Shown here in pieces: positions 1 to 60,007 of a stretch of DNA of 60,007 bases. The first letter of the stretch is position 1. Each line of letters starts with the position of its first letter. The position numbers and the translations under genes are program-made. The stretch spans positions 1 to 60,007 of the forward strand of contig CAILJQ010000235.1 of the NCBI GenBank assembly GCA_903834625.1. The letters are read 5' to 3'. The notes under the pieces were generated by a model. The model saw only the letters and a list, made by a program, of their open reading frames with translations, was not told where the DNA came from and did no database searches. This DNA is from an uncultured Bacteroidota bacterium. GTDB taxonomy: Bacteria; Bacteroidota; Bacteroidia; UKL13-3.

Positions 1-2400
1 GTATTTACCACCATCATTGCTGATTCAGTAAACAACCATGTTTTAGCAACAAATGGTTGGTATAAACTTCAATTGACTTGTACAGGTTTTAACGGCTGTG
101 TGGTAATAGAAAACGACTCAGTTTTTGTTGGGCCAGCACGATTAACTATTCAACAACAAAACAACCTACGTTGTGCGGGTGATTCTAATGGGATGGTTGA
201 ATTGTTATACCCTTCTATGGCTGTAGTTCAATACAAAATTGATTCAGGAAATTGGGGAGTTAATCCCGTATTTGCTCAATTAACAAATGGCAGTCACAAA
301 GCTTTTGTAAGGGAAGGATTAACAATAAAAGATTCCATTAATATTTTTATTAGTTTCACCTATAGTCAACCCAATATATCCGGAATAGCAAGCAAACAAG
401 CGCATTGTGCAAGTTCTCAAAATGGTGAAATTACCCTTCAAGGCAGCAACGGTATTTCACCCTACCAATACAAAATGCTAGGGTCGAATTTTCAGAACAA
501 TCCAAAATTTAGTGGCTTAAATTTAGCTTCTTATCATTTTATATGCAAAGACAGTGTAGGATGTTTGTCGCCAACAATTTCTATTGCGGTAAACAAAGTT
601 GATTCAAATACCTATAGAAACCCCATATTAAATGCTGTTCAAACCCAAGAGGTCTTTTGTAATAAACCCAACAATGGCAAAATTGAATTAAGCGGTAGTT
701 TTGGAATTTTACCTTATAGTTATCAAAAGAATCTAATGGCTTTTCAAAGCAATCCAAAGTTTGAGCAATTAGATTCTGGTTGGTATACCTTTACCATAAA
801 AGATAGTATGGGATGTTTGTCTAACACCCAATCTCTTTTCCTTTCTATGTTGAATGTTGCAGACAGCCAACAATACAAACCTACATTGGGTCTATTAAGC
901 AAACAGTCTCCTACTTGTTTTGGGCTATCAAATGGCAATATAAGTCTCATAGCTAATGGTGGATCTGCTCCTTATTTTGTTAAGATGAATAATGGAGCAT
1001 GGTTGCAAACCTTGCAGTTTATTCAGTTAAATAAGGGCTGGAAAACATTTACCATTAAAGATGTGAATGGATGTTTAGGAGATACCATACAAGAATATTT
1101 ACAGGGTGCAGATTCAGCATTGCGTATATCTCAAGTAAGCACCAATCCACCTAATTGTAATGGACAAACAGGTAGTATAGATTTGGGATTAACTGGTGGT
1201 TTAAAACCGTATTATGTATATGTTAACTTTAAGACAGATTCAGTTCCTGTGTTGACCAATACCTATAAGGTGCAAAATGCCTATGCAGGTTATTATCAAT
1301 TGGCTTTAGGCGACTCTTTGGGGTGTTTAGCAAATACATTTATTGGTTCGAACCAAATACAGTTAACAGAACCAGAAAAGCTTACAGCAAGTTTGGCTAT
1401 AAGTGCAGAAACTTGTCCGGGCAGTAAAGATGGAAATGCTTATTTTGCCCCAAGAGGGGGAATTTCACCTTATAAATTATACAATCAAAAAGACTCGCTA
1501 CTTCCAAGTTTTGGAATGAGTAATTTGGGAGTGGGTTATGTATATTTCACATTAAGAGACAGCAACAATTGTGCTTATACAGATTCTATTTATGTAAACC
1601 TTGAACCAAAACCAAATCCCGACCAAATCTGCAAACTCACAATAGATTCAGCAAGTAATAAGGTGTTGGTTTATATTAGCAAAACTCCTAGTTCTTTGAT
1701 TGAAGCCTACAGAATTTTTAACAGAGAAAACAACACTCAAACCTATAACATAATTGGAGAAATTGCTTATGATTCGCTCCAACCATTTGTGGTGCCCACA
1801 GCCATAGACCTTGCGTTAAACATGCAGTATATGGTTCAAACCAAAGACTATTGTAATAGAACATCAGAGGAAAGCAATATTCATAAATCTGTATTCATCC
1901 AACAGAGTTCTGGAGCAGGGGTATGGATTCAACGCAGAAATTATGACGGCTATTTGGGAGGAATTTACCAATGGTACAGAAGTAATAATGGAGCACCATA
2001 TGAATTAATTGGTGTTCAAGCAAGTGAGCAAACATTGTTTCACGACCAAAATGCACCTACAGGTATCAACAGTTATTATGTGAGGTATTATGCGCTCTTT
2101 ACTTGTATGAATGGAAACGACTATGTACGCTCAAATACTTTGGTCATTGGAGCAAACAGCCTGGAAGAAAATTTGAAAAATAATCTTATATCTGTTTATC
2201 CAAATCCAAGCAATGGAATATTCACTGTATCAAGCGAGATGAACATTGAAAAAATTGAAGTATATACTGTTGCTGGGCAAAAGATACTTGAAAGTAAAAA
2301 CGCAAGTTTTCAATTAGATGAACAAGCTGCAGGAGTTTATACTTTGATGGTTCATGCTAACAACAAAATATTCATACAAAAAATAAGTAAATTACCTTAA
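1..2400 (+). CDS. Large surface protein with SprB-like repeats and T9SS sorting domain (5' end outside window)
   Basis: The frame is open from base 1, so only the C-terminal 799 residues are visible and the start lies upstream of the window. Between about 400 and 1620 there are five repeat units of the form C-(x)n-NG-x-I-x-L-x-(x)n-GG-x-x-PY, each closing with a phrase like 'IKDSMGCLS' or 'LRDSNNCAY'. This is the pattern of SprB-type repeats found in Bacteroidota adhesins and gliding proteins. A less repetitive, probably Ig/fibronectin-like stretch follows. The last 75 or so residues start with 'SVYPNPSNGIFTV' and end in 'IFIQKISKLP', a type A T9SS C-terminal sorting domain. The protein is therefore expected to cross the outer membrane by T9SS and be displayed or released. 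Adhesion is inferred from the family; the ligand is unknown. The stop codon overlaps that of the convergent downstream gene. Confidence 0.85.
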   Translation, partial: VFTTIIADSVNNHVLATNGWYKLQLTCTGFNGCVVIENDSVFVGPARLTIQQQNNLRCAGDSNGMVELLYPSMAVVQYKIDSGNWGVNPVFAQLTNGSHKAFVREGLTIKDSINIFISFTYSQPNISGIASKQAHCASSQNGEITLQGSNGISPYQYKMLGSNFQNNPKFSGLNLASYHFICKDSVGCLSPTISIAVNKVDSNTYRNPILNAVQTQEVFCNKPNNGKIELSGSFGILPYSYQKNLMAFQSNPKFEQLDSGWYTFTIKDSMGCLSNTQSLFLSMLNVADSQQYKPTLGLLSKQSPTCFGLSNGNISLIANGGSAPYFVKMNNGAWLQTLQFIQLNKGWKTFTIKDVNGCLGDTIQEYLQGADSALRISQVSTNPPNCNGQTGSIDLGLTGGLKPYYVYVNFKTDSVPVLTNTYKVQNAYAGYYQLALGDSLGCLANTFIGSNQIQLTEPEKLTASLAISAETCPGSKDGNAYFAPRGGISPYKLYNQKDSLLPSFGMSNLGVGYVYFTLRDSNNCAYTDSIYVNLEPKPNPDQICKLTIDSASNKVLVYISKTPSSLIEAYRIFNRENNTQTYNIIGEIAYDSLQPFVVPTAIDLALNMQYMVQTKDYCNRTSEESNIHKSVFIQQSSGAGVWIQRRNYDGYLGGIYQWYRSNNGAPYELIGVQASEQTLFHDQNAPTGINSYYVRYYALFTCMNGNDYVRSNTLVIGANSLEENLKNNLISVYPNPSNGIFTVSSEMNIEKIEVYTVAGQKILESKNASFQLDEQAAGVYTLMVHANNKIFIQKISKLP

Positions 2401-3395
2401 TGCAAACTATAAATTGTGAGGAAAAGCAAAAAGATAAAAACTACCAAAAACAAAATTAGGTTCAGCACAAAAATAAATAAACCTTTAAATACCGACCAAT
2501 ACCACTTCTCTTTATAAGTTGCTTTATGGGCAATAAAAAAATAAAGGAGCATCCATAAAGTTAAAATATTTAACGTAATTAATTTAACGAGGTAGGTTTC
2601 ATTTTCATCATGTGCACCAATGATCCAGCCTGCAATATTTCCAATAAGGAGATACAAACAAATACCTAAAAGCAAAAAGGAAAAATAATGCAGTGTAAAT
2701 ATGGCATGGTCAAAATACACGTAATTCTTACGATGAAAAAAACCTATGACTAATGCAAAAAGAGGCAGGTAAAAAAACAAGGTTTTGGGAACATTATTAC
2801 CAAAGGAGGAAACAAACATATCCCAAATTTCATTTGGCATTTTATTGCGCATTTCAATGGCTTTTACATGCGTAAATTTGGTAAGCAAATCAATCTCTTC
2901 TTGAGTGCCTTTTAGTGCGTTTACAGCTGAATCTAACTGTTCAATGCTCTTATATTGAGAAGATAATACCAAACCATATTCACTGCTATAATGAAAGTTA
3001 TGGCTACTTGCAAATCTCATCGAATCTATTTTGGCGAGTTGCTCTGTTGAGTAGGTTTCCTTGGTATGGTATTTATAATGGGTAGGGAGTGTATGGGCCA
3101 AAAAGAAAGTAAGAAAACTTACAAAAATATATAATCGAACGGGCGGGAGAGAGGCATTTCTTTTACCCTCTAAAAAGGAAAGTGTTAATTGTCCAGGTTT
3201 AAAAAAAAGCTGCTTGAGTGTTTTCCAAAATTTTCCTTCATAATGGGTAAGGTCTTCGAAAAAATGGGCTACCAAAGACCAAAAGCTCATGCGTGATTCT
3301 ATGTTCTCTTGACCGCAATGACTACAAAATCTGTAGGGCACCTCTTGCCCGCAATTGAGACAATTATTTTCAGTTCTAAGGGGTTGATGGCTCAT
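2397..3395 (-). CDS. DUF3667 family zinc-ribbon membrane protein
   Basis: The N-terminus carries two CxxC pairs ('CLNCGQ' and 'CSHCGQ') that form a zinc ribbon. Then comes the DUF3667 block with 'LTHYEGKFWKTLKQL' and 'FFKPGQLTLSFLEGKRN', followed by a long soluble insert and four or five hydrophobic segments in the C-terminal half. The family is widespread in Bacteroidota and has no established function. The reading frame stays open up to 3431, but I prefer the ATG at 3395 (MSHQPL), because the extra 12 residues lie before the conserved ribbon and look untranslated. The gene converges on the surface-protein gene to its left; the four bases TTAA at 2397-2400 contain both stop codons. Confidence 0.8.
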   Translation of the reverse strand: MSHQPLRTENNCLNCGQEVPYRFCSHCGQENIESRMSFWSLVAHFFEDLTHYEGKFWKTLKQLFFKPGQLTLSFLEGKRNASLPPVRLYIFVSFLTFFLAHTLPTHYKYHTKETYSTEQLAKIDSMRFASSHNFHYSSEYGLVLSSQYKSIEQLDSAVNALKGTQEEIDLLTKFTHVKAIEMRNKMPNEIWDMFVSSFGNNVPKTLFFYLPLFALVIGFFHRKNYVYFDHAIFTLHYFSFLLLGICLYLLIGNIAGWIIGAHDENETYLVKLITLNILTLWMLLYFFIAHKATYKEKWYWSVFKGLFIFVLNLILFLVVFIFLLFLTIYSLH

Positions 3396-3479
3396 AGCAA
3401 AACGAATATACCCATTTTGACATGAACACAAAAAGGTTTCCGCAAAATGACCTTAGTTAAGGATTGCGGTTTTGGCAAC

Positions 3480-4934
3480 TTAAAAAATGATGGTTTGTAT
3501 GGCGTGTGGAGGCATTTTTATAGGAACAGATAAACTTCCTAATTGGATTTGATAATCTAATGCTGTTTCACCTTGGTTCATAACTACTACTACAATGCTT
3601 CCATCGAGGTTTTTAAAGGCAGTGGCCATGATGGCGCTTCTACTGGTAGAACAGGTAATTCTGCGCGCGCCTTGCTTAATATACCTTGAAAAATGGCCTA
3701 TATAGGAGTAGGCATTGGTATAATAAATTTCATTTGTTTTGGTATCTACGTGCACAGGTGCAAAGCAAAAATTTCCTACATGGTTTGGCCCACCTGTTTC
3801 ATCCAAAAACACATTCCAGTCTGTAAAACCACAGACACCATTATTGAAGTCTTTTATCATAGCCTTGGCATAAAATTCTCCAAACGACCAATCATTATAT
3901 TTATTGGGTTTAAATGACTCCTTACAACCCTCTGTGAAGAACAATTTTTTATTGGGATACAACTGGTTCACCAATCCCAAATTATCATACATTTGCTCGC
4001 CTCCACTCCAGTTTTCGTACCAATGGTATCCAACTCCCCACACATAAGAGGCTGCCTCTGGATCAGCTAAAATAGTACCTGCCCTTTGCACTATCATGTC
4101 TCTGTTATGATCCCAAACAATTACCTTTTTACTTTGCATACCAGCTGCATATAATGTTGGTCCAAGATATGTTTTCAAAAAGTCTCTTTCTTCAGCGGCG
4201 GTATAAATACAACTCTCCCATTTTTGTATAGCCATTGGTTCATTCTGAACCGAAAGGCCCCAAACAGGTATACCCTCTTTTTCGAGTGCTTGAATATATT
4301 TTATATAATAATTTGCCCAAGGTTGGTAGTAACTGGGCAATAACTTGCCTCCCTGCAACATGTTTTTATTATCTTTCATAAAGGCAGGAGGACTCCATGG
4401 AGAGATATACAATTTCATACTCTCTCCAATGTTCTTTTGGGCTGCTTGAATAAGAGGCAATTTAAATTGTTTGTCGTGTTCAATAGAAAAACTCTTTAGG
4501 TCTTTGTCGCCCTCATCAATGTATGTATAACTACCACTAGAAAAATCACAACTATTCATATTGGTCCTTATAATAGTATAGCCTAAACCATTGGTAGGAT
4601 GATAAAATGCATCTATTAATTTTACCTGGGTTTGTTTAGATACTTTGGCATAAGTCTCAGCACTCGCGTCTGTAATAGCTGCGCCAATACCAATAAACTC
4701 TTGAAACAATTTTGTGGTGTCTAGGAATACAGATATTTCTGTTTCTAGCGCTTGAATTTTAGGTACAATAGTTATGTTGTTCCCCTCAACCCAAGTCTGA
4801 TTAGCTTCCTTGGAAGTGGTAATAATTCTGGCGTGTTTGGGTATTTGCCCTTGTAATAATTGAGGTACAAAGATGACAAATATGCAAAAGAAAAAAATTT
4901 GAATGCTAATGATTGTTGGCCTAGGGATGGACAT
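3480..4934 (-). CDS. Secreted glycoside hydrolase family 30 (first of a tandem pair)
   Basis: This 484-residue protein has an N-terminal hydrophobic signal sequence ending near 'LLQGQ'. It has the GH30 TIM-barrel plus beta-domain layout: 'FIGIGAAITDASAETY' at the start of the domain, 'SPWSPPAFMKDN' in the middle, the acid/base Glu in 'SVQNEP' (E232) and the nucleophile Glu in 'FFTEG' (E335). Both catalytic residues are present, so it should be active. GH30 members of this general type cleave beta-glucosidic bonds, for example in glucosylceramide or beta-1,6-glucan; the exact substrate cannot be read from sequence. It lies 24 bases downstream of a second GH30 gene and is the last gene of the SusCD locus. 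No lipobox is visible, so it is probably periplasmic or secreted. Confidence 0.9.
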   Translation of the reverse strand: MSIPRPTIISIQIFFFCIFVIFVPQLLQGQIPKHARIITTSKEANQTWVEGNNITIVPKIQALETEISVFLDTTKLFQEFIGIGAAITDASAETYAKVSKQTQVKLIDAFYHPTNGLGYTIIRTNMNSCDFSSGSYTYIDEGDKDLKSFSIEHDKQFKLPLIQAAQKNIGESMKLYISPWSPPAFMKDNKNMLQGGKLLPSYYQPWANYYIKYIQALEKEGIPVWGLSVQNEPMAIQKWESCIYTAAEERDFLKTYLGPTLYAAGMQSKKVIVWDHNRDMIVQRAGTILADPEAASYVWGVGYHWYENWSGGEQMYDNLGLVNQLYPNKKLFFTEGCKESFKPNKYNDWSFGEFYAKAMIKDFNNGVCGFTDWNVFLDETGGPNHVGNFCFAPVHVDTKTNEIYYTNAYSYIGHFSRYIKQGARRITCSTSRSAIMATAFKNLDGSIVVVVMNQGETALDYQIQLGSLSVPIKMPPHAIQTIIF

Positions 4935-4958
4935 AAACTTATTGTTGATTGATAGGAA

Positions 4959-6431
4959 TTAATCCCAAATAAAAGTAACCAAAGAACCTGGTTCAATGGA
5001 ATAGGAAAAAACCCTATCACTTTGGATTACTTGAATTTTTTGGGGTGTTTCATTATGGTTAAAGGCAAGTAACACTTTACTTCCATCTGGATTAAGGTAG
5101 GCTACATGTGAAATGCCATTGTTGCGAGTACTTGGCGTTTCTATTCTTTGTGCCTGGTACTGTACAAATTTGGAGGCATGACCTAACAAATAATATTCTA
5201 CATTTTTCTTCACCAATTGTCCGCCAGAGGGAACGGTAATAACCCCTCTACAATCCTGACAACCGCCATTTTTGGGGCCGCTAGTTTCATCTAAGGCAAG
5301 ATTCCAAAACAATACAGTTTTGGCAGAACTTCTTGGTGCTCCAATCATTAAATTCTCAGAATTCCAAGCTAGATTATTCCCAAAATCTTTGGAAAAATCT
5401 CCCCCAGAGCATTCGGTAAAATAAATACCATGATTGGGATATAAAACCGCAACTTGCTGCATAGCCGTTACACTTCCAGCATAACAATGAAAAGCAGTTC
5501 CAGCAATGCTATTGCGAGTTTGAACATTGCTTAATACACTTAAAGGATAATTGATATTGTCCCAATTGTGATCATAAATAATGATTTTTGTTTGAATACC
5601 ATTGGCTTTAAAAGCAGGCACAAGAGCAGTATTAATGAATGTAATTTGTTCTTGTGCCGACATTTCAGTGCTCATATATGGTGCAGCATACAAAGGCTCG
5701 TTTTGGATGGTAATGGCATCAATTTGAATATCGTGTTGCTGGAAAGCTTGAATATACTTCACAAAGTAATTGGCGTAAGCCTTGTAAAATTGTGCGTCTA
5801 CCCTTCCACCATTTTTCAAACTTTTATTTATCTTCATCCAAGCAGGCGCGCTCCATGGCGACGACATTATATGAATTTGAGGATTAATTGCCAATATTTC
5901 CATTAATGCTGGAATTAAGTATTCATTCTCAACGGCAATGCTAAAATTATTTAAATTGGTATCAGGTACATTTCCTGTTGTTTCATTATACGTAAAATCT
6001 GATAAAGAGAAATCAGATGCGCCTATGGTTAAACGCAGGTAATTGATGCCAATTCCTTCTTGCGTACTAAATAAATCTTTAAGTACCATCGTTCTTTGTG
6101 ATGCACTTAAATTGTTCATCAAGACATAAGCCGAGGAGCCGGTAAGGGCTGCTCCAAAGCCTTCCATTTTCTGGCGAGTTAAGGAAATATCTACATTGAT
6201 ATCTACCGCATCATTAACCTTGATGGTATAAGGGATTTTTGCGGGAATTTTATTTAACAATATAGTTCCCTCCTTATTTGTTTTATAAATGGTTGCCCCA
6301 TTAATAACAGGTTGAGAAGGACTTGGAACCAGTATTTCCTTGCCTTTGCAGCTAAGCTGAAAAATTGCTACAATGAGTATAAATTGGAACTTACTGCAAA
6401 CCATCAATGGTGTAAATATATTGTAATTCAA
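4959..6431 (-). CDS. Lipoprotein glycoside hydrolase family 30 (second of a tandem pair)
   Basis: This is a 490-residue GH30 enzyme. A lipoprotein signal ends in 'FQLSC', so the mature protein should be lipid-anchored. The start may be the internal Met at 6404 (MVCSKF), which gives a more typical signal length. Family motifs are 'MEGFGAALTGSSAYVL', 'SSPWSAPAWMK', the acid/base in 'TIQNEPLY' (E245) and the nucleophile in 'YFTECSGG' (E340). The 'QNEPLY' and 'IIIYDHNWD' phrases recall the beta-1,6-glucanase side of GH30, but I cannot assign a subfamily securely. It differs strongly in sequence from the neighbouring GH30, so the pair is an old duplication or two separate acquisitions. It is probably co-transcribed with its neighbour (24-base gap). 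Confidence 0.9.
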   Translation of the reverse strand: MNYNIFTPLMVCSKFQFILIVAIFQLSCKGKEILVPSPSQPVINGATIYKTNKEGTILLNKIPAKIPYTIKVNDAVDINVDISLTRQKMEGFGAALTGSSAYVLMNNLSASQRTMVLKDLFSTQEGIGINYLRLTIGASDFSLSDFTYNETTGNVPDTNLNNFSIAVENEYLIPALMEILAINPQIHIMSSPWSAPAWMKINKSLKNGGRVDAQFYKAYANYFVKYIQAFQQHDIQIDAITIQNEPLYAAPYMSTEMSAQEQITFINTALVPAFKANGIQTKIIIYDHNWDNINYPLSVLSNVQTRNSIAGTAFHCYAGSVTAMQQVAVLYPNHGIYFTECSGGDFSKDFGNNLAWNSENLMIGAPRSSAKTVLFWNLALDETSGPKNGGCQDCRGVITVPSGGQLVKKNVEYYLLGHASKFVQYQAQRIETPSTRNNGISHVAYLNPDGSKVLLAFNHNETPQKIQVIQSDRVFSYSIEPGSLVTFIWD

Positions 6432-6621
6432 AATGATCTATGCATCAAACAAAAAATAAAATCAATAGAAACCCGCCCTGGAAAACACTAACTTACTTGA
6501 ACACCTCAAAAAAAATGAAAATTATCCCAAGGTCAGGTTCCTATTGATTTTTTTAAAAAAGATGGGTTGGCACCCAAATGGTACCAACCATCATCAACTA
6601 CTTATCAAATTAATCCAAAAA

Positions 6622-7614
6622 CTATTCTACAATAAATCTTTTAACAGATTTGCTTCCTTCATTACTTACTTCTAACAAGTAAACACCTTTGGCCAAACCA
6701 GCAACTGTAATGAATTTACCAAAGCTATTCTCTATGCGATTTACATTTTCACTGCTTACCAAAGTACCATTGATGCTGTAAACATTAAATTGAACGTTAG
6801 TTGAATTCAAAGATTCGAACTTCACTTCTATATAGTCATGAGCTATGGTTGGGTTAATTTCAAAAGTAAATGGAACTTCTGTTTTGTTTATTCCAGTAGT
6901 AGAAGTTAAAGTACAGGTATTGAACTTATAATTAGGAACCGATCCAGCAGTTGTAATGGTATCTATTCTATACAACCTATTGTGACTTGTAGCATCTGCA
7001 CATGGTGAAGTTGGTGCTTCATCTTTACCCCATGAGCTACCATTGATATATTTGTATTGTAATTTTAAAATAGAACTTAGTACAGTTGCTGAACCTTTAT
7101 ATACTGTTCCATTAAATCTGGTTAAAGCAGTATAGTTAGGATTCCAAGCATTGAAATTACCAGCTACATGTACACCTGCAGAATCAACAGTTAAGCCAGC
7201 CATATCTACATAAAAATCCATAGTTTTAGTAGGAACTGAGCTTGGACATTGGTTAAATACTACAGTTGGGATGGTAACATCTACCAATGGTGCAGTAAAA
7301 ATGCGGTTATGAGAATTTCCAGCGGTACAAGCTCCTGGCGCCGATTCTTCCTTTCCCCAGCTTTTGCCATTCATAAATTTGTACTCTACATCGTCGCCTG
7401 GTTTTACTGCTAAGACACAAGAGTGAATGTTGTTACCCTCGTCTACTAAAACCGTAGCGGCAGGATTCCAACCATTGAAACTACCAACCACATGTACGCT
7501 ATCAGGAGAAACAGTTAAACCTGTCATATCTACCTTTAACGTTACATTGATGGTTTGTGCTTGCAATACTACTACTGCAAGCATCATTGAAAAGAGTAAA
7601 GAAATTTTCTTCAT
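6622..7614 (-). CDS. T9SS-exported protein with two tandem glycan-binding-like (E-set/CBM48-like) domains
   Basis: A Sec signal (MKKISLLFSMMLAVVVLQAQ) precedes two similar domains, at about residues 21-108 and 112-228. Each has a 'VDM-GLTV---VHV-G-FN-WNP' strand pattern, a 'YK-(M/I)NG-SWGK-E' phrase, 'SHNR' and two conserved Cys. This resembles the AMPK/CBM48-type glycogen-binding E-set fold, which suggests polysaccharide binding. The C-terminus ('FEINPTIAHDYIEVKF ... KRFIVE') is a T9SS sorting domain. The gene sits directly after susD, where surface glycan-binding proteins (SusE/SusF equivalents) are usually encoded, but this one is exported by T9SS rather than being a lipoprotein. The binding role is inferred from fold and position. 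Confidence 0.75.
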   Translation of the reverse strand: MKKISLLFSMMLAVVVLQAQTINVTLKVDMTGLTVSPDSVHVVGSFNGWNPAATVLVDEGNNIHSCVLAVKPGDDVEYKFMNGKSWGKEESAPGACTAGNSHNRIFTAPLVDVTIPTVVFNQCPSSVPTKTMDFYVDMAGLTVDSAGVHVAGNFNAWNPNYTALTRFNGTVYKGSATVLSSILKLQYKYINGSSWGKDEAPTSPCADATSHNRLYRIDTITTAGSVPNYKFNTCTLTSTTGINKTEVPFTFEINPTIAHDYIEVKFESLNSTNVQFNVYSINGTLVSSENVNRIENSFGKFITVAGLAKGVYLLEVSNEGSKSVKRFIVE

Positions 7615-7659
7615 GTTGTTTTTTTTTAATTGGTGATTAATTATTGAATTGTGTTTTTA

Positions 7660-9081
7660 TTAATATCCAGGGTTTTGGGTAAGTTTAGGGTTTCTATCTA
7701 GTTCAGTTTGAGGAATAGGTAGCAATAGTTTTGCAGCGGTTACTTGATAATTAAGTCCTAAAGCATTCATGGTACCTTCTGCTTTTCCAGTACGTTTTAA
7801 ATCAAACCAGCGGTGTCCTTCAAATGCCAATTCTATTCTACGCTCAAGGGCAATGGAATCTCTTAATTCTGCTTGGGAGTTAGCCAAGGTATTTGGTAAA
7901 CCAACACGTGTTCTAATAAGATTAATATCTGCCTTAGCACCAACCAAATCGCCTAATTCGTTTTTGGCCTCTGCTTGCAATAAAATCACATCGGCTAGAC
8001 GTAATAAGATATAATTGTTACCACTTGCCCAACCATTGGCAGAACGTTGTTTATATGGAAATGGAATTTTACCAGATGGGTATTTAGGATCGGTCCAAGG
8101 ACAATTCGACTCATATAAAACAGATGCCTTTAAACGTATGGTATCATTATTGGCCTCAAAAGCATTGATTAAATCATTTGCAGGTGTATTAAATTTTCTC
8201 CAAGCATCACCAGTTAATGAAGGGGGCAGCCATAATTGTGGACCCCAATTGCCCTGCGCTCCTCCGGCTATAAATTGGATCTCCAAAATTGACTCACTAG
8301 AATTTTCGTGCGCGCCATCAAAAAGCTGATTATAGTCGGCAAGTAACTTATAATTACTAGCGCTGGTAACTGCCTCTGAGTACTGTTTTACTTTTGTCCA
8401 ATCTGGGTTTGGCATATGTGCATATACTTTTGCCAGCATGGCATTACATGTACCTTTTGTGATGCGTTGTTTTTTATCACCATAAGAAACTGGAAGTCTA
8501 TCTAAGGCAAATAGTAAGTCGGTAATAATGGTTTGATAAACCTCTGTAACAGGAGCTCTTTCTTGATAAATAGCTTCTGGAGTAACTGAATTTATTTTAT
8601 GTAAAACCAAAGGAACAGCACCATACAAATTTACCAATTGGAAATAATGAAAGGCTCTTAGGAAGGAAGCCTCTCCCAATATTTGTTCTTTTCTTAAGGT
8701 GCTTAAATCATTAGAATTGATACGTGGTACATTGTCTAATAAGGCATTGGCTCTATTTACTCCATCATAGAGGTAGTTCCAATCGCGCGAAACATTGGCA
8801 TTTAAAGCTGTGGTTGTAAATCCGTCTAATTGAAAATTATTGGGATTGTCGCCACCTGAATAACAATTGTCTGAGATAACCTCATTATTGATATACAAAT
8901 CAAAAATATAGTACTCTAGATGCAGGCTGTTATAGGCTGCAATTAGTCCAGCTTCAGCGTCGGCGCCAGTTTGAAAGAAGTTACCTTCAGCCAAATCAGA
9001 AATAGGTTTTCTATCTAAGAAATCTCTCTTACAGGCAAACAGGGAAATGATCCCAAAAGTAATGGCAATAATCTTTTTCAT
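7660..9081 (-). CDS. SusD/RagB-family nutrient-binding outer-membrane lipoprotein
   Basis: This 473-residue protein begins with a lipoprotein signal ending in 'LFACKRDF'. It has the SusD TPR-rich architecture: 'ADAEAGLIAAYNSLH' near the N-terminus, 'GEASFLRAFHYFQLVNLYGAVPLV' in the middle, and the C-terminal block 'LLRLADVILLQAEAKNELG' then 'IALERRIELAFEGHRWFDLKRTG'. It acts as the surface-exposed lid and ligand-capturing partner of the SusC porin. Its gene follows susC by 10 bases, so the two are certainly co-transcribed. The presence of two GH30 genes downstream suggests a beta-glucan-type ligand, but this is inference. Confidence 0.95.
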   Translation of the reverse strand: MKKIIAITFGIISLFACKRDFLDRKPISDLAEGNFFQTGADAEAGLIAAYNSLHLEYYIFDLYINNEVISDNCYSGGDNPNNFQLDGFTTTALNANVSRDWNYLYDGVNRANALLDNVPRINSNDLSTLRKEQILGEASFLRAFHYFQLVNLYGAVPLVLHKINSVTPEAIYQERAPVTEVYQTIITDLLFALDRLPVSYGDKKQRITKGTCNAMLAKVYAHMPNPDWTKVKQYSEAVTSASNYKLLADYNQLFDGAHENSSESILEIQFIAGGAQGNWGPQLWLPPSLTGDAWRKFNTPANDLINAFEANNDTIRLKASVLYESNCPWTDPKYPSGKIPFPYKQRSANGWASGNNYILLRLADVILLQAEAKNELGDLVGAKADINLIRTRVGLPNTLANSQAELRDSIALERRIELAFEGHRWFDLKRTGKAEGTMNALGLNYQVTAAKLLLPIPQTELDRNPKLTQNPGY

Positions 9082-9091
9082 TTGTTTGGAA

Positions 9092-12055
9092 TTAAAATTC
9101 TATTCTGAATCCTCCGGTAATAGTTTTAAATTGTGGATAGGTACCATAGTCAATTCCTTGCGAAATACTACTTGAACCATCTCTGTTTACTTCTGGATCG
9201 TAACCACTATACTTGGTCAATACCCATAGGTTTTGGCCACTTACATATACATCAAATTTTTGTACATGTATTTTTTGAACCCATTTAACTGGTAAGTGAT
9301 AGGTAAGTGTGATGTTTCTTAAACGTAGGTAAGAACCATCTTCAATAAAACGCGTGCTTATGCGGCTGTTCTTATTAGGATCTGCAAACATGGCCACAGG
9401 AACATCAGTGATATCACCTGCTTGTTTCCATCTTCGTAAAGTAGCAGTACTTCCGTTTTTAACATCGTTCATTCCTTCAGTTTCTATTCTGGTGGCATTT
9501 AAAACATCGTTGCCATAAGAGGCTTGAAAAAGGAAATCTATATCAAAACCTTTATAAGAAATTGTATTGCTTAAACCAGCAATAAACTTTGGAATTGCTG
9601 TGCCAATAATGGTGCGATCTTTATCATCTATAACACCATCACCATTTACATCTTTAAATACAATGTTTCCAGTTGCAGGGTCAACACCCTCGCTAATAAA
9701 TCCATAAAACGAACCAATAGCGCCCCCTTCTTTAACTATGGTTGAATAACCTCTCTCAGGAATATCACCACCATAAATCACCTTTTCTTCACCACCAATA
9801 TTGATAACCTTATTTTGGTTTGAGGAGATATTAAAATTGCTTATCCAAACTATCCCTTTCTTGTCAATATTTTTGGTTCGAACCGAAAACTCTATACCCT
9901 TATTTTCTATTTCACCTAAGTTTTGGATACCACTTCCAAAGCCCGTACTTCTAGGTAAATCAACATTCACCAATAAGTCTTTGGTACGTTTTACATAATA
10001 ATCTACTGTGAGCGTAATACGGTAATTCAATAAACTATAATCAAATCCTAAGTCTATTTGTGCTGTTGATTCCCAACGTAAATCGTTGTTGCCAATGGTT
10101 GATGGCTTGGTACCAGGAAATATAGCATTGTTAAAATTATAGTTTGCGCCCATTGCATACAAACCATAGGAGGCGTAATCGCCAATATTCTGATTACCGG
10201 TAGTTCCTGCACTCACGCGTAATTTCAAATCATCTATCCATTTGTTTTGTGGCATAAACGATTCTTCTGAAATACGCCATCCGGCAGATGCAGATGGAAA
10301 ATATCCATAGCGGTTATTCTTACCAAACCTTGATGAGCCATCGGCACGCAAATTCACCTCTGCCAAATACCTGTTTTTGTATTTATACGATACCCTTCCA
10401 ATATATGATAACAAGGCCCACTCAGATGACCATGAACTTGCATCTACTTTGGTTGCCCCCGCATTTAACGTTGGTACAGCAGCATTCGGAAATCCTTGTG
10501 CTTTTGCATAAGTACCTTGATAGTTTGATTCTTGTGCGGTAATACCCCCAAGGAAAACAAAATCATGTTTACCAATTTGCTTTTTATAGGTTAAAGTATT
10601 TTCAGACAACCAAATAAACTGTTGGTTGGTTGATACAGTTCCTAATCCCTTTAAACTTCTTCCGTATTGGGTTTTAAATGGGTCTAAGAAATAATCGTTT
10701 TTACTAAAATAGGTTTCAACATTTAAAGAGGTTTTAAAAGTCAAATTTTTGATGATATCATATTCAGCAAATATGTTTCCTACCAATCTACTTGTGCCTG
10801 TAAAATCATTGGGAGCTTCTATGTTGGCAACCGGATTTTCCCATGCCTGCAGAGGATTTACGGTATAGGTACCATCTGCGTTGTAAATACGAATAAGTGG
10901 CGGAGAGGAAAGGGCTCCTAATATTACCCCACCTTGATTTACCCTACTATTATCGGGCACATTGTTGTAACCCAATCGTGAAAAGGCCATATTGGTTCCA
11001 AAGCGCATTTTCTCTGTAAGCTCATTTGCCGTGTTTATTCTTACGGTAGTTCTAGAAAAATCTGAATTCTTAACAATACCATCCTGACGTTGATGATTGG
11101 CAGAAACATAATACCTGTTTTTGTTGCTTCCACCTGAAAGTGAAAGTTGGTAATTGCTTTGCATGGCACGTCTAAAAATTTCATCTTGCCAATTGGTATT
11201 AATACTATCTGCTTTGGCATCTAACCTAGCCGATCCACCTGCATTGATGTATGATTCATTTACCAATTGGATATAATCTGCGGAGCCTAATACAGGCAAA
11301 GTTTTGGTAACAGAACTAACACCTACCCATGAATTAAAACTCACCACCGTTTTATTGGGAGTACCCATTTTGGTGGTAATTAGTACCACACCGTTTGCTG
11401 CACGTGCGCCGTAAATAGCAGAAGCAGAAGCATCTTTTAATACCTCAACAGAAGCTATATCTGCCGGATTTATTCCTTCGGCACTAATTACTGGAATACC
11501 ATCTATCACGTATAAAGGTTCATTCCCAGCAGAAAGGGATGTGGTTCCACGAACCCGAACACTCATTTCATTGCCAGGTTTACCACTGTACTGCATTACC
11601 TGAACACCTGCGGCCTGACCTTGCAATACATTCTCTAATCTGGGTAATGGTTTTTTATCTAGTTCTCTACCAGAAATAGAAACTATAGATCCTGTGATAT
11701 CGCGCCTGCTTTTGGTGCCATATCCTACCACAATCGTTTCTTTTAGTAATTCTGGAGTTGAACTTAGTTTAATATCATAAGAGGCATTAGCGCCAACTTT
11801 AAGTTCTTTACTTTTGTAACCGGTATAACTTAATACCAAAACATCTCCGTCTTTGGCAGGCACTGTAAATTTACCCAAAGCATCTGTTATACCGCCTTTT
11901 CCTCCGGGTTTCACTAAAATGGTTGCCCCAATTAAAGGCTCCCCTGTTTTATCATCTGTAATGGTTCCACTTACGGTTTGAGCCGAAAGAGAAAAAGAAA
12001 AAATAAGAGCCAAAAACGTAAAGAGTATTCTCATATGCATGCGATTAGTCACCAT
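9092..12055 (-). CDS. SusC/RagA-family TonB-linked outer-membrane transporter
   Basis: A signal peptide (MRILFTFLALIFSFSLSAQ) is followed by a carboxypeptidase-regulatory-like domain ('VSGTITDDKTGEPLIGATI', residues about 27-105). Next is a TonB plug with the typical 'ETIVVGYGTKSRRDITGS' and 'PLYVIDGIPV ... ASAIYGARAANGVVLITTK', then a long beta-barrel ending in an aromatic residue (IEF). It imports oligosaccharides across the outer membrane, powered by TonB-ExbBD, together with the SusD partner encoded 10 bases downstream. The true start is probably the Met at about 12034, eight codons into the open frame, because it begins the signal peptide directly. No clear TAnnTTTG promoter was found upstream. 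Confidence 0.95.
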   Translation of the reverse strand: MVTNRMHMRILFTFLALIFSFSLSAQTVSGTITDDKTGEPLIGATILVKPGGKGGITDALGKFTVPAKDGDVLVLSYTGYKSKELKVGANASYDIKLSSTPELLKETIVVGYGTKSRRDITGSIVSISGRELDKKPLPRLENVLQGQAAGVQVMQYSGKPGNEMSVRVRGTTSLSAGNEPLYVIDGIPVISAEGINPADIASVEVLKDASASAIYGARAANGVVLITTKMGTPNKTVVSFNSWVGVSSVTKTLPVLGSADYIQLVNESYINAGGSARLDAKADSINTNWQDEIFRRAMQSNYQLSLSGGSNKNRYYVSANHQRQDGIVKNSDFSRTTVRINTANELTEKMRFGTNMAFSRLGYNNVPDNSRVNQGGVILGALSSPPLIRIYNADGTYTVNPLQAWENPVANIEAPNDFTGTSRLVGNIFAEYDIIKNLTFKTSLNVETYFSKNDYFLDPFKTQYGRSLKGLGTVSTNQQFIWLSENTLTYKKQIGKHDFVFLGGITAQESNYQGTYAKAQGFPNAAVPTLNAGATKVDASSWSSEWALLSYIGRVSYKYKNRYLAEVNLRADGSSRFGKNNRYGYFPSASAGWRISEESFMPQNKWIDDLKLRVSAGTTGNQNIGDYASYGLYAMGANYNFNNAIFPGTKPSTIGNNDLRWESTAQIDLGFDYSLLNYRITLTVDYYVKRTKDLLVNVDLPRSTGFGSGIQNLGEIENKGIEFSVRTKNIDKKGIVWISNFNISSNQNKVINIGGEEKVIYGGDIPERGYSTIVKEGGAIGSFYGFISEGVDPATGNIVFKDVNGDGVIDDKDRTIIGTAIPKFIAGLSNTISYKGFDIDFLFQASYGNDVLNATRIETEGMNDVKNGSTATLRRWKQAGDITDVPVAMFADPNKNSRISTRFIEDGSYLRLRNITLTYHLPVKWVQKIHVQKFDVYVSGQNLWVLTKYSGYDPEVNRDGSSSISQGIDYGTYPQFKTITGGFRIEF

Positions 12056-12369
12056 TTTGAACCTGACAAGAGCGCTAAAATCTGAGTCAAAAGCCTAGAA
12101 ACATGGTTTAATTAGCTCATTTGACTTTACCCTTGTGGAATTATTATCAAATTGATTGCTAAATACTTACAAATTCAAACTCTACAAATCATCCCTTTCT
12201 TAGCATCAAATGACATTCAAACTTAGCCGTTAAATGAGTTTTTGGTTCAAAACACCACCTGACAAATACTCTTCATTTTAAAAATAGATCCTTTGTATAG
12301 AACCATTCTAAGTAGTAAGGAAAAAACTGAGAAAAAAGAAAGAATGAATAGGTTCAGACCGAACCTACA
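12056..12369. other. Intergenic region between the regulator gene and susC
   Basis: This 314-base gap lies between the end of the propeller regulator and the start of susC, both on the minus strand, so it should contain the susC promoter and any operator. I found no exact TAnnTTTG element on the minus strand. At 12351-12365 the sequence GGTTCAGACCGAACC forms a short hairpin four bases after the regulator stop codon. On the minus strand a T-rich stretch follows, so it may act as a weak terminator. It is also one of the recurrent GGTTC/GAACC palindromes described in the findings. Nothing else recognisable was seen. Confidence 0.5.
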
Positions 12370-15300
12370 TTAAATACCGCGGATATATTCATTGAGGGTT
12401 ACTTTCTCGGCAATATCCATTTTCTTTTTGAGCCGATATTTGGTTTGTTCTACCCCATTTACAGTAATGTGAAGAATAGAGGCAATTTCTCTATTGTTCA
12501 AATCTAGGCGCACAAGGCAACATAAACGTTGGTCGTTTGAGCTTATTTGTGGGTGAAGGGTTTTTAGTTTGGTAACAAAGTTCTTGTGCATTTCATCAAA
12601 ATGAAATTGGAACTGCTCCCAATAATCTTCTTGCTTTATTTCCTGGTTAATTTCACGCATTACTTTGCGTAACTCTGTTTTGCTGTTGGCCGCAGTGGGA
12701 TCTATCTTTTGAAGCAGAGAGAGTAAATCATTTAAGAATTGATTTTTGTGCGCGCTTTGCAGTAAGGAGGCACTTAAACGGGTTTGCTTGGCCTCTACCT
12801 CTCGAGCCAAATGTTCATTTTTTACATTAAGAAGTTCTTGTTCTGCTTGCTTGGCTGCAATTTCTCTTTCCAAGTTTTCATTTCGGAGGCGCAATATTTC
12901 CTTTTCTGTTCTCTTTGCAAGTACTTCTCTCTCTAAGTTATCATGACTAAGTTTAAGAATTTCTTGCCCACGTTTCTCCACCAATATTTCGCGCTCAAGG
13001 CTTTCATTATTCAATCGCAAAATTTCTTGTTCTGCCTGTTTTGCTTGAATTTCATTCTCTAAGTTTTCATTTTTCAATCGCAAAATTTCTTGCTGTGCAA
13101 GCTGAGCCTGGTTTCTATAACGAGCTTGTTGACGTTTTAAAGAATAATAAAATGCAAAGAAAATAAGGAGCAATGCCAATACTATAGATAGCCCAATAAA
13201 CCACCAAGTTTTCCAAAAGGGAGGTTTAACAACAATCATTAATACACGCTCGTCACTCCACTCGTTGTTAAAATTAAGCACCTTTACTTTTAGCTTGTAC
13301 TTGCCATGAGGAAGCGCTGAAAAAACGGCTCTATGTTCGCCAGTATTTAGCATGTTCCAATTTTTATCAAAACCTTCCAACATAAAAGCAAATCGTTTTT
13401 TGGCTAAGTTGCCAATTTCATTGCTGCTAAATTCAAATACAATAGCCTTATCAGCGTAGTTTAATTGCACTACGCAACCCTCTTCATTGAGTCCAATAGG
13501 TATCACCTCTCGGTCATTGATAAGCCCAATTCCAACAATTTGGTTAAACAATTTGATGTCTGAGAAAATTACTTGTTCTTGCCTTGATACCAACTTCTCT
13601 AATCTTGGCGATAAAGTGGTAAATCCACCTGTACCACCAAACAAAAACCTTCCTGATTTCAATAATAATGATGCCTTAGGATTGTATTGATTGTTACGTA
13701 AATTGTCGTCTGTACCAAAGTCAATTACACTCCAGTTGTTTGGGTCTATTCTTTGTATTCCCTTCTGTGTACTAATCCAAATAAAACTTTGCGCATCTTC
13801 TGATATACTATGAATTACATTGGATGAAAGCCCATTCTCAGTATTCAAATGTTTGCTTACTTTCCCTGAACCATCAACAATATCTAAACCGCTAAATTCG
13901 GTTCCTATCCACACCCTACCCTTTTTATCTAAGAAAAGGCACCGTAATTTATCACTGCTTAGTTGGCGATTTTTGTCTTTGCTGTCTTCACGGTAATTTA
14001 TAAATCGGCCAGTAGCAGTTATTAAACAACTCAATCCTTTGTCTTCTGAAGCACTCCAAACAACCTTCCGTTTGGCATCATATAATACATCAATAATTTG
14101 AAAGCTATGGATAAGTCCGTTTCCTATATCTTTTTGTTCAGGATCATAGTTGGTAAACTGCTGGGTAGAAACATCAAAATAGCTCATTCCACCACCTAGT
14201 GTGGCAATCCATAAATTTCCTTCCGGAGTAAGGTCTATATCCCAAACATTGTTATGGGGCAATGTATTTGTTTTACCTGGTTCAAAATTATACACTTTTA
14301 GCGATTGATTGGAAGCTTGGTAATAACACAAGCCATTTGCAAAGGTTCCAATCCATAAGCCTTTCCCTTTAGTAGATTTTAAACATGTTATTACCTTATT
14401 TGCCCCAAGCATGGCGGTTTGAACGCCCAATTCTGGCCTTAAAGGATGGTAGTAGCTTAGTCCTTCCCCATCTGTTCCCAACCATATAGTACCTGTAGTG
14501 TCTTCTTCTAATGCCAAAACAGATTTGACGGCACCCGGTAACATAAAAGAACTAGACACAAATGGAGACACATTTCTAGTATGAACATTTACGCCACCAT
14601 TAAAGGTTCCCACCCACAAACTACCCGACCTATCAAAGCATAAATTATATATGGCATTTGTATTTAAGGAGCGAAGCTGCCTACCGGAGGCTAATAAGGG
14701 AATGAACTGTTTTTTTTGATTGTCGTAATATTGAATTCCGCCACCATCTGTTGCTACCCATAACCTATCTAATGAATCTGTTTTTACAGAGGTTACTCGG
14801 TTATTGGTTAAGGTATGGTTAAGATCTGAACCCACACAATAATTGGTTATTTCACCAGTTGACAGTTGGTATTGGTACAAACCACTTCCAGAGGTGCCAA
14901 TCCATAAATTTCCTTTTTTATCTAGGCACAAACTTTTTTCAAAACTAAGCATGGCCTTATCGTCTGAACTGCTAATGGCACTAACACTTTTGGTTCGTTT
15001 GTTATAGGAATAAATACTGGCGCCAGAGCCAGCTATCCATAAATGTCCAGTTTTGTCTTCTATTACATCAAAAACAAAATCGGTCCCTAATCTTTTAGTT
15101 GGCTCTTGTTGTTTGGTAAATAAATGTGTAACCATTTCACCAGAAGCATTCACACAAATAAGTCCCTTGCCAATAGTCCCTATCCAAATAAGCCCTTCAC
15201 TATCTTGGTAAATTTTTCTAACACTTAAATTTTGCCAACTAAACCCCGGTATAGAAAATCGTTTAATCTGCCCTGTTCTATGCTCTAGAATTGAAATTCC

Positions 15301-15618
15301 TGCATCTTTATGACCCATCCAAATATTCCCTTCATGGTCTTCCATTAGGCATAAAACAGTTGGGCCAGCCAATTTACCTGGTTCTTTTCCTGAAAGGAAC
15401 ACTTTAAAATCATAGCCATCGTATCTATTTAGGCCATAACGCGTGGCTATCCAAATAAAACCTTCATGGTCTTGGATGATATCATACACTGTATTGTGTG
15501 ATAAACCGTTTTCAATAGTAAGATGGCGGAATTCAGGCTCTGAAACCTGTTGTGCGAAAAGGAGGCTAGGCAAGAAAAATAAAAGCACCCATGGGTAAAA
15601 AATTGCTTTCATCTTCAT
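12370..15618 (-). CDS. Membrane-spanning propeller regulator with coiled coil and LuxR-type HTH (no kinase)
   Basis: The 1082-residue protein has a Sec signal, then about 14 two-component-regulator propeller blades ('GLSHNTVYDIIQDHEGFIWIATRYGLNRYDG' is the first), which form a periplasmic sensor. A Y_Y_Y domain ('FMLEGFDKNWNML ... LPHGKYKLKVKVLN') and one transmembrane helix ('WWFIGLSIVLALLLIFFAFYY', given here only as a landmark near residue 815) follow. The cytoplasmic part has a coiled coil of five 21-residue repeats (about 840-945) and a C-terminal helix-turn-helix ('NNREIASILHITVNGVEQ'). No histidine-kinase or receiver domain is present. It would link extracytoplasmic sugar sensing directly to DNA binding. 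Position next to susC makes it the likely activator of this locus. Confidence 0.85.
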   Translation of the reverse strand: MKMKAIFYPWVLLFFLPSLLFAQQVSEPEFRHLTIENGLSHNTVYDIIQDHEGFIWIATRYGLNRYDGYDFKVFLSGKEPGKLAGPTVLCLMEDHEGNIWMGHKDAGISILEHRTGQIKRFSIPGFSWQNLSVRKIYQDSEGLIWIGTIGKGLICVNASGEMVTHLFTKQQEPTKRLGTDFVFDVIEDKTGHLWIAGSGASIYSYNKRTKSVSAISSSDDKAMLSFEKSLCLDKKGNLWIGTSGSGLYQYQLSTGEITNYCVGSDLNHTLTNNRVTSVKTDSLDRLWVATDGGGIQYYDNQKKQFIPLLASGRQLRSLNTNAIYNLCFDRSGSLWVGTFNGGVNVHTRNVSPFVSSSFMLPGAVKSVLALEEDTTGTIWLGTDGEGLSYYHPLRPELGVQTAMLGANKVITCLKSTKGKGLWIGTFANGLCYYQASNQSLKVYNFEPGKTNTLPHNNVWDIDLTPEGNLWIATLGGGMSYFDVSTQQFTNYDPEQKDIGNGLIHSFQIIDVLYDAKRKVVWSASEDKGLSCLITATGRFINYREDSKDKNRQLSSDKLRCLFLDKKGRVWIGTEFSGLDIVDGSGKVSKHLNTENGLSSNVIHSISEDAQSFIWISTQKGIQRIDPNNWSVIDFGTDDNLRNNQYNPKASLLLKSGRFLFGGTGGFTTLSPRLEKLVSRQEQVIFSDIKLFNQIVGIGLINDREVIPIGLNEEGCVVQLNYADKAIVFEFSSNEIGNLAKKRFAFMLEGFDKNWNMLNTGEHRAVFSALPHGKYKLKVKVLNFNNEWSDERVLMIVVKPPFWKTWWFIGLSIVLALLLIFFAFYYSLKRQQARYRNQAQLAQQEILRLKNENLENEIQAKQAEQEILRLNNESLEREILVEKRGQEILKLSHDNLEREVLAKRTEKEILRLRNENLEREIAAKQAEQELLNVKNEHLAREVEAKQTRLSASLLQSAHKNQFLNDLLSLLQKIDPTAANSKTELRKVMREINQEIKQEDYWEQFQFHFDEMHKNFVTKLKTLHPQISSNDQRLCCLVRLDLNNREIASILHITVNGVEQTKYRLKKKMDIAEKVTLNEYIRGI
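12785..13092 (-). repeat. Five in-frame 63-bp repeats encoding the regulator's coiled coil
   Basis: Five consecutive 21-residue units (three heptads each) start with QEILRL, QEILRL, QEILKL, KEILRL and QELLNV. Each continues with a pattern like 'NENLEREI-AKQAE'. The DNA copies have diverged. The exact multiple of seven residues means each unit gained or lost would keep the coiled-coil register, so copy number could tune the length of the signalling stalk. Confidence 0.75.
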
Positions 15619-15659
15619 TGCCTCATCCCTATTTAGATGCCTAAGAGCTAGTTAATTTG

Positions 15660-16487
15660 TTATTGCTGCAGTAACATTTTTTGAGTGTGGCTCATCAATG
15701 CCGATTGCATTTTTACAAAATATAAACCATTGGGCAATGCACTTACATCTAACTGGTTTTGGGTCTCACCTGGCAGCAATGCAGAGGTAAGCATCAATCT
15801 TCCTTGGGTATCATATAAGCTTATTTCAGTTCGAACCGAAAGAATATGTGGCAATTGAATGGTGATATGTTGCTTTGCTGGGTAAGGGAAAATAGTAGCT
15901 TGAGACAAAACATTGTTTTCATTCACAGAAACAAAACCTTCCCTCCAAACTTTGAGTGTTGAAAGACGAGTTACGTCTTGACCTTTATGCCCATCAATAT
16001 TTGAGTTAAAGGCGCCATAAAATACTACTTCTTTTGTACCATCTGTTGGAGCAACCCATTGAAATTCCCATACATTAGAATCTAAGGCCTGAACACCTGC
16101 AGCTCTGTAGGTAATGTATTTATTGTTGCCAACCAATTTGGTTCTAACGGTGTCTGTCACAAGCATGGTTCCTAAAAGCTTACCATCAAGGGCTTGAGGA
16201 GAGATTGAGAAGCCAAAACGGTTGTGACCAATCAATGTATTTACCGCGCGAATGGTATATGTTGATCCAGCTACAAACCCTGTGCTAGGGATATTGGAGC
16301 TAATCCAATTTTGAACATTTACTGCTGTTCCACCATGACAAATAGTACAATTTTTCAAGGTATCACCAGGAGAACCAGTATAACCAGGTTCTGTTCCATC
16401 AACTTTTCCAAGACCTTTGTTGCCAAAAGACTCTAATAAAATTAAGGTGCACACACCAGCGAAAAGATATAATATTGTTTTTTTCAT
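15660..16487 (-). CDS. T9SS-sorted protein with a CxxCH motif (choice-of-anchor V-like)
   Basis: This is a 275-residue exported protein. After the signal segment comes 'KNCTICHGG', a CxxCH sequence that could hold covalent c-type haem. A roughly 130-residue beta domain follows ('TYTIRAVNTLIGHNRFGF', 'WEFQWVAPTDGTKEVVFYGAFN') that resembles the 'choice-of-anchor V' or Reeler-like domains of Bacteroidota. The C-terminus ('ATIFPYPAKQHITIQL ... HTQKMLLQQ') is a T9SS sorting domain. The function is not established. The haem call rests on the motif alone; the same cysteines could instead bind metal or form a disulfide. It appears monocistronic, with a promoter-like TATTTTTG just upstream. Confidence 0.7.
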   Translation of the reverse strand: MKKTILYLFAGVCTLILLESFGNKGLGKVDGTEPGYTGSPGDTLKNCTICHGGTAVNVQNWISSNIPSTGFVAGSTYTIRAVNTLIGHNRFGFSISPQALDGKLLGTMLVTDTVRTKLVGNNKYITYRAAGVQALDSNVWEFQWVAPTDGTKEVVFYGAFNSNIDGHKGQDVTRLSTLKVWREGFVSVNENNVLSQATIFPYPAKQHITIQLPHILSVRTEISLYDTQGRLMLTSALLPGETQNQLDVSALPNGLYFVKMQSALMSHTQKMLLQQ

Positions 16488-16512
16488 TGTCTTATTTTAG
16501 GGTTACAATATA

Positions 16513-16520
16513 CAAAAATA
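16513..16520 (-). promoter_or_regulatory. Bacteroidota-type -7 element
   Basis: On the minus strand this reads TATTTTTG, matching the Bacteroidota -7 consensus TAnnTTTG. It lies 26 bases upstream of the ATG of the CxxCH protein, giving a leader of about 19 nt. The -33 TTG partner is not clear. Confidence 0.4.
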
Positions 16521-16566
16521 AGCAATTGAGAAATTCAATTTGGCAGGTTTTACCTGAAAACCCTAT

Positions 16567-17085
16567 TTAACTACCGCAATTGGCTCGTTTGAGTAGGTGT
16601 ATATCGTCTGTCACAATTTTCATTCCCAACAAACCTTCTTTAATTACAATCTTTAATGAATCTAAGCGAATGCAGTCGTCTGCAGGTATTTTATAATGTA
16701 CTCTGCCACTTTTTTCATACACATAAGCACCAACTACCAATTCGTTTTCAACGCGTTCTTTGCTTTCAATTGGAAAAGAACGCTGGTAACTACCCGGACT
16801 GCCAACCTCATTTACAAAGTATAAGGCATAAATAAAAACAGGAATAAACAAACATACCAAACCGAAACTAATAGGCTTAATCAATTGAAAAGGTTTTGTG
16901 TTAAGTAAAGGCCAAAGGGTCATCAACAACAAAATACCAATGATTTCTTGAAAGTGATCAGGAGCAACTGTGTGGGCTGTAATTGGCCTTACCATTTTAA
17001 TGTAAATGAAATAAGCAGCAGCCAAAAACAATAGGTTAGCAAGTAACTTACCAATAAAGATGAGTATTGATTTTAGGGTATCCAT
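16567..17085 (-). CDS. Hypothetical membrane protein with three transmembrane segments
   Basis: The product is 172 residues. It has hydrophobic segments at about 8-32, 45-62 and 68-92, then a soluble C-terminal domain of about 75 residues containing 'VVGAYVYEKSGRVHYKIPADDC' (trimmed landmark near residue 120). I do not recognise a family. The coding character is good: no shadow frame competes, and the start and stop are clean. It lies between two T9SS-substrate genes on the same strand, with gaps of about 79 and 132 bases, so it is probably transcribed separately. A role in the envelope is all that can be suggested. Confidence 0.6.
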   Translation of the reverse strand: MDTLKSILIFIGKLLANLLFLAAAYFIYIKMVRPITAHTVAPDHFQEIIGILLLMTLWPLLNTKPFQLIKPISFGLVCLFIPVFIYALYFVNEVGSPGSYQRSFPIESKERVENELVVGAYVYEKSGRVHYKIPADDCIRLDSLKIVIKEGLLGMKIVTDDIHLLKRANCGS

Positions 17086-17166
17086 ACAGAAAATTGTGTT
17101 TCAAATAGTTCGACAAGATAAATAAATCTGAAAACCATCACAAGGCTTTTCAAAATAAACAAAAAA

Positions 17167-17194
17167 AAGGCGGCTCTGTAACCAGAACCGCCTT
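17167..17194 (-). terminator. Intrinsic terminator after the 1333-residue surface protein
   Basis: On the minus strand an 11-bp stem (AAGGCGGTTCT / AGAGCCGCCTT, one T-G wobble) closes a GGTTAC loop and runs into eight T. The wobble pairs only in the minus-strand RNA, which supports this orientation. The 9-mer GCATATGAA (plus strand, 17197-17205) sits two bases from the stem. Confidence 0.85.
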
Positions 17195-17217
17195 ATGCAT
17201 ATGAAGATTGAAAAGAA

Positions 17218-20200
17218 CTATTTAATAATGACCAATCTGCTGCTTAATGAAGACTCACGGCTGTTTATACGAACAAAGTAAATACCTTGATTCAAGTCGG
17301 CAGTTTCCAACACAATTTGGTTCAAACCGGCACCATAAAGCTGTTCTTGAGTTTGTTTAACCAATTTACCTGTGATATCTAATACATCCACAGAAACGGT
17401 GTTTGAACGCAACAAATCAAAATCAATATTAACTTGTGTGTTAGCAGGATTAGGATACAAAGAGTAATGGGCAATAGAAGCTGTTACCTCTGAAACATTG
17501 GTAGGAATTACCTTGATGGTTTTAGCTACTGAATCTTTACCGTATATGTGTGTAGCAACCAATGATACAGTATAATCACCTTTGGTGGCATAAGTATGTG
17601 AACCGTTTTTGGTAGTATCTGTTGCACCATCTCCATAGTACCACTTATAACTCATAGTTAATCCTTTTTCTACCGTTGTATTGGTAAAGGTAAAAGCAGT
17701 TGAGCCATTGGTACCATTTTGTGCGTAGGTAAAATCTACTACTGGCAATATACTTACATCATTAATTACAATTTCTTTTGTTTGAATGCTATTACCACAT
17801 TTGCTACGCGCAATTAAGGTTACAGTATAAGTACCATTTGCAGGATATGTAAAGCTAGGATTAGCAGATGAACTTGTATCTCCGTTACCAGCTACACCAA
17901 AATCCCAGAAATAAGCAACAGAATTAGAAGAGGTATTGCTAAAATCAACTTTTAAACTTCCAGAAGTTGCGGGAGCGCTAAAGTTAGCTGTAGCACCTGG
18001 ATTATTTATTGGAGAAGAATTGTAATTAGCATTTTGCGGATCAAAATTACACCAGCAGTTTGTCCAGTTGCTATCAGGATTTGCACCCATTGCACCGCGG
18101 AAAGGAGTTTGAACAAAATAGCTGTCAGAAATTTTAGCACCAGTAAATGAAGCACCTGTTGCAGCAGGAGAACCTGGAGCTGGGGCAAAAACTGGATTCA
18201 CATAATTAAATGGATCAACCAAAACACCAGCCGACGAGAAAATTGAATCGTTACCACTTGCAAACAATTTAGAACGGGTACTTGTAGGATTTGAACCACC
18301 TGTTGTTGAACCATTCACTGCACGTAGGTTACCCGCCAAAATATTGTTTTTGAATAGTAAGGTATCATTTTGCATTTTGTTTACAGAGCGTGCTCCATCA
18401 ATAAATACTGCATCTGGGAAGCCCATGATAATTGAGTTAAACAAGCTGGTTGAAGAATTTCTTCTGATACGCGCACCATTTTGGAAGGAATTACTATAAC
18501 TTAATGGAGTACCATTAGCCAATGGACCTAAAACAGTTACATTCGAGAAAACTGGATCGGTATAAGGCTGTGCTTCTGTTCCGGTTGCATCATTATCACT
18601 TTCAAAACCATTGGTGGTAGGACCTGAACCAATATCATATAATGCAGAATCTCTTTGAACAATTGCAAACTGTACTTTACCACTGAATCCGAAATCAACA
18701 TCTAAATCATCATCTACATTATGGTAAGATACCAAATACTTTGCGTTTACATTTCCACCAAACCACTCAAAAGCATCGTCATCTGCAAATGAAACTTGAA
18801 TATGTTCTAATGTAGTTCCTTTACCAACACCACCCATGGTTAATCCATTGATTTCATTACCAGGAGTAATTACTGTACCAGCATATTCAATACGTACATA
18901 TTTTAAACTACCGCTACTGTGGTTGTTATCTGTACCTCCATATAATGCATCACCTGATGCGTTATCTAAGTCACCCTCTACAGCATTTTGAATACCAGCT
19001 TCAGTCGCTGCTACAGCGGCACCCGGACAAGTACTACAATCTGTTGGACGATTGATAATGGCTTTACCTAAAATAATCAAACCACCCCAATCTCCTTTAT
19101 TACGTAAACCTGCTCCTTTAGCTGAAGTAAATACAATTGGTTGGTTTTTTGTACCGTTTGCTTGAATACTACCATTACGTGTGATAACCAATGAAGCTTT
19201 GTTTGCACTACCTTTAATGATGGTTCCGGGTTGAATGGTTAAGGTTGCATTGTTCTTTACATAAGAATATCCGTTTAGGATGTAAATAGTATCGTTATAA
19301 AAAGTGGTATTAACAGAGATATCACCTGTAATTGCCTTAATAGGAGAAGCAATACCTGTTACAATAACCTGACGTGAAGTTGAATTGTTACAAGCACCAT
19401 TAACAGCTAATAATGTTACATTATAAACTCCGTTTGCTGCATAGGTATGGGTTGGGTTTGCAGAGGTTGAAGTGTTACCATCTCCAAAGTTCCATGAGTA
19501 AGAACTTGCACTAGTTGAAGTATTCGTAAAAGTTACACTACCAGCAGCACCACTTACGCTGGTAAATCCAGAAACTGGTGTAGGTGTCACTGAAACAAGT
19601 ATACTATCTGTTAACAAACATCCAGTTACAGTATCAGTAATGCTTACAAAATACTTAGTAGTAATGGAAGGATTTGCTGTAGGGCGCATAGCAGAAACAG
19701 AACTTAAGCCTGCTGCTGGCGACCAAGAAGCACGGTATGGACCAGTAACATTCTGACCAATAACCAATGATTTTCCAGAACAAATAGTTGAATCTTTTCC
19801 AGCATCATAGGTTAAAGGTAAGTAGTTGATATTACCTGTTGAATAATCTGCATTTTGTGGATCAAAATTACACCAGCAATCTGTCCAATCTGAACTACCC
19901 ATTGCACCTCTAAAAGTGGTTGGAGTAAAGAATGGATCACTAATTTTTGTGCCAGCAAAAGCAGACCCTGTTATAGCAGGAGAGGCAGTTGCAGCCATAA
20001 AGTTTGGATTGGTATACGAGAATGGATTTACCAAAATACCTGAAGATGATAAAATAGAATCATTTGCTGATGCAAACACTTTACTTCTTGTATTAGTTGG
20101 GTTTGAACCACCAGAAGTTGAACCATTAATGGCTCTTAAATTTCCTGCTAAAATATTGTTCTTAAATAACAAGGTATCGTTTTGGTGTTTGTTTACACTT

Positions 20201-21219
20201 CTTGCACCATCAATAAATACACCATCAGGGAAACCCATGATGATTGAGTTAAAAATACCTATTTGTGAGTTTCTTCTGATGCGTGCACCATTTTGGAAAG
20301 AGTTAGAATATCCTAAAGCCGTAACATTAGCCAATGGACCTAATACAGTTACGTTAGAGAAAGTAGCATCAGTATATGGCTGAGCTTCTGTACCTGTGGC
20401 ATCGTTATCACTTTCAAATCCATTTGTTGTTGGACCTGAACCAATATCATATAAAGCTGAATCGCGTTGGATAATGGCAAATTGTACTTTACCACTGAAT
20501 CCAAAATCTGTATCTAAATCGTCGTCAACATTTCTGTGTGATACCAAATATTTAGCATTTACATTTCCACCAAACCACTCAAAACCGTCGTCGTCTGCGA
20601 ATGAAACTTGAATGTATTCCATCTTGGTACCATTACCCACACCACCCATGGTTAAACCATTGATTTCATTTCCTGGGGTAATTACTACACCTGCATATTC
20701 AATACGTACATATTTTAATGAACCTGAACTATGCGAGTTATCGGTTCCACCATATAAGGCATCACCTGCAGCATTATCCAAATCACCCTCTACAGCATTT
20801 TGAATACCTGCCTCTGCAGCAGCAACGGCGCTACCTGGGCAAGTAGAACAATCTGTTGGTCGGTTAATTACCGCCTTACCTAAAATAACCAATCCACCCC
20901 AATCACCTTTATTTCTTTGGCCAATGGCTTTTTCTGAAGTAAAAATAATGGGCTTATTAGCAGTGCCATTAGCTTGAATACTACCATTACGGGTAATCAC
21001 TAAGGTTGACTTATTGCCGAATTTTCCTTTTACAATGGTACCAGGTTGAATAGTTAGTACTGCATTGTTTTTTACATACACATATCCATCAAGTGTGTAA
21101 ATGGTGTCTGCAAAAAATGTTGTGTTGGCTGTAATAGAACCACTAATGGTTCTTGCTTTTTGCGCCAACAGAGAAACTGATAGTAAACAACCTAAAATAA
21201 TGAGGTTTAGTTTTTTCAT
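17218..21219 (-). CDS. Large T9SS-exported protein with two duplicated beta-helix-like modules and PKD domains
   Basis: This 1333-residue protein has a Sec signal. It carries two copies of a module of about 430 residues (about 22-455 and 625-1070) that are roughly 85-90% identical by eye. Each opens with 'LTIQPGTI(V/I)KG', continues with 'GDWGGL(V/I)ILGKA', 'EINGLTMGGVG' and 'FADDD-FEWFGGNVNAKYLVS', and ends with 'CWCNFDPQNA'. The DDD-rich segments could bind calcium. PKD domains ('YSWNFGDGNTS', 'YFWDFGVAGNGD', 'YKWYYGDGATD') follow each module, and the C-terminus ('YSLYPNPANTQVNI ... SRLVIIK') is a T9SS sorting domain. Members of this module family are sometimes labelled multidrug transporters, which the sequence does not support. 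The gene follows a TonB receptor gene and may serve the same uptake function at the surface. Confidence 0.85.
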   Translation of the reverse strand: MKKLNLIILGCLLSVSLLAQKARTISGSITANTTFFADTIYTLDGYVYVKNNAVLTIQPGTIVKGKFGNKSTLVITRNGSIQANGTANKPIIFTSEKAIGQRNKGDWGGLVILGKAVINRPTDCSTCPGSAVAAAEAGIQNAVEGDLDNAAGDALYGGTDNSHSSGSLKYVRIEYAGVVITPGNEINGLTMGGVGNGTKMEYIQVSFADDDGFEWFGGNVNAKYLVSHRNVDDDLDTDFGFSGKVQFAIIQRDSALYDIGSGPTTNGFESDNDATGTEAQPYTDATFSNVTVLGPLANVTALGYSNSFQNGARIRRNSQIGIFNSIIMGFPDGVFIDGARSVNKHQNDTLLFKNNILAGNLRAINGSTSGGSNPTNTRSKVFASANDSILSSSGILVNPFSYTNPNFMAATASPAITGSAFAGTKISDPFFTPTTFRGAMGSSDWTDCWCNFDPQNADYSTGNINYLPLTYDAGKDSTICSGKSLVIGQNVTGPYRASWSPAAGLSSVSAMRPTANPSITTKYFVSITDTVTGCLLTDSILVSVTPTPVSGFTSVSGAAGSVTFTNTSTSASSYSWNFGDGNTSTSANPTHTYAANGVYNVTLLAVNGACNNSTSRQVIVTGIASPIKAITGDISVNTTFYNDTIYILNGYSYVKNNATLTIQPGTIIKGSANKASLVITRNGSIQANGTKNQPIVFTSAKGAGLRNKGDWGGLIILGKAIINRPTDCSTCPGAAVAATEAGIQNAVEGDLDNASGDALYGGTDNNHSSGSLKYVRIEYAGTVITPGNEINGLTMGGVGKGTTLEHIQVSFADDDAFEWFGGNVNAKYLVSYHNVDDDLDVDFGFSGKVQFAIVQRDSALYDIGSGPTTNGFESDNDATGTEAQPYTDPVFSNVTVLGPLANGTPLSYSNSFQNGARIRRNSSTSLFNSIIMGFPDAVFIDGARSVNKMQNDTLLFKNNILAGNLRAVNGSTTGGSNPTSTRSKLFASGNDSIFSSAGVLVDPFNYVNPVFAPAPGSPAATGASFTGAKISDSYFVQTPFRGAMGANPDSNWTNCWCNFDPQNANYNSSPINNPGATANFSAPATSGSLKVDFSNTSSNSVAYFWDFGVAGNGDTSSSANPSFTYPANGTYTVTLIARSKCGNSIQTKEIVINDVSILPVVDFTYAQNGTNGSTAFTFTNTTVEKGLTMSYKWYYGDGATDTTKNGSHTYATKGDYTVSLVATHIYGKDSVAKTIKVIPTNVSEVTASIAHYSLYPNPANTQVNIDFDLLRSNTVSVDVLDITGKLVKQTQEQLYGAGLNQIVLETADLNQGIYFVRINSRESSLSSRLVIIK
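18005..19345 (-). repeat. Internal duplication, copy 2
   Basis: This stretch encodes the second of two modules of about 1.3 kb inside the 1333-residue surface protein. It matches 19850-21160 closely in protein ('PTDCSTCPG', 'LDNASGDALYGGTDN', 'GSGPTTNGFESDND') and visibly in DNA, with most differences silent. Boundaries are approximate. Confidence 0.8.
19850..21160 (-). repeat. Internal duplication, copy 1
   Basis: This is the first module of the pair; see the copy at 18005-19345. Long runs are identical between the two at protein level, for example around 'FGFSGKVQFAI'. This points to a fairly recent duplication or to ongoing gene conversion. Boundaries are approximate. Confidence 0.8.
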
Positions 21220-21319
21220 ATTATCCTTTAATTGATACTTCGAAACTACCCTACAGGCATTGCATGAATGTTAAGGTTAGATTACGAAAATGTTAATTGC
21301 AAAGGCTCATATAAAAAAA

Positions 21320-21347
21320 GAAAGTCCCGCTTTTGGCGGGACCTTTC
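21320..21347 (-). terminator. Intrinsic terminator after the TonB receptor gene
   Basis: On the minus strand, GAAAG and GTCCCGC-type arms form a stem (GTCCCGC / GCGGGAC core plus AAAG/CTTT with one bulged base) and run into seven T. It separates the receptor gene from the following T9SS gene, so the two have partly independent expression. Confidence 0.85.
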
Positions 21348-21361
21348 ATTGCATATGAAAT

Positions 21362-21387
21362 CTACGCAGTACGGGCATACCACGTAG
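21362..21387 (-). other. Second hairpin between the TonB receptor stop codon and its terminator
   Basis: CTACG (21362-21366) pairs with CGTAG (21383-21387), and GTA inside pairs with TAC. The hairpin starts six bases after the receptor stop codon. It is joined to the terminator by a linker containing GCATATGAA (21351-21359). The same order (stop, hairpin, linker, terminator) is found after the RND gene at the right end of the window. Confidence 0.55.
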
Positions 21388-21393
21388 GTTTCA

Positions 21394-24315
21394 TTAAAAC
21401 TTGTAACTCAATCCAAATGAAATATTATAACCCATTTTATAACGGAACATAACATTATCCATATCTAATCTTTCTGTGCTTGTAGAACCAGCAGTATTGA
21501 TTAATGCTTCTTTGTTGAAACTATCCAATTTTTTGTTGCCGTTGTTGTCTTGATAAAAAACCAAGTCTTGAGCTAAAATATCATTCAATGAAATTTTCAC
21601 ATCCAAGCCTTTAACAATTCTTCTTGAAACAGATAAATCAATTACAGTTCTTGGATTCTCCCATAAATCAGGAACTTCACCATTCTTAGCGCGCACAAAT
21701 GCAATACGTCTACCAATTCTATTTACAAAAATCGCAGCAGTTAATGACGACTTAGGTTCATAATATTGTAAACTGCTATTAAAAATATATGGAGATTGAC
21801 CTTGCAATGGGCGACTACCATATTTGCTTAATGAAACTTGTTGATCTAAAGTAACCTCAGAAATTATGAAGGCATAGTTACAGGTAAATGATAAATTCCT
21901 AAATCCTGTCTTATCCATCCACTCATCTATAAACCCAAAGTTTTTTCTCAATTCTAATTCTACACCATAATTTTTAGCTGTTGCATCACTTGAATATCCT
22001 TGTGTAGCATCGCTACCAATGAATTCATACACATTTTCAATTGGATTGATAAACCTTTTGTAGAATAAAGAAACTGACATTAATTGACCTTCACCTTGGA
22101 AATATTCTAAACGTAAATCGTAATTATGAATACGCGTACGGGTAAGTGTTGGTTTACCAGTTACTACTGTGTTTAGGTTAAAATCAAAAAAGGCAAATGG
22201 TGCAATCTCTCTAAATTCTGGTCGTGCTACCGATTTAAAAGCGGAGGCTCTAATATTAATTTTTTCTGTTAATTCATAGGTTAAATTCATTGAAGGCAAC
22301 CAATCATTAAACACGGTATCTACCATTAATGGAACAGGAGGATTACTGTTTAATTCAAATGAATTAAGCTTTTGTTGGTATGTTTCAAAACGTGCGCCAT
22401 AAACCAATCTCAACCTACTAAAAACACGTTGATCGAACATTAAGTATGCAGCCTTTAAATTTGAACTAGCAGTATAAACATCTTGTGCGCGGAAATCTTC
22501 ATCAAAATAAAAGTCGCTTGAATAATTGCTACTTTGGAACATTGTATCCAATGAACCTTCTAAGAATCTATTACGTGCTAAACCAGATAATTTTAAAATA
22601 GGTGCAAATGCCCTAGCTTCAAATTCACGTGAACGTGATTGGATAAATACTCCTGCTTTGGCTTCGGTTTTTACCTTTTTACCACTAGCAAAAGCTAAAG
22701 GATGCTGCACATCAAAACCTGCACTTCTAATTACCTCGTTCATAGATGAAAAGAACCTTCCCATTTGGGTAATATCTGGATTGCTATTGGTAATTTTTGC
22801 TTGATATGGGGTGTACTCACCAGTTGAAGCATCCATTAAAGTAGAAAAGGTAGAGAACCTTCTATAATCTGGTACTTGTCTATTGATAATATTATTATTT
22901 AATACCCACTTAATTTTAATTTTTTGGGCAGGTAAAAAGTGCTCTCCCAATAATTGCGAGGTAAACAATTTGCTCTGTGAAAAGTTATAGTATACATTGT
23001 TCACTTTAGGCATTTGCTCGCTGGTAAAATCATCATAACCACTTCTTAAGGTTGTTACATCTTCACCATTAATTGTATAAGCGTTTTTGAAACTAATCTT
23101 ATGTTTGGTGCCTATTTTGTAACCAAAATTGGCCATTAAACCAACCAAGGTTTCATTTTTGGTAATTGAGTCGGTGTAACTTCTTACTATTTGGTTATCT
23201 ATGGCATCCATAGGCCTGTTGAACTGATTGCGTTCAGCATATGAATTTTTGGTAGAGTTGCTGTAGCTTGCGGAAACGATGTAACCAAATTCGTTTTTAG
23301 CTTTAAACTTATAACTATTTCCTGTAGAGAATTGTAAAGAGTAATTTAAAGGTAATGATTTCAGTTGTTGGGTTTTCCAATCGCTATTGAATGCACTACT
23401 TGCATTTACTTTTTCTTCCACAGATTGTGTATTATACAACCCTCTGCCGGCTATACCTGCAGGCAAACCTCTGCTACCATCATCTACTCCTAACCAATCT
23501 GTTTTCCCGCCTGTATAAGTGGCACCTTGCTTAAAAGTAGAAATGCTATGGTAACTCATACCCATAGAAACAGATGAAAATTTCTTTTCAGGAATATCTT
23601 TGGTATTAATCGTTATTAAACCGCCGGCAAAATCTCCAGGCAAATCTGGAGTAGCAGCTTTTGTAATAACCATATTATCCAACATGTTGGAAGGAATTAT
23701 ATCAAAGGAAAATGCTTTTCTATCACTTTCAGAACTAGGAAGTGGGGCTCCATTAATATAGGCAGTATTGTAACGGTCATTTAAACCGCGAATTACAGCA
23801 AATTTATTATCTTGGATAGAGGTACCACTAACCCTTTTCATTACATCACCAGTGGTTGCGTCTGGTGTCTTTTTAATCATATCGGCAGAAATACCATCAG
23901 AAATAGAAGTGCTCTTTTTTTGTTGAATTAACAAAGCAGAAGCAGTTTCTCTTTTTAATTCGGCTTGAACCACCACCTCATTTAACTCTTTTTTGGATTC
24001 CTCTAGGGCAATTGAAACGCTAGCTACTTCATTGGCCTTCACTTCAATGCCTTTGATGTTCTTTTTAGCATAAGAAACATAACTTACCGAGATTGAGTAA
24101 ATCCCTGGTTGAATGTTTCCAATAATAAAATTTCCCTCGAAATCGGTAGCTGCACCAAAACTTGTGCCGTCTATGACAACTGTAACACCAATGAGTTCTT
24201 CACCTGTTTTCTTATCAATTACCTTGCCCGTAATTTTACCGGTACCGGCGGCCGCTTGTGCTTGCACTATACCTAGGGCAAGCAAAATCAAAATAGTTAT
24301 TGTTCTCAATTTCAT
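21394..24315 (-). CDS. TonB-dependent receptor
   Basis: This 973-residue outer-membrane receptor has a signal peptide (MKLRTITILILLALGIVQAQ) and a carboxypeptidase-regulatory-like domain ('GKITGKVIDKKTGEELIGVT', about 24-110). The plug has 'DATTGDVMKRVSGTSIQDNKFAVI' (trimmed landmark near 150-175) and 'LNDRYNTAYINGAPLPSS', and the beta-barrel ends in 'FGLSYKF'. It is not a SusC homologue: it is shorter and has no adjacent susD. The substrate is unknown. The next gene on the same strand encodes the 1333-residue T9SS protein, separated by a terminator. A start at 24315 is supported by the signal peptide beginning immediately. Confidence 0.92.
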   Translation of the reverse strand: MKLRTITILILLALGIVQAQAAAGTGKITGKVIDKKTGEELIGVTVVIDGTSFGAATDFEGNFIIGNIQPGIYSISVSYVSYAKKNIKGIEVKANEVASVSIALEESKKELNEVVVQAELKRETASALLIQQKKSTSISDGISADMIKKTPDATTGDVMKRVSGTSIQDNKFAVIRGLNDRYNTAYINGAPLPSSESDRKAFSFDIIPSNMLDNMVITKAATPDLPGDFAGGLITINTKDIPEKKFSSVSMGMSYHSISTFKQGATYTGGKTDWLGVDDGSRGLPAGIAGRGLYNTQSVEEKVNASSAFNSDWKTQQLKSLPLNYSLQFSTGNSYKFKAKNEFGYIVSASYSNSTKNSYAERNQFNRPMDAIDNQIVRSYTDSITKNETLVGLMANFGYKIGTKHKISFKNAYTINGEDVTTLRSGYDDFTSEQMPKVNNVYYNFSQSKLFTSQLLGEHFLPAQKIKIKWVLNNNIINRQVPDYRRFSTFSTLMDASTGEYTPYQAKITNSNPDITQMGRFFSSMNEVIRSAGFDVQHPLAFASGKKVKTEAKAGVFIQSRSREFEARAFAPILKLSGLARNRFLEGSLDTMFQSSNYSSDFYFDEDFRAQDVYTASSNLKAAYLMFDQRVFSRLRLVYGARFETYQQKLNSFELNSNPPVPLMVDTVFNDWLPSMNLTYELTEKINIRASAFKSVARPEFREIAPFAFFDFNLNTVVTGKPTLTRTRIHNYDLRLEYFQGEGQLMSVSLFYKRFINPIENVYEFIGSDATQGYSSDATAKNYGVELELRKNFGFIDEWMDKTGFRNLSFTCNYAFIISEVTLDQQVSLSKYGSRPLQGQSPYIFNSSLQYYEPKSSLTAAIFVNRIGRRIAFVRAKNGEVPDLWENPRTVIDLSVSRRIVKGLDVKISLNDILAQDLVFYQDNNGNKKLDSFNKEALINTAGSTSTERLDMDNVMFRYKMGYNISFGLSYKF

Positions 24316-24332
24316 ATGCGTTGAAACTGCGA

Positions 24333-24361
24333 CAAAACTACCTGGCTTAAGTTATCCCAAA
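24333..24361 (-). promoter_or_regulatory. Possible promoter of the TonB receptor gene
   Basis: On the minus strand TTTG (24361-24358) is followed after 17 bases by TAGTTTTG (24340-24333), fitting the Bacteroidota -33/-7 pattern. The leader would be only about 10 nt. A second -7-like box, TAACTTTG (24365-24358), overlaps the -33 element and would give a leader of about 36 nt. Only one of the two may be used. Confidence 0.4.
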
Positions 24362-24417
24362 GTTACAGGGAGGTTAGGAGAATATTATCTCTGTGTTAGG
24401 AAATTGTTATGGAGGCT

Positions 24418-24433
24418 TTCGGTTCGAACCGAA
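24418..24433. repeat. Perfect 16-bp palindrome directly after the kbl stop codon
   Basis: TTCGGTTCGAACCGAA is a perfect palindrome that starts on the base after the kbl stop codon. It is the longest example of a motif that recurs throughout the window (see findings). It is not followed by a T-run, so it is not an ordinary terminator. Confidence 0.7.
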
Positions 24434-25621
24434 TTAAATCACACCCAATTCTTTACCAACTTTAATAAAAGCAGCAATGGCTTTGTCTAAATGCTCCTTT
24501 TCATGCCCTGCACTAATTTGAACTCGAATACGTGCTTGACCTTTTGGAACAACAGGGTAATAAAAACCAACTACGTAAACTCCTTCTTCTAATAAACGTG
24601 CTGCAAAATCTTGAGATAATTTTGCATCATATAACATCACTGGCACAATTGGATGCTCACCAGGCTTAATATCAAAACCAGCTTCGGTCATTGCTTTGCG
24701 GAAATATTGTGTGCTGTCCCATAACTTATCACGCAAGGCTGTGGTTTCTGTTAACATATCTAACACTTCAATGCTTGCCCCAACAATAGCAGGTGCAAGG
24801 GTATTAGAGAAAAGGTAAGGCCGACTACGTTGTCTTAATAAATCAATGATTTCTTTTCTTCCGCTCGTAAATCCACCCATAGCACCTCCCAATGCTTTTC
24901 CTAATGTTCCGGTTATGATATCTATTTTACCCATTACGTTTCTGAATTCATGGGTACCTCTTCCGGTGGCTCCCATAAAACCACTTGCATGACATTCATC
25001 TACCATAATCAAGGAGTTGTACTTCTCTGCTAATGCAACAATATGATCCAATTGCGCAATGGTTCCATCCATACTAAAAACGCCATCGGTAACAATTATG
25101 CGGTTCCTACAATGCTGAGTAGCCTTTAATTTGTCCTCTAAATCGGCCATATTGTTATGCTCATATCTATGACGTTCTGCTTTACATAAACGAACACCAT
25201 CTATAATACTAGCATGGTTTAAAGAATCACTAATAATGGCATCTTCTTCATTAAACAAAGGTTCAAATACACCTCCGTTAGCATCAAAAGCTGCTGCATA
25301 TAAAATGGTATCTTCTGTACCTAAAAAGCTGGCAATCTTTTCTTCTAATGTCTTATGTATATCTTGGGTTCCGCAAATAAACCTTACCGAGCTCATGCCA
25401 TAACCATGTGAATCAATGGTGCGTTTGGCAGCTTCCAAAACGCGTGGATGAGACGACAATCCCAAATAATTATTGGCGCAAAAAATTAAAACCTCCTTGC
25501 CGTTTTGCATGGTAACTGCAGCTCCTTGAGGAGAAGCAATTATGCGTTCACGTTTGTATAATCCTGCTGTTTCAATTTCTTGAAGTTCAGCTTGCAATTG
25601 TTGTTGTAATTTACCGTACAT
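24434..25621 (-). CDS. kbl: Glycine C-acetyltransferase (2-amino-3-ketobutyrate CoA ligase)
   Basis: This is a PLP-dependent alpha-oxoamine synthase of 395 residues, the usual length for Kbl. It shows '[15 protein letters not shown]', '[16 protein letters not shown]', the PLP-binding '[12 protein letters not shown]' and the Schiff-base lysine in '[14 protein letters not shown]' (K242). It splits 2-amino-3-oxobutyrate with CoA into glycine and acetyl-CoA, the second step of threonine degradation. The first step is supplied by the SDR threonine dehydrogenase at 32068-33003. The related BioF and serine palmitoyltransferase share this fold, but 'SVRFICGTQ' and the presence of tdh nearby favour Kbl. 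The gene appears monocistronic. Confidence 0.93.
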
Positions 25622-25692
25622 ATGCTTTCAAATTTTGCACGAAATTATACAAAATATAAAGGCATTGGGCACAATTCTGAATTTATGTCAAC

Positions 25693-27984
25693 TTACTCTT
25701 GCAAAAATTTGGCTATAAACACATTACCAAATGAATCGGTGGCTCGTAAAAAGTAAACACCACTGGGTAAACCACTGGTTTGAATCAATGATTCATAGGC
25801 TTCTAACTCCCCACCTTGAACCTTTTTACCCAAAATATCTAAAATCTCGAATGGCTGTTTGTACATGTTTTTGGGTGTTTCAACATGCAACATACCCTTG
25901 CTAGGATTTGGGTATACTTGCCAATCATTCTTGTTAAAAGTTTGTTCCTGAACCGAGCTAATCACTCCACTCACAAAGGCAGTATACATGCGCAAACCGC
26001 CACGGTTATTACCAATGAGCACTTCTGGTTTGCCATCTCCGTTTAGGTCGGCACTAGCAGCAGAGGTAATTGGACCAAAGAACATGTCTGTATTGGAAGC
26101 AGTATTGGCATCTGTAAATACGTTGTGAATTTCATCACAAGTTCTGTTGGCACTTGCCTCAAAGTTTCTGAACAAAAACACCCTTCCCATGTCTGAACCA
26201 ACCAATACTTCGAAATTTCCGTCCTTATCTAAATCACATACATGTGGAACAGCATAACCAGGAAAATAAAAAGGAACTCCCCCACTCATCACCATTTCTG
26301 ATACGGTGAATTTCCCAATAGAATCAATGTTAGCAATGGCATCAAAATTAGGGGCAGTAGTACTTCCTTTATTTTCAAAATAAGCCAAGGTTCCATCTCT
26401 TCTTCCAACTACTACATCTAGTTTTCCATCTTTGTTTAAATCAACCAATTGAGGGGCTGCAGAAGAGCCAGCATACATGGTAAAATAATCGGATGATTTT
26501 TTGGTAAAACTTATGGTATTACCTGAACTGGTGTTTTCATAAAAATGCATTTTTCCATTTAAATCACCAATCAATAAATCTTGTTTCCCATCTCCGTTTA
26601 AATCGCCAAATGTGGGTACCATTCTATGAATACGTTGTGTACCAGTATTGATATTTAAAAAATTGGTATCGGCCAACACAAAACTTGCCTTTGTGCTTGA
26701 ACCCGTATTTCTAAAAAACACAATTCTATCATTGGCATTGGCTGTTGCGGTGTATTCACCTTGTGTAGCTACAAATAGATCTTGGTCGTTATCGTTATCA
26801 ATATCACAAAAAACAGGAATGCTTCCGCCACCTAAATCAAAAGTTTCACTACCTAAAAAACTATTGTTCTGATAAGTGAAAACAGGAACTGTTGCGCTAC
26901 CTGTATTTTTGTAATACATGATTTGATCTTTGTTTTTAAAGGCCTTATCCGCATTGGGCGCTACCAACATATCCTTCTTCCCATCACCATCTACATCTAA
27001 AATAAAGGAGGCAGGAAATATTTCCATGGAGGCAGGCATAGAATTACGTGGAAAGGCTGTGTCTTGAGAGATAACAGAATCTCTATTATTTGAATTAATG
27101 GTTTTGCCATTTTCTAAATATACCAAGCCTGGAAAGCCTACATCGCCATAAATTAAATCTTTGTCGCCATCATTATCGGCATCAAATAAGGTTAGGGTAG
27201 TACCATTGTGTTTAGCTGTTTTATAATTTCTAAAACATGCGCTGTTATCATTCAAATAGAAGGCGTTACTGTTAACCAAATAGCTCATATAACCCCAACA
27301 TTCGTCTCTAAAAATAAACTTCAATGAATCGCAGTTATAGCCCATTTCCTTGCTCAGGTTTTGGTAATAAGTAAGCACATTCTTACCAAAAGGCATTTGT
27401 AGGATATCTAAATCGCCGTCATTGTCAATATCCTCAATGGCTGAGAAATCGGCATTAGCCAGCGCAATATTAGAAGGAGGCAATTGACCAAGACCTGTAT
27501 CCATGAGTTGGTTCAAGTCTTGTTGCCATGCAAACTTCCCCGCTACGGTACTTACATTTTTTAGAACCCTTATCCCATTTGAAGAAATGTATTTGTCTTT
27601 TTGAGGTTGTACGTTATAATCCACTTCCGTAAAAATATCGTCCTTCCCATCGCAGTTATAATCTTTTATGATTACCCATTTGTATAAAGGTGGAAACTGA
27701 CTTTCATAAGAAGGTGCATAAACATACTTACCAGATTTATAAAGGTAGGTAAGAGTTTTATTTCCCGATCTATCAAATACCAATAAATCTTTCATTCCAT
27801 CTCCATCCAAATCAATGGCATTAAATTGAGGTGCGTTTAAACCTCCCGTATAAGGATACAATAAAGTATCACTTCCACCTTTATAAGAGATAGTGGCAGT
27901 ATTGCTTAATTTAAATTGAACGGGTTGAGCTTCCAATAAAAGCCCTGATAAAAATATTAATGTAACTAAGATCAACTGTTTCAT
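25693..27984 (-). CDS. FG-GAP/VCBS-repeat surface protein with T9SS sorting domain
   Basis: The mature protein is built of many FG-GAP/VCBS beta-propeller repeats, each with a calcium-type loop such as 'DLDGDGMKDLLVFD', 'DNDGDLDILQMP', 'DVDGDGKKDMLVAP' and 'DLNKDGKLDVVVG'. These repeats are common in integrin-like and adhesive extracellular proteins. The C-terminus ('WQVYPNPSKGMLHVE ... FIAKFLQE') is a T9SS sorting domain. The open frame extends to 28005, but the Met at 27984 (MKQLILVTLIFLSG) begins the signal peptide directly and is preferred. A binding or adhesion role is inferred; no catalytic domain is visible. Confidence 0.88.
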   Translation of the reverse strand: MKQLILVTLIFLSGLLLEAQPVQFKLSNTATISYKGGSDTLLYPYTGGLNAPQFNAIDLDGDGMKDLLVFDRSGNKTLTYLYKSGKYVYAPSYESQFPPLYKWVIIKDYNCDGKDDIFTEVDYNVQPQKDKYISSNGIRVLKNVSTVAGKFAWQQDLNQLMDTGLGQLPPSNIALANADFSAIEDIDNDGDLDILQMPFGKNVLTYYQNLSKEMGYNCDSLKFIFRDECWGYMSYLVNSNAFYLNDNSACFRNYKTAKHNGTTLTLFDADNDGDKDLIYGDVGFPGLVYLENGKTINSNNRDSVISQDTAFPRNSMPASMEIFPASFILDVDGDGKKDMLVAPNADKAFKNKDQIMYYKNTGSATVPVFTYQNNSFLGSETFDLGGGSIPVFCDIDNDNDQDLFVATQGEYTATANANDRIVFFRNTGSSTKASFVLADTNFLNINTGTQRIHRMVPTFGDLNGDGKQDLLIGDLNGKMHFYENTSSGNTISFTKKSSDYFTMYAGSSAAPQLVDLNKDGKLDVVVGRRDGTLAYFENKGSTTAPNFDAIANIDSIGKFTVSEMVMSGGVPFYFPGYAVPHVCDLDKDGNFEVLVGSDMGRVFLFRNFEASANRTCDEIHNVFTDANTASNTDMFFGPITSAASADLNGDGKPEVLIGNNRGGLRMYTAFVSGVISSVQEQTFNKNDWQVYPNPSKGMLHVETPKNMYKQPFEILDILGKKVQGGELEAYESLIQTSGLPSGVYFLRATDSFGNVFIAKFLQE

Positions 27985-28113
27985 AACAAAATGATTTGTC
28001 TGCAAGTTAAATAAATTAGCGCGTTTTAAGGCTTTATTAATTCTTAAATATCACAAAGTGTGACATTTTAACAAATTCAAAACCTCATCAAAAAAAAGGC
28101 AATACGTTTTCCC

Positions 28114-28121
28114 TATTTTTG
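28114..28121 (+). promoter_or_regulatory. Bacteroidota-type -7 element upstream of murF
   Basis: TATTTTTG matches the TAnnTTTG consensus and lies 23 bases before the murF ATG, giving a leader of about 17 nt. No clear -33 TTG is seen at the right distance, so this is tentative. Confidence 0.4.
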
Positions 28122-28144
28122 GCCATAGCTAAATTTAGAAATTA

Positions 28145-29437
28145 ATGAACCTAGCAGCAATCTATCAAATCTATCTTAAGCACCCTGTTGTGTGCACAGA
28201 TACCCGAAAATTAACCCCTTCATGTCTATTTTTTGCCTTAAAAGGAGACAACTTTAATGGCAATCTTTTTGCCTCAAAAGCAATAGAAGGTGGAGCTGCT
28301 TATGTTATTGTTGATGAGTCTGAATATGCCGTAGGTGAAAATTATATTTTGGTTCAGAACGTATTAGAAACTTTGCAAGAATTGGCGCGGCACCATCGCC
28401 AACAGTTGAATATTCCGGTAATTGCCATTGTTGGTTCAAATGGTAAAACCACAACAAAAGAATTGCTTAGTGCAGTTTTACAAACCAAATTCAAGGTATT
28501 GAGTACTCCAGGAAATTTCAATAACCATATTGGCCTTCCTCTTACCCTCCTTCAATTAGAAAAAACAGATGAAATTGCGGTGATAGAAATGGGCGCAAAC
28601 CATGAAAAAGAAAACGCGCTTTTGTGTGAAATTGCTTGCCCATCGCATGGCATTGTTACCAATAATGGAAAAGATCATCTTGAAGGATTTGGCAGTTTGG
28701 AGGGCGTCATTCGGTCGAATGCAGAGTTATACGACTACCTGAAGGAACATAAAGGAACTGCATTTGTGAATGGAAATGATGAAACACTCATGATTCATAG
28801 TTCAGCAATAGAATACCGAATTATATACAAGCAGGCAGATAGCACAAAGTTGGAGTACAACTTGGCTCAACTAAAACCTGAAAAATTACAACCAAAAATT
28901 GTGTTTACTTATGAAGGAATGGAGGTTTGTTCACCGTTAAGTGGTGATTATAACTTTGACAATATATTGGCTGCAGTAAGCATAGGCAGGCATTTCGGTC
29001 TGAACCAACAAGAAATAAAACAAGGTATTGAAAGTTATGAACCAAAAAATTTGCGTTCACAATTAATCGCCAAAGGAACCAATACCATTTTCTTAGATGC
29101 CTATAATGCAAACCCAAGCAGTATGGAAGTAAGTATACGCAACTTTGCTGCTATGCCAGGTGAAAATAAAATTGTTGTATTGGGCGATATGTTTGAACTT
29201 GGACCTTATGAAGCAGAAGAGCACCAGAACCTCATACAGTATTGTGAGGGATTTCATTTTCATCAAATTATTCTGGTAGGAAAGGCCTTCTTTCTAGCCA
29301 ATAAGAACCACACCGCATTCGAGACTACAGCGCAGGCCGCAGCCTATTTGCAATCTCAATCTATTGAACATTCCTATATTTTCTTGAAAGGATCGAGGGG
29401 GATGAAAATAGAGAGTTTAATAGATTCAATCCATTGA
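28145..29437 (+). CDS. murF: UDP-N-acetylmuramoyl-tripeptide--D-alanyl-D-alanine ligase
   Basis: This 430-residue Mur ligase has the N-terminal MurF domain ('VVCTDTRKLTPSCLFFALKG'), the ATP-binding loop 'GSNGKTTTKELLSAVL', the central block with 'VIEMGANHEKE' and 'GIVTNNGKDHLEGFGS', and the C-terminal 'FLDAYNANPSSMEVSI' with 'VVLGDMFELG'. It adds D-Ala-D-Ala to UDP-MurNAc-tripeptide in the cytoplasm, the last soluble step of peptidoglycan precursor synthesis. It lies outside any visible division/cell-wall cluster. It heads a plus-strand run with the aminopeptidase 65 bases downstream. Confidence 0.95.
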   Translation: MNLAAIYQIYLKHPVVCTDTRKLTPSCLFFALKGDNFNGNLFASKAIEGGAAYVIVDESEYAVGENYILVQNVLETLQELARHHRQQLNIPVIAIVGSNGKTTTKELLSAVLQTKFKVLSTPGNFNNHIGLPLTLLQLEKTDEIAVIEMGANHEKENALLCEIACPSHGIVTNNGKDHLEGFGSLEGVIRSNAELYDYLKEHKGTAFVNGNDETLMIHSSAIEYRIIYKQADSTKLEYNLAQLKPEKLQPKIVFTYEGMEVCSPLSGDYNFDNILAAVSIGRHFGLNQQEIKQGIESYEPKNLRSQLIAKGTNTIFLDAYNANPSSMEVSIRNFAAMPGENKIVVLGDMFELGPYEAEEHQNLIQYCEGFHFHQIILVGKAFFLANKNHTAFETTAQAAAYLQSQSIEHSYIFLKGSRGMKIESLIDSIH

Positions 29438-29502
29438 TTTGTCTCCTACTTGTTTTCCTTTTTTTTAGCTAGATTGCCTCTCCAAATTTTCAAATTCACT
29501 AC

Positions 29503-30789
29503 ATGAAATACGATCAAATTCCGAATACCCTGTTTATTGAAAACAGAAAAAAATTCAGTGCACAATTAAAACCAAATAGTATTGCTATTTTTCATAGCAA
29601 TGATGAGCATCCTTGGAATGGAGACGCTACACACCACTTTAAACAAAACTCAGATTTGTTTTGGTTAAGTGGAGCAGATCAGGAAGAAGTGATGTTGGTT
29701 ATTTTCCCAGATTCACCTGTAGCAGAATACCGCGAGGCTTTGTTTATCAAAAGAACGAGCGAGGCTATGATTATTTGGAACGGACATAAACTCACACCTG
29801 AAAAAGCCACAGAGGTAAGTGGCATCAAAAACATTTTTTGGTATGATGAATTTCACGTAAAAATGCACGCTGCAATTAATTATGCAAGTCATATATACCT
29901 TAACCTAAACGAAAACGACAGAGCTTCTATTCAAACGCCATACAAGGATTTGAGACTAGCTCATGAACTCAAACAAAAATATCCTTTGCATTATTTTGAA
30001 CGTGCTGCACCCATCCTGCAACGCTTACGTTCTATAAAATCAGAATTAGAATTAGCTGTTATGAAAGTGGCAGTTGAAATTAGCAATAAGATGTTACATA
30101 GGGTGAGTAAGTTTGTGAAGCCAGGTGTTTGGGAATATGAAATTGAAGCTGAGGTTATTCATGAATACATAAGGAATAGAGCCAACGGACACAGCTTTCA
30201 TCCCATAGTAGCAAGTGGAAGGAACTCTTGCATTTTGCATTATGTAGACAATAACCAACAATGTAAAGATGGCGATTTGTTGTTATTAGATAGTGGAGCA
30301 GATTATGCCAATTATGCCAGTGATATGACGCGCACTTTGCCTGTAAATGGCAAATTTACCCAACGCCAGAAACAGGTTTACAATGCAGTTTTAAGGGTGA
30401 TGAATGAGGCGAAAAAAATGTTAAAGCCAGGCACCATGCTCATGGAATACCATGCACAAGTGGGATTAATTATGGAAAAGGAATTGGTAGATTTAGGCTT
30501 AATTAGCATGAACGATATCAAAAACCAAAATCCATCATGGCCTGCATATAAGAAATACTTTATGCATGGAACAAGTCACTTTTTAGGCATAGATGTGCAC
30601 GACGTAGGTATGCGTTATGAAGCCATGAAAGCTGGAATGACCTTTAGTTGTGAGCCAGGCATTTATATTGCGGAAGAAGCAATTGGTATCCGTTTAGAAA
30701 ATGAAATTTTAATTACAGAGAATGGTTGTATTGATTTAATGGCACACATACCCATTGAAGCAGATGACATTGAACAATTAATGCAATAA
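29503..30789 (+). CDS. pepP: Xaa-Pro aminopeptidase (M24B)
   Basis: The 428-residue protein has the AMP_N domain ('FIENRKKFSAQLKPNSIAIF', 'DLFWLSGADQEEVMLV') and the M24 pita-bread catalytic domain. The metal ligands are all visible: two Asp in 'LLLDSGADYANYASDMTRT', His in 'HGTSHFLGIDVHD', Glu in 'FSCEPGIYI' and Glu in 'IRLENEILI'. It removes N-terminal residues preceding proline and is probably cytoplasmic, since no signal sequence is seen. The next gene starts only five bases after its stop, so translational coupling is likely. Confidence 0.92.
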   Translation: MKYDQIPNTLFIENRKKFSAQLKPNSIAIFHSNDEHPWNGDATHHFKQNSDLFWLSGADQEEVMLVIFPDSPVAEYREALFIKRTSEAMIIWNGHKLTPEKATEVSGIKNIFWYDEFHVKMHAAINYASHIYLNLNENDRASIQTPYKDLRLAHELKQKYPLHYFERAAPILQRLRSIKSELELAVMKVAVEISNKMLHRVSKFVKPGVWEYEIEAEVIHEYIRNRANGHSFHPIVASGRNSCILHYVDNNQQCKDGDLLLLDSGADYANYASDMTRTLPVNGKFTQRQKQVYNAVLRVMNEAKKMLKPGTMLMEYHAQVGLIMEKELVDLGLISMNDIKNQNPSWPAYKKYFMHGTSHFLGIDVHDVGMRYEAMKAGMTFSCEPGIYIAEEAIGIRLENEILITENGCIDLMAHIPIEADDIEQLMQ

Positions 30790-30794
30790 GTAGG

Positions 30795-31445
30795 GTGATA
30801 GGAACATTTTTGTTTGATATGGATGGTTTATTGGTTGATTCTGAACCATTCTGGAAGAAGGCTGAAAAAGAAGTATTTGGCGCACTAGGTTTAGACCTAA
30901 GCGACGAGTTATTACGACAAGTAATGGGATTTCGATTAACCGAAGTGGTGGAACATTGGTACCAATATCAACCATGGCCAAACGCCAACCTTCAAAAAAC
31001 TGAAAGAGATATTTTAGATTGCATGGAATCCTTTATGCAGCAAGAAGCAAGTGCTTTACCGGGAGTAATGGACTCTTTGGAATTTATTAAATCCCAAAAT
31101 TATTCCTGTGCTTTGGCATCTTCTAGCTCTTCTCGTTTAATAAACACCATTGTAGATAAACTTGGAATAAGAGACTATTTTGATTTGCTACAATCTGCCG
31201 AATACGAACCCTATGGCAAGCCGCATCCCAGTATTTTTCTCACTGCAGCGCAGAAACTAGGAACACAAGCAAAATATTGCATGGTATTAGAAGATTCTGT
31301 GAATGGTGTAATTGCCGCAAAGGCAGCTAAAATGGCCTGTGTAGCCGTACCTGAGCATGAAAAATGGGACGACCCTCGTTTTTCTATTGCAGATTATAAG
31401 CTCAAAAGTCTATTGGAATTCCCCGATTTGGTTCGGAATTTGTAA
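30795..31445 (+). CDS. HAD-superfamily phosphatase (beta-phosphoglucomutase/hexitol-phosphatase-like)
   Basis: This is a 216-residue HAD subfamily IA hydrolase. Motif I is 'FDMDGLLVDSEP' (nucleophile and acid Asp), motif II lies in 'CALASSSSSRLI', and motifs III/IV lie in 'KPHPSIF' and 'VLEDSVNGVIAAKAA'. The helical cap and the phrase 'FRLTEVVEHWY' resemble the 2-deoxyglucose-6-phosphate/hexitol phosphatase group. The start is GTG at 30795, five bases after the aminopeptidase stop; no ATG is available before motif I. The substrate is probably a sugar phosphate, but this cannot be fixed from sequence. Confidence 0.88.
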   Translation: MIGTFLFDMDGLLVDSEPFWKKAEKEVFGALGLDLSDELLRQVMGFRLTEVVEHWYQYQPWPNANLQKTERDILDCMESFMQQEASALPGVMDSLEFIKSQNYSCALASSSSSRLINTIVDKLGIRDYFDLLQSAEYEPYGKPHPSIFLTAAQKLGTQAKYCMVLEDSVNGVIAAKAAKMACVAVPEHEKWDDPRFSIADYKLKSLLEFPDLVRNL

Positions 31446-31467
31446 TTAAGGATGAAAAAAAATTACC

Positions 31468-32076
31468 ATGAATGAAGATAAATTTCACCAAGCATTGGTT
31501 AACAGTTTGCCTGATATGGTTTGGGCATTCGACAAAGATTTTGTGATACGCGTAGCCAATGCGGCCTTTTTTGATATGCGCCGAGAATTATATAAAAGTA
31601 AGCTCAAGGTTGGAGATAGTCTTTTTCAGGATGTAAGTGAAGCTGCCAAAAACAGATGGCTACCCATTTATGAGCGTGTACTAAAAGGTGAGCGCATTCT
31701 TATGGATGATATAAGAAACATTCAAGGTAAAGAAACCATGGTAAAATTAAGTTTGAACCCAGTTTATGGTGATTCAAATGAAGTTATTGGATGTATGGGA
31801 ATTACCTATGATATCTCTGCTGAGAGTCAATTGGAAATTCAGGTAAATCAATTTCAGAAAAAAATAGACGATTTAGAAGGTTTGTACCAACACCAATTGC
31901 AACCTAAATTGGCTAAGTTCTTTGCCATCTCGCAACAGCTATCACAAATTTCTAATTATTCTGCCGATGACCAAGCTGCCATGATTTACATGATTAATGA
32001 GGAGTTAGGACAGCTGAACAAAAATCTCAATGAATTTATCAAACTCATGAATGGAGAGAGTGATACTTTATTTTGA
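31468..32076 (+). CDS. Single PAS-domain protein with C-terminal coiled coil
   Basis: The 202-residue protein has one PAS fold (about 5-115; 'LVNSLPDMVWAFDKDFVIRV' and 'GCMGITYDISAESQLE'), then helices rich in Gln/Leu that look like a coiled coil. There is no kinase, cyclase, HTH or membrane segment. It may be a soluble sensor that modulates a partner by dimerisation. It is the last gene of the murF-pepP-HAD run, 22 bases after the phosphatase. Its 3' end overlaps the convergent threonine dehydrogenase gene by nine bases. Confidence 0.75.
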   Translation: MNEDKFHQALVNSLPDMVWAFDKDFVIRVANAAFFDMRRELYKSKLKVGDSLFQDVSEAAKNRWLPIYERVLKGERILMDDIRNIQGKETMVKLSLNPVYGDSNEVIGCMGITYDISAESQLEIQVNQFQKKIDDLEGLYQHQLQPKLAKFFAISQQLSQISNYSADDQAAMIYMINEELGQLNKNLNEFIKLMNGESDTLF

Positions 32077-33003
32077 TAAGTTCTCTAACATTACTTTCGT
32101 CATTCCATCTAAATCATACGCAGGATTCCAACCCCAGTCCTTTCTTGCCTCAGAATCATCTATGCTTTGAGGCCAACTATCAGCAATGGCTTGTCTAAAA
32201 TCTGGATTATATGAGATGGTAAATTCAGGAATATATTTTCTAATACTTGCTGCAATCTCCTCAGGGTTAAAACTAATGCCTCCCAAATTATAACTACTTC
32301 TAATTTTTACATTTTCTGCTGGTGCTTCCATTAGCTCAATGGTTGCTCTAATTGCATCTGGCATGTACATCATTGGCAATGCCGTATTGGCACTTAAAAA
32401 ACATTCATAGCTTTTGCTTTTCAGGGCCTCATGGTAAATGTGCACTGCATAATCTGTGGTTCCACCACCTGGTGCACTTTTCCAACCAATTAACCCAGGG
32501 TAACGAATACTCCTCACATCAACCCCATATTTTTGGTGGTAATATTCACAATACCTTTCACCAGCTTGTTTACTGATGCCATAAATAGTATTGGGTTCCA
32601 TAACAGTGTATTGAGGAGTATTTAGTCTTGGTGTGGTTGGACCAAATACGGCAATAGAACTTGGCCAATATATTTTTTTGATTATTCCCTCCTTAGCCAT
32701 ATCCAGCACATGAAACAACCCATTCATATTCAAATCCCATGCAAATTTTGGGTTCTTTTCTGCTGTTGCGCTCAATAAGGCTGCTAAAAGATACACTTGG
32801 GTTATCTCATACTTTTTCACTATCCCTGATAGTGCATCTTTATCCAAAACATCAACTATTTCAAATGGTTCAATTTGGTTTTCCATTTTACGTACATCGC
32901 TGCACACTACATTTTCAGAACCATATTTAAGTCTTAAATTTTCGGCTAATTCAAGCCCAATTTGACCATTTGAACCAATGATGAGTATTCTTTCTGTTGA
33001 CAT
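32068..33003 (-). CDS. tdh: L-threonine 3-dehydrogenase, SDR type
   Basis: This 311-residue extended SDR has an N-terminal NAD-binding loop 'GSNGQIGLELAE', the Ser of the triad in 'WPSSIAVFGP', and YxxxK in 'YGISKQAGERYCEYY'. It also carries the family-specific phrases 'HLAALL'-like 'LLAALLSATAEKNP', 'RYPGLIGWKSAPGGGTTDYA' and 'SYNLGGISFNPEEIA'. These match the short-chain threonine dehydrogenases of Bacteroidota and animals rather than zinc-dependent Tdh. It oxidises threonine to 2-amino-3-oxobutyrate, the substrate of the Kbl enzyme encoded at 24434-25621. The two genes are on the same strand but 6.4 kb apart, so they are not one operon. Confidence 0.92.
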   Translation of the reverse strand: MSTERILIIGSNGQIGLELAENLRLKYGSENVVCSDVRKMENQIEPFEIVDVLDKDALSGIVKKYEITQVYLLAALLSATAEKNPKFAWDLNMNGLFHVLDMAKEGIIKKIYWPSSIAVFGPTTPRLNTPQYTVMEPNTIYGISKQAGERYCEYYHQKYGVDVRSIRYPGLIGWKSAPGGGTTDYAVHIYHEALKSKSYECFLSANTALPMMYMPDAIRATIELMEAPAENVKIRSSYNLGGISFNPEEIAASIRKYIPEFTISYNPDFRQAIADSWPQSIDDSEARKDWGWNPAYDLDGMTKVMLENLSK

Positions 33004-33041
33004 AACTTTTGATAGATTGGGCTCGAAATTAGAAAAATCTT

Positions 33042-34661
33042 TTAATTAATAACCATTCTTCTTCGGTATTGTGCTGAATGCTCTCCTATAAAATGGATAC
33101 CAACACTATCTGGACCAAAATCAATGGAGCGACTAGTATCTATTCCCCAATTAATTGCACGCCTTTTAAAGACTGTTCCTGCTCCAGCATCCAAATCAAA
33201 CAAGGTAGGATGCGAAGCTATTTCTTGATATTGCTTTTTCATCCTTTCCGAAGACTCATATGAATGAACAAAATAGGTATGCAAAAGTAGCACAGAATTT
33301 AACAACAAACCTACGCCTAAAACAAAGGCTGGGCCAGTCCATTGTGGTTCTTTAAAAAGTAAGATCAATAGAAATAAAATTAAAAGCCAAATCTGTGGTC
33401 TTAGTCGTAAAACCCAAGCATCAGGCACCACAAACAAGCTTATCATCCATATCAATAATACTATGCTTCCCCACTTTTTGTATGTATTCCCTTTTTTAAA
33501 AAGCACAAAAAGTCCTAACGGAAATAAGAGGCATAAAACCTCGGGCACAAATGGACCTAGGCCAGCAAGATCTGTGTTTCCTTTACTGTAGGCATGCATG
33601 TTTACCTTAGCAAAAAGCTCTTTCCATTCTATCTGTTTGCCATCGCCCACAGATTGTGGATTGGCGTAAATACTTAAAAGAAACCTCTCAAACCTATTGA
33701 ATTCTAGAAAAGAGATTGGAATATTTTGAGGATTGTCAGGATACAACAAATTAGTTCTTGGTTCAGGCCAACCATTTGAAGCGACCTTATCAATATGACT
33801 AATTGCGAACGGACTCCATCCTAAAATCAAAAAAGAAAACAGAAACCAACCAAACCAAATGAGCGCTATTTTTTGCCATTTATAAGCCCCACTTAATAGC
33901 AAAAACCCTAAGAAACCACTCAGGGCAATTAAGCCTGGAATAACTGCCGTCATCTTGGTATTTACCAATAAAGCAAAGGCTAATAAGGCGAAAAAACCTT
34001 TGAGCCATCCTCCTTCATTGATCTGATAAAGAGAAAATGCAATCCCCAGAAACAACAAGTTACTGGCCAATCCATCTGTTGAAAAAGAGAATAAATCCAA
34101 AATTTGAATCGGATTGAGTGCTACCAAAATGGCTAAAAGCCAAGAAACAAAAGCAGAAAACTTAAATACAGCCCTTCCCAAATGTTGTCCTATGAGCAAA
34201 CTACACAACAACAAATGAAAGCCGCCTGCTTTACCCATTTCAACGGAACCAGCAAAGGCCGATAATACCGATGCATACAGCCAAGATGCTATTGGATAAC
34301 TTGGTAAAGTATGCTTGTCATAAATTGGATTCCAACCATCTACCAATGCATAAATAGCCTCTAAATGAAAACCGTTACTTGCTTCGTGTGTCGCATAAAT
34401 GGCTGCCGAACCTAATAAACAAAATGCAAATAGTAATAAGGCTATTCCAATATTGAGCATAAAATCTCTTCGCTTACTGATGCCAAAATAGTTGCGGTGG
34501 AACATCCAAGAAGAGCCAACAAATAAGGGAAAGCAAACCCAAAATTGCCATAATGATATGCCTACCCCTACTAGCAAAAATAATTGTGGTATGATGACCA
34601 AACAGGCATACCACAGAAATAACATACAGCCTATGGCATAAAGTCTTTGGGTAATGGTCAT
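33042..34661 (-). CDS. Polytopic membrane protein, possible GT-C-type glycosyltransferase
   Basis: The product is 539 residues with about eleven hydrophobic helices. A first periplasmic loop after helix 3 or 4 contains 'SNGFHLEAIYALVDGWNPIYDKHTLPSYPIASW' (landmark near residues 95-130, quoted in part), followed by further helices and a short C-terminal soluble tail. The shape resembles lipid-sugar-dependent GT-C enzymes (ArnT/PMT-like), but I see no diagnostic DD or DE pair and cannot confirm the fold. It sits divergently beside two sugar-nucleotide epimerase genes, and another large polytopic protein lies on their other side. This suggests a shared glycan role, which is inference. Confidence 0.6.
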   Translation of the reverse strand: MTITQRLYAIGCMLFLWYACLVIIPQLFLLVGVGISLWQFWVCFPLFVGSSWMFHRNYFGISKRRDFMLNIGIALLLFAFCLLGSAAIYATHEASNGFHLEAIYALVDGWNPIYDKHTLPSYPIASWLYASVLSAFAGSVEMGKAGGFHLLLCSLLIGQHLGRAVFKFSAFVSWLLAILVALNPIQILDLFSFSTDGLASNLLFLGIAFSLYQINEGGWLKGFFALLAFALLVNTKMTAVIPGLIALSGFLGFLLLSGAYKWQKIALIWFGWFLFSFLILGWSPFAISHIDKVASNGWPEPRTNLLYPDNPQNIPISFLEFNRFERFLLSIYANPQSVGDGKQIEWKELFAKVNMHAYSKGNTDLAGLGPFVPEVLCLLFPLGLFVLFKKGNTYKKWGSIVLLIWMISLFVVPDAWVLRLRPQIWLLILFLLILLFKEPQWTGPAFVLGVGLLLNSVLLLHTYFVHSYESSERMKKQYQEIASHPTLFDLDAGAGTVFKRRAINWGIDTSRSIDFGPDSVGIHFIGEHSAQYRRRMVIN

Positions 34662-34743
34662 GGGTTTCTTTGTAACTGCAAGTAATAAAAATCCATAGGG
34701 AATTCATAACTATTCAGTAAAATTGCAATTCCAATTTATACAA

Positions 34744-35817
34744 ATGAGTAAACAGATATTTATAACAGGGGGAGCTGGATTTGTTGGTTCAACACTTTCT
34801 ATTGGCATCAAAGAACGATACCCTGCCTATAGGGTCATTGCTTTAGACAACCTCCGCAGAAGAGGCTCTGAACTCAATATACCGAGATTACAAGCAGCTG
34901 GCGTTGAATTTGTACATGGGGATATTCGTAACCCAGAAGATTTGGAAGGCTTCTCAAATTTAGATGTTGTCATTGATGCTAGTGCCGATCCAAGTGTTCT
35001 TTCTGGAATTACTAGCCCTGTTATGCCATTAATAAATGCCAATTTAAATGGAACTGTTAATTGCCTTGAATTGGCCCAAAAAACAGGTGCTGCCTTTATA
35101 TTCCTTTCAACAAGTAGAATTTATCCAATTAAAAATTTAGAAGCGGCTCAGTTCGAAGAATTAGAAACACGTTTCCAATGGACCAATAACCAATCTCTTA
35201 GAGGTATTTCTGCCAAAGGCGTTGCAGAAGATTTTCCCCTAGAAGGTTCAAGAAGCTTTTATGGAACTACCAAATTGGCCTCCGAATTATTGATTACAGA
35301 ATACAATGAACTCAAAGGTTTAAAAACCATCATTAACCGTTGCGGGGTAATTAGCGGTCCTTGGCAAATGGGAAAAGTAGACCAAGGTGTTTTGGTTTTA
35401 TGGCTAGCAAGACACTTTTTTAAAGGCGAATTGGCTTATATTGGTTATGGAGGAACAGGAAAACAAATGCGTGATGTGTTACATGCCCATGATTTGTTAA
35501 ACCTTATCGACCAGCAAATTCACCATATTGAATTGTATAATAACCAAACTTTAAATGTTGGAGGCGGACTTGAATCAAGTTTTAGTTTGCAAGAATTAAC
35601 CACCTTATGTCAAGAAGTTACTGGAAATACCATTCCTATTAAACAAATTAATGAAACACGTACCGCAGATGTAAGAATATACGTTAGCGATAATACCCAA
35701 TTAAACCTACTCAACAACCATGCATGGAAACCTCAAAAATCTGTGAAGGACCTAGTTACAGATACCTTTCAATGGATGAAGGCAAATGAGAATACCTTGC
35801 GTAATATTTTAAAATAA
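34744..35817 (+). CDS. NAD-dependent epimerase/dehydratase, CDP-paratose 2-epimerase-like
   Basis: This is an extended SDR with 'IFITGGAGFVGSTLSIG' for NAD binding, 'VIDASADPSVLSG' in place of the usual 'HLAA' segment, 'FLSTSRIYPI' and an intact catalytic 'YGTTK'. 'RCGVISGPWQMGKVDQGVL' and 'GYGGTGKQMRDVLHA' resemble CDP-paratose/tyvelose epimerases. It acts on a nucleotide sugar in the cytoplasm; the exact sugar is unknown. I prefer the Met at 34744 (MSKQIF) over the one at 34723, because it starts next to the first beta strand. It ends three bases before the next epimerase gene, so the two are co-translated. Confidence 0.85.
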   Translation: MSKQIFITGGAGFVGSTLSIGIKERYPAYRVIALDNLRRRGSELNIPRLQAAGVEFVHGDIRNPEDLEGFSNLDVVIDASADPSVLSGITSPVMPLINANLNGTVNCLELAQKTGAAFIFLSTSRIYPIKNLEAAQFEELETRFQWTNNQSLRGISAKGVAEDFPLEGSRSFYGTTKLASELLITEYNELKGLKTIINRCGVISGPWQMGKVDQGVLVLWLARHFFKGELAYIGYGGTGKQMRDVLHAHDLLNLIDQQIHHIELYNNQTLNVGGGLESSFSLQELTTLCQEVTGNTIPIKQINETRTADVRIYVSDNTQLNLLNNHAWKPQKSVKDLVTDTFQWMKANENTLRNILK

Positions 35818-35820
35818 TAC

Positions 35821-36909
35821 ATGAACATTGCACTTATCACTGGTAGTAGCGGACTTATTGGAGGAGAATCAGTTGAGTTTTTTACCCAAAAATTTGACTT
35901 AGTTATTGGTATCGACAACAACATGAGGTCATACTTTTTTGGTTCAGATGGCTCTACCGTTTGGAATAAAACTCGCCTTGAAGAGAAGTATGGCAACTTC
36001 AAATCTTATGATGCCGATATCAGAGATTATGCTGCTCTTGAAAAAATATTCAATGAATATTCAAACGATATCAAACTCATTGTTCATACAGCTGCCCAGC
36101 CAAGTCATGATTGGGCCGCAAAAGAACCTTTAACAGATTTTGGGGTAAACGCAACTGGTACTTTAAACATGTTGGAACTCACTCGCCAACACTGCCCTAA
36201 AGCAACATTTATTTTTACCTCTACAAACAAAGTTTATGGTGATACCCCCAACTTTTTACCCTTAGTTGAATTGGATAAACGTTGGGAAATTGACGAAAGC
36301 CATGCTTATTTTAAACATGGCATAGATGAGCAAATGAGCATAGACCAAACCAAACACAGTGTATTTGGTGCCAGTAAGGTGGCAGCAGATGTGATGGTTC
36401 AAGAATATGGTAAATATTTTGGGATGAATACCGCCATTTTTAGAGGTGGGTGTTTAACAGGACCAAACCATAGTGGAGCGCAGTTACATGGATTTTTGGC
36501 TTACCTCATGAAATGTGCTATAACAGGAAATCATTATACAATTTTTGGATACCAAGGAAAACAAGTAAGAGATAATATTCACAGTTATGATTTGGTGAAT
36601 ATGTTTTGGCACTTTTATCAAAATCCTCGCATGGGTGAAGTATATAACGCAGGAGGAGGCCGCCATGCCAATTGCAGTATGTTAGAAGCTATAGATTGGT
36701 GCGAAAAAATTAGCGGTAACAAGATGAGTTATTCTTATTCAGAAACCAACAGAATTGGTGATCATATTTGGTACGTTAGTGATGTGAACAAATTCAAATC
36801 ACATTACCCTACTTGGGATTGGAAATTTAATTTAGAAGATACCTTGGTGGAGATGCATGATAAAATGTTGGCCAGATTAATCAAAGAAAATAGCTCTAAT
36901 GCAAGTTGA
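35821..36909 (+). CDS. NAD-dependent epimerase/dehydratase with Phe in place of the catalytic Tyr
   Basis: This is a 362-residue extended SDR: '[18 protein letters not shown]' for NAD binding, '[12 protein letters not shown]', '[14 protein letters not shown]', and '[17 protein letters not shown]', all of CDP-paratose 2-epimerase type. The YxxxK motif reads 'FGASK': the codon at the Tyr position is TTT. My recollection of related proteins is that Phe may be normal for this subgroup, so it may use another base or may not catalyse hydride transfer in the usual way. It follows the first epimerase by three bases and probably works in the same pathway. Confidence 0.85.
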
Positions 36910-36956
36910 TCTGCCCTAAACACTTAAACTCTCAACTCAAAAAGATTATTTTAATT

Positions 36957-36997
36957 GAAATCACCTCTTATAAAAGTTCTTTTCAAGAGGTGATTTC
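36957..36997. terminator. Bidirectional terminator between convergent genes
   Basis: GAAATCACCTCTT (36957-36969) pairs perfectly with AAGAGGTGATTTC (36985-36997), a 13-bp stem around an AT-rich loop. T- and A-rich flanks occur on both sides. It lies between the second epimerase gene and the convergent membrane-protein gene and can serve both. Confidence 0.85.
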
Positions 36998-37012
36998 CAT
37001 AAAAAATGGTAA

Positions 37013-38626
37013 TCAATTATTCTTTTTGATCCTAAAACCTTCAGCTACCTCAATTCCCCTCATTTCTGTGCCAGGAATAATGTAATAGGTACAAGGCCAC
37101 TTATCCCAACAGGTACTTCCCTCGTGGGTTTCGAAAGCTTTGAACCAATCAATTTCTATTGGAGAAACATTCATGGATGGATATGACTTTGGATGAAACC
37201 AACCTTGTTTCAAGGATCCATCTAAACTGGTTTTTACCAATAAAAATAAAAGCATCACCCCAAGTAACCCTTTCCAAAAAATGACAGGAATTTCAATAGA
37301 AATTTTGTCTGAAAAAAGGTATAAAAAAATACCTAAAGTCCCTACCATATAACCAAATAAAAACCTAGGATGGGGTCCGTTTATAAAAAACAAAGCAAAG
37401 CCAGATATAACAAATAAAGCGGGCCAAAAAAGTTCTTTTTTACTCCAAACCCTTAGCCAAATAAGAGGAGTGCAAAACACAAATCCTATTACTAATAATT
37501 TGTTTAATACATCTAATTTACTATACCAAATAGGCAACCATTCAGTGGCACTCATTTGGGCTGTTAGGTAAACATCCTGACCAGAAATTTTGCCCCAATT
37601 TTTGATGCTAAATGTTTCCCATTGCAACATTTCTTTGGGCAATTTCCAATCAACTGAAAAGAAGTCGAGCTGGTGAAAAGGATATAATATATACCCGCTT
37701 ACACATACATTTCCGATGAGCCAAGGAACCATAAAAATTAATACAGGAATTGCAGATAAGGAAAGCTGCTTCCATTGTTTTTGTTTTACCCATTCAATTA
37801 CAAAAGGTAATAACAACAAACTAAAAGAAAGTGCAGTAGCTTTAACAGTTAATACCCAACTCACCAATAGCAACATTACCCAAACACCTTGTAATTTAAT
37901 TTGTGGTTTAACAGATAAAAGAATAGAAAAATCTATGAGCAAAAAGAGGGCTCCTGTAACCACAATATCTGGCGTAACAGCTCCAATGAAGGCTGTCTTT
38001 AATGAAAGTATCCAAAAAAGTAAAAACATGGAACGTAGCCACTGGTGTGCCCTTGAACTTGGTTCAGACCGAAAAAACCAAAAAAATACTGTGGTAAAAA
38101 AAATACTATTCCCTACATAAACGCTTTGCACTCCTGCCCAAGAAAAACCTAAAAATGCTTGTACATTGAACCACCAATTGTTATTAGCCAGTGGTCTGTT
38201 AAAATTTCCCAAGCCTGGTATATTTGCAAACCATTCAGCCCACTTAATGCCTTGCAGGTGGTAATCTGCAATATCTCCTGTACCTGGCCTACCTACCAGA
38301 GCCAAAATAGCCGCAAAACTTACCATAAAAAAGAGCGAAACTGAATTTGTTTTTAGCAGCTTTTTGAGCACTTCAAGATTTTGCTTATACGAGACCAATA
38401 ACCATGAAAGGAAGAACAAATGAGGAATGTAATCTATCTTAAAAAACAAATGGTAAATACCCAAAAAGAGACTAATGGCTGCTAAACCTATTATGGGGTA
38501 TAAACTTGGATGCCATAAAATGATGGGGTCATTTTTGAGCTTTTTTTGCAATAATAACCATACATGGAAACCAATGAGGTAACTCAAGAGAAGCCCATAA
38601 ATAATCAGGAGAAATCCAATGACCAT
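37013..38626 (-). CDS. LIC_10190-like polytopic membrane protein
   Basis: This is a polytopic protein with about twelve hydrophobic helices. A conserved extracytoplasmic segment after helix 4 reads 'RPGTGDIADYHLQGIKWAEW' and continues 'IPGLGNFNRPLANNNWWF'. This resembles the LIC_10190 family, large membrane proteins of unknown function found near polysaccharide genes and thought to be glycosyltransferase-like. The frame is open to 38665, but I prefer the Met at 38626 (MVIGFLL). The upstream extension would overlap the sucD terminator hairpin at 38656-38692. It converges on the epimerase pair, and the bidirectional terminator lies between. Confidence 0.7.
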   Translation of the reverse strand: MVIGFLLIIYGLLLSYLIGFHVWLLLQKKLKNDPIILWHPSLYPIIGLAAISLFLGIYHLFFKIDYIPHLFFLSWLLVSYKQNLEVLKKLLKTNSVSLFFMVSFAAILALVGRPGTGDIADYHLQGIKWAEWFANIPGLGNFNRPLANNNWWFNVQAFLGFSWAGVQSVYVGNSIFFTTVFFWFFRSEPSSRAHQWLRSMFLLFWILSLKTAFIGAVTPDIVVTGALFLLIDFSILLSVKPQIKLQGVWVMLLLVSWVLTVKATALSFSLLLLPFVIEWVKQKQWKQLSLSAIPVLIFMVPWLIGNVCVSGYILYPFHQLDFFSVDWKLPKEMLQWETFSIKNWGKISGQDVYLTAQMSATEWLPIWYSKLDVLNKLLVIGFVFCTPLIWLRVWSKKELFWPALFVISGFALFFINGPHPRFLFGYMVGTLGIFLYLFSDKISIEIPVIFWKGLLGVMLLFLLVKTSLDGSLKQGWFHPKSYPSMNVSPIEIDWFKAFETHEGSTCWDKWPCTYYIIPGTEMRGIEVAEGFRIKKNN

Positions 38627-38655
38627 GATGCAAATTAAGAAATAATCACAAAAGA

Positions 38656-38692
38656 AAAGCCACAACAGGAATTACATTCCTATTGTGGCTTT
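38656..38692 (-). terminator. Intrinsic terminator after sucD
   Basis: AAAGCCACAA (38656-38665) pairs with TTGTGGCTTT (38683-38692), and inner AGGAAT/ATTCCT pairs extend the stem. On the minus strand it is followed by a T-containing stretch. It ends sucD transcription upstream of the next minus-strand gene. Confidence 0.8.
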
Positions 38693-38712
38693 CAAAATAA
38701 ATATAATAGGTG

Positions 38713-39594
38713 TTAAGCTTTTGCTTTGAGAGCAGTTAACATGGCTGAACCAATTTCTGCTGGCGACTCAACTACATGTAAACCACACTCGCGCATGATG
38801 GCCATTTTTGCAGCAGCGGTATCATCTTTACCACCAATAATAGCACCTGCATGACCCATTCTACGGCCTGGAGGCGCTGTTTGTCCTGCGATGAAACCTA
38901 CCACTGGTTTTTTATTTCCATTGGCTTTGATCCAACGAGCGGCATCTGCCTCATAACTTCCACCAATTTCACCAATCATGATGATGGCATCTGTTTCTGG
39001 ATCGTTCATTAACATTTCTACGGCATTTTTAGTAGGTGTTCCGATAATTGGATCTCCACCTATACCAATAGCAGTTGAAATTCCTAAACCTGCTTTTACT
39101 ACTTGGTCTGCAGCTTCGTAGGTTAAAGTGCCAGATTTAGATACAATACCTATTCTACCCGATTTAAATACAAAACCTGGCATGATACCAACTTTCGCTT
39201 CACCTGGGGTAATTACACCAGGGCAATTTGGTCCAATTAAAATACAATCACGAGATTTGATATACTCCTTTACTGGAATCATATCTGCCACTGGAATTCC
39301 TTCTGTAATACATACAATCACTTTAATTCCAGCCTCGGCAGCTTCCATAATGGCGTCTGCAGCAAATGCAGGTGGAACAAAAATAATGGATACATTGGCT
39401 CCCGCTTGGGTTACCGCATCTAAAACAGTATTAAAAACCGGACGGTCTAAATGGGTTTGACCACCTTTACCAGGGGTTACACCACCTACAACGTTTGTTC
39501 CGTATTCAATCATTTGTTGTGCGTGAAAAGTTCCTTCACTACCTGTGAAACCTTGAACGATCACTTTAGAATTTTTATCTACTAATACTGCCAT
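38713..39594 (-). CDS. sucD: Succinyl-CoA synthetase, alpha subunit
   Basis: The 293-residue protein has the CoA-binding Rossmann domain ('[18 protein letters not shown]', '[18 protein letters not shown]') and '[20 protein letters not shown]'. The phosphorylated active-site His is in '[13 protein letters not shown]' (H248). Together with SucC it makes ATP or GTP from succinyl-CoA in the citric-acid cycle. The beta-subunit gene is not in the window, as is common in Bacteroidota. On the minus strand CATATTTG, a near match to the -7 element, lies about 25 bases upstream of the ATG. Confidence 0.96.
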
Positions 39595-39721
39595 AATTGC
39601 GATTTTGAGCAGGCAAATATGAACTATTTTTTAAAAAATTCATACCCAATTCGCAATTATTTAGGTGCTGATTGATAGCTGCTTGAACACAATAGCCGCT
39701 TGCTTAGGCCTCTGCTAATTA

Positions 39722-42184
39722 CTATTTGGAAAGATACTCCTCCAATTTCCTTAAAAAGCTTGGCTTGTGGATAGGCTTTGTAATGTAGTCATTCATTCCT
39801 ACATCAAAACATTTTTTCTTCTCCGTGGCATCATCATGGGCGGTAACTGCAATGATAGGAATATTACGGTCCATGGAAAATTCATCACTGTTTCTAATGT
39901 GATGGGTAGCCTCTATGCCATCCATTTCTGGCATGCGAATATCCATGAGTACCAAATCAAAGGTTTTCTCTTTTAACATGGCCAAAGCGCGTAAACCATT
40001 TTCAGCTAGGCTAAATTGATACCCTTCTTTCTCCAAAATCTTGGCAAACAAACGTTGATTAAGTTGATTGTCTTCAACAACCAGAATATTCACCTTGCTT
40101 GGATCAAATAATTTATTGCTTTGAGCAGATTTATATTTGTTTTCTTCAGCATCAAGGTCTTCTACCTCTAATTCTAAAATAAAGCTACTGCCTACACCTT
40201 TTTCACTGATTACTTCAATATGACCTTTCATCAAATCACATAGCTCTTTCACATTTTTTAGTCCAATCCCAAAACCAGTTTCCTTGCTGCTCTGCTTTGG
40301 CATTCCTTTAAACAAACCTTTTATTTCCTTTTCGGTTAAACCCGGACCTTCATCAATAACAGATATTTGAAGTGTGCTTAGTTTTTTATTGTCCTTAATA
40401 CGAGAGGCACTTTGTTTTACTTCAATTTTCACCACGCCTTTCTGGCAAACCTTTACCGCATTGCTTAATAGGTTTTGAACCATGTTCAATAGTTTTTGCT
40501 TGTCGGCGCGAATTTGTTTGGGCACACCTGGGTATACCATCTGGCTAAACAGCAACCCCTTGTGTTTGCATTGGAAGCTATATATCCTAAACATTTCTTC
40601 CAATGAATCTAATAGGTCGAAAGGAGTTGGCACAGGGGTAGCTTCTTTTCTATCAATTTGCAAATAGGTGATGAGGTTGTTCAATACAAACATAAGCTCA
40701 TCACTGCTTAGTTTGATAAAGGATAAGTAGTCTTTTAACTCTGAAAAAGTTTTGCTCTCTATGGCCAATTGACTCATGCCTACAATACCATTGAGAGGGG
40801 TACGAATTTCATGGTTAATTTGTTGTAGCATATTGCTCTTTGCCTTGCTACTTACTTCAAACAATTTGTTCTTTTTGTTTAAGGTAAAGGTGAAAATAAT
40901 TAATCCTGTTACCAATAAAAGAAAGAAGATGACCAAAGAGGTTGCAATCAATAAAATATTCCTGCGCTCAATAGCAGATTCTTGTTCACGAATCCTAAAT
41001 TGATTGATTTCATTCTCTTTTGCCATCAATTTCAATTTCTGCTCTTTACGCTCATTTTCGTACTCTGCAGCGGCAATACCAATATCAGAACGTTGCGCTT
41101 GAGAGAGCAAACTGTTCTCAAAGCTCTTTCTCAATTGTTGGTATTCAGCTTGTTTGGCTTTATCACCCATTTTGCCATACACTTCAGAAATGGTACCATA
41201 CAATTCTCCAATCTCATGAATGTTTGGGTACTTTTTGGCAATGGCCAGACCCTCTTTACAAATGATCATAGAAGAGTCTATTTTACCTAAAGCCAAATAG
41301 GTGGCAGCCAGATTAGAAATGACCAAAATTAATGCCCTTGGTTCCTTTATTTGTAGGTCAATTTTATATGACTCATAAAAATATGGGTAAGCTTTCTTGG
41401 GTTGCTTTCTGGCCAAATAAACCAACCCTATATTGTTAAGCGCCGAAGAAATATCAATGGCAGAGCTCTTCTTTCTAAAAACTTCTAAAGCATTGGAATA
41501 ATGATACAAGGCTTGTAATTCATACCCTTTTCCTTGGTAAATATTGGCAAGGTTGTTTTCAATTTCGGCAATAATTAATTCGTTTGGTCCGCCCTTATAC
41601 AATTCAAGTGAACGCAAATAATACTCTTCTGCTTTCGCTGAATTTTTGAGGTCCATATAAAGTGACCCAATATTATTATAGGTTCTTGCAGCCCTTGCAT
41701 TGTCACCTATTTGCTCAGAAATTTTAACCGAAGCAATAAAGTACCTCATGGCTTTACTAAAATCGCCATTTAAATAGGCCAAATTCCCAAGACTATGGTA
41801 AGCAAAGGAAACAGAATAAGGTTCCTTGCATTTGAGGGCTAGTGCAAGGCCATATAAATACCTGCGTTTTGCCTCAACCAAATTCCCATGATTTTTCTCT
41901 AAAATTCCAATCAATACCTCGGAGGATGCTCTTCCTTTACAATAGTTTAACTTGATAGACAAGGCATTTGCCTGCCTGGCATAATTACCCGCTTTAGCGG
42001 TATCAATACTTCTTAAACAATTGGCTAAACCATTTAAAATATCTGCACGTTGCAAATCATTGGCAAAGGGTAATAAACTCTCCAAACTATCCTTCTCTGA
42101 TTCAGATTGTGCAATGGCGCTATTAGCTTGTATAAACAAGGTTAAGCAAAAGAAGAAAATAGTAATAGGTTTCAAAAATTTCAT
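39722..42184 (-). CDS. TPR-containing hybrid sensor histidine kinase
   Basis: The 820-residue protein has a Sec signal, then about seven tetratricopeptide repeats in the periplasm (about 35-370; 'ARTYNNIGSLYMDLKNSAKAEEYYLRSLE' is one). A transmembrane helix near 410-430 is followed by a HisKA domain with 'NHEIRTPLNGIVG' (phosphorylated H458) and an HATPase_c domain ('NLLSNAVKV', 'DEGPGLTEKEIKGLF', 'GFGIGLKNV'). A C-terminal receiver has its phospho-acceptor in 'LVLMDIRMPEMDG' (D748). No DNA-binding output is attached, so an unlinked Hpt protein or regulator is needed. It appears monocistronic. Confidence 0.92.
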   Translation of the reverse strand: MKFLKPITIFFFCLTLFIQANSAIAQSESEKDSLESLLPFANDLQRADILNGLANCLRSIDTAKAGNYARQANALSIKLNYCKGRASSEVLIGILEKNHGNLVEAKRRYLYGLALALKCKEPYSVSFAYHSLGNLAYLNGDFSKAMRYFIASVKISEQIGDNARAARTYNNIGSLYMDLKNSAKAEEYYLRSLELYKGGPNELIIAEIENNLANIYQGKGYELQALYHYSNALEVFRKKSSAIDISSALNNIGLVYLARKQPKKAYPYFYESYKIDLQIKEPRALILVISNLAATYLALGKIDSSMIICKEGLAIAKKYPNIHEIGELYGTISEVYGKMGDKAKQAEYQQLRKSFENSLLSQAQRSDIGIAAAEYENERKEQKLKLMAKENEINQFRIREQESAIERRNILLIATSLVIFFLLLVTGLIIFTFTLNKKNKLFEVSSKAKSNMLQQINHEIRTPLNGIVGMSQLAIESKTFSELKDYLSFIKLSSDELMFVLNNLITYLQIDRKEATPVPTPFDLLDSLEEMFRIYSFQCKHKGLLFSQMVYPGVPKQIRADKQKLLNMVQNLLSNAVKVCQKGVVKIEVKQSASRIKDNKKLSTLQISVIDEGPGLTEKEIKGLFKGMPKQSSKETGFGIGLKNVKELCDLMKGHIEVISEKGVGSSFILELEVEDLDAEENKYKSAQSNKLFDPSKVNILVVEDNQLNQRLFAKILEKEGYQFSLAENGLRALAMLKEKTFDLVLMDIRMPEMDGIEATHHIRNSDEFSMDRNIPIIAVTAHDDATEKKKCFDVGMNDYITKPIHKPSFLRKLEEYLSK

Positions 42185-42241
42185 AGATCTTTCGATTCTG
42201 CCACTAAAATAACGTAGCCCTCATCAATTCCCTAATTTTTT

Positions 42242-42595
42242 TTATGCGCCTTCTTGTAAGAGTTCCCAATACTCAACTGCTCTGCGGGTATGAGGTATCA
42301 CAATAGTTCCTCCAACAATATTTGCTACTGCAAATATTTCAAACATTTGAGCGCTGCTCACACCCAGTTCAAAACATTTCCCTAAATGGTATTTTATGCA
42401 ATCATCGCAACGCAATACCATACTGGCAACCAAACCCAACATTTCTTTGGTAATGGCAGGAAGCGCTCCATCTTCATATGTATTTGTATCCAAATTAAAG
42501 AGCCTTTTTAACACCAAATTGTCTGAACCTAAAATTTTTTCGTTCATTCTCTGGCGGTACTCATTAAAATTTACTACTTCATTCTTGTTTTCCAT
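42242..42595 (-). CDS. Carboxymuconolactone-decarboxylase/AhpD-family protein
   Basis: This is a 117-residue all-helical protein with the CMD/AhpD motif 'LRCDDCIKYHLGKCFELG', a CxxC followed three residues later by His. AhpD-like members use this pair as a peroxidase or disulfide reductase site. It is closer to the short single-domain AhpD-like proteins than to decarboxylases. It lies 11 bases downstream of the alkyltransferase-like gene and is probably co-transcribed with it, which would link redox or alkyl stress functions. The physiological substrate is unknown. Confidence 0.85.
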   Translation of the reverse strand: MENKNEVVNFNEYRQRMNEKILGSDNLVLKRLFNLDTNTYEDGALPAITKEMLGLVASMVLRCDDCIKYHLGKCFELGVSSAQMFEIFAVANIVGGTIVIPHTRRAVEYWELLQEGA

Positions 42596-42606
42596 ATTAT
42601 TTTCAT

Positions 42607-42951
42607 TTAATCAATTTTCAATTCAATATTTGGATCCCAAAATAGGACTTCAAAATTCACTACCACATCGCTTTCTACTTGTATTCCCTCTAGTTCTAGT
42701 AATTTTTGCATAGCATCTGGATCACCAAAATGATGCTTACCTGTTAACATTCCATTGCGGTTCAATACACGATGAGCTGGCACATAAGGAATTTGATGAT
42801 GTGCAGCATTCATAGCATAACCAACCATACGCGAACCTCTGCTTGAGCCAAGGTAGCGGGCTATAGCTCCATATGAACTAACGCGCCCTTGCGGAATAAG
42901 GCGCACAACCTCATACACATCTCTAAAAAAATCTGATTGCATTTTTGCCAT
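42607..42951 (-). CDS. Alkyltransferase-like (ATL) DNA-damage recognition protein, MGMT fold without active Cys
   Basis: The protein has the MGMT DNA-binding domain: 'VRLIPQGRVSSYGAIARYLG', 'GSRMVGYAMNAAHH' and the site 'VPAHRVLNRNG'. In true methyltransferases this last motif is PCHRV; here the acceptor Cys is Ala. That is the signature of ATL proteins, which bind O6-alkylguanine and hand it to nucleotide excision repair rather than repairing it. The open frame starts at 42972, but I prefer the Met at 42951 (MAKMQSDFF), which gives the usual short N-terminus. recQ starts divergently 50 bases away. Confidence 0.85.
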   Translation of the reverse strand: MAKMQSDFFRDVYEVVRLIPQGRVSSYGAIARYLGSSRGSRMVGYAMNAAHHQIPYVPAHRVLNRNGMLTGKHHFGDPDAMQKLLELEGIQVESDVVVNFEVLFWDPNIELKID

Positions 42952-42983
42952 AAGCATCTTGTGATTTTTCACTTACCACAAAT

Positions 42984-42997
42984 CAAATGTATGTTTG
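42984..42997. promoter_or_regulatory. Overlapping divergent -7 elements between the ATL gene and recQ
   Basis: CAAATGTATGTTTG contains TATGTTTG on the plus strand (42990-42997) and TACATTTG on the minus strand (42991-42984). Both match TAnnTTTG and share two bases. The recQ ATG is only four bases after its element, which predicts a leaderless or nearly leaderless recQ mRNA if this box is used. Confidence 0.45.
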
Positions 42998-43001
42998 AAA
43001 A

Positions 43002-45140
43002 ATGCAAGCAACAAAAAACGCACAAGTCTTACTAAAAAAATATTTCGGTTATGAGTCGTTTCGTCCTCACCAGGAAGAAATTATAGATTGTTTGATGCAA
43101 CAAAAAGATTGTTTAGCCCTTATGCCAACCGGAGGTGGTAAATCCATTTGCTTCCAATTACCCGCTTTAATGCTGCCTGGTATTACCTTAGTAATATCTC
43201 CTCTAATTGCCTTAATGAAGGACCAAGTGGGTGCACTTAAAACAAATGGTATTGCTGCCGAATTCCTTAACAGCAGCATACCCCAAAACCAACAAGATGA
43301 GATTTTTGAACAGATGGTTCAACAAAAAATAAAACTATTGTATTTATCACCCGAACGTTTGCTGAGTCAAATTGACCATTTCAAAAATCACTTAAACCCC
43401 TCACTTATTGCCATTGATGAAGCACATTGTATCAGTCAGTGGGGGCATGATTTTAGACCTGAATACACACAATTGGCGCAAATACGTCATATTTGGCCAA
43501 ACACCCCTGTTGCTGCTTTTACCGCAACCGCAGATAAAACCACTCGAAAAGACATTGCCAACCAACTCAAATTAAGAGATCCAAAATTGGTTGTAGCCAG
43601 TTTCAACAGACCTAACTTAAGCTTAGAGGTTAGGTTCGGAATAAAAAAGAAAAAAAAGATTGAAGAAATAACTGCCTTTATAAAAAAAAGGAAAGCTGAA
43701 AGTGGTATCATTTATTGTTTGAGCAGGAAATCGACAGAGGAAATGGCTACCGAGTTAAAACTAAATGGTATTCAAGCAGGCTTCTACCATGCTGGAATTG
43801 ACAGTGAAGAGAGAAGTAGAATTCAAGATGATTTTAGCAACGACAGAATTAAAGTGATGTGCGCCACCATTGCTTTTGGAATGGGTATAGATAAAAGTAA
43901 TGTACGCTTTGTGGTTCATTCAAACATGCCTAAAAACATGGAAGGATTTTATCAAGAAATTGGAAGGGCAGGCAGAGATGGGCTGCCAAGTGATACCGTG
44001 CTTTACTTTAATTTAGGCGACTTGGTTATGCTTAAAAATTTTAATGAAGACAGCGCCCAAAAAGAACTGAATAATGAAAAATTGAATAGAATGGTACAAT
44101 ATGCCGAGGCATCTATTTGCAGACGTATCATTTTATTGGCTTACTTTGGAGAAAACATGGAAAATCCCTGCGGAAACTGCGATGTGTGTAGGGAACCCAG
44201 GAGTACCTTTGATGGCAGCATATTGGTTCAAAAAGCACTATCAGGTATCATGCGCACCGAAGAAAAAATTGGTATCAATTTACTCATTGATTTGTTAAGA
44301 GGATCGCATAGAAAAGAGTTAATTGAACTTAAATACAACCAACTTAAAACCTTTGGCGCTGGGAAAGATCTTAGCTTTGCTCAATGGCAACAATACCTCT
44401 TACAAATGCTTAATAGAGGATTATTTGACATTGCCTATGATGAAGGCTATGCGCTTAAGGTAACTAGCTTTGGCAAAGAAGTACTCTTGGGTCAGAAAAA
44501 AGTTGATTTGGTTCATTTAGAAGAGGTGAAACCTTATGAACCATTTAAGAAGAAAGCCTTACCATATGAGATTGTAGAAGACAGTAATAACAGCCTTTTC
44601 GATTACTTAAGGGGTGTTCGCAGGCAATTTGCAGAGAAAGAAAATGTGCCAGCCTATATTGTTTTAAGTGATGCTACATTAAAAGAACTAGCCAAACAAA
44701 AACCAATCAGTATTTCAGAACTCATTCACATCGATGGATTTGGTGAATTTAAGATCAAAAAATACGGAAACACTTTTGTGAAAGAAATCAAAAATTGGAT
44801 TGGGTCAAATGAAAGTCCAACAGTTAAAATTGATACCTATACCCAAACCTTGCACTTGATTAAAAAAGGGTACTCTGTGCAAGAGATTTCTGAAAAAAGG
44901 ACCTTGCATGAAACCACCATATACTCGCATTTGGCGTACCTTTATAGCAAAGGAGAAATTGATAGCTTAGAAGCTTATGTAAGCAATAATGATATAAATT
45001 TAGTGAAGGAAGCGGTTAAACAAACGAAAGAAAAGAAACTTCTTGCACCTCTATTTTCCTACTTAAATGAAGAAATTCCTTTTCATGTCATTCGACTTTG
45101 TTTAGCAATCATTCAGAAAGAAGAGAGGGAAGAAAATTAG
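43002..45140 (+). CDS. recQ: ATP-dependent DNA helicase RecQ
   Basis: This 712-residue helicase has the Walker A motif 'MPTGGGKSICFQLPAL' (K47), 'DEAHCISQWGHDFRPEY', 'FTATADKTTR', 'GIIYCLSRKSTEEMA' and 'IGRAGRDGLPSDTV'. The RQC zinc cluster has its last cysteines in 'PCGNCDVC', the HRDC domain spans 'LFDYLRGVRRQFAEKENVPA' and beyond, and a C-terminal helix-turn-helix (HTH_40-like, 'KKGYSVQEISEKRTLHETTI') ends the protein. It unwinds recombination and replication intermediates 3' to 5'. It is divergent from the ATL gene, and its stop codon overlaps the stop of the next, convergent gene. Confidence 0.96.
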   Translation: MQATKNAQVLLKKYFGYESFRPHQEEIIDCLMQQKDCLALMPTGGGKSICFQLPALMLPGITLVISPLIALMKDQVGALKTNGIAAEFLNSSIPQNQQDEIFEQMVQQKIKLLYLSPERLLSQIDHFKNHLNPSLIAIDEAHCISQWGHDFRPEYTQLAQIRHIWPNTPVAAFTATADKTTRKDIANQLKLRDPKLVVASFNRPNLSLEVRFGIKKKKKIEEITAFIKKRKAESGIIYCLSRKSTEEMATELKLNGIQAGFYHAGIDSEERSRIQDDFSNDRIKVMCATIAFGMGIDKSNVRFVVHSNMPKNMEGFYQEIGRAGRDGLPSDTVLYFNLGDLVMLKNFNEDSAQKELNNEKLNRMVQYAEASICRRIILLAYFGENMENPCGNCDVCREPRSTFDGSILVQKALSGIMRTEEKIGINLLIDLLRGSHRKELIELKYNQLKTFGAGKDLSFAQWQQYLLQMLNRGLFDIAYDEGYALKVTSFGKEVLLGQKKVDLVHLEEVKPYEPFKKKALPYEIVEDSNNSLFDYLRGVRRQFAEKENVPAYIVLSDATLKELAKQKPISISELIHIDGFGEFKIKKYGNTFVKEIKNWIGSNESPTVKIDTYTQTLHLIKKGYSVQEISEKRTLHETTIYSHLAYLYSKGEIDSLEAYVSNNDINLVKEAVKQTKEKKLLAPLFSYLNEEIPFHVIRLCLAIIQKEEREEN

Positions 45141-48100
45141 AAGTCTAAACTTAATGATAAGTAATAGATTGGCTTACTTGCTACTTCAGAATCTTGGATA
45201 CCCCAAGCAGTATCGAATCGAACAAAATAACCAAATAGTTTTGAACGTAAACCACCCCCGAAACCGGCCACAATTGGGTCGCGCACATTAATTACTTTAG
45301 CAGTTATGGGACCATTCGTATATACTCTTTGGTTAAAGGTATTATCATCGCTATAGGGGTTTGAACCTACCCAAGCTGAACCAATATCAAAGAAAGGTAC
45401 CACTTGAAAATTGTTCAAAAACTCACTACGCAAGGGTCTGTTAAAAGCATACTGAAACAAGGGAACTCGAATTTCTGTGTTAATCAATACAAAAGAATTT
45501 CCGTTTCGAATATTTTGCTCAAAGCCACGTAAATTACAAGCTAAGGCTTGGAAAATATAGTTCTGCTCTGTTGAGGTAGATATCTCATTGTTGAACCTGG
45601 CAGGAATCCAATTCTCCACTCCTCCTAAATAATACACCACTTTACCCGGACCAAAAGAGGTATTTGCGGTAAAACGGGTGGCCCATATTATTTGTCTGTG
45701 GACTTTTTGGTAATGCCTAAAATCAAAACCCAAAGTGTTGAGTTGTAAATCGAAATCTAGCGGATTACTGTAGTGTTCATAAAAAACTTTGAACCTTGTT
45801 CCATTCCAAAGGTTCATTCCCTTAGGAACAGTATTATCAAAAACATATTCCAATTTACCTCCAATCCAATGGCTCACTCTATCATTAGAATCCAAGGTAG
45901 GTAAATCAGAAGCACGTATTACTTCTTTATCTTGCCTGTAAAAAGTTGCTAACCTTAAACTGCTTACCTGACTAAAAGGTATTTTCATTACATATCTAAA
46001 CTCATGTGAGTAGTTTTTGTAACTGGCTATCTCAGCGCTTCCTCCGCCCCTACTTTGTCTGTAAAAAACAAACTTATGATCCACCTTTTTCTTCAAAGTT
46101 TCAAAACTTGCAAAATAATCATAGCCAGACAAATCGAAGGCCATTCTGAAGCCGCCGGTAATTCGATAATCTTCAAACAAATCCATCATCCCCAATTTAA
46201 ACATTCCATTTAAGCCTGGGTTAAACATTTGCTGAGAAGCTGCTGATATAGGCTGGTAATAGGTATTGATGATACTATTGTCTAATTGGGTAACTACTTT
46301 ATCTGTAAAAAAGGTGACGTTATAAAAACGTGGGGCATTAACTTTAATATTACGTTGACCTGCAACAGGGTCTGTTTGTTTCGTTACCACAACAAAAGCA
46401 GGGCGTTTAAAATCTGGTTGCGTAAACTCATTCACAAAAAAGTAGGCATTGGTATCTATAGGTATTTTTAACTCAACAGGACCACTTACCAAATCTGCTA
46501 CTGTTATTTCTGTTTTAAACTCAGCCCTACCGGGAGTAAAAGGCAAAACCGCATGGCCTGTTTTTAACCTATACATATTAGGATAGGTTTCTACCTGCTT
46601 AGATTCTTCTTCAACATTCTTTACTATATCACTGTGCCTAATTGAATATTTTCCTTTGTCTAGGATTAGGTCGTATACTTGTTTTCCTTGCACAGAGATA
46701 TCATGAGCCAATATGCTTTTCTTGTAATTTGTTAATGGATAGGTATACACAATATCCTTTATGTGAACAATTGTATCTATGCGCTGAACCAACTCATTTA
46801 ATACAATTTCTTTGCCTTGGTAAGTAAATTTCTGACCTACCCATTCAGGAGTGAACTTATAAAATAAGGTATCAGGAATTTTGCCACTTGAATCAGTATA
46901 AAAAATATTGATTTCTGTAAAATCATATTCTTCCTCTAACCTCACAGCGTAGCGGTTTCTCACGCCATTGTACTCACTTAAATAGGCGAAATAATTTTTA
47001 TTATAATCAATAGGTTGTGTTTCGTTGATGTATGGTGTATTGGTTAGTCTTTTTAATTTTCTGCTATTTGTTTCCAAATCATACATAAAAATATCAAAGT
47101 TATTATCTGCCTCTAAATACGTTTTAATTCCAACACCTAAAGAGTCTCTTTTACGGTTACTACTAAAAAGTATCTTGCCAGAGTAATCCACAAATCGAGG
47201 ATACAAATCATCATAAAAATCTGCGGTAATTTGGCGCTCTTTTCGGGTAGGAATGTCGTAAATATAAATATCACTTTGCCCTTTTCTAATGGCTGAAAGT
47301 ACAATAGAACGGCCATTCTCGCTAAAGTCGATGCCAGTAATTTTATCAAATTTAGTAAAGCGTATTGTTTCCTCTTTTTTATTTACCAAGTCAACAATTC
47401 TCAAATAAATTTGAGCCTTCTTCTCATAAATATAGGCTAACTTATCGCCACCTGCTTGCCATGCAAGTAGCGGAAAACTATTATCAATAATTAATTGATG
47501 GTATTTAATTCCTCCTTTAAAAACCTTTTTGAGTTTGCCTGTTTTTAAATCCAATAACCAAATTTTATACTTCCCATTTTTATTGGTTGTAAAAGCCAAA
47601 TAATTGCCTTTCGGACTGGCTTTCATTTGGGCTTGAATGTAGGGTGCTAAACGCTTTTTAATTTTAAAAGAAGCAGTTGGAAAATCTTGAAGCAAGGAAG
47701 ATTCTTTGGCATACAAATTTTTATAGAAATCATAATAATCTTTCTGTACTGTTTTAAAATCATCGTTGGTTACATAAATAAAAGCGCTCTCATAATTGCG
47801 TGTTAATTTGGTTATATAAACCATGTTTGCAATTAATTCATTGCCATATCTTTCAACCAAATATTTCCAAATTGAATGACCGGCAAATACCGCATCTTTC
47901 TGACTCAATTTATTGTATTTAAAACGCTTGTTGCTCTCAAGCGCATCTTTCATTTTGTTATCCATCTCCACATCCCAACTTTTGGCAATGTATGATACCA
48001 AGCCTTGCACATACCATTGAGGTAGGTTCAACAATGCCGCTGTTTGAATGCGCTCTTGAACGGTACCACCATACAACAATTCATTTAACAAAACCAAAGC

Positions 48101-48529
48101 CAATCCTTCTTTCATTTGGCGCTCAAGGTCGGCATGGTCGCCATTGAAATAAACCATCACCCTATTGTTTACCACATTGGTATAGCCACCCGTGTTTAGC
48201 GAAATCTCTTCCAAACCAAAATTACTTTGTTTATGGTCGCTTAAGGTATTGTAACAAATAATCTCAATTCTTCCACCTAACCTATGGTCTAAAATCTTTT
48301 CAATTTCAGGCATGGTGTTTTCTGCGTATTTGATACAAAAATTTGCCAACTCTCTTCCACCCGAATAATAAAAAGCATCATAGTTTTCGGTACGTAAAAA
48401 GCTCCATTCAAAATTGGTGTATTGAATACGGTTCTGACCAAAAGTAGTATTTATACCTTGTGCCCAAAGTGAACCTGTAGACAATGCCCATGCAATGAAC
48501 ACATAAATAATTTTGCCAACTGTTTTCAT
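45137..48529 (-). CDS. Outer-membrane protein: degenerate peptidase domain, TolB-like propeller and BamA-type barrel
   Basis: The protein has about 1130 residues after the preferred start at 48529 (MKTVGKIIYVFIAWALSTGS, a signal peptide). The frame extends to 48634, but that 5' part lacks signal-peptide character. An N-terminal gluzincin-like domain carries 'NELLYG' where HExxH would be and 'WYVQGLVSYI' where the third-ligand Glu would be, so it cannot bind zinc normally. A PD40/TolB-like propeller follows ('MKASPKGNYLAFTTNKNGKY', 'DLYPRFVDYSGKILFSSNRK'), and the C-terminal third looks like a surface-antigen/BamA-type beta-barrel ending 'PIYYLSLSLDF'. It is probably embedded in the outer membrane. 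The function is unknown; a structural or assembly role is inferred. Confidence 0.8.
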   Translation of the reverse strand: MKTVGKIIYVFIAWALSTGSLWAQGINTTFGQNRIQYTNFEWSFLRTENYDAFYYSGGRELANFCIKYAENTMPEIEKILDHRLGGRIEIICYNTLSDHKQSNFGLEEISLNTGGYTNVVNNRVMVYFNGDHADLERQMKEGLALVLLNELLYGGTVQERIQTAALLNLPQWYVQGLVSYIAKSWDVEMDNKMKDALESNKRFKYNKLSQKDAVFAGHSIWKYLVERYGNELIANMVYITKLTRNYESAFIYVTNDDFKTVQKDYYDFYKNLYAKESSLLQDFPTASFKIKKRLAPYIQAQMKASPKGNYLAFTTNKNGKYKIWLLDLKTGKLKKVFKGGIKYHQLIIDNSFPLLAWQAGGDKLAYIYEKKAQIYLRIVDLVNKKEETIRFTKFDKITGIDFSENGRSIVLSAIRKGQSDIYIYDIPTRKERQITADFYDDLYPRFVDYSGKILFSSNRKRDSLGVGIKTYLEADNNFDIFMYDLETNSRKLKRLTNTPYINETQPIDYNKNYFAYLSEYNGVRNRYAVRLEEEYDFTEINIFYTDSSGKIPDTLFYKFTPEWVGQKFTYQGKEIVLNELVQRIDTIVHIKDIVYTYPLTNYKKSILAHDISVQGKQVYDLILDKGKYSIRHSDIVKNVEEESKQVETYPNMYRLKTGHAVLPFTPGRAEFKTEITVADLVSGPVELKIPIDTNAYFFVNEFTQPDFKRPAFVVVTKQTDPVAGQRNIKVNAPRFYNVTFFTDKVVTQLDNSIINTYYQPISAASQQMFNPGLNGMFKLGMMDLFEDYRITGGFRMAFDLSGYDYFASFETLKKKVDHKFVFYRQSRGGGSAEIASYKNYSHEFRYVMKIPFSQVSSLRLATFYRQDKEVIRASDLPTLDSNDRVSHWIGGKLEYVFDNTVPKGMNLWNGTRFKVFYEHYSNPLDFDLQLNTLGFDFRHYQKVHRQIIWATRFTANTSFGPGKVVYYLGGVENWIPARFNNEISTSTEQNYIFQALACNLRGFEQNIRNGNSFVLINTEIRVPLFQYAFNRPLRSEFLNNFQVVPFFDIGSAWVGSNPYSDDNTFNQRVYTNGPITAKVINVRDPIVAGFGGGLRSKLFGYFVRFDTAWGIQDSEVASKPIYYLSLSLDF

Positions 48530-48628
48530 AAACCCTACCAAAATTGCAGGAAAAACGTGAAACCCCGAAATTAATTTTAGTAAAAAATAAGTGAAATCTA
48601 CTATTTCTTTGGCTTTAAGCCCTGCTTT

Positions 48629-48642
48629 GGGCAAATTTGCCC
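48629..48642. promoter_or_regulatory. Perfect 14-bp palindrome abutting the MBL-hydrolase start codon
   Basis: GGGCAAATTTGCCC ends one base before the ATG at 48644. It could be an operator, or in the mRNA a hairpin covering the initiation region. An upstream GCCC (48619-48622) could pair with GGGC instead, giving two alternative structures. Confidence 0.5.
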
Positions 48643-48643
48643 C

Positions 48644-49291
48644 ATGTTAGAAGTTCAAACTTTTGTATTTAACGATTTTCAAGAAAATACATACCTCATT
48701 TGGGACGAGACCCTTGAATGTGCCATTATTGACCCAGGATGTCACACCGCGAGTGAACAAATTGCGCTATCAAATTTTATCCAAGAAAAGCAGCTAAAAC
48801 CTAAATACCTTCTCAATACCCATTGCCATATCGACCATATATTGGGCAACACCTTTGTGACCAGCAAATACAAATTGGCCCTTCAGCTGCATGAAGGAGA
48901 GCTGTTTACCTATAAGGATACAGATAGATGGGCCGCTATGTTTGGCTTGCCAGCTTTTGTGATTCCTGAAGATAGGGTGTTTCTTGAACCAGGCAAACAA
49001 CTTACTATTGGGAATCAAACATTAGATATTTTGTTTACTCCTGGTCACAGCATAGCTTCAATTAGTTTTTACAACCAGCAATCGAATTGCCTCTTCTCTG
49101 GAGATGTATTGTTTTATGAAAGCATTGGCAGAACCGACCTACCTGGAGGAAATTTTGAAAGATTAGAACAAAGCATAAGAAACATCTTATATCCACTACC
49201 TTCAGAAACAAAAATTTATTCAGGACATGGACCAGCAACCACCATTGGACATGAAAAAAAATTCAATCCATTTGTTTCTGAACCATCCTAA
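48644..49291 (+). CDS. MBL-fold metallo-hydrolase (glyoxalase II-like)
   Basis: This 215-residue protein has the metallo-beta-lactamase metal motif 'LLNTHCHIDHILGN' (THxHxDH type), a further His in 'FTPGHSIASISF', an Asp in 'LFSGDVLFYESIGRTDLPGG' and a final His in 'YSGHGPATTIGHE'. The layout is that of the short glyoxalase II-like/YcbL group, which hydrolyse thioesters or related substrates in the cytoplasm. No signal sequence is present. It is divergent from the beta-barrel gene and followed by the SRPBCC gene after 38 bases. A perfect palindrome sits directly before its start codon. Confidence 0.9.
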   Translation: MLEVQTFVFNDFQENTYLIWDETLECAIIDPGCHTASEQIALSNFIQEKQLKPKYLLNTHCHIDHILGNTFVTSKYKLALQLHEGELFTYKDTDRWAAMFGLPAFVIPEDRVFLEPGKQLTIGNQTLDILFTPGHSIASISFYNQQSNCLFSGDVLFYESIGRTDLPGGNFERLEQSIRNILYPLPSETKIYSGHGPATTIGHEKKFNPFVSEPS

Positions 49292-49308
49292 TCATACGTA
49301 CTTTTGCA

Positions 49309-49316
49309 GAATACTC
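49309..49316 (+). promoter_or_regulatory. Bacteroidota-type -7 element upstream of the SRPBCC gene
   Basis: TACTTTTG fits TAnnTTTG and lies 13 bases before the ATG at 49330, so the leader would be about 7 nt. No -33 element is seen at the expected spacing. Confidence 0.35.
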
Positions 49317-49329
49317 TCACAACTACAAC

Positions 49330-50355
49330 ATGAAAACATTTAAAATTACGGTAATTACAATAGTTTCAATTTTCCTAATTGTTATAGGAATTTCATTCAT
49401 TTTACCTGGATCGGCAAAGGTGGAGCGAACCATTGAAATTAAAGCACCTAGCAAGCAAATGTTCGCCCTCATAAACAAATTAGAAAATTGGAAAATTTGG
49501 AGTCCATGGTACCAAATGGATACCACAACACTTTATGAGTACACAGAAATCAAAGAAGGAAAAGGAGCCTCTTTTACATGGAAAAGCAATAACCAAAACG
49601 TTGGAGTAGGGAAATTAACCATTGATGAATCCTTCCCAGATTCAGTTATCCAATTATCTATGGCCTTTGGCGAAATGGGTGTTTCTAAAGCAACATTCAA
49701 TATTGTGCCAAATATGATTGGCTGCAGTGTTACCTGGACCTTAGAAACGAATGCCTCTACCGTACCCATGTTGATGCGTCCCTTTGCCAAATATTTTTAT
49801 CTATTCATGGACCAAATGGTTGGTCCTGATTTTGAAAAAGGGTTAAAAAACTTACAGGTAGCCGCAGAAGCTGCACCAGCAATGATGGTGGGCGACTTTG
49901 AAGCAGAAGTAAGGGAGGTAAATGAAATGTATTTTATTGGCATCAGAAGCAAATTGAAAGGTGCAGAAATCAGCGCCAAATTGGGTGAATTTTACCAAGC
50001 CTTGGAAGCAGCTTTAGGTGAACAAAGTAAAAGTAAAATTGGCGTGCCATTTACCATTAACTATTCTGCCAATGGAGATGTGTATGATATGCAAGCAGCC
50101 CTAACAACTTCAGACTCACTTACCGTTAAAACTCCAATAAACTCAGGGAAATTAAGGTCGGGCAAATGGTTAGTAGTAAAATATTATGGCGCCTATGAGC
50201 AAATGAGCCCTATTTACCAGAAAGGCTTTGAGTACTTAGCACAAAACAACTGGAAGCCAAGTGCTGCCCCAATGGAATTTTATATAACAGACCCAGCCAC
50301 AGAACCAGATCAAAGTAAATGGTTAACAGAATTGGCGTTCCCGTTTTTTGAATAA
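49330..50355 (+). CDS. Membrane-anchored SRPBCC domain fused to a GyrI-like effector-binding domain
   Basis: The 341-residue protein starts with one hydrophobic helix ('VITIVSIFLIVIGISFIL') that may be an uncleaved anchor. Residues about 30-175 form an SRPBCC/polyketide-cyclase-like ligand pocket ('RTIEIKAPSKQMFALINKLE', 'WKIWSPWY'). Residues about 190-340 form a GyrI/AraC-type effector-binding domain ('YFIGIRSKLKGAEISAKLGE', 'VVKYYGAYEQMSPIYQKGFE'). Both domains bind small hydrophobic ligands and neither has a catalytic site visible here. The pairing recurs in Bacteroidota. The role is unknown and the ligand cannot be predicted. Confidence 0.8.
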   Translation: MKTFKITVITIVSIFLIVIGISFILPGSAKVERTIEIKAPSKQMFALINKLENWKIWSPWYQMDTTTLYEYTEIKEGKGASFTWKSNNQNVGVGKLTIDESFPDSVIQLSMAFGEMGVSKATFNIVPNMIGCSVTWTLETNASTVPMLMRPFAKYFYLFMDQMVGPDFEKGLKNLQVAAEAAPAMMVGDFEAEVREVNEMYFIGIRSKLKGAEISAKLGEFYQALEAALGEQSKSKIGVPFTINYSANGDVYDMQAALTTSDSLTVKTPINSGKLRSGKWLVVKYYGAYEQMSPIYQKGFEYLAQNNWKPSAAPMEFYITDPATEPDQSKWLTELAFPFFE

Positions 50356-50361
50356 GTTAAA

Positions 50362-51183
50362 CTAACTCAAACAAGCGGCAGTCCAGCCATTTGTAGTTAC
50401 CTGTTTCTGTAAAGTAAATCCACATTTTTCGGTCTGAACCAAAAGATCGGCCAAATCTGTTTCAAAAAACCCAGAAATATAGAGATGTCCGCCTGGCTTA
50501 AGCAAGGGACGCAGGGGAACAAAACTCTCCATTAAGATGTTTTTATTGATATTTGCAAGTATTACATCAAAAGATTTTCCCTCGGCTACTGAAATATCTC
50601 CCTTTTGAAAGCTAATAGACTCTGTTCCATTTAAGGCGGTGTTTTCATGAATATTCTCAGCAGCCCAATCATCAATGTCATTTGCAAAAACAGAGTTTGC
50701 ACCCATTTTTAATGCGAGAATAGCTAAAATGCCGGTTCCACTACCGTAATCAAAAACATCTAATCCTTCCCATTTCTTTTGGAGCATAAGTTGCATAATG
50801 GTAAAGGTTGTTTCATGATGCCCTGTACCAAAAGAAGTTTTGGGTTGAATAACCAATTCAAATAGAAAACTTGGATCTGCCTCATGGAAGGGTGCACGAA
50901 TTCTAAGTTTCTCATCAATAACTACTGGCTCAAAGTTACTTTCCCATAATGCATTCCAATTCTTTTGTTCTTCAAGGCTTACTGTACAATCTAACCAACT
51001 CAGCTCATATTGTTCAAGCAATTCCTTTAAGGCAGATTCCTCATAATCTTGCTCTGGCAGATACGCTTCAAATCCGTTTTCGGTTTCAATAAAACCTTCA
51101 TAACCTAATTGACCCATTTCTGCCATCAAAATCTCTGCAACAAGGGTATCACAGGTTATCTTACATAAAATATACTTTTGCAT
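50362..51183 (-). CDS. prmA: Ribosomal protein L11 methyltransferase
   Basis: This SAM-dependent methyltransferase has the PrmA layout: an N-terminal recognition domain ('WLDCTVSLEEQKNWNALWES') and the SAM-binding motif 'DYGSGTGILAILALKMGA' preceded by 'SFGTGHHETT'. It then has 'FANDIDDWAAENIHENTALNG' (quoted in part as a landmark) and 'VILANINKNIL'. It trimethylates ribosomal protein L11 in the cytoplasm. I prefer the start at 51183 (MQKYILCKI) over the longer open frame to 51219, which would overlap the divergent kinase gene. TATTTTTG on the minus strand at 51241-51234 is a possible promoter. Confidence 0.93.
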   Translation of the reverse strand: MQKYILCKITCDTLVAEILMAEMGQLGYEGFIETENGFEAYLPEQDYEESALKELLEQYELSWLDCTVSLEEQKNWNALWESNFEPVVIDEKLRIRAPFHEADPSFLFELVIQPKTSFGTGHHETTFTIMQLMLQKKWEGLDVFDYGSGTGILAILALKMGANSVFANDIDDWAAENIHENTALNGTESISFQKGDISVAEGKSFDVILANINKNILMESFVPLRPLLKPGGHLYISGFFETDLADLLVQTEKCGFTLQKQVTTNGWTAACLS

Positions 51184-51202
51184 TGAAAAGATTAATACTA
51201 AT

Positions 51203-54200
51203 TTGGTTGTTAAATCCAATATTGAATTGCGTACAAAAATACTTCTTACATTTCTAATTGTTTGCCACTATTTGAGTTCTTTTGCGCAAGAACTCCCCTT
51301 TGAGCATCTTAATGAACAAAACGGACTGCCTCAAATAAGTATAAGGGCATTGTATCAAGGGAGGTTAGGTAATTTATGGATAGGTACAGAAAATGGACTT
51401 TTCAGGTATGATGGAAATAATTTCGAATCTTATTTCAACAAGAATGATTCAAATGAAGTAAACCTTAAAGTAATCCAAATAAGAAGCAATTATGATTTCA
51501 TGTATGCCCTTGGTAAAAATAATATTTGGCAAGTAGGCGTATTATCTGGAAAGGAAAAAAGCTTTACCATTCCTTACAATAGAATCAAAAACCCCAGTAA
51601 AATATGGCCTCTACAAAAAGAGGTACTTATTGGTGCAGAAAATGGACTTTGGCTCTTCAACCCAGAAAACGAATCCTACAAACAACTCAAAATATCAACA
51701 CCAGTTACAGAAATTTGTCAGCTAAAACAAGGCAAAATACTTGTAAGCACTGTTGAACAATTTTATGTATTTTATTCCTTTACCAAAACCCTGGTTCCCT
51801 TATACTACAGGCCCCAATCTTATATTAGGCATGTATATGTAGAAAATGAAAATACTATCAGTTGGATTGAAGCCGATAATTATTTTCATAAAGGAAACAT
51901 AACCAAGAATTATGGAATAGAAACCTCACAATCCCTTTTGTTAAGCAGACATTCTGAAAGCAGTTCTTTCACTAAATACAATCAAAAATATTATCTAGGA
52001 TTGGAGAATGGTTTATTGAGTTTTGGAGAGGATGGCTCTCAAAATCTTCTGGTTCAAACCGATGACGATTTTCGCTCTTTATCACAAAACAATGTAACCT
52101 GTCTGCTTGCAGATGCAACTGGTAATTTATGGGTAGGTACAAAACTTGGAGGGATTAATTTACACAACCCCTTTCAACATAAATTTGGAATGGTTTCCCC
52201 GCAAGTTTCTGCACGTTTTTCAAGGTGTAAAGAGATATTAAGTTTTGAAGAATTGGCAGATGGTAAAATCATTTTTATGAGTTCTGTGGGTGGCTTAGGG
52301 ATTTTTGACCCTGAGAGCAAAAAAATCACGGAATGGATTGCGAATGGTCTCAATGGAAATTGCATGATTGCCGAATCACCTTTAAGAAACTCATTTCTGA
52401 TTGGCACACCAGATGGACTATTTAGATTTCAAATGAAAAGTCAAACCTTTGAATTTATCTCCACAAAATCTTCTCAGAAAAACTTTGAAAGTGATATCAA
52501 ATGTATTATTCCAGCAGAGGGGAACACCTATTGGATGGGCGGGGATGATGGCCTTTTTCTATTTGACCCAGCACTCAAAAAAACACTTTTATATTATGGA
52601 ATTGGAAATTCATCCTTAGGTTCAGACCGGATAAAATGCTTATACAAAAAATCACAAGATGAATTGTATATAGGCACTGCGGCAGGTTTGTATGTTTTAA
52701 ACCCATCTAGTGAAAAATTCACAATGAAACAACTTAATGGGAAGCAAAAACAAGCCATTGTTTCAGGAATATCTGAAGATTCAACTCATAAATTATGGGT
52801 TGCCACCACAACAGAAGGACTTTACATTCTAAACAAAAACAATAGCATTAAACACCTCGGAAAGGAAGAAGGTTTAGGAAGTAACCAAGTATATTCACTT
52901 AAAATAAACTCAAAACTTAACCAATGCTGGATAAGCCTTAACGGCGGACTATCTATGATTGAAACAGAAAAGTTTAAAATAACCAATTATGAATTGCATG
53001 ATGGTTTACAAGGAAGTGAATTTATTGACGCGAGTTCTTTACAATCCAAAAATGGAAGAATATTTTTTGGTGGGGTTAATGGATTTAATTTCTTTTACCC
53101 CTCAGAAATTAAAAACGACACCAATGAATGTAGGGTACAAATAAAAGGAATAGCACTTTTTAATAAGCGACAACAATATGCAAACTATTATCTCGTACCT
53201 ATTGATAAAAACTATATAGCCTTTGAATTTGCAGCAATGGATTACTACCTAAAGGGGAGTCATACTTTTTACTATCAACTTGAAGGTTTGCAAACAGACT
53301 GGACAGAAATTGGAGATAGGAGGTTTGCGAGTTTTGGACAATTACCCCAAGGTGATTATGTTTTTAGGGTTAGGGTAAAAAACCCAGATGGCAAAATAAG
53401 TAAAAAAGAGGCTGCGGTCTATTTTAGCATTGTTCCAAAGTTTTATCAGCAGTGGTGGTTTAAACTTTTGATAGCTTTGGCCTTGTCTGGAACAATTGCT
53501 TTTGTTATTTATTACCGCATACAAACTGCTTTAAAGGAAGAACAAGATAAAGGCAAGCAAAGTAGAATGATTGCCGAATTGGAATTAAAAGCCCTCAGGG
53601 CGCAAATGAATCCACATTTTATTTTCAATTCATTAAATTCTATTCAAGATTTTGTGCTCAATAACGAAGGCCAACTTGCCGCAAGGTACCTAAGTAAATT
53701 CGCAAGATTGATTAGGATGATTCTAGATATTTCGGAACAAACATTTGTAAATATCCAACTCAAAATTGACTTTTTAAAATTATACATAGAATTAGAATGT
53801 TTGCGCTTAAATAACTCCTTTACCTGCCATTTTGATATTGATCCAGAGCTAGACTTAGACGCACTTATGCCAACCTTAATTATTCAACCTTACGTTGAAA
53901 ATGCCATATGGCATGGGTTACAATACAAACAAGGAGAAAGAAAACTTTCTATCAAAATGGAAATGGACGGAGATAAAATGGTACGTGTTGAAATCCTCGA
54001 CAACGGGATTGGTCGAAAAGAGGCCATGAGAATTAAGGAAAATAAAACCCAAATTCACGAATCAAAAGGGGCAAGAATATCAGAAGAAAGAATTAATACC
54101 CTTAATAAGCTGTTTGGTTCTAAACCTAAGGTTGAAATTTTTGATTTATTTGACGAAAATAATTTAGCTTGCGGGACAAAGGTGGTATTGCAAATTCCAA

Positions 54201-54214
54201 TAATTCATGGGTAA
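51203..54214 (+). CDS. Propeller sensor histidine kinase of LytS type
   Basis: This protein of about 1000 residues starts with a signal segment ('ILLTFLIVCHYLSSFAQ') and then has a two-component-regulator propeller sensor ('GNLWIGTENGLFRYDGNN' is an early blade; 'GNLWVGTKLGGINLHNP' a later one). A Y_Y_Y domain ('YQLEGLQTDWTEIGDRRFAS') and one transmembrane helix near 755-775 follow. The LytS-type kinase core has the phospho-acceptor in 'MNPHFIFNSLNS' (H805) and the ATP-binding 'QPYVENAIWHGL'. There is no ATG before the signal peptide: TTG at 51203 is the first available start, and a later TTG near 51224 is also possible. It overlaps the LytTR regulator gene by eight bases, so the two form a coupled pair. 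Confidence 0.9.
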   Translation: MVVKSNIELRTKILLTFLIVCHYLSSFAQELPFEHLNEQNGLPQISIRALYQGRLGNLWIGTENGLFRYDGNNFESYFNKNDSNEVNLKVIQIRSNYDFMYALGKNNIWQVGVLSGKEKSFTIPYNRIKNPSKIWPLQKEVLIGAENGLWLFNPENESYKQLKISTPVTEICQLKQGKILVSTVEQFYVFYSFTKTLVPLYYRPQSYIRHVYVENENTISWIEADNYFHKGNITKNYGIETSQSLLLSRHSESSSFTKYNQKYYLGLENGLLSFGEDGSQNLLVQTDDDFRSLSQNNVTCLLADATGNLWVGTKLGGINLHNPFQHKFGMVSPQVSARFSRCKEILSFEELADGKIIFMSSVGGLGIFDPESKKITEWIANGLNGNCMIAESPLRNSFLIGTPDGLFRFQMKSQTFEFISTKSSQKNFESDIKCIIPAEGNTYWMGGDDGLFLFDPALKKTLLYYGIGNSSLGSDRIKCLYKKSQDELYIGTAAGLYVLNPSSEKFTMKQLNGKQKQAIVSGISEDSTHKLWVATTTEGLYILNKNNSIKHLGKEEGLGSNQVYSLKINSKLNQCWISLNGGLSMIETEKFKITNYELHDGLQGSEFIDASSLQSKNGRIFFGGVNGFNFFYPSEIKNDTNECRVQIKGIALFNKRQQYANYYLVPIDKNYIAFEFAAMDYYLKGSHTFYYQLEGLQTDWTEIGDRRFASFGQLPQGDYVFRVRVKNPDGKISKKEAAVYFSIVPKFYQQWWFKLLIALALSGTIAFVIYYRIQTALKEEQDKGKQSRMIAELELKALRAQMNPHFIFNSLNSIQDFVLNNEGQLAARYLSKFARLIRMILDISEQTFVNIQLKIDFLKLYIELECLRLNNSFTCHFDIDPELDLDALMPTLIIQPYVENAIWHGLQYKQGERKLSIKMEMDGDKMVRVEILDNGIGRKEAMRIKENKTQIHESKGARISEERINTLNKLFGSKPKVEIFDLFDENNLACGTKVVLQIPIIHG

Positions 54215-54983
54215 AGAGTTAAAAACAATCATTGTGGAAGATGAGGCAAGGGGCAGAAATGCACTCAAAGCTATGTTGAATCACATTTCAGATGTAAAGC
54301 TTATAGGTGAAGCATCAAATGTAGATGAAGGTATTGCACTCATTGAAAACGGAGATCCAGATTTAGTGCTTCTCGACATAGAAATGCCTTTTAAGAATGG
54401 GTTTGACTTATTGGCTGCCATTCCCAATCGTAAATTTGACGTTATTTTCACCACTGCATACGATTCTTATGCCATTAGAGCATTTAAATTCAGTGCCATT
54501 GATTATTTGCTTAAGCCCATTGATCCCGAAGAATTAAAATGTGCCATTGAAAAAACTGCTTCTAAAAGGCAAAACGACATACATCAACCTCAGTTACAGA
54601 TAAATAACCTGCTTGAAAATTTAAAATCAATGAACAAGCAGAATTTTAAATTATCTTTACCTACATTCGAAGGGTCGTTGTTTATTCCGATAGATGATAT
54701 CATTAGATGCGAAAGTGATGCAAATTACACTCGCTTCCACATCAGAAATGAGACGAAGCCAATTATGGTTTCTAAAACATTGAAGGATTATGATGAATTA
54801 TTAACTGATTATGGATTTTGTAGGGTACATCACTCTCATTTGATTAACCTAAAATTCATTAAAAAGTATATTAAAGGAGAAGGAGGCATTGTGGTTATGT
54901 TGGATGGAGCGGAAGTTGAAGTATCTCGAAGAAAAAAAGAGGTGTTTCAAAAGTCACTCGAAAAGTTCGCCAGTATTATTTAA
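54207..54983 (+). CDS. LytTR-family response regulator
   Basis: The 258-residue regulator has an N-terminal receiver ('TIIVEDEARGRNALKAML', phospho-acceptor D57 in 'LVLLDIEMPFKNG', Thr and Lys in 'FTTAYDSYA' and 'YLLKPI'). The C-terminal LytTR DNA-binding domain has 'IIRCESDANYTRFHI', 'FCRVHHSHLINLKFIKKYI' and 'VEVSRRKKEVFQ'. It is the output of the propeller kinase encoded directly upstream; the start codon lies inside the kinase gene, eight bases before its end. Its target genes cannot be seen here. The GAACC half of the recurrent palindrome (TGAACCAAAT) follows its stop codon. Confidence 0.93.
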   Translation: MGKELKTIIVEDEARGRNALKAMLNHISDVKLIGEASNVDEGIALIENGDPDLVLLDIEMPFKNGFDLLAAIPNRKFDVIFTTAYDSYAIRAFKFSAIDYLLKPIDPEELKCAIEKTASKRQNDIHQPQLQINNLLENLKSMNKQNFKLSLPTFEGSLFIPIDDIIRCESDANYTRFHIRNETKPIMVSKTLKDYDELLTDYGFCRVHHSHLINLKFIKKYIKGEGGIVVMLDGAEVEVSRRKKEVFQKSLEKFASII

Positions 54984-55067
54984 GGCTGAACCAAATAAAC
55001 ATCCAAACCCACCAGTTATTTGTTTAGTGTTTTTAGCAGTTTTTTTTTGCCCATTTTCGCATGGCTT

Positions 55068-55151
55068 ATGAAAGCAAAAAAAATCGCCCTATTATCTTTT
55101 GTTATGATTGCCCTTATTCTGGTGTTATTCCAGTATTTGAGTCTTTCCTAA
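55068..55151 (+). CDS. Possible 27-residue single-transmembrane microprotein
   Basis: An ATG at 55068 opens a short frame that reads MKAKKIALLSFVMIALI and continues with hydrophobic residues to the stop at 55149-55151. It has a positively charged N-terminus followed by about 18 hydrophobic residues, the pattern of small membrane proteins or toxins. It lies in the 350-base gap after the LytTR gene, 84 bases downstream of its stop. I see no homologue and no clear promoter, so translation is unproven. Confidence 0.35.
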   Translation: MKAKKIALLSFVMIALILVLFQYLSLS

Positions 55152-55175
55152 CATACCCTGCTGAAGCCTAAATAT

Positions 55176-55249
55176 GCCCCGTCCGAAAGATCTTGCTGCA
55201 GGTTCCCTGTAGCTTGAGTAAAGGTTGGACCGGGGCCGCGTAAGCGGCC
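55176..55249. other. GC-rich foldable element, candidate structured RNA or dispersed repeat
   Basis: This short stretch is much richer in G+C than its surroundings. Three pairings can be drawn: GCCCCGTCC (55176-55184) with GGACCGGGGC (55227-55236, one bulged C); GCTGCAGG (55195-55202) with CCTGTAGC (55206-55213); and GGCCGC (55234-55239) with GCGGCC (55244-55249) around a GTAA tetraloop. The first and third compete for the same bases, so they would be alternatives. It lies in the gap between the LytTR and ABC-F genes and encodes no convincing protein. Confidence 0.4.
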
Positions 55250-55280
55250 TTTGGTTCTTTTACCCACCCAAGAAACAAAA

Positions 55281-55306
55281 AAAAAGCCTCCCAATGGAAG
55301 GCTTTT
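55281..55306 (-). terminator. Intrinsic terminator after the ABC-F gene
   Basis: On the minus strand AAAAGCCT and AGGCTTTT arms, extended by CC/GG with one bulge, form a hairpin that runs into nine T. It lies about 28 bases beyond the ABC-F stop codon. The arms are A/T-flanked on both sides, so it could also stop plus-strand transcription. Confidence 0.8.
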
Positions 55307-55333
55307 CGTTTTTAGGTTCGAACCAATTTCTAT

Positions 55334-56977
<1,644 letters not shown>

Positions 56978-57142
56978 TTAAAAGGGCTGCGAAGGTAACT
57001 CAATTTTCCCGCTTTTTTCAGCCATGATTCTACAGACCTCAATCTTATTATAGCAGAATGCGCCCGTATTTTGCAAAAAATGTCGCAAATCGCGCAAATA
57101 CCTGAACTGAATTTTGACCATTAAAAGGAAGGCAAAAAAAAA

Positions 57143-57208
57143 CGGGGTCGATTTCTCGAACCCCGCTTTAGCCTATGAAACAAATTGCACTTCTACCCCT
57201 AGGTGCAA
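57143..57208 (-). terminator. Two-hairpin terminator element, copy A
   Basis: Read on the minus strand, a first hairpin (TTGCAC/GTGCAA plus CTA/TAG around GGGG; plus-strand positions 57185-57208) is followed by a linker containing GCCTATGAA on the plus strand (57171-57179). The second stem is CGGGG/CCCCG plus TCGA/TCGA with one bulged base around a GAAA loop (57143-57165), running into nine T. It is the distal copy of a pair; copy B lies at 57330-57394. Confidence 0.75.
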
Positions 57209-57249
57209 TTATCTTGACAATGTTTTTTGATTTATTTCTGAACCAATAG
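57175..57249 (+). other. Short hydrophobic open frame overlapping copy A
   Basis: On the plus strand an ATG at 57175 opens a 24-codon frame reading MKQIALLPLGAIILTMFF and ending with TAG at 57247-57249. In copy B the same start is followed by a one-base deletion and a stop after eight codons. The frame may be a chance product of the structured element; I do not call it a gene. Confidence 0.2.
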
Positions 57250-57329
57250 CATTGATTAATTTTCTATATGCAAGTTAGGCCTTTTGGAAATTTCGTCAAT
57301 GGAAATTACTATACAAATAAAGTAAAAAA

Positions 57330-57394
57330 CGGGGCCGGTTACCCGGACCCCGCTTTAGCCTATGAAACAAATTGCACTCTACCCCTAGATGCAA
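57330..57394 (-). terminator. Two-hairpin terminator element, copy B, directly after the RND gene
   Basis: On the minus strand it starts nine bases after the RND stop codon. Hairpin 1 is TTGCA/TGCAA plus TCTA/TAGA around GGGG (57372-57394). The linker holds GCCTATGAA on the plus strand (57358-57366). Hairpin 2 is CGGGG/CCCCG plus CCGG/CCGG with one bulged base around a GTAA loop (57330-57352), running into T. Relative to copy A, both stems show compensating changes. Confidence 0.8.
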
Positions 57395-57403
57395 TTTTTA
57401 TCT

Positions 57404-60007
57404 TTACTCAGCTTGTGCATGGCTTTTAACCAAAGGCACACCGAGTCTCTTTTTCAAATTGTTCGACAAAAGTAACATGACAGGAACTAATATCAAAGTT
57501 AAAAAAGTTGCAAAACTCAAACCAAATATCATTGTCCACGACAAAGGTCCCCAGAAAGCCACATTATCACCACCAAAGTGTATGTGAGGATTGAATTCAC
57601 TGAATAATGAAACGAAATCGATGTTTAGTCCTACTGCCAATGGAATTAGTCCTAAAATGGTGGCTGAAGCTGTTAAAATAACTGGCGTCATCCTTGTTTT
57701 TCCGGCCTCAATAATGGCTTCTTTCATTTCCATTCCTTGCTCCATAAGCAAATCTGTGAACTCTACCAATAAAATACCATTCCTAACCACAATACCTGCA
57801 AGTGCAATTACCCCAACGCCTGTCATTACAATAGATATATCCATTTTGAAAATAGACAAGCCAAGTAATACACCAATGATGGAGAAGAAGATTTCTACAA
57901 AAATGATTATAGGTTTTGAGATGGAGTTAAATTGAGTTACCAAAATCAAGAAAATCAATCCAAATGAAATTAACATGGCATTTCCAAGAAACGCACCAGT
58001 TTCAGCTTGTTTCTCTTGCTCACCTGTCATAGTTACCATTACGTCTTGTGGTAATGGGTAACGTTTAACAGCCTTTTGAATTTTGGCTACAATTTCATTG
58101 GCGTTATATCCACTTAATACATTAGATGATAAGGTAACCAAACGCTTTTGATTTTTGCGCTTGATGCCTCCATAAGTATTACCATAGGTAACTTTTGCAA
58201 CAGATGATAAAGGAATTTGGCGAATCATTCCACCCATGTTCATATCACGATAAGTTATTTTTAGGTTCATCAATGCGTTTACATTATTACGCTGATCAAA
58301 GGCGTAGCGCAATTGAATTGGATAATCATCATTCGCATCTTTGAATTTAGAAACTTCTGTTCCAAAAATGGCATCGCGCAATTCTTTACCAATTACAGCG
58401 GTTGAAATTCCTTCTCTATTGGCGCGCTCTCTGTCAATCTCTACGATAATTTCTGGCTTGTTTGTTTGCAAATCAGATTTCAACTCCTCAATTCCTGGGA
58501 TTCCCAATGAATCTAAGTAACGTTTAATATCTTTAGATACGGCTGATAATTGATCAAATTCATCTCCCGTAATTTCAATATTAATTGGCTTACCCGTTGG
58601 CGGACCACCTTGCTCCTGCTCTACGGTAATTTCAGCACCTGGTATTCCTTTGGTTGCCTCTCTAATCTTATCTAAATACTCAACCGTGCTGGCGCCATTT
58701 CTTTTACCAAATGGAACAAAAGCAACCGTAACTTTACCCAAATGCGGACTGGTACTAAAGTCGAAACTTTGAGGATTATTTGCACCAACAGCCACATTGG
58801 AAATAACCGATTCAACCATAGGATTTGAATCACCAACTACTGCAAATATTTTATCTTCAATCAAATGGGTGATTGAATCAGTATAGACTTGATCTGTGCC
58901 TATTGGTAAGGCAATATAAGCATAAACAAAGTTTGGATCACTTTGGGGGAAGAATACTACTTTCGGACTTCGCACCATGGTTAACCCAATAGAAAGGAAA
59001 AATAAAAGTACTGTAGCTCCAATAATCAAATAAGGTCTGCTACCTTCTAATGCCCATATCAATAACTTCTTGTAACGCTCTTGGAAAGCTGGCCAACTTT
59101 TATCTTGGAATGTTTGAATCATGCCATGTAATACAAATCGGTTCAGACAGAATAAGCCGTAGAGTGTTAAAGTTAAATTGCCCAAGCCAAAATTGCCTGC
59201 GATATAACTTAACAATGCCACCACAACAAATACAACTGTTGTTATAATAAAGCCTTTGGTGATTTTTCTTTTCTTTTCTCCTAAGTGATGAGGCTTCATA
59301 AAATCAACTGCAAAAACAGGGTTGATAATATAGGCAACCAATAAAGATGCAAGTAGGGTTACAATCAATGTAATTGGTAAAAAGAACATGAATTTACCAA
59401 TAACACCTTGCCAAAAAGCTAGAGGAATAAAAGGTGCTAGGGTTGTTAATGTTCCACTTAAAACAGGTAAAAACACCTCACCTGCGGCCATTTTCGCCGC
59501 TTTTACAATGGGCACCTTTCCGTGGTCAAAAATTCTATGGGTATTTTCAATTACCACAATGGCATCATCTACCACAATTCCTAAAGCCAATAAGAATGAA
59601 AATAAGACAATCATGTTTAAGGTAAATCCAATGGCAGGCATAATCAAAAAGGCCACGAACATGGAAAGTGGAACCGACATGGCCACAAAAATGGCATTGG
59701 TTGTTCCCATAAAAAACATGAGAATAATAGTTACCAAAATAAATCCAATGATAATGGTATTGATTAAGTCATCGAGGGTAACTTTGGTTTTGTCTGATTG
59801 GTCACCAGTGATAGTAACTTTAAGGCCTTTAGGGAAGTAATCATCCTGCATTTCCTGAGAAATTACCTTAATTTTATCTGAAGCATCAATCAAATTCTGA
59901 CCACTCTTTTTAATAACGTTTAGGGTAACAACATTGTCGTGGTCGAGGCGCGCATAACTTTCTTTTTCTTTGAAGCCATCAGTTATTTTAGCAATATCTT
60001 TTAAGTA
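57404..60007 (-). CDS. RND (AcrB/HAE1-like) efflux pump permease, N-terminal part outside the window
   Basis: The frame stays open to the right edge (first visible residues YLKDIAKITDGFKEKE), so the gene is cut at its 5' end. The 867 visible residues include the first transmembrane block ('GIVVDDAIVVIENTHRI', the typical RND helix-4 Asp pair), a long second periplasmic loop, and the second transmembrane block ('ALAGIVVRNGILLVEF', 'MTPVILTASATILGLIPLAV'). The product pumps drugs, metals or lipids out across the envelope with a membrane-fusion protein and an outer-membrane channel, both presumably encoded upstream beyond the edge. The start near 59893 that could be read is only an internal codon. 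Two structured terminator elements follow the stop codon. Confidence 0.94.
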   Translation of the reverse strand, partial: YLKDIAKITDGFKEKESYARLDHDNVVTLNVIKKSGQNLIDASDKIKVISQEMQDDYFPKGLKVTITGDQSDKTKVTLDDLINTIIIGFILVTIILMFFMGTTNAIFVAMSVPLSMFVAFLIMPAIGFTLNMIVLFSFLLALGIVVDDAIVVIENTHRIFDHGKVPIVKAAKMAAGEVFLPVLSGTLTTLAPFIPLAFWQGVIGKFMFFLPITLIVTLLASLLVAYIINPVFAVDFMKPHHLGEKKRKITKGFIITTVVFVVVALLSYIAGNFGLGNLTLTLYGLFCLNRFVLHGMIQTFQDKSWPAFQERYKKLLIWALEGSRPYLIIGATVLLFFLSIGLTMVRSPKVVFFPQSDPNFVYAYIALPIGTDQVYTDSITHLIEDKIFAVVGDSNPMVESVISNVAVGANNPQSFDFSTSPHLGKVTVAFVPFGKRNGASTVEYLDKIREATKGIPGAEITVEQEQGGPPTGKPINIEITGDEFDQLSAVSKDIKRYLDSLGIPGIEELKSDLQTNKPEIIVEIDRERANREGISTAVIGKELRDAIFGTEVSKFKDANDDYPIQLRYAFDQRNNVNALMNLKITYRDMNMGGMIRQIPLSSVAKVTYGNTYGGIKRKNQKRLVTLSSNVLSGYNANEIVAKIQKAVKRYPLPQDVMVTMTGEQEKQAETGAFLGNAMLISFGLIFLILVTQFNSISKPIIIFVEIFFSIIGVLLGLSIFKMDISIVMTGVGVIALAGIVVRNGILLVEFTDLLMEQGMEMKEAIIEAGKTRMTPVILTASATILGLIPLAVGLNIDFVSLFSEFNPHIHFGGDNVAFWGPLSWTMIFGLSFATFLTLILVPVMLLLSNNLKKRLGVPLVKSHAQAE

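Follow-up and report, generated by a model that had tools for sequence, protein, structure and literature searches.

The window, a 60,007-nt stretch of DNA from an uncultured Bacteroidota bacterium, ends in a gene for an RND efflux pump permease of the AcrB/AcrD/AcrF type (57404..60007, minus strand; ACR_tran E 1.7e-127), which is cut by the contig end. Behind this gene, on the same strand, lie two copies of an RNA element, each about 78 nt long, for which the pump transcript is the host. The pump-proximal copy A (57324..57402, minus strand; 65.7 bits with our covariance model) begins at the RND stop codon. It consists of a 5' hairpin AUUGCAUCUAGGGGUAGAGUGCAAU (57371..57395, minus strand) whose loop includes GGGGUAGA, an unpaired linker UUUCAUAGGCUA (57356..57367, minus strand) that is near-invariant across genera and is a putative pairing or protein-binding site, and an intrinsic terminator GCGGGGUCCGGGUAACCGGCCCCG-U6 (57324..57354, minus strand) with a GNRA loop and a bulged U. 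The distal copy B (57135..57213, minus strand; 69.8 bits) repeats this layout, with the 5' hairpin AUUGCACCUAGGGGUAGAAGUGCAAU at 57184..57209, the linker UUUCAUAGGCUA at 57169..57180, and the terminator GCGGGGUUCGAGAAAUCGACCCCG, followed by a T-run, at 57135..57167, all on the minus strand. The order on the minus strand is 5' hairpin, unpaired linker, and intrinsic terminator, and the T-run of the terminator falls on the strand of the RND gene. Downstream of the element is an ABC-F ATPase gene (55334..56968, minus strand), which adjoins it only in the window's genus and is outside the conserved unit. The window also encodes, by our reading, a 1003-aa protein resembling sensor kinases and, after it, a LytTR-like response regulator (51203-54983, plus strand), and ORFs related to this pair occur close to the element in several species of this genus.

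The claim of two repeat copies, made in an earlier note on this DNA, is borne out. The copies are 91% identical as units, with repeat blocks of 55 nt (91%) and 19 nt (95%) at spacings of 187 and 186, and the core pattern occurs twice in the window as compared to zero occurrences expected from shuffles. Minus-strand folding of the copies gave z values of -3.45 and -5.49, and none of 200 dinucleotide shuffles folded as well. Within the terminator, UCGA/UCGA is exchanged for CCGG/CCGG while the bulged U stays, and the loop changes from GAAA to GUAA, both as previously described.

Distribution and covariation of the element

The earlier note had also called for a covariance-model search of other Bacteroidota. 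A DNA search located the element in 44 of the 64 genomes of the same taxonomic family. Covariance model R1, built from the 5' hairpin and linker, found it in 51 of the 64 genomes and in 10 of the 14 genera, although the lowest-scoring of these matches (∼22-24 bits), such as the sole match in genus g9, are doubtful. The highest number of copies found with the model in one genome was five (G009). A search at the level of the order returned the identical 64 genomes, and nothing convincing was found outside the family in 395 phylum-sampled and 395 class-sampled genomes. Of the weak matches from these samples (∼22-28 bits), those that were read had no hairpin-terminator context and were put down to chance. 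Further copies are present in related genomes and not elsewhere in this one; by both pattern and covariance-model searches, copies A and B are the only occurrences in the whole 3.38-Mb assembly. The records are named as uncultured Bacteroidota, together with one complete genome, that of Bacteroidetes bacterium UKL13-3, which originated from a freshwater lake co-culture (PMC5248499).

Alignment of the family extends the case for selection on RNA structure far beyond the two copies from which it had been proposed. In 27 aligned copies, the outer 5' stem has two-sided changes at 7/7 pairs, with 96% of cells paired. An alignment of 43 distinct model-fitted rows gave 7/7 pairs, 95.8% of cells paired, and 37 two-sided cells as compared to 7.5 in shuffles; these rows were fitted to the structure, and the 27-copy alignment is the fairer test. 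No shuffle out of 500 had a covariation score as high. Rather than being lost as more copies were aligned, an outcome that would have spoken against the proposal, the covariation grew. The terminator stem varies freely in sequence but was still identified in 67 of the 68 copies.

One previously described detail did not hold. The change from CTA/TAG to TCTA/TAGA had been taken for a compensating change in a helix, but across the family the inner CUA/UAG stretch has no two-sided change and 71% of its cells pair, no better than in shuffles. This stretch is a conserved loop, and the loop of the 5' hairpin reads GRGUAGA in 54 of the 64 distinct copies. The most conserved part of the element is one that the earlier note overlooked, the unpaired linker UUUCAUAGGCUA, which is exact in 51 of the 64 distinct copies (mean identity 95%) and is predicted to be unpaired with a median probability of 0.76-0.80. 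In a subclade of genus g8 (L038, L123, L125, L126, and L129), the loop changes from GUAGA to GUAAA together with a change in the linker from AGGCUA to AUACUA, which either a coordinated change or simple decay could explain.

Pump-linked and dispersed copies

The same RND pump is found directly upstream of the element, on the same strand, in 33 contexts, which are nearly all of the pump-linked loci with a readable upstream flank. The gene order before the element is a TolC-like gene, an adaptor (MFP), and the RND pump, while the downstream gene varies between genera and sometimes faces the opposite way (e.g., L037 and L072). A pump-linked locus has one copy or a tandem array of two or three. 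These copies follow the stop codon and reach to the terminator on the strand of the pump, with no perfect promoter box close to the stem, which is the arrangement of a 3'-UTR-derived sRNA. The orthologous pump has no recognisable element in the examined genomes of genera g2, g6, g7, and g12. In genus g9, which has no strong covariance-model match, a diverged look-alike is found at the equivalent place just after the RND stop codon (L237 and L238, from genomes G046 and G047) and consists of a hairpin around GGGGUAAGUUGG, then GUUUCUCAUAUAAUAGGUUUA, and then a terminator. The shared RND gene upstream and the g9 look-alike at the same place suggest that the element originally resided in the pump 3' UTR.

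Twelve dispersed copies lie away from the pump. Mean identity among their 5' stems is 30%, as compared to 84% for the loop and 96% for the linker. A perfect TAnnTTTG (-7) box precedes the stem by 1-7 nt in seven of the 12, including L051, L052, L053, L128, and L130, whereas such a box is missing from the 14 nt before the stem in all 56 pump-linked copies; boxes farther upstream are present in some of these loci and may be promoters. Based on mononucleotide shuffles of each upstream flank, the chance of a box 0-14 nt before the stem is ∼1.2% per copy (Fisher p 8e-7, binomial 3e-11), and since related copies are not fully independent, these p-values are guides. Three dispersed copies (L053, L127, and L128) are flanked on neither side by a gene on the same strand. 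The paralogous loci share motif, promoter, and terminator, as the siblings of a multicopy sRNA family do. Because one and the same RNA arises either at a 3' end or from a promoter of its own, the functional product would be the short RNA itself.

Several siblings have distinctive surroundings. In genus g3, a sibling copy is located directly behind an Hsp20-like heat-shock gene (L132:5965-6002, plus strand), with weak matches in G025 and G026. Another dispersed copy (L134) follows a gene that, as we read it, ends in a secretion-type tail. Two species of the window's genus carry a sibling pair with near-identical terminator and loop (L331:1-90 and L131:2000-2040), of which the L331 copy is truncated at the contig end and has a low model score. 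A DUF805 RNA, a candidate cis-regulator (L054:1891-1960, plus strand; RF03081, 70.5 bits), shares a contig with a sibling copy.

A probable small RNA family and its possible partners

Dispersed copies keep the loop, linker, and terminator and start from promoters of their own, which makes a stable 3'-UTR-derived small RNA, one of the possibilities raised in the earlier note, the best explanation for the element. From the comparative sequence evidence, we consider it probable that the element is a new multicopy sRNA family, part of which is 3'-UTR-derived and part independently transcribed, similar in kind to FopS. The element would be a family of genes encoding a small regulatory RNA of about 72-88 nt, whose mature form is predicted to consist of the 5' hairpin with the fixed loop GRGUAGA, the unpaired fixed linker, and the intrinsic terminator. 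The ancestral source would be the 3' end of the TolC-MFP-RND efflux operon, with the RNA being cut from the efflux mRNA or left as its stable end. Tandem copies may raise the dose of the RNA, and the dispersed siblings would be made from their own TAnnTTTG promoters or within the 3' UTRs of other genes. The RNA may have a protein of the RRM type, and not Hfq, as its partner. A search of 31 genomes found no Hfq, and this genome encodes one RRM protein (contig C213 of G000), which is in line with other Bacteroidota.

The linker may pair with mRNAs at or near start codons and thereby couple efflux expression to the repression of other genes. Pairing over start codons is an obvious idea because the linker complement, UAGCCU-AUG-AAA, spans an AUG; the corresponding start-codon site would be UAGCCUAUGAAA. 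In 62 genomes, the 13-mer TAGCCTATGAAAC with up to one mismatch gave 20 sites that were read, mostly within genes and with none recurring at one gene. In 19 genomes, 62 sites of the 11-mer CTATGAAACAA were read, a few of them duplicates; ∼17 of these are at plausible start codons, and no gene was common to different species. After removal of the element copies, the 11-mer pattern was rarer than its reversed control, and near-perfect linker complements were not clearly enriched over the reversed-pattern control. Pairing of the linker with the starts of the TolC, MFP, and RND genes was weak and not conserved. An exact 13-nt linker complement, UAGCCUAUGAAAC, lies over a possible start codon in G002 (contig C108; L330 ∼1190-1205), where the ORF is signal-peptide-like; the match is within chance. 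The failure of any site read to recur at the same gene across species, leaving no conserved mRNA target among them, counts against this part of the sRNA explanation. The fuller proposal, in which efflux-coupled sRNAs pair through the linker across the start codon and switch off several secreted or outer-membrane genes, is put forward as a speculative one that we consider unlikely as it stands.

The main rival to mRNA pairing is protein binding, in which a structured RNA would bind a protein, such as an RRM protein or RNA polymerase, through its loop and linker, and the copies would titrate that protein. A loop and linker this invariant, in an element whose stems vary freely, also fit protein binding, and the RRM protein encoded in this genome and the search for mRNA targets described above point the same way. 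Against this, a copy number that is usually one to three is poor for titration, and no known protein-binding motif was recognised. We give the idea a minor chance.

It is improbable that the element is merely an elaborate terminator or 3'-end protector of the efflux mRNA, doubled as a back-up and having no action elsewhere. Most copies do closely follow the RND stop codon and have strong terminators at their ends, and the two nested 3' ends suggested previously are true of the DNA layout, although secondary as an explanation. However, a terminator has no need of an invariant 12-nt linker and a fixed loop, and dispersed copies start at their own promoters, with three loci lacking any same-strand neighbour. 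A cis-acting switch or attenuator of the downstream gene is highly improbable and largely refuted by synteny: the succession of stem, fixed loop, fixed tail, and terminator is somewhat like that of preQ1-I riboswitches and permits a possible 3-bp loop-tail pairing (UAG/CUA), but this pair is broken in L047, L048, and L054, the downstream genes differ between genera or face away, and neither preQ1-I nor any other Rfam riboswitch gave a covariance-model match.

Relation to known small RNAs and implications

At gathering thresholds, no Rfam family matches the window element or 12 related loci, and a permissive search with the window element returned nothing relevant. No paper describing the element was found in the literature searched, which does not span all literature. 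FopS/GibS of Bacteroides, a family known from Bacteroidaceae, are multicopy paralogous sRNAs of ∼65-70 nt with canonical sigma-ABfr promoters, and nine are intergenic, four antisense, and one 3'-UTR-derived; FopS binds RbpB and acts on start codons or close to them, repressing susC-type mRNAs at the start codon (PMC11697453). FopS is reported to have been deposited in Rfam (PMC11697453), and while no Rfam family reaches its gathering score with the element, the Rfam copy used may or may not include FopS. Like FopS, the element is multicopy, belongs to Bacteroidota, is of mixed origin, is similar in size and promoter type, and has a conserved unpaired stretch before the terminator. Unlike FopS, in which a single-stranded 5' seed is followed directly by the terminator hairpin, the element has a covarying 5' hairpin before the linker, and most of its copies are in the 3' UTR of the efflux operon.

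The element also resembles 3'-UTR-derived sRNAs such as CpxQ in its location at an operon 3' end, its common terminator, and its proposed operon-coupled action elsewhere. CpxQ-type 3'-UTR sRNAs depend on Hfq and RNase E in Gammaproteobacteria, whereas no Hfq was found here in the 31 genomes searched. LhrC-type sibling sRNAs of Listeria are present in several copies, partly in tandem, with common fixed loop or linker motifs. The element shares these features with LhrC (a family named in PMC13350326) but is unrelated to it in sequence, host, and motif. In kind, the element resembles FopS, being a multicopy sRNA family of which one branch is 3'-UTR-derived; its sequence and architecture set it apart as a separate family, and it has no Rfam match.

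Few sRNA families have been described in the phylum outside Bacteroides, and the genomes checked here are without Hfq. The family described herein is widely conserved, is tied to an efflux operon, and would comprise both a 3'-UTR product and independent genes, so that the ends of the mature RNA can be predicted and the family itself can be put to a direct test. It would also illustrate how a single family can take in both 3'-UTR RNAs and stand-alone sRNA genes. If the linker does pair across start codons, pump expression would be tied to the synthesis of envelope proteins, in a phylum where Shine-Dalgarno sequences are little used.
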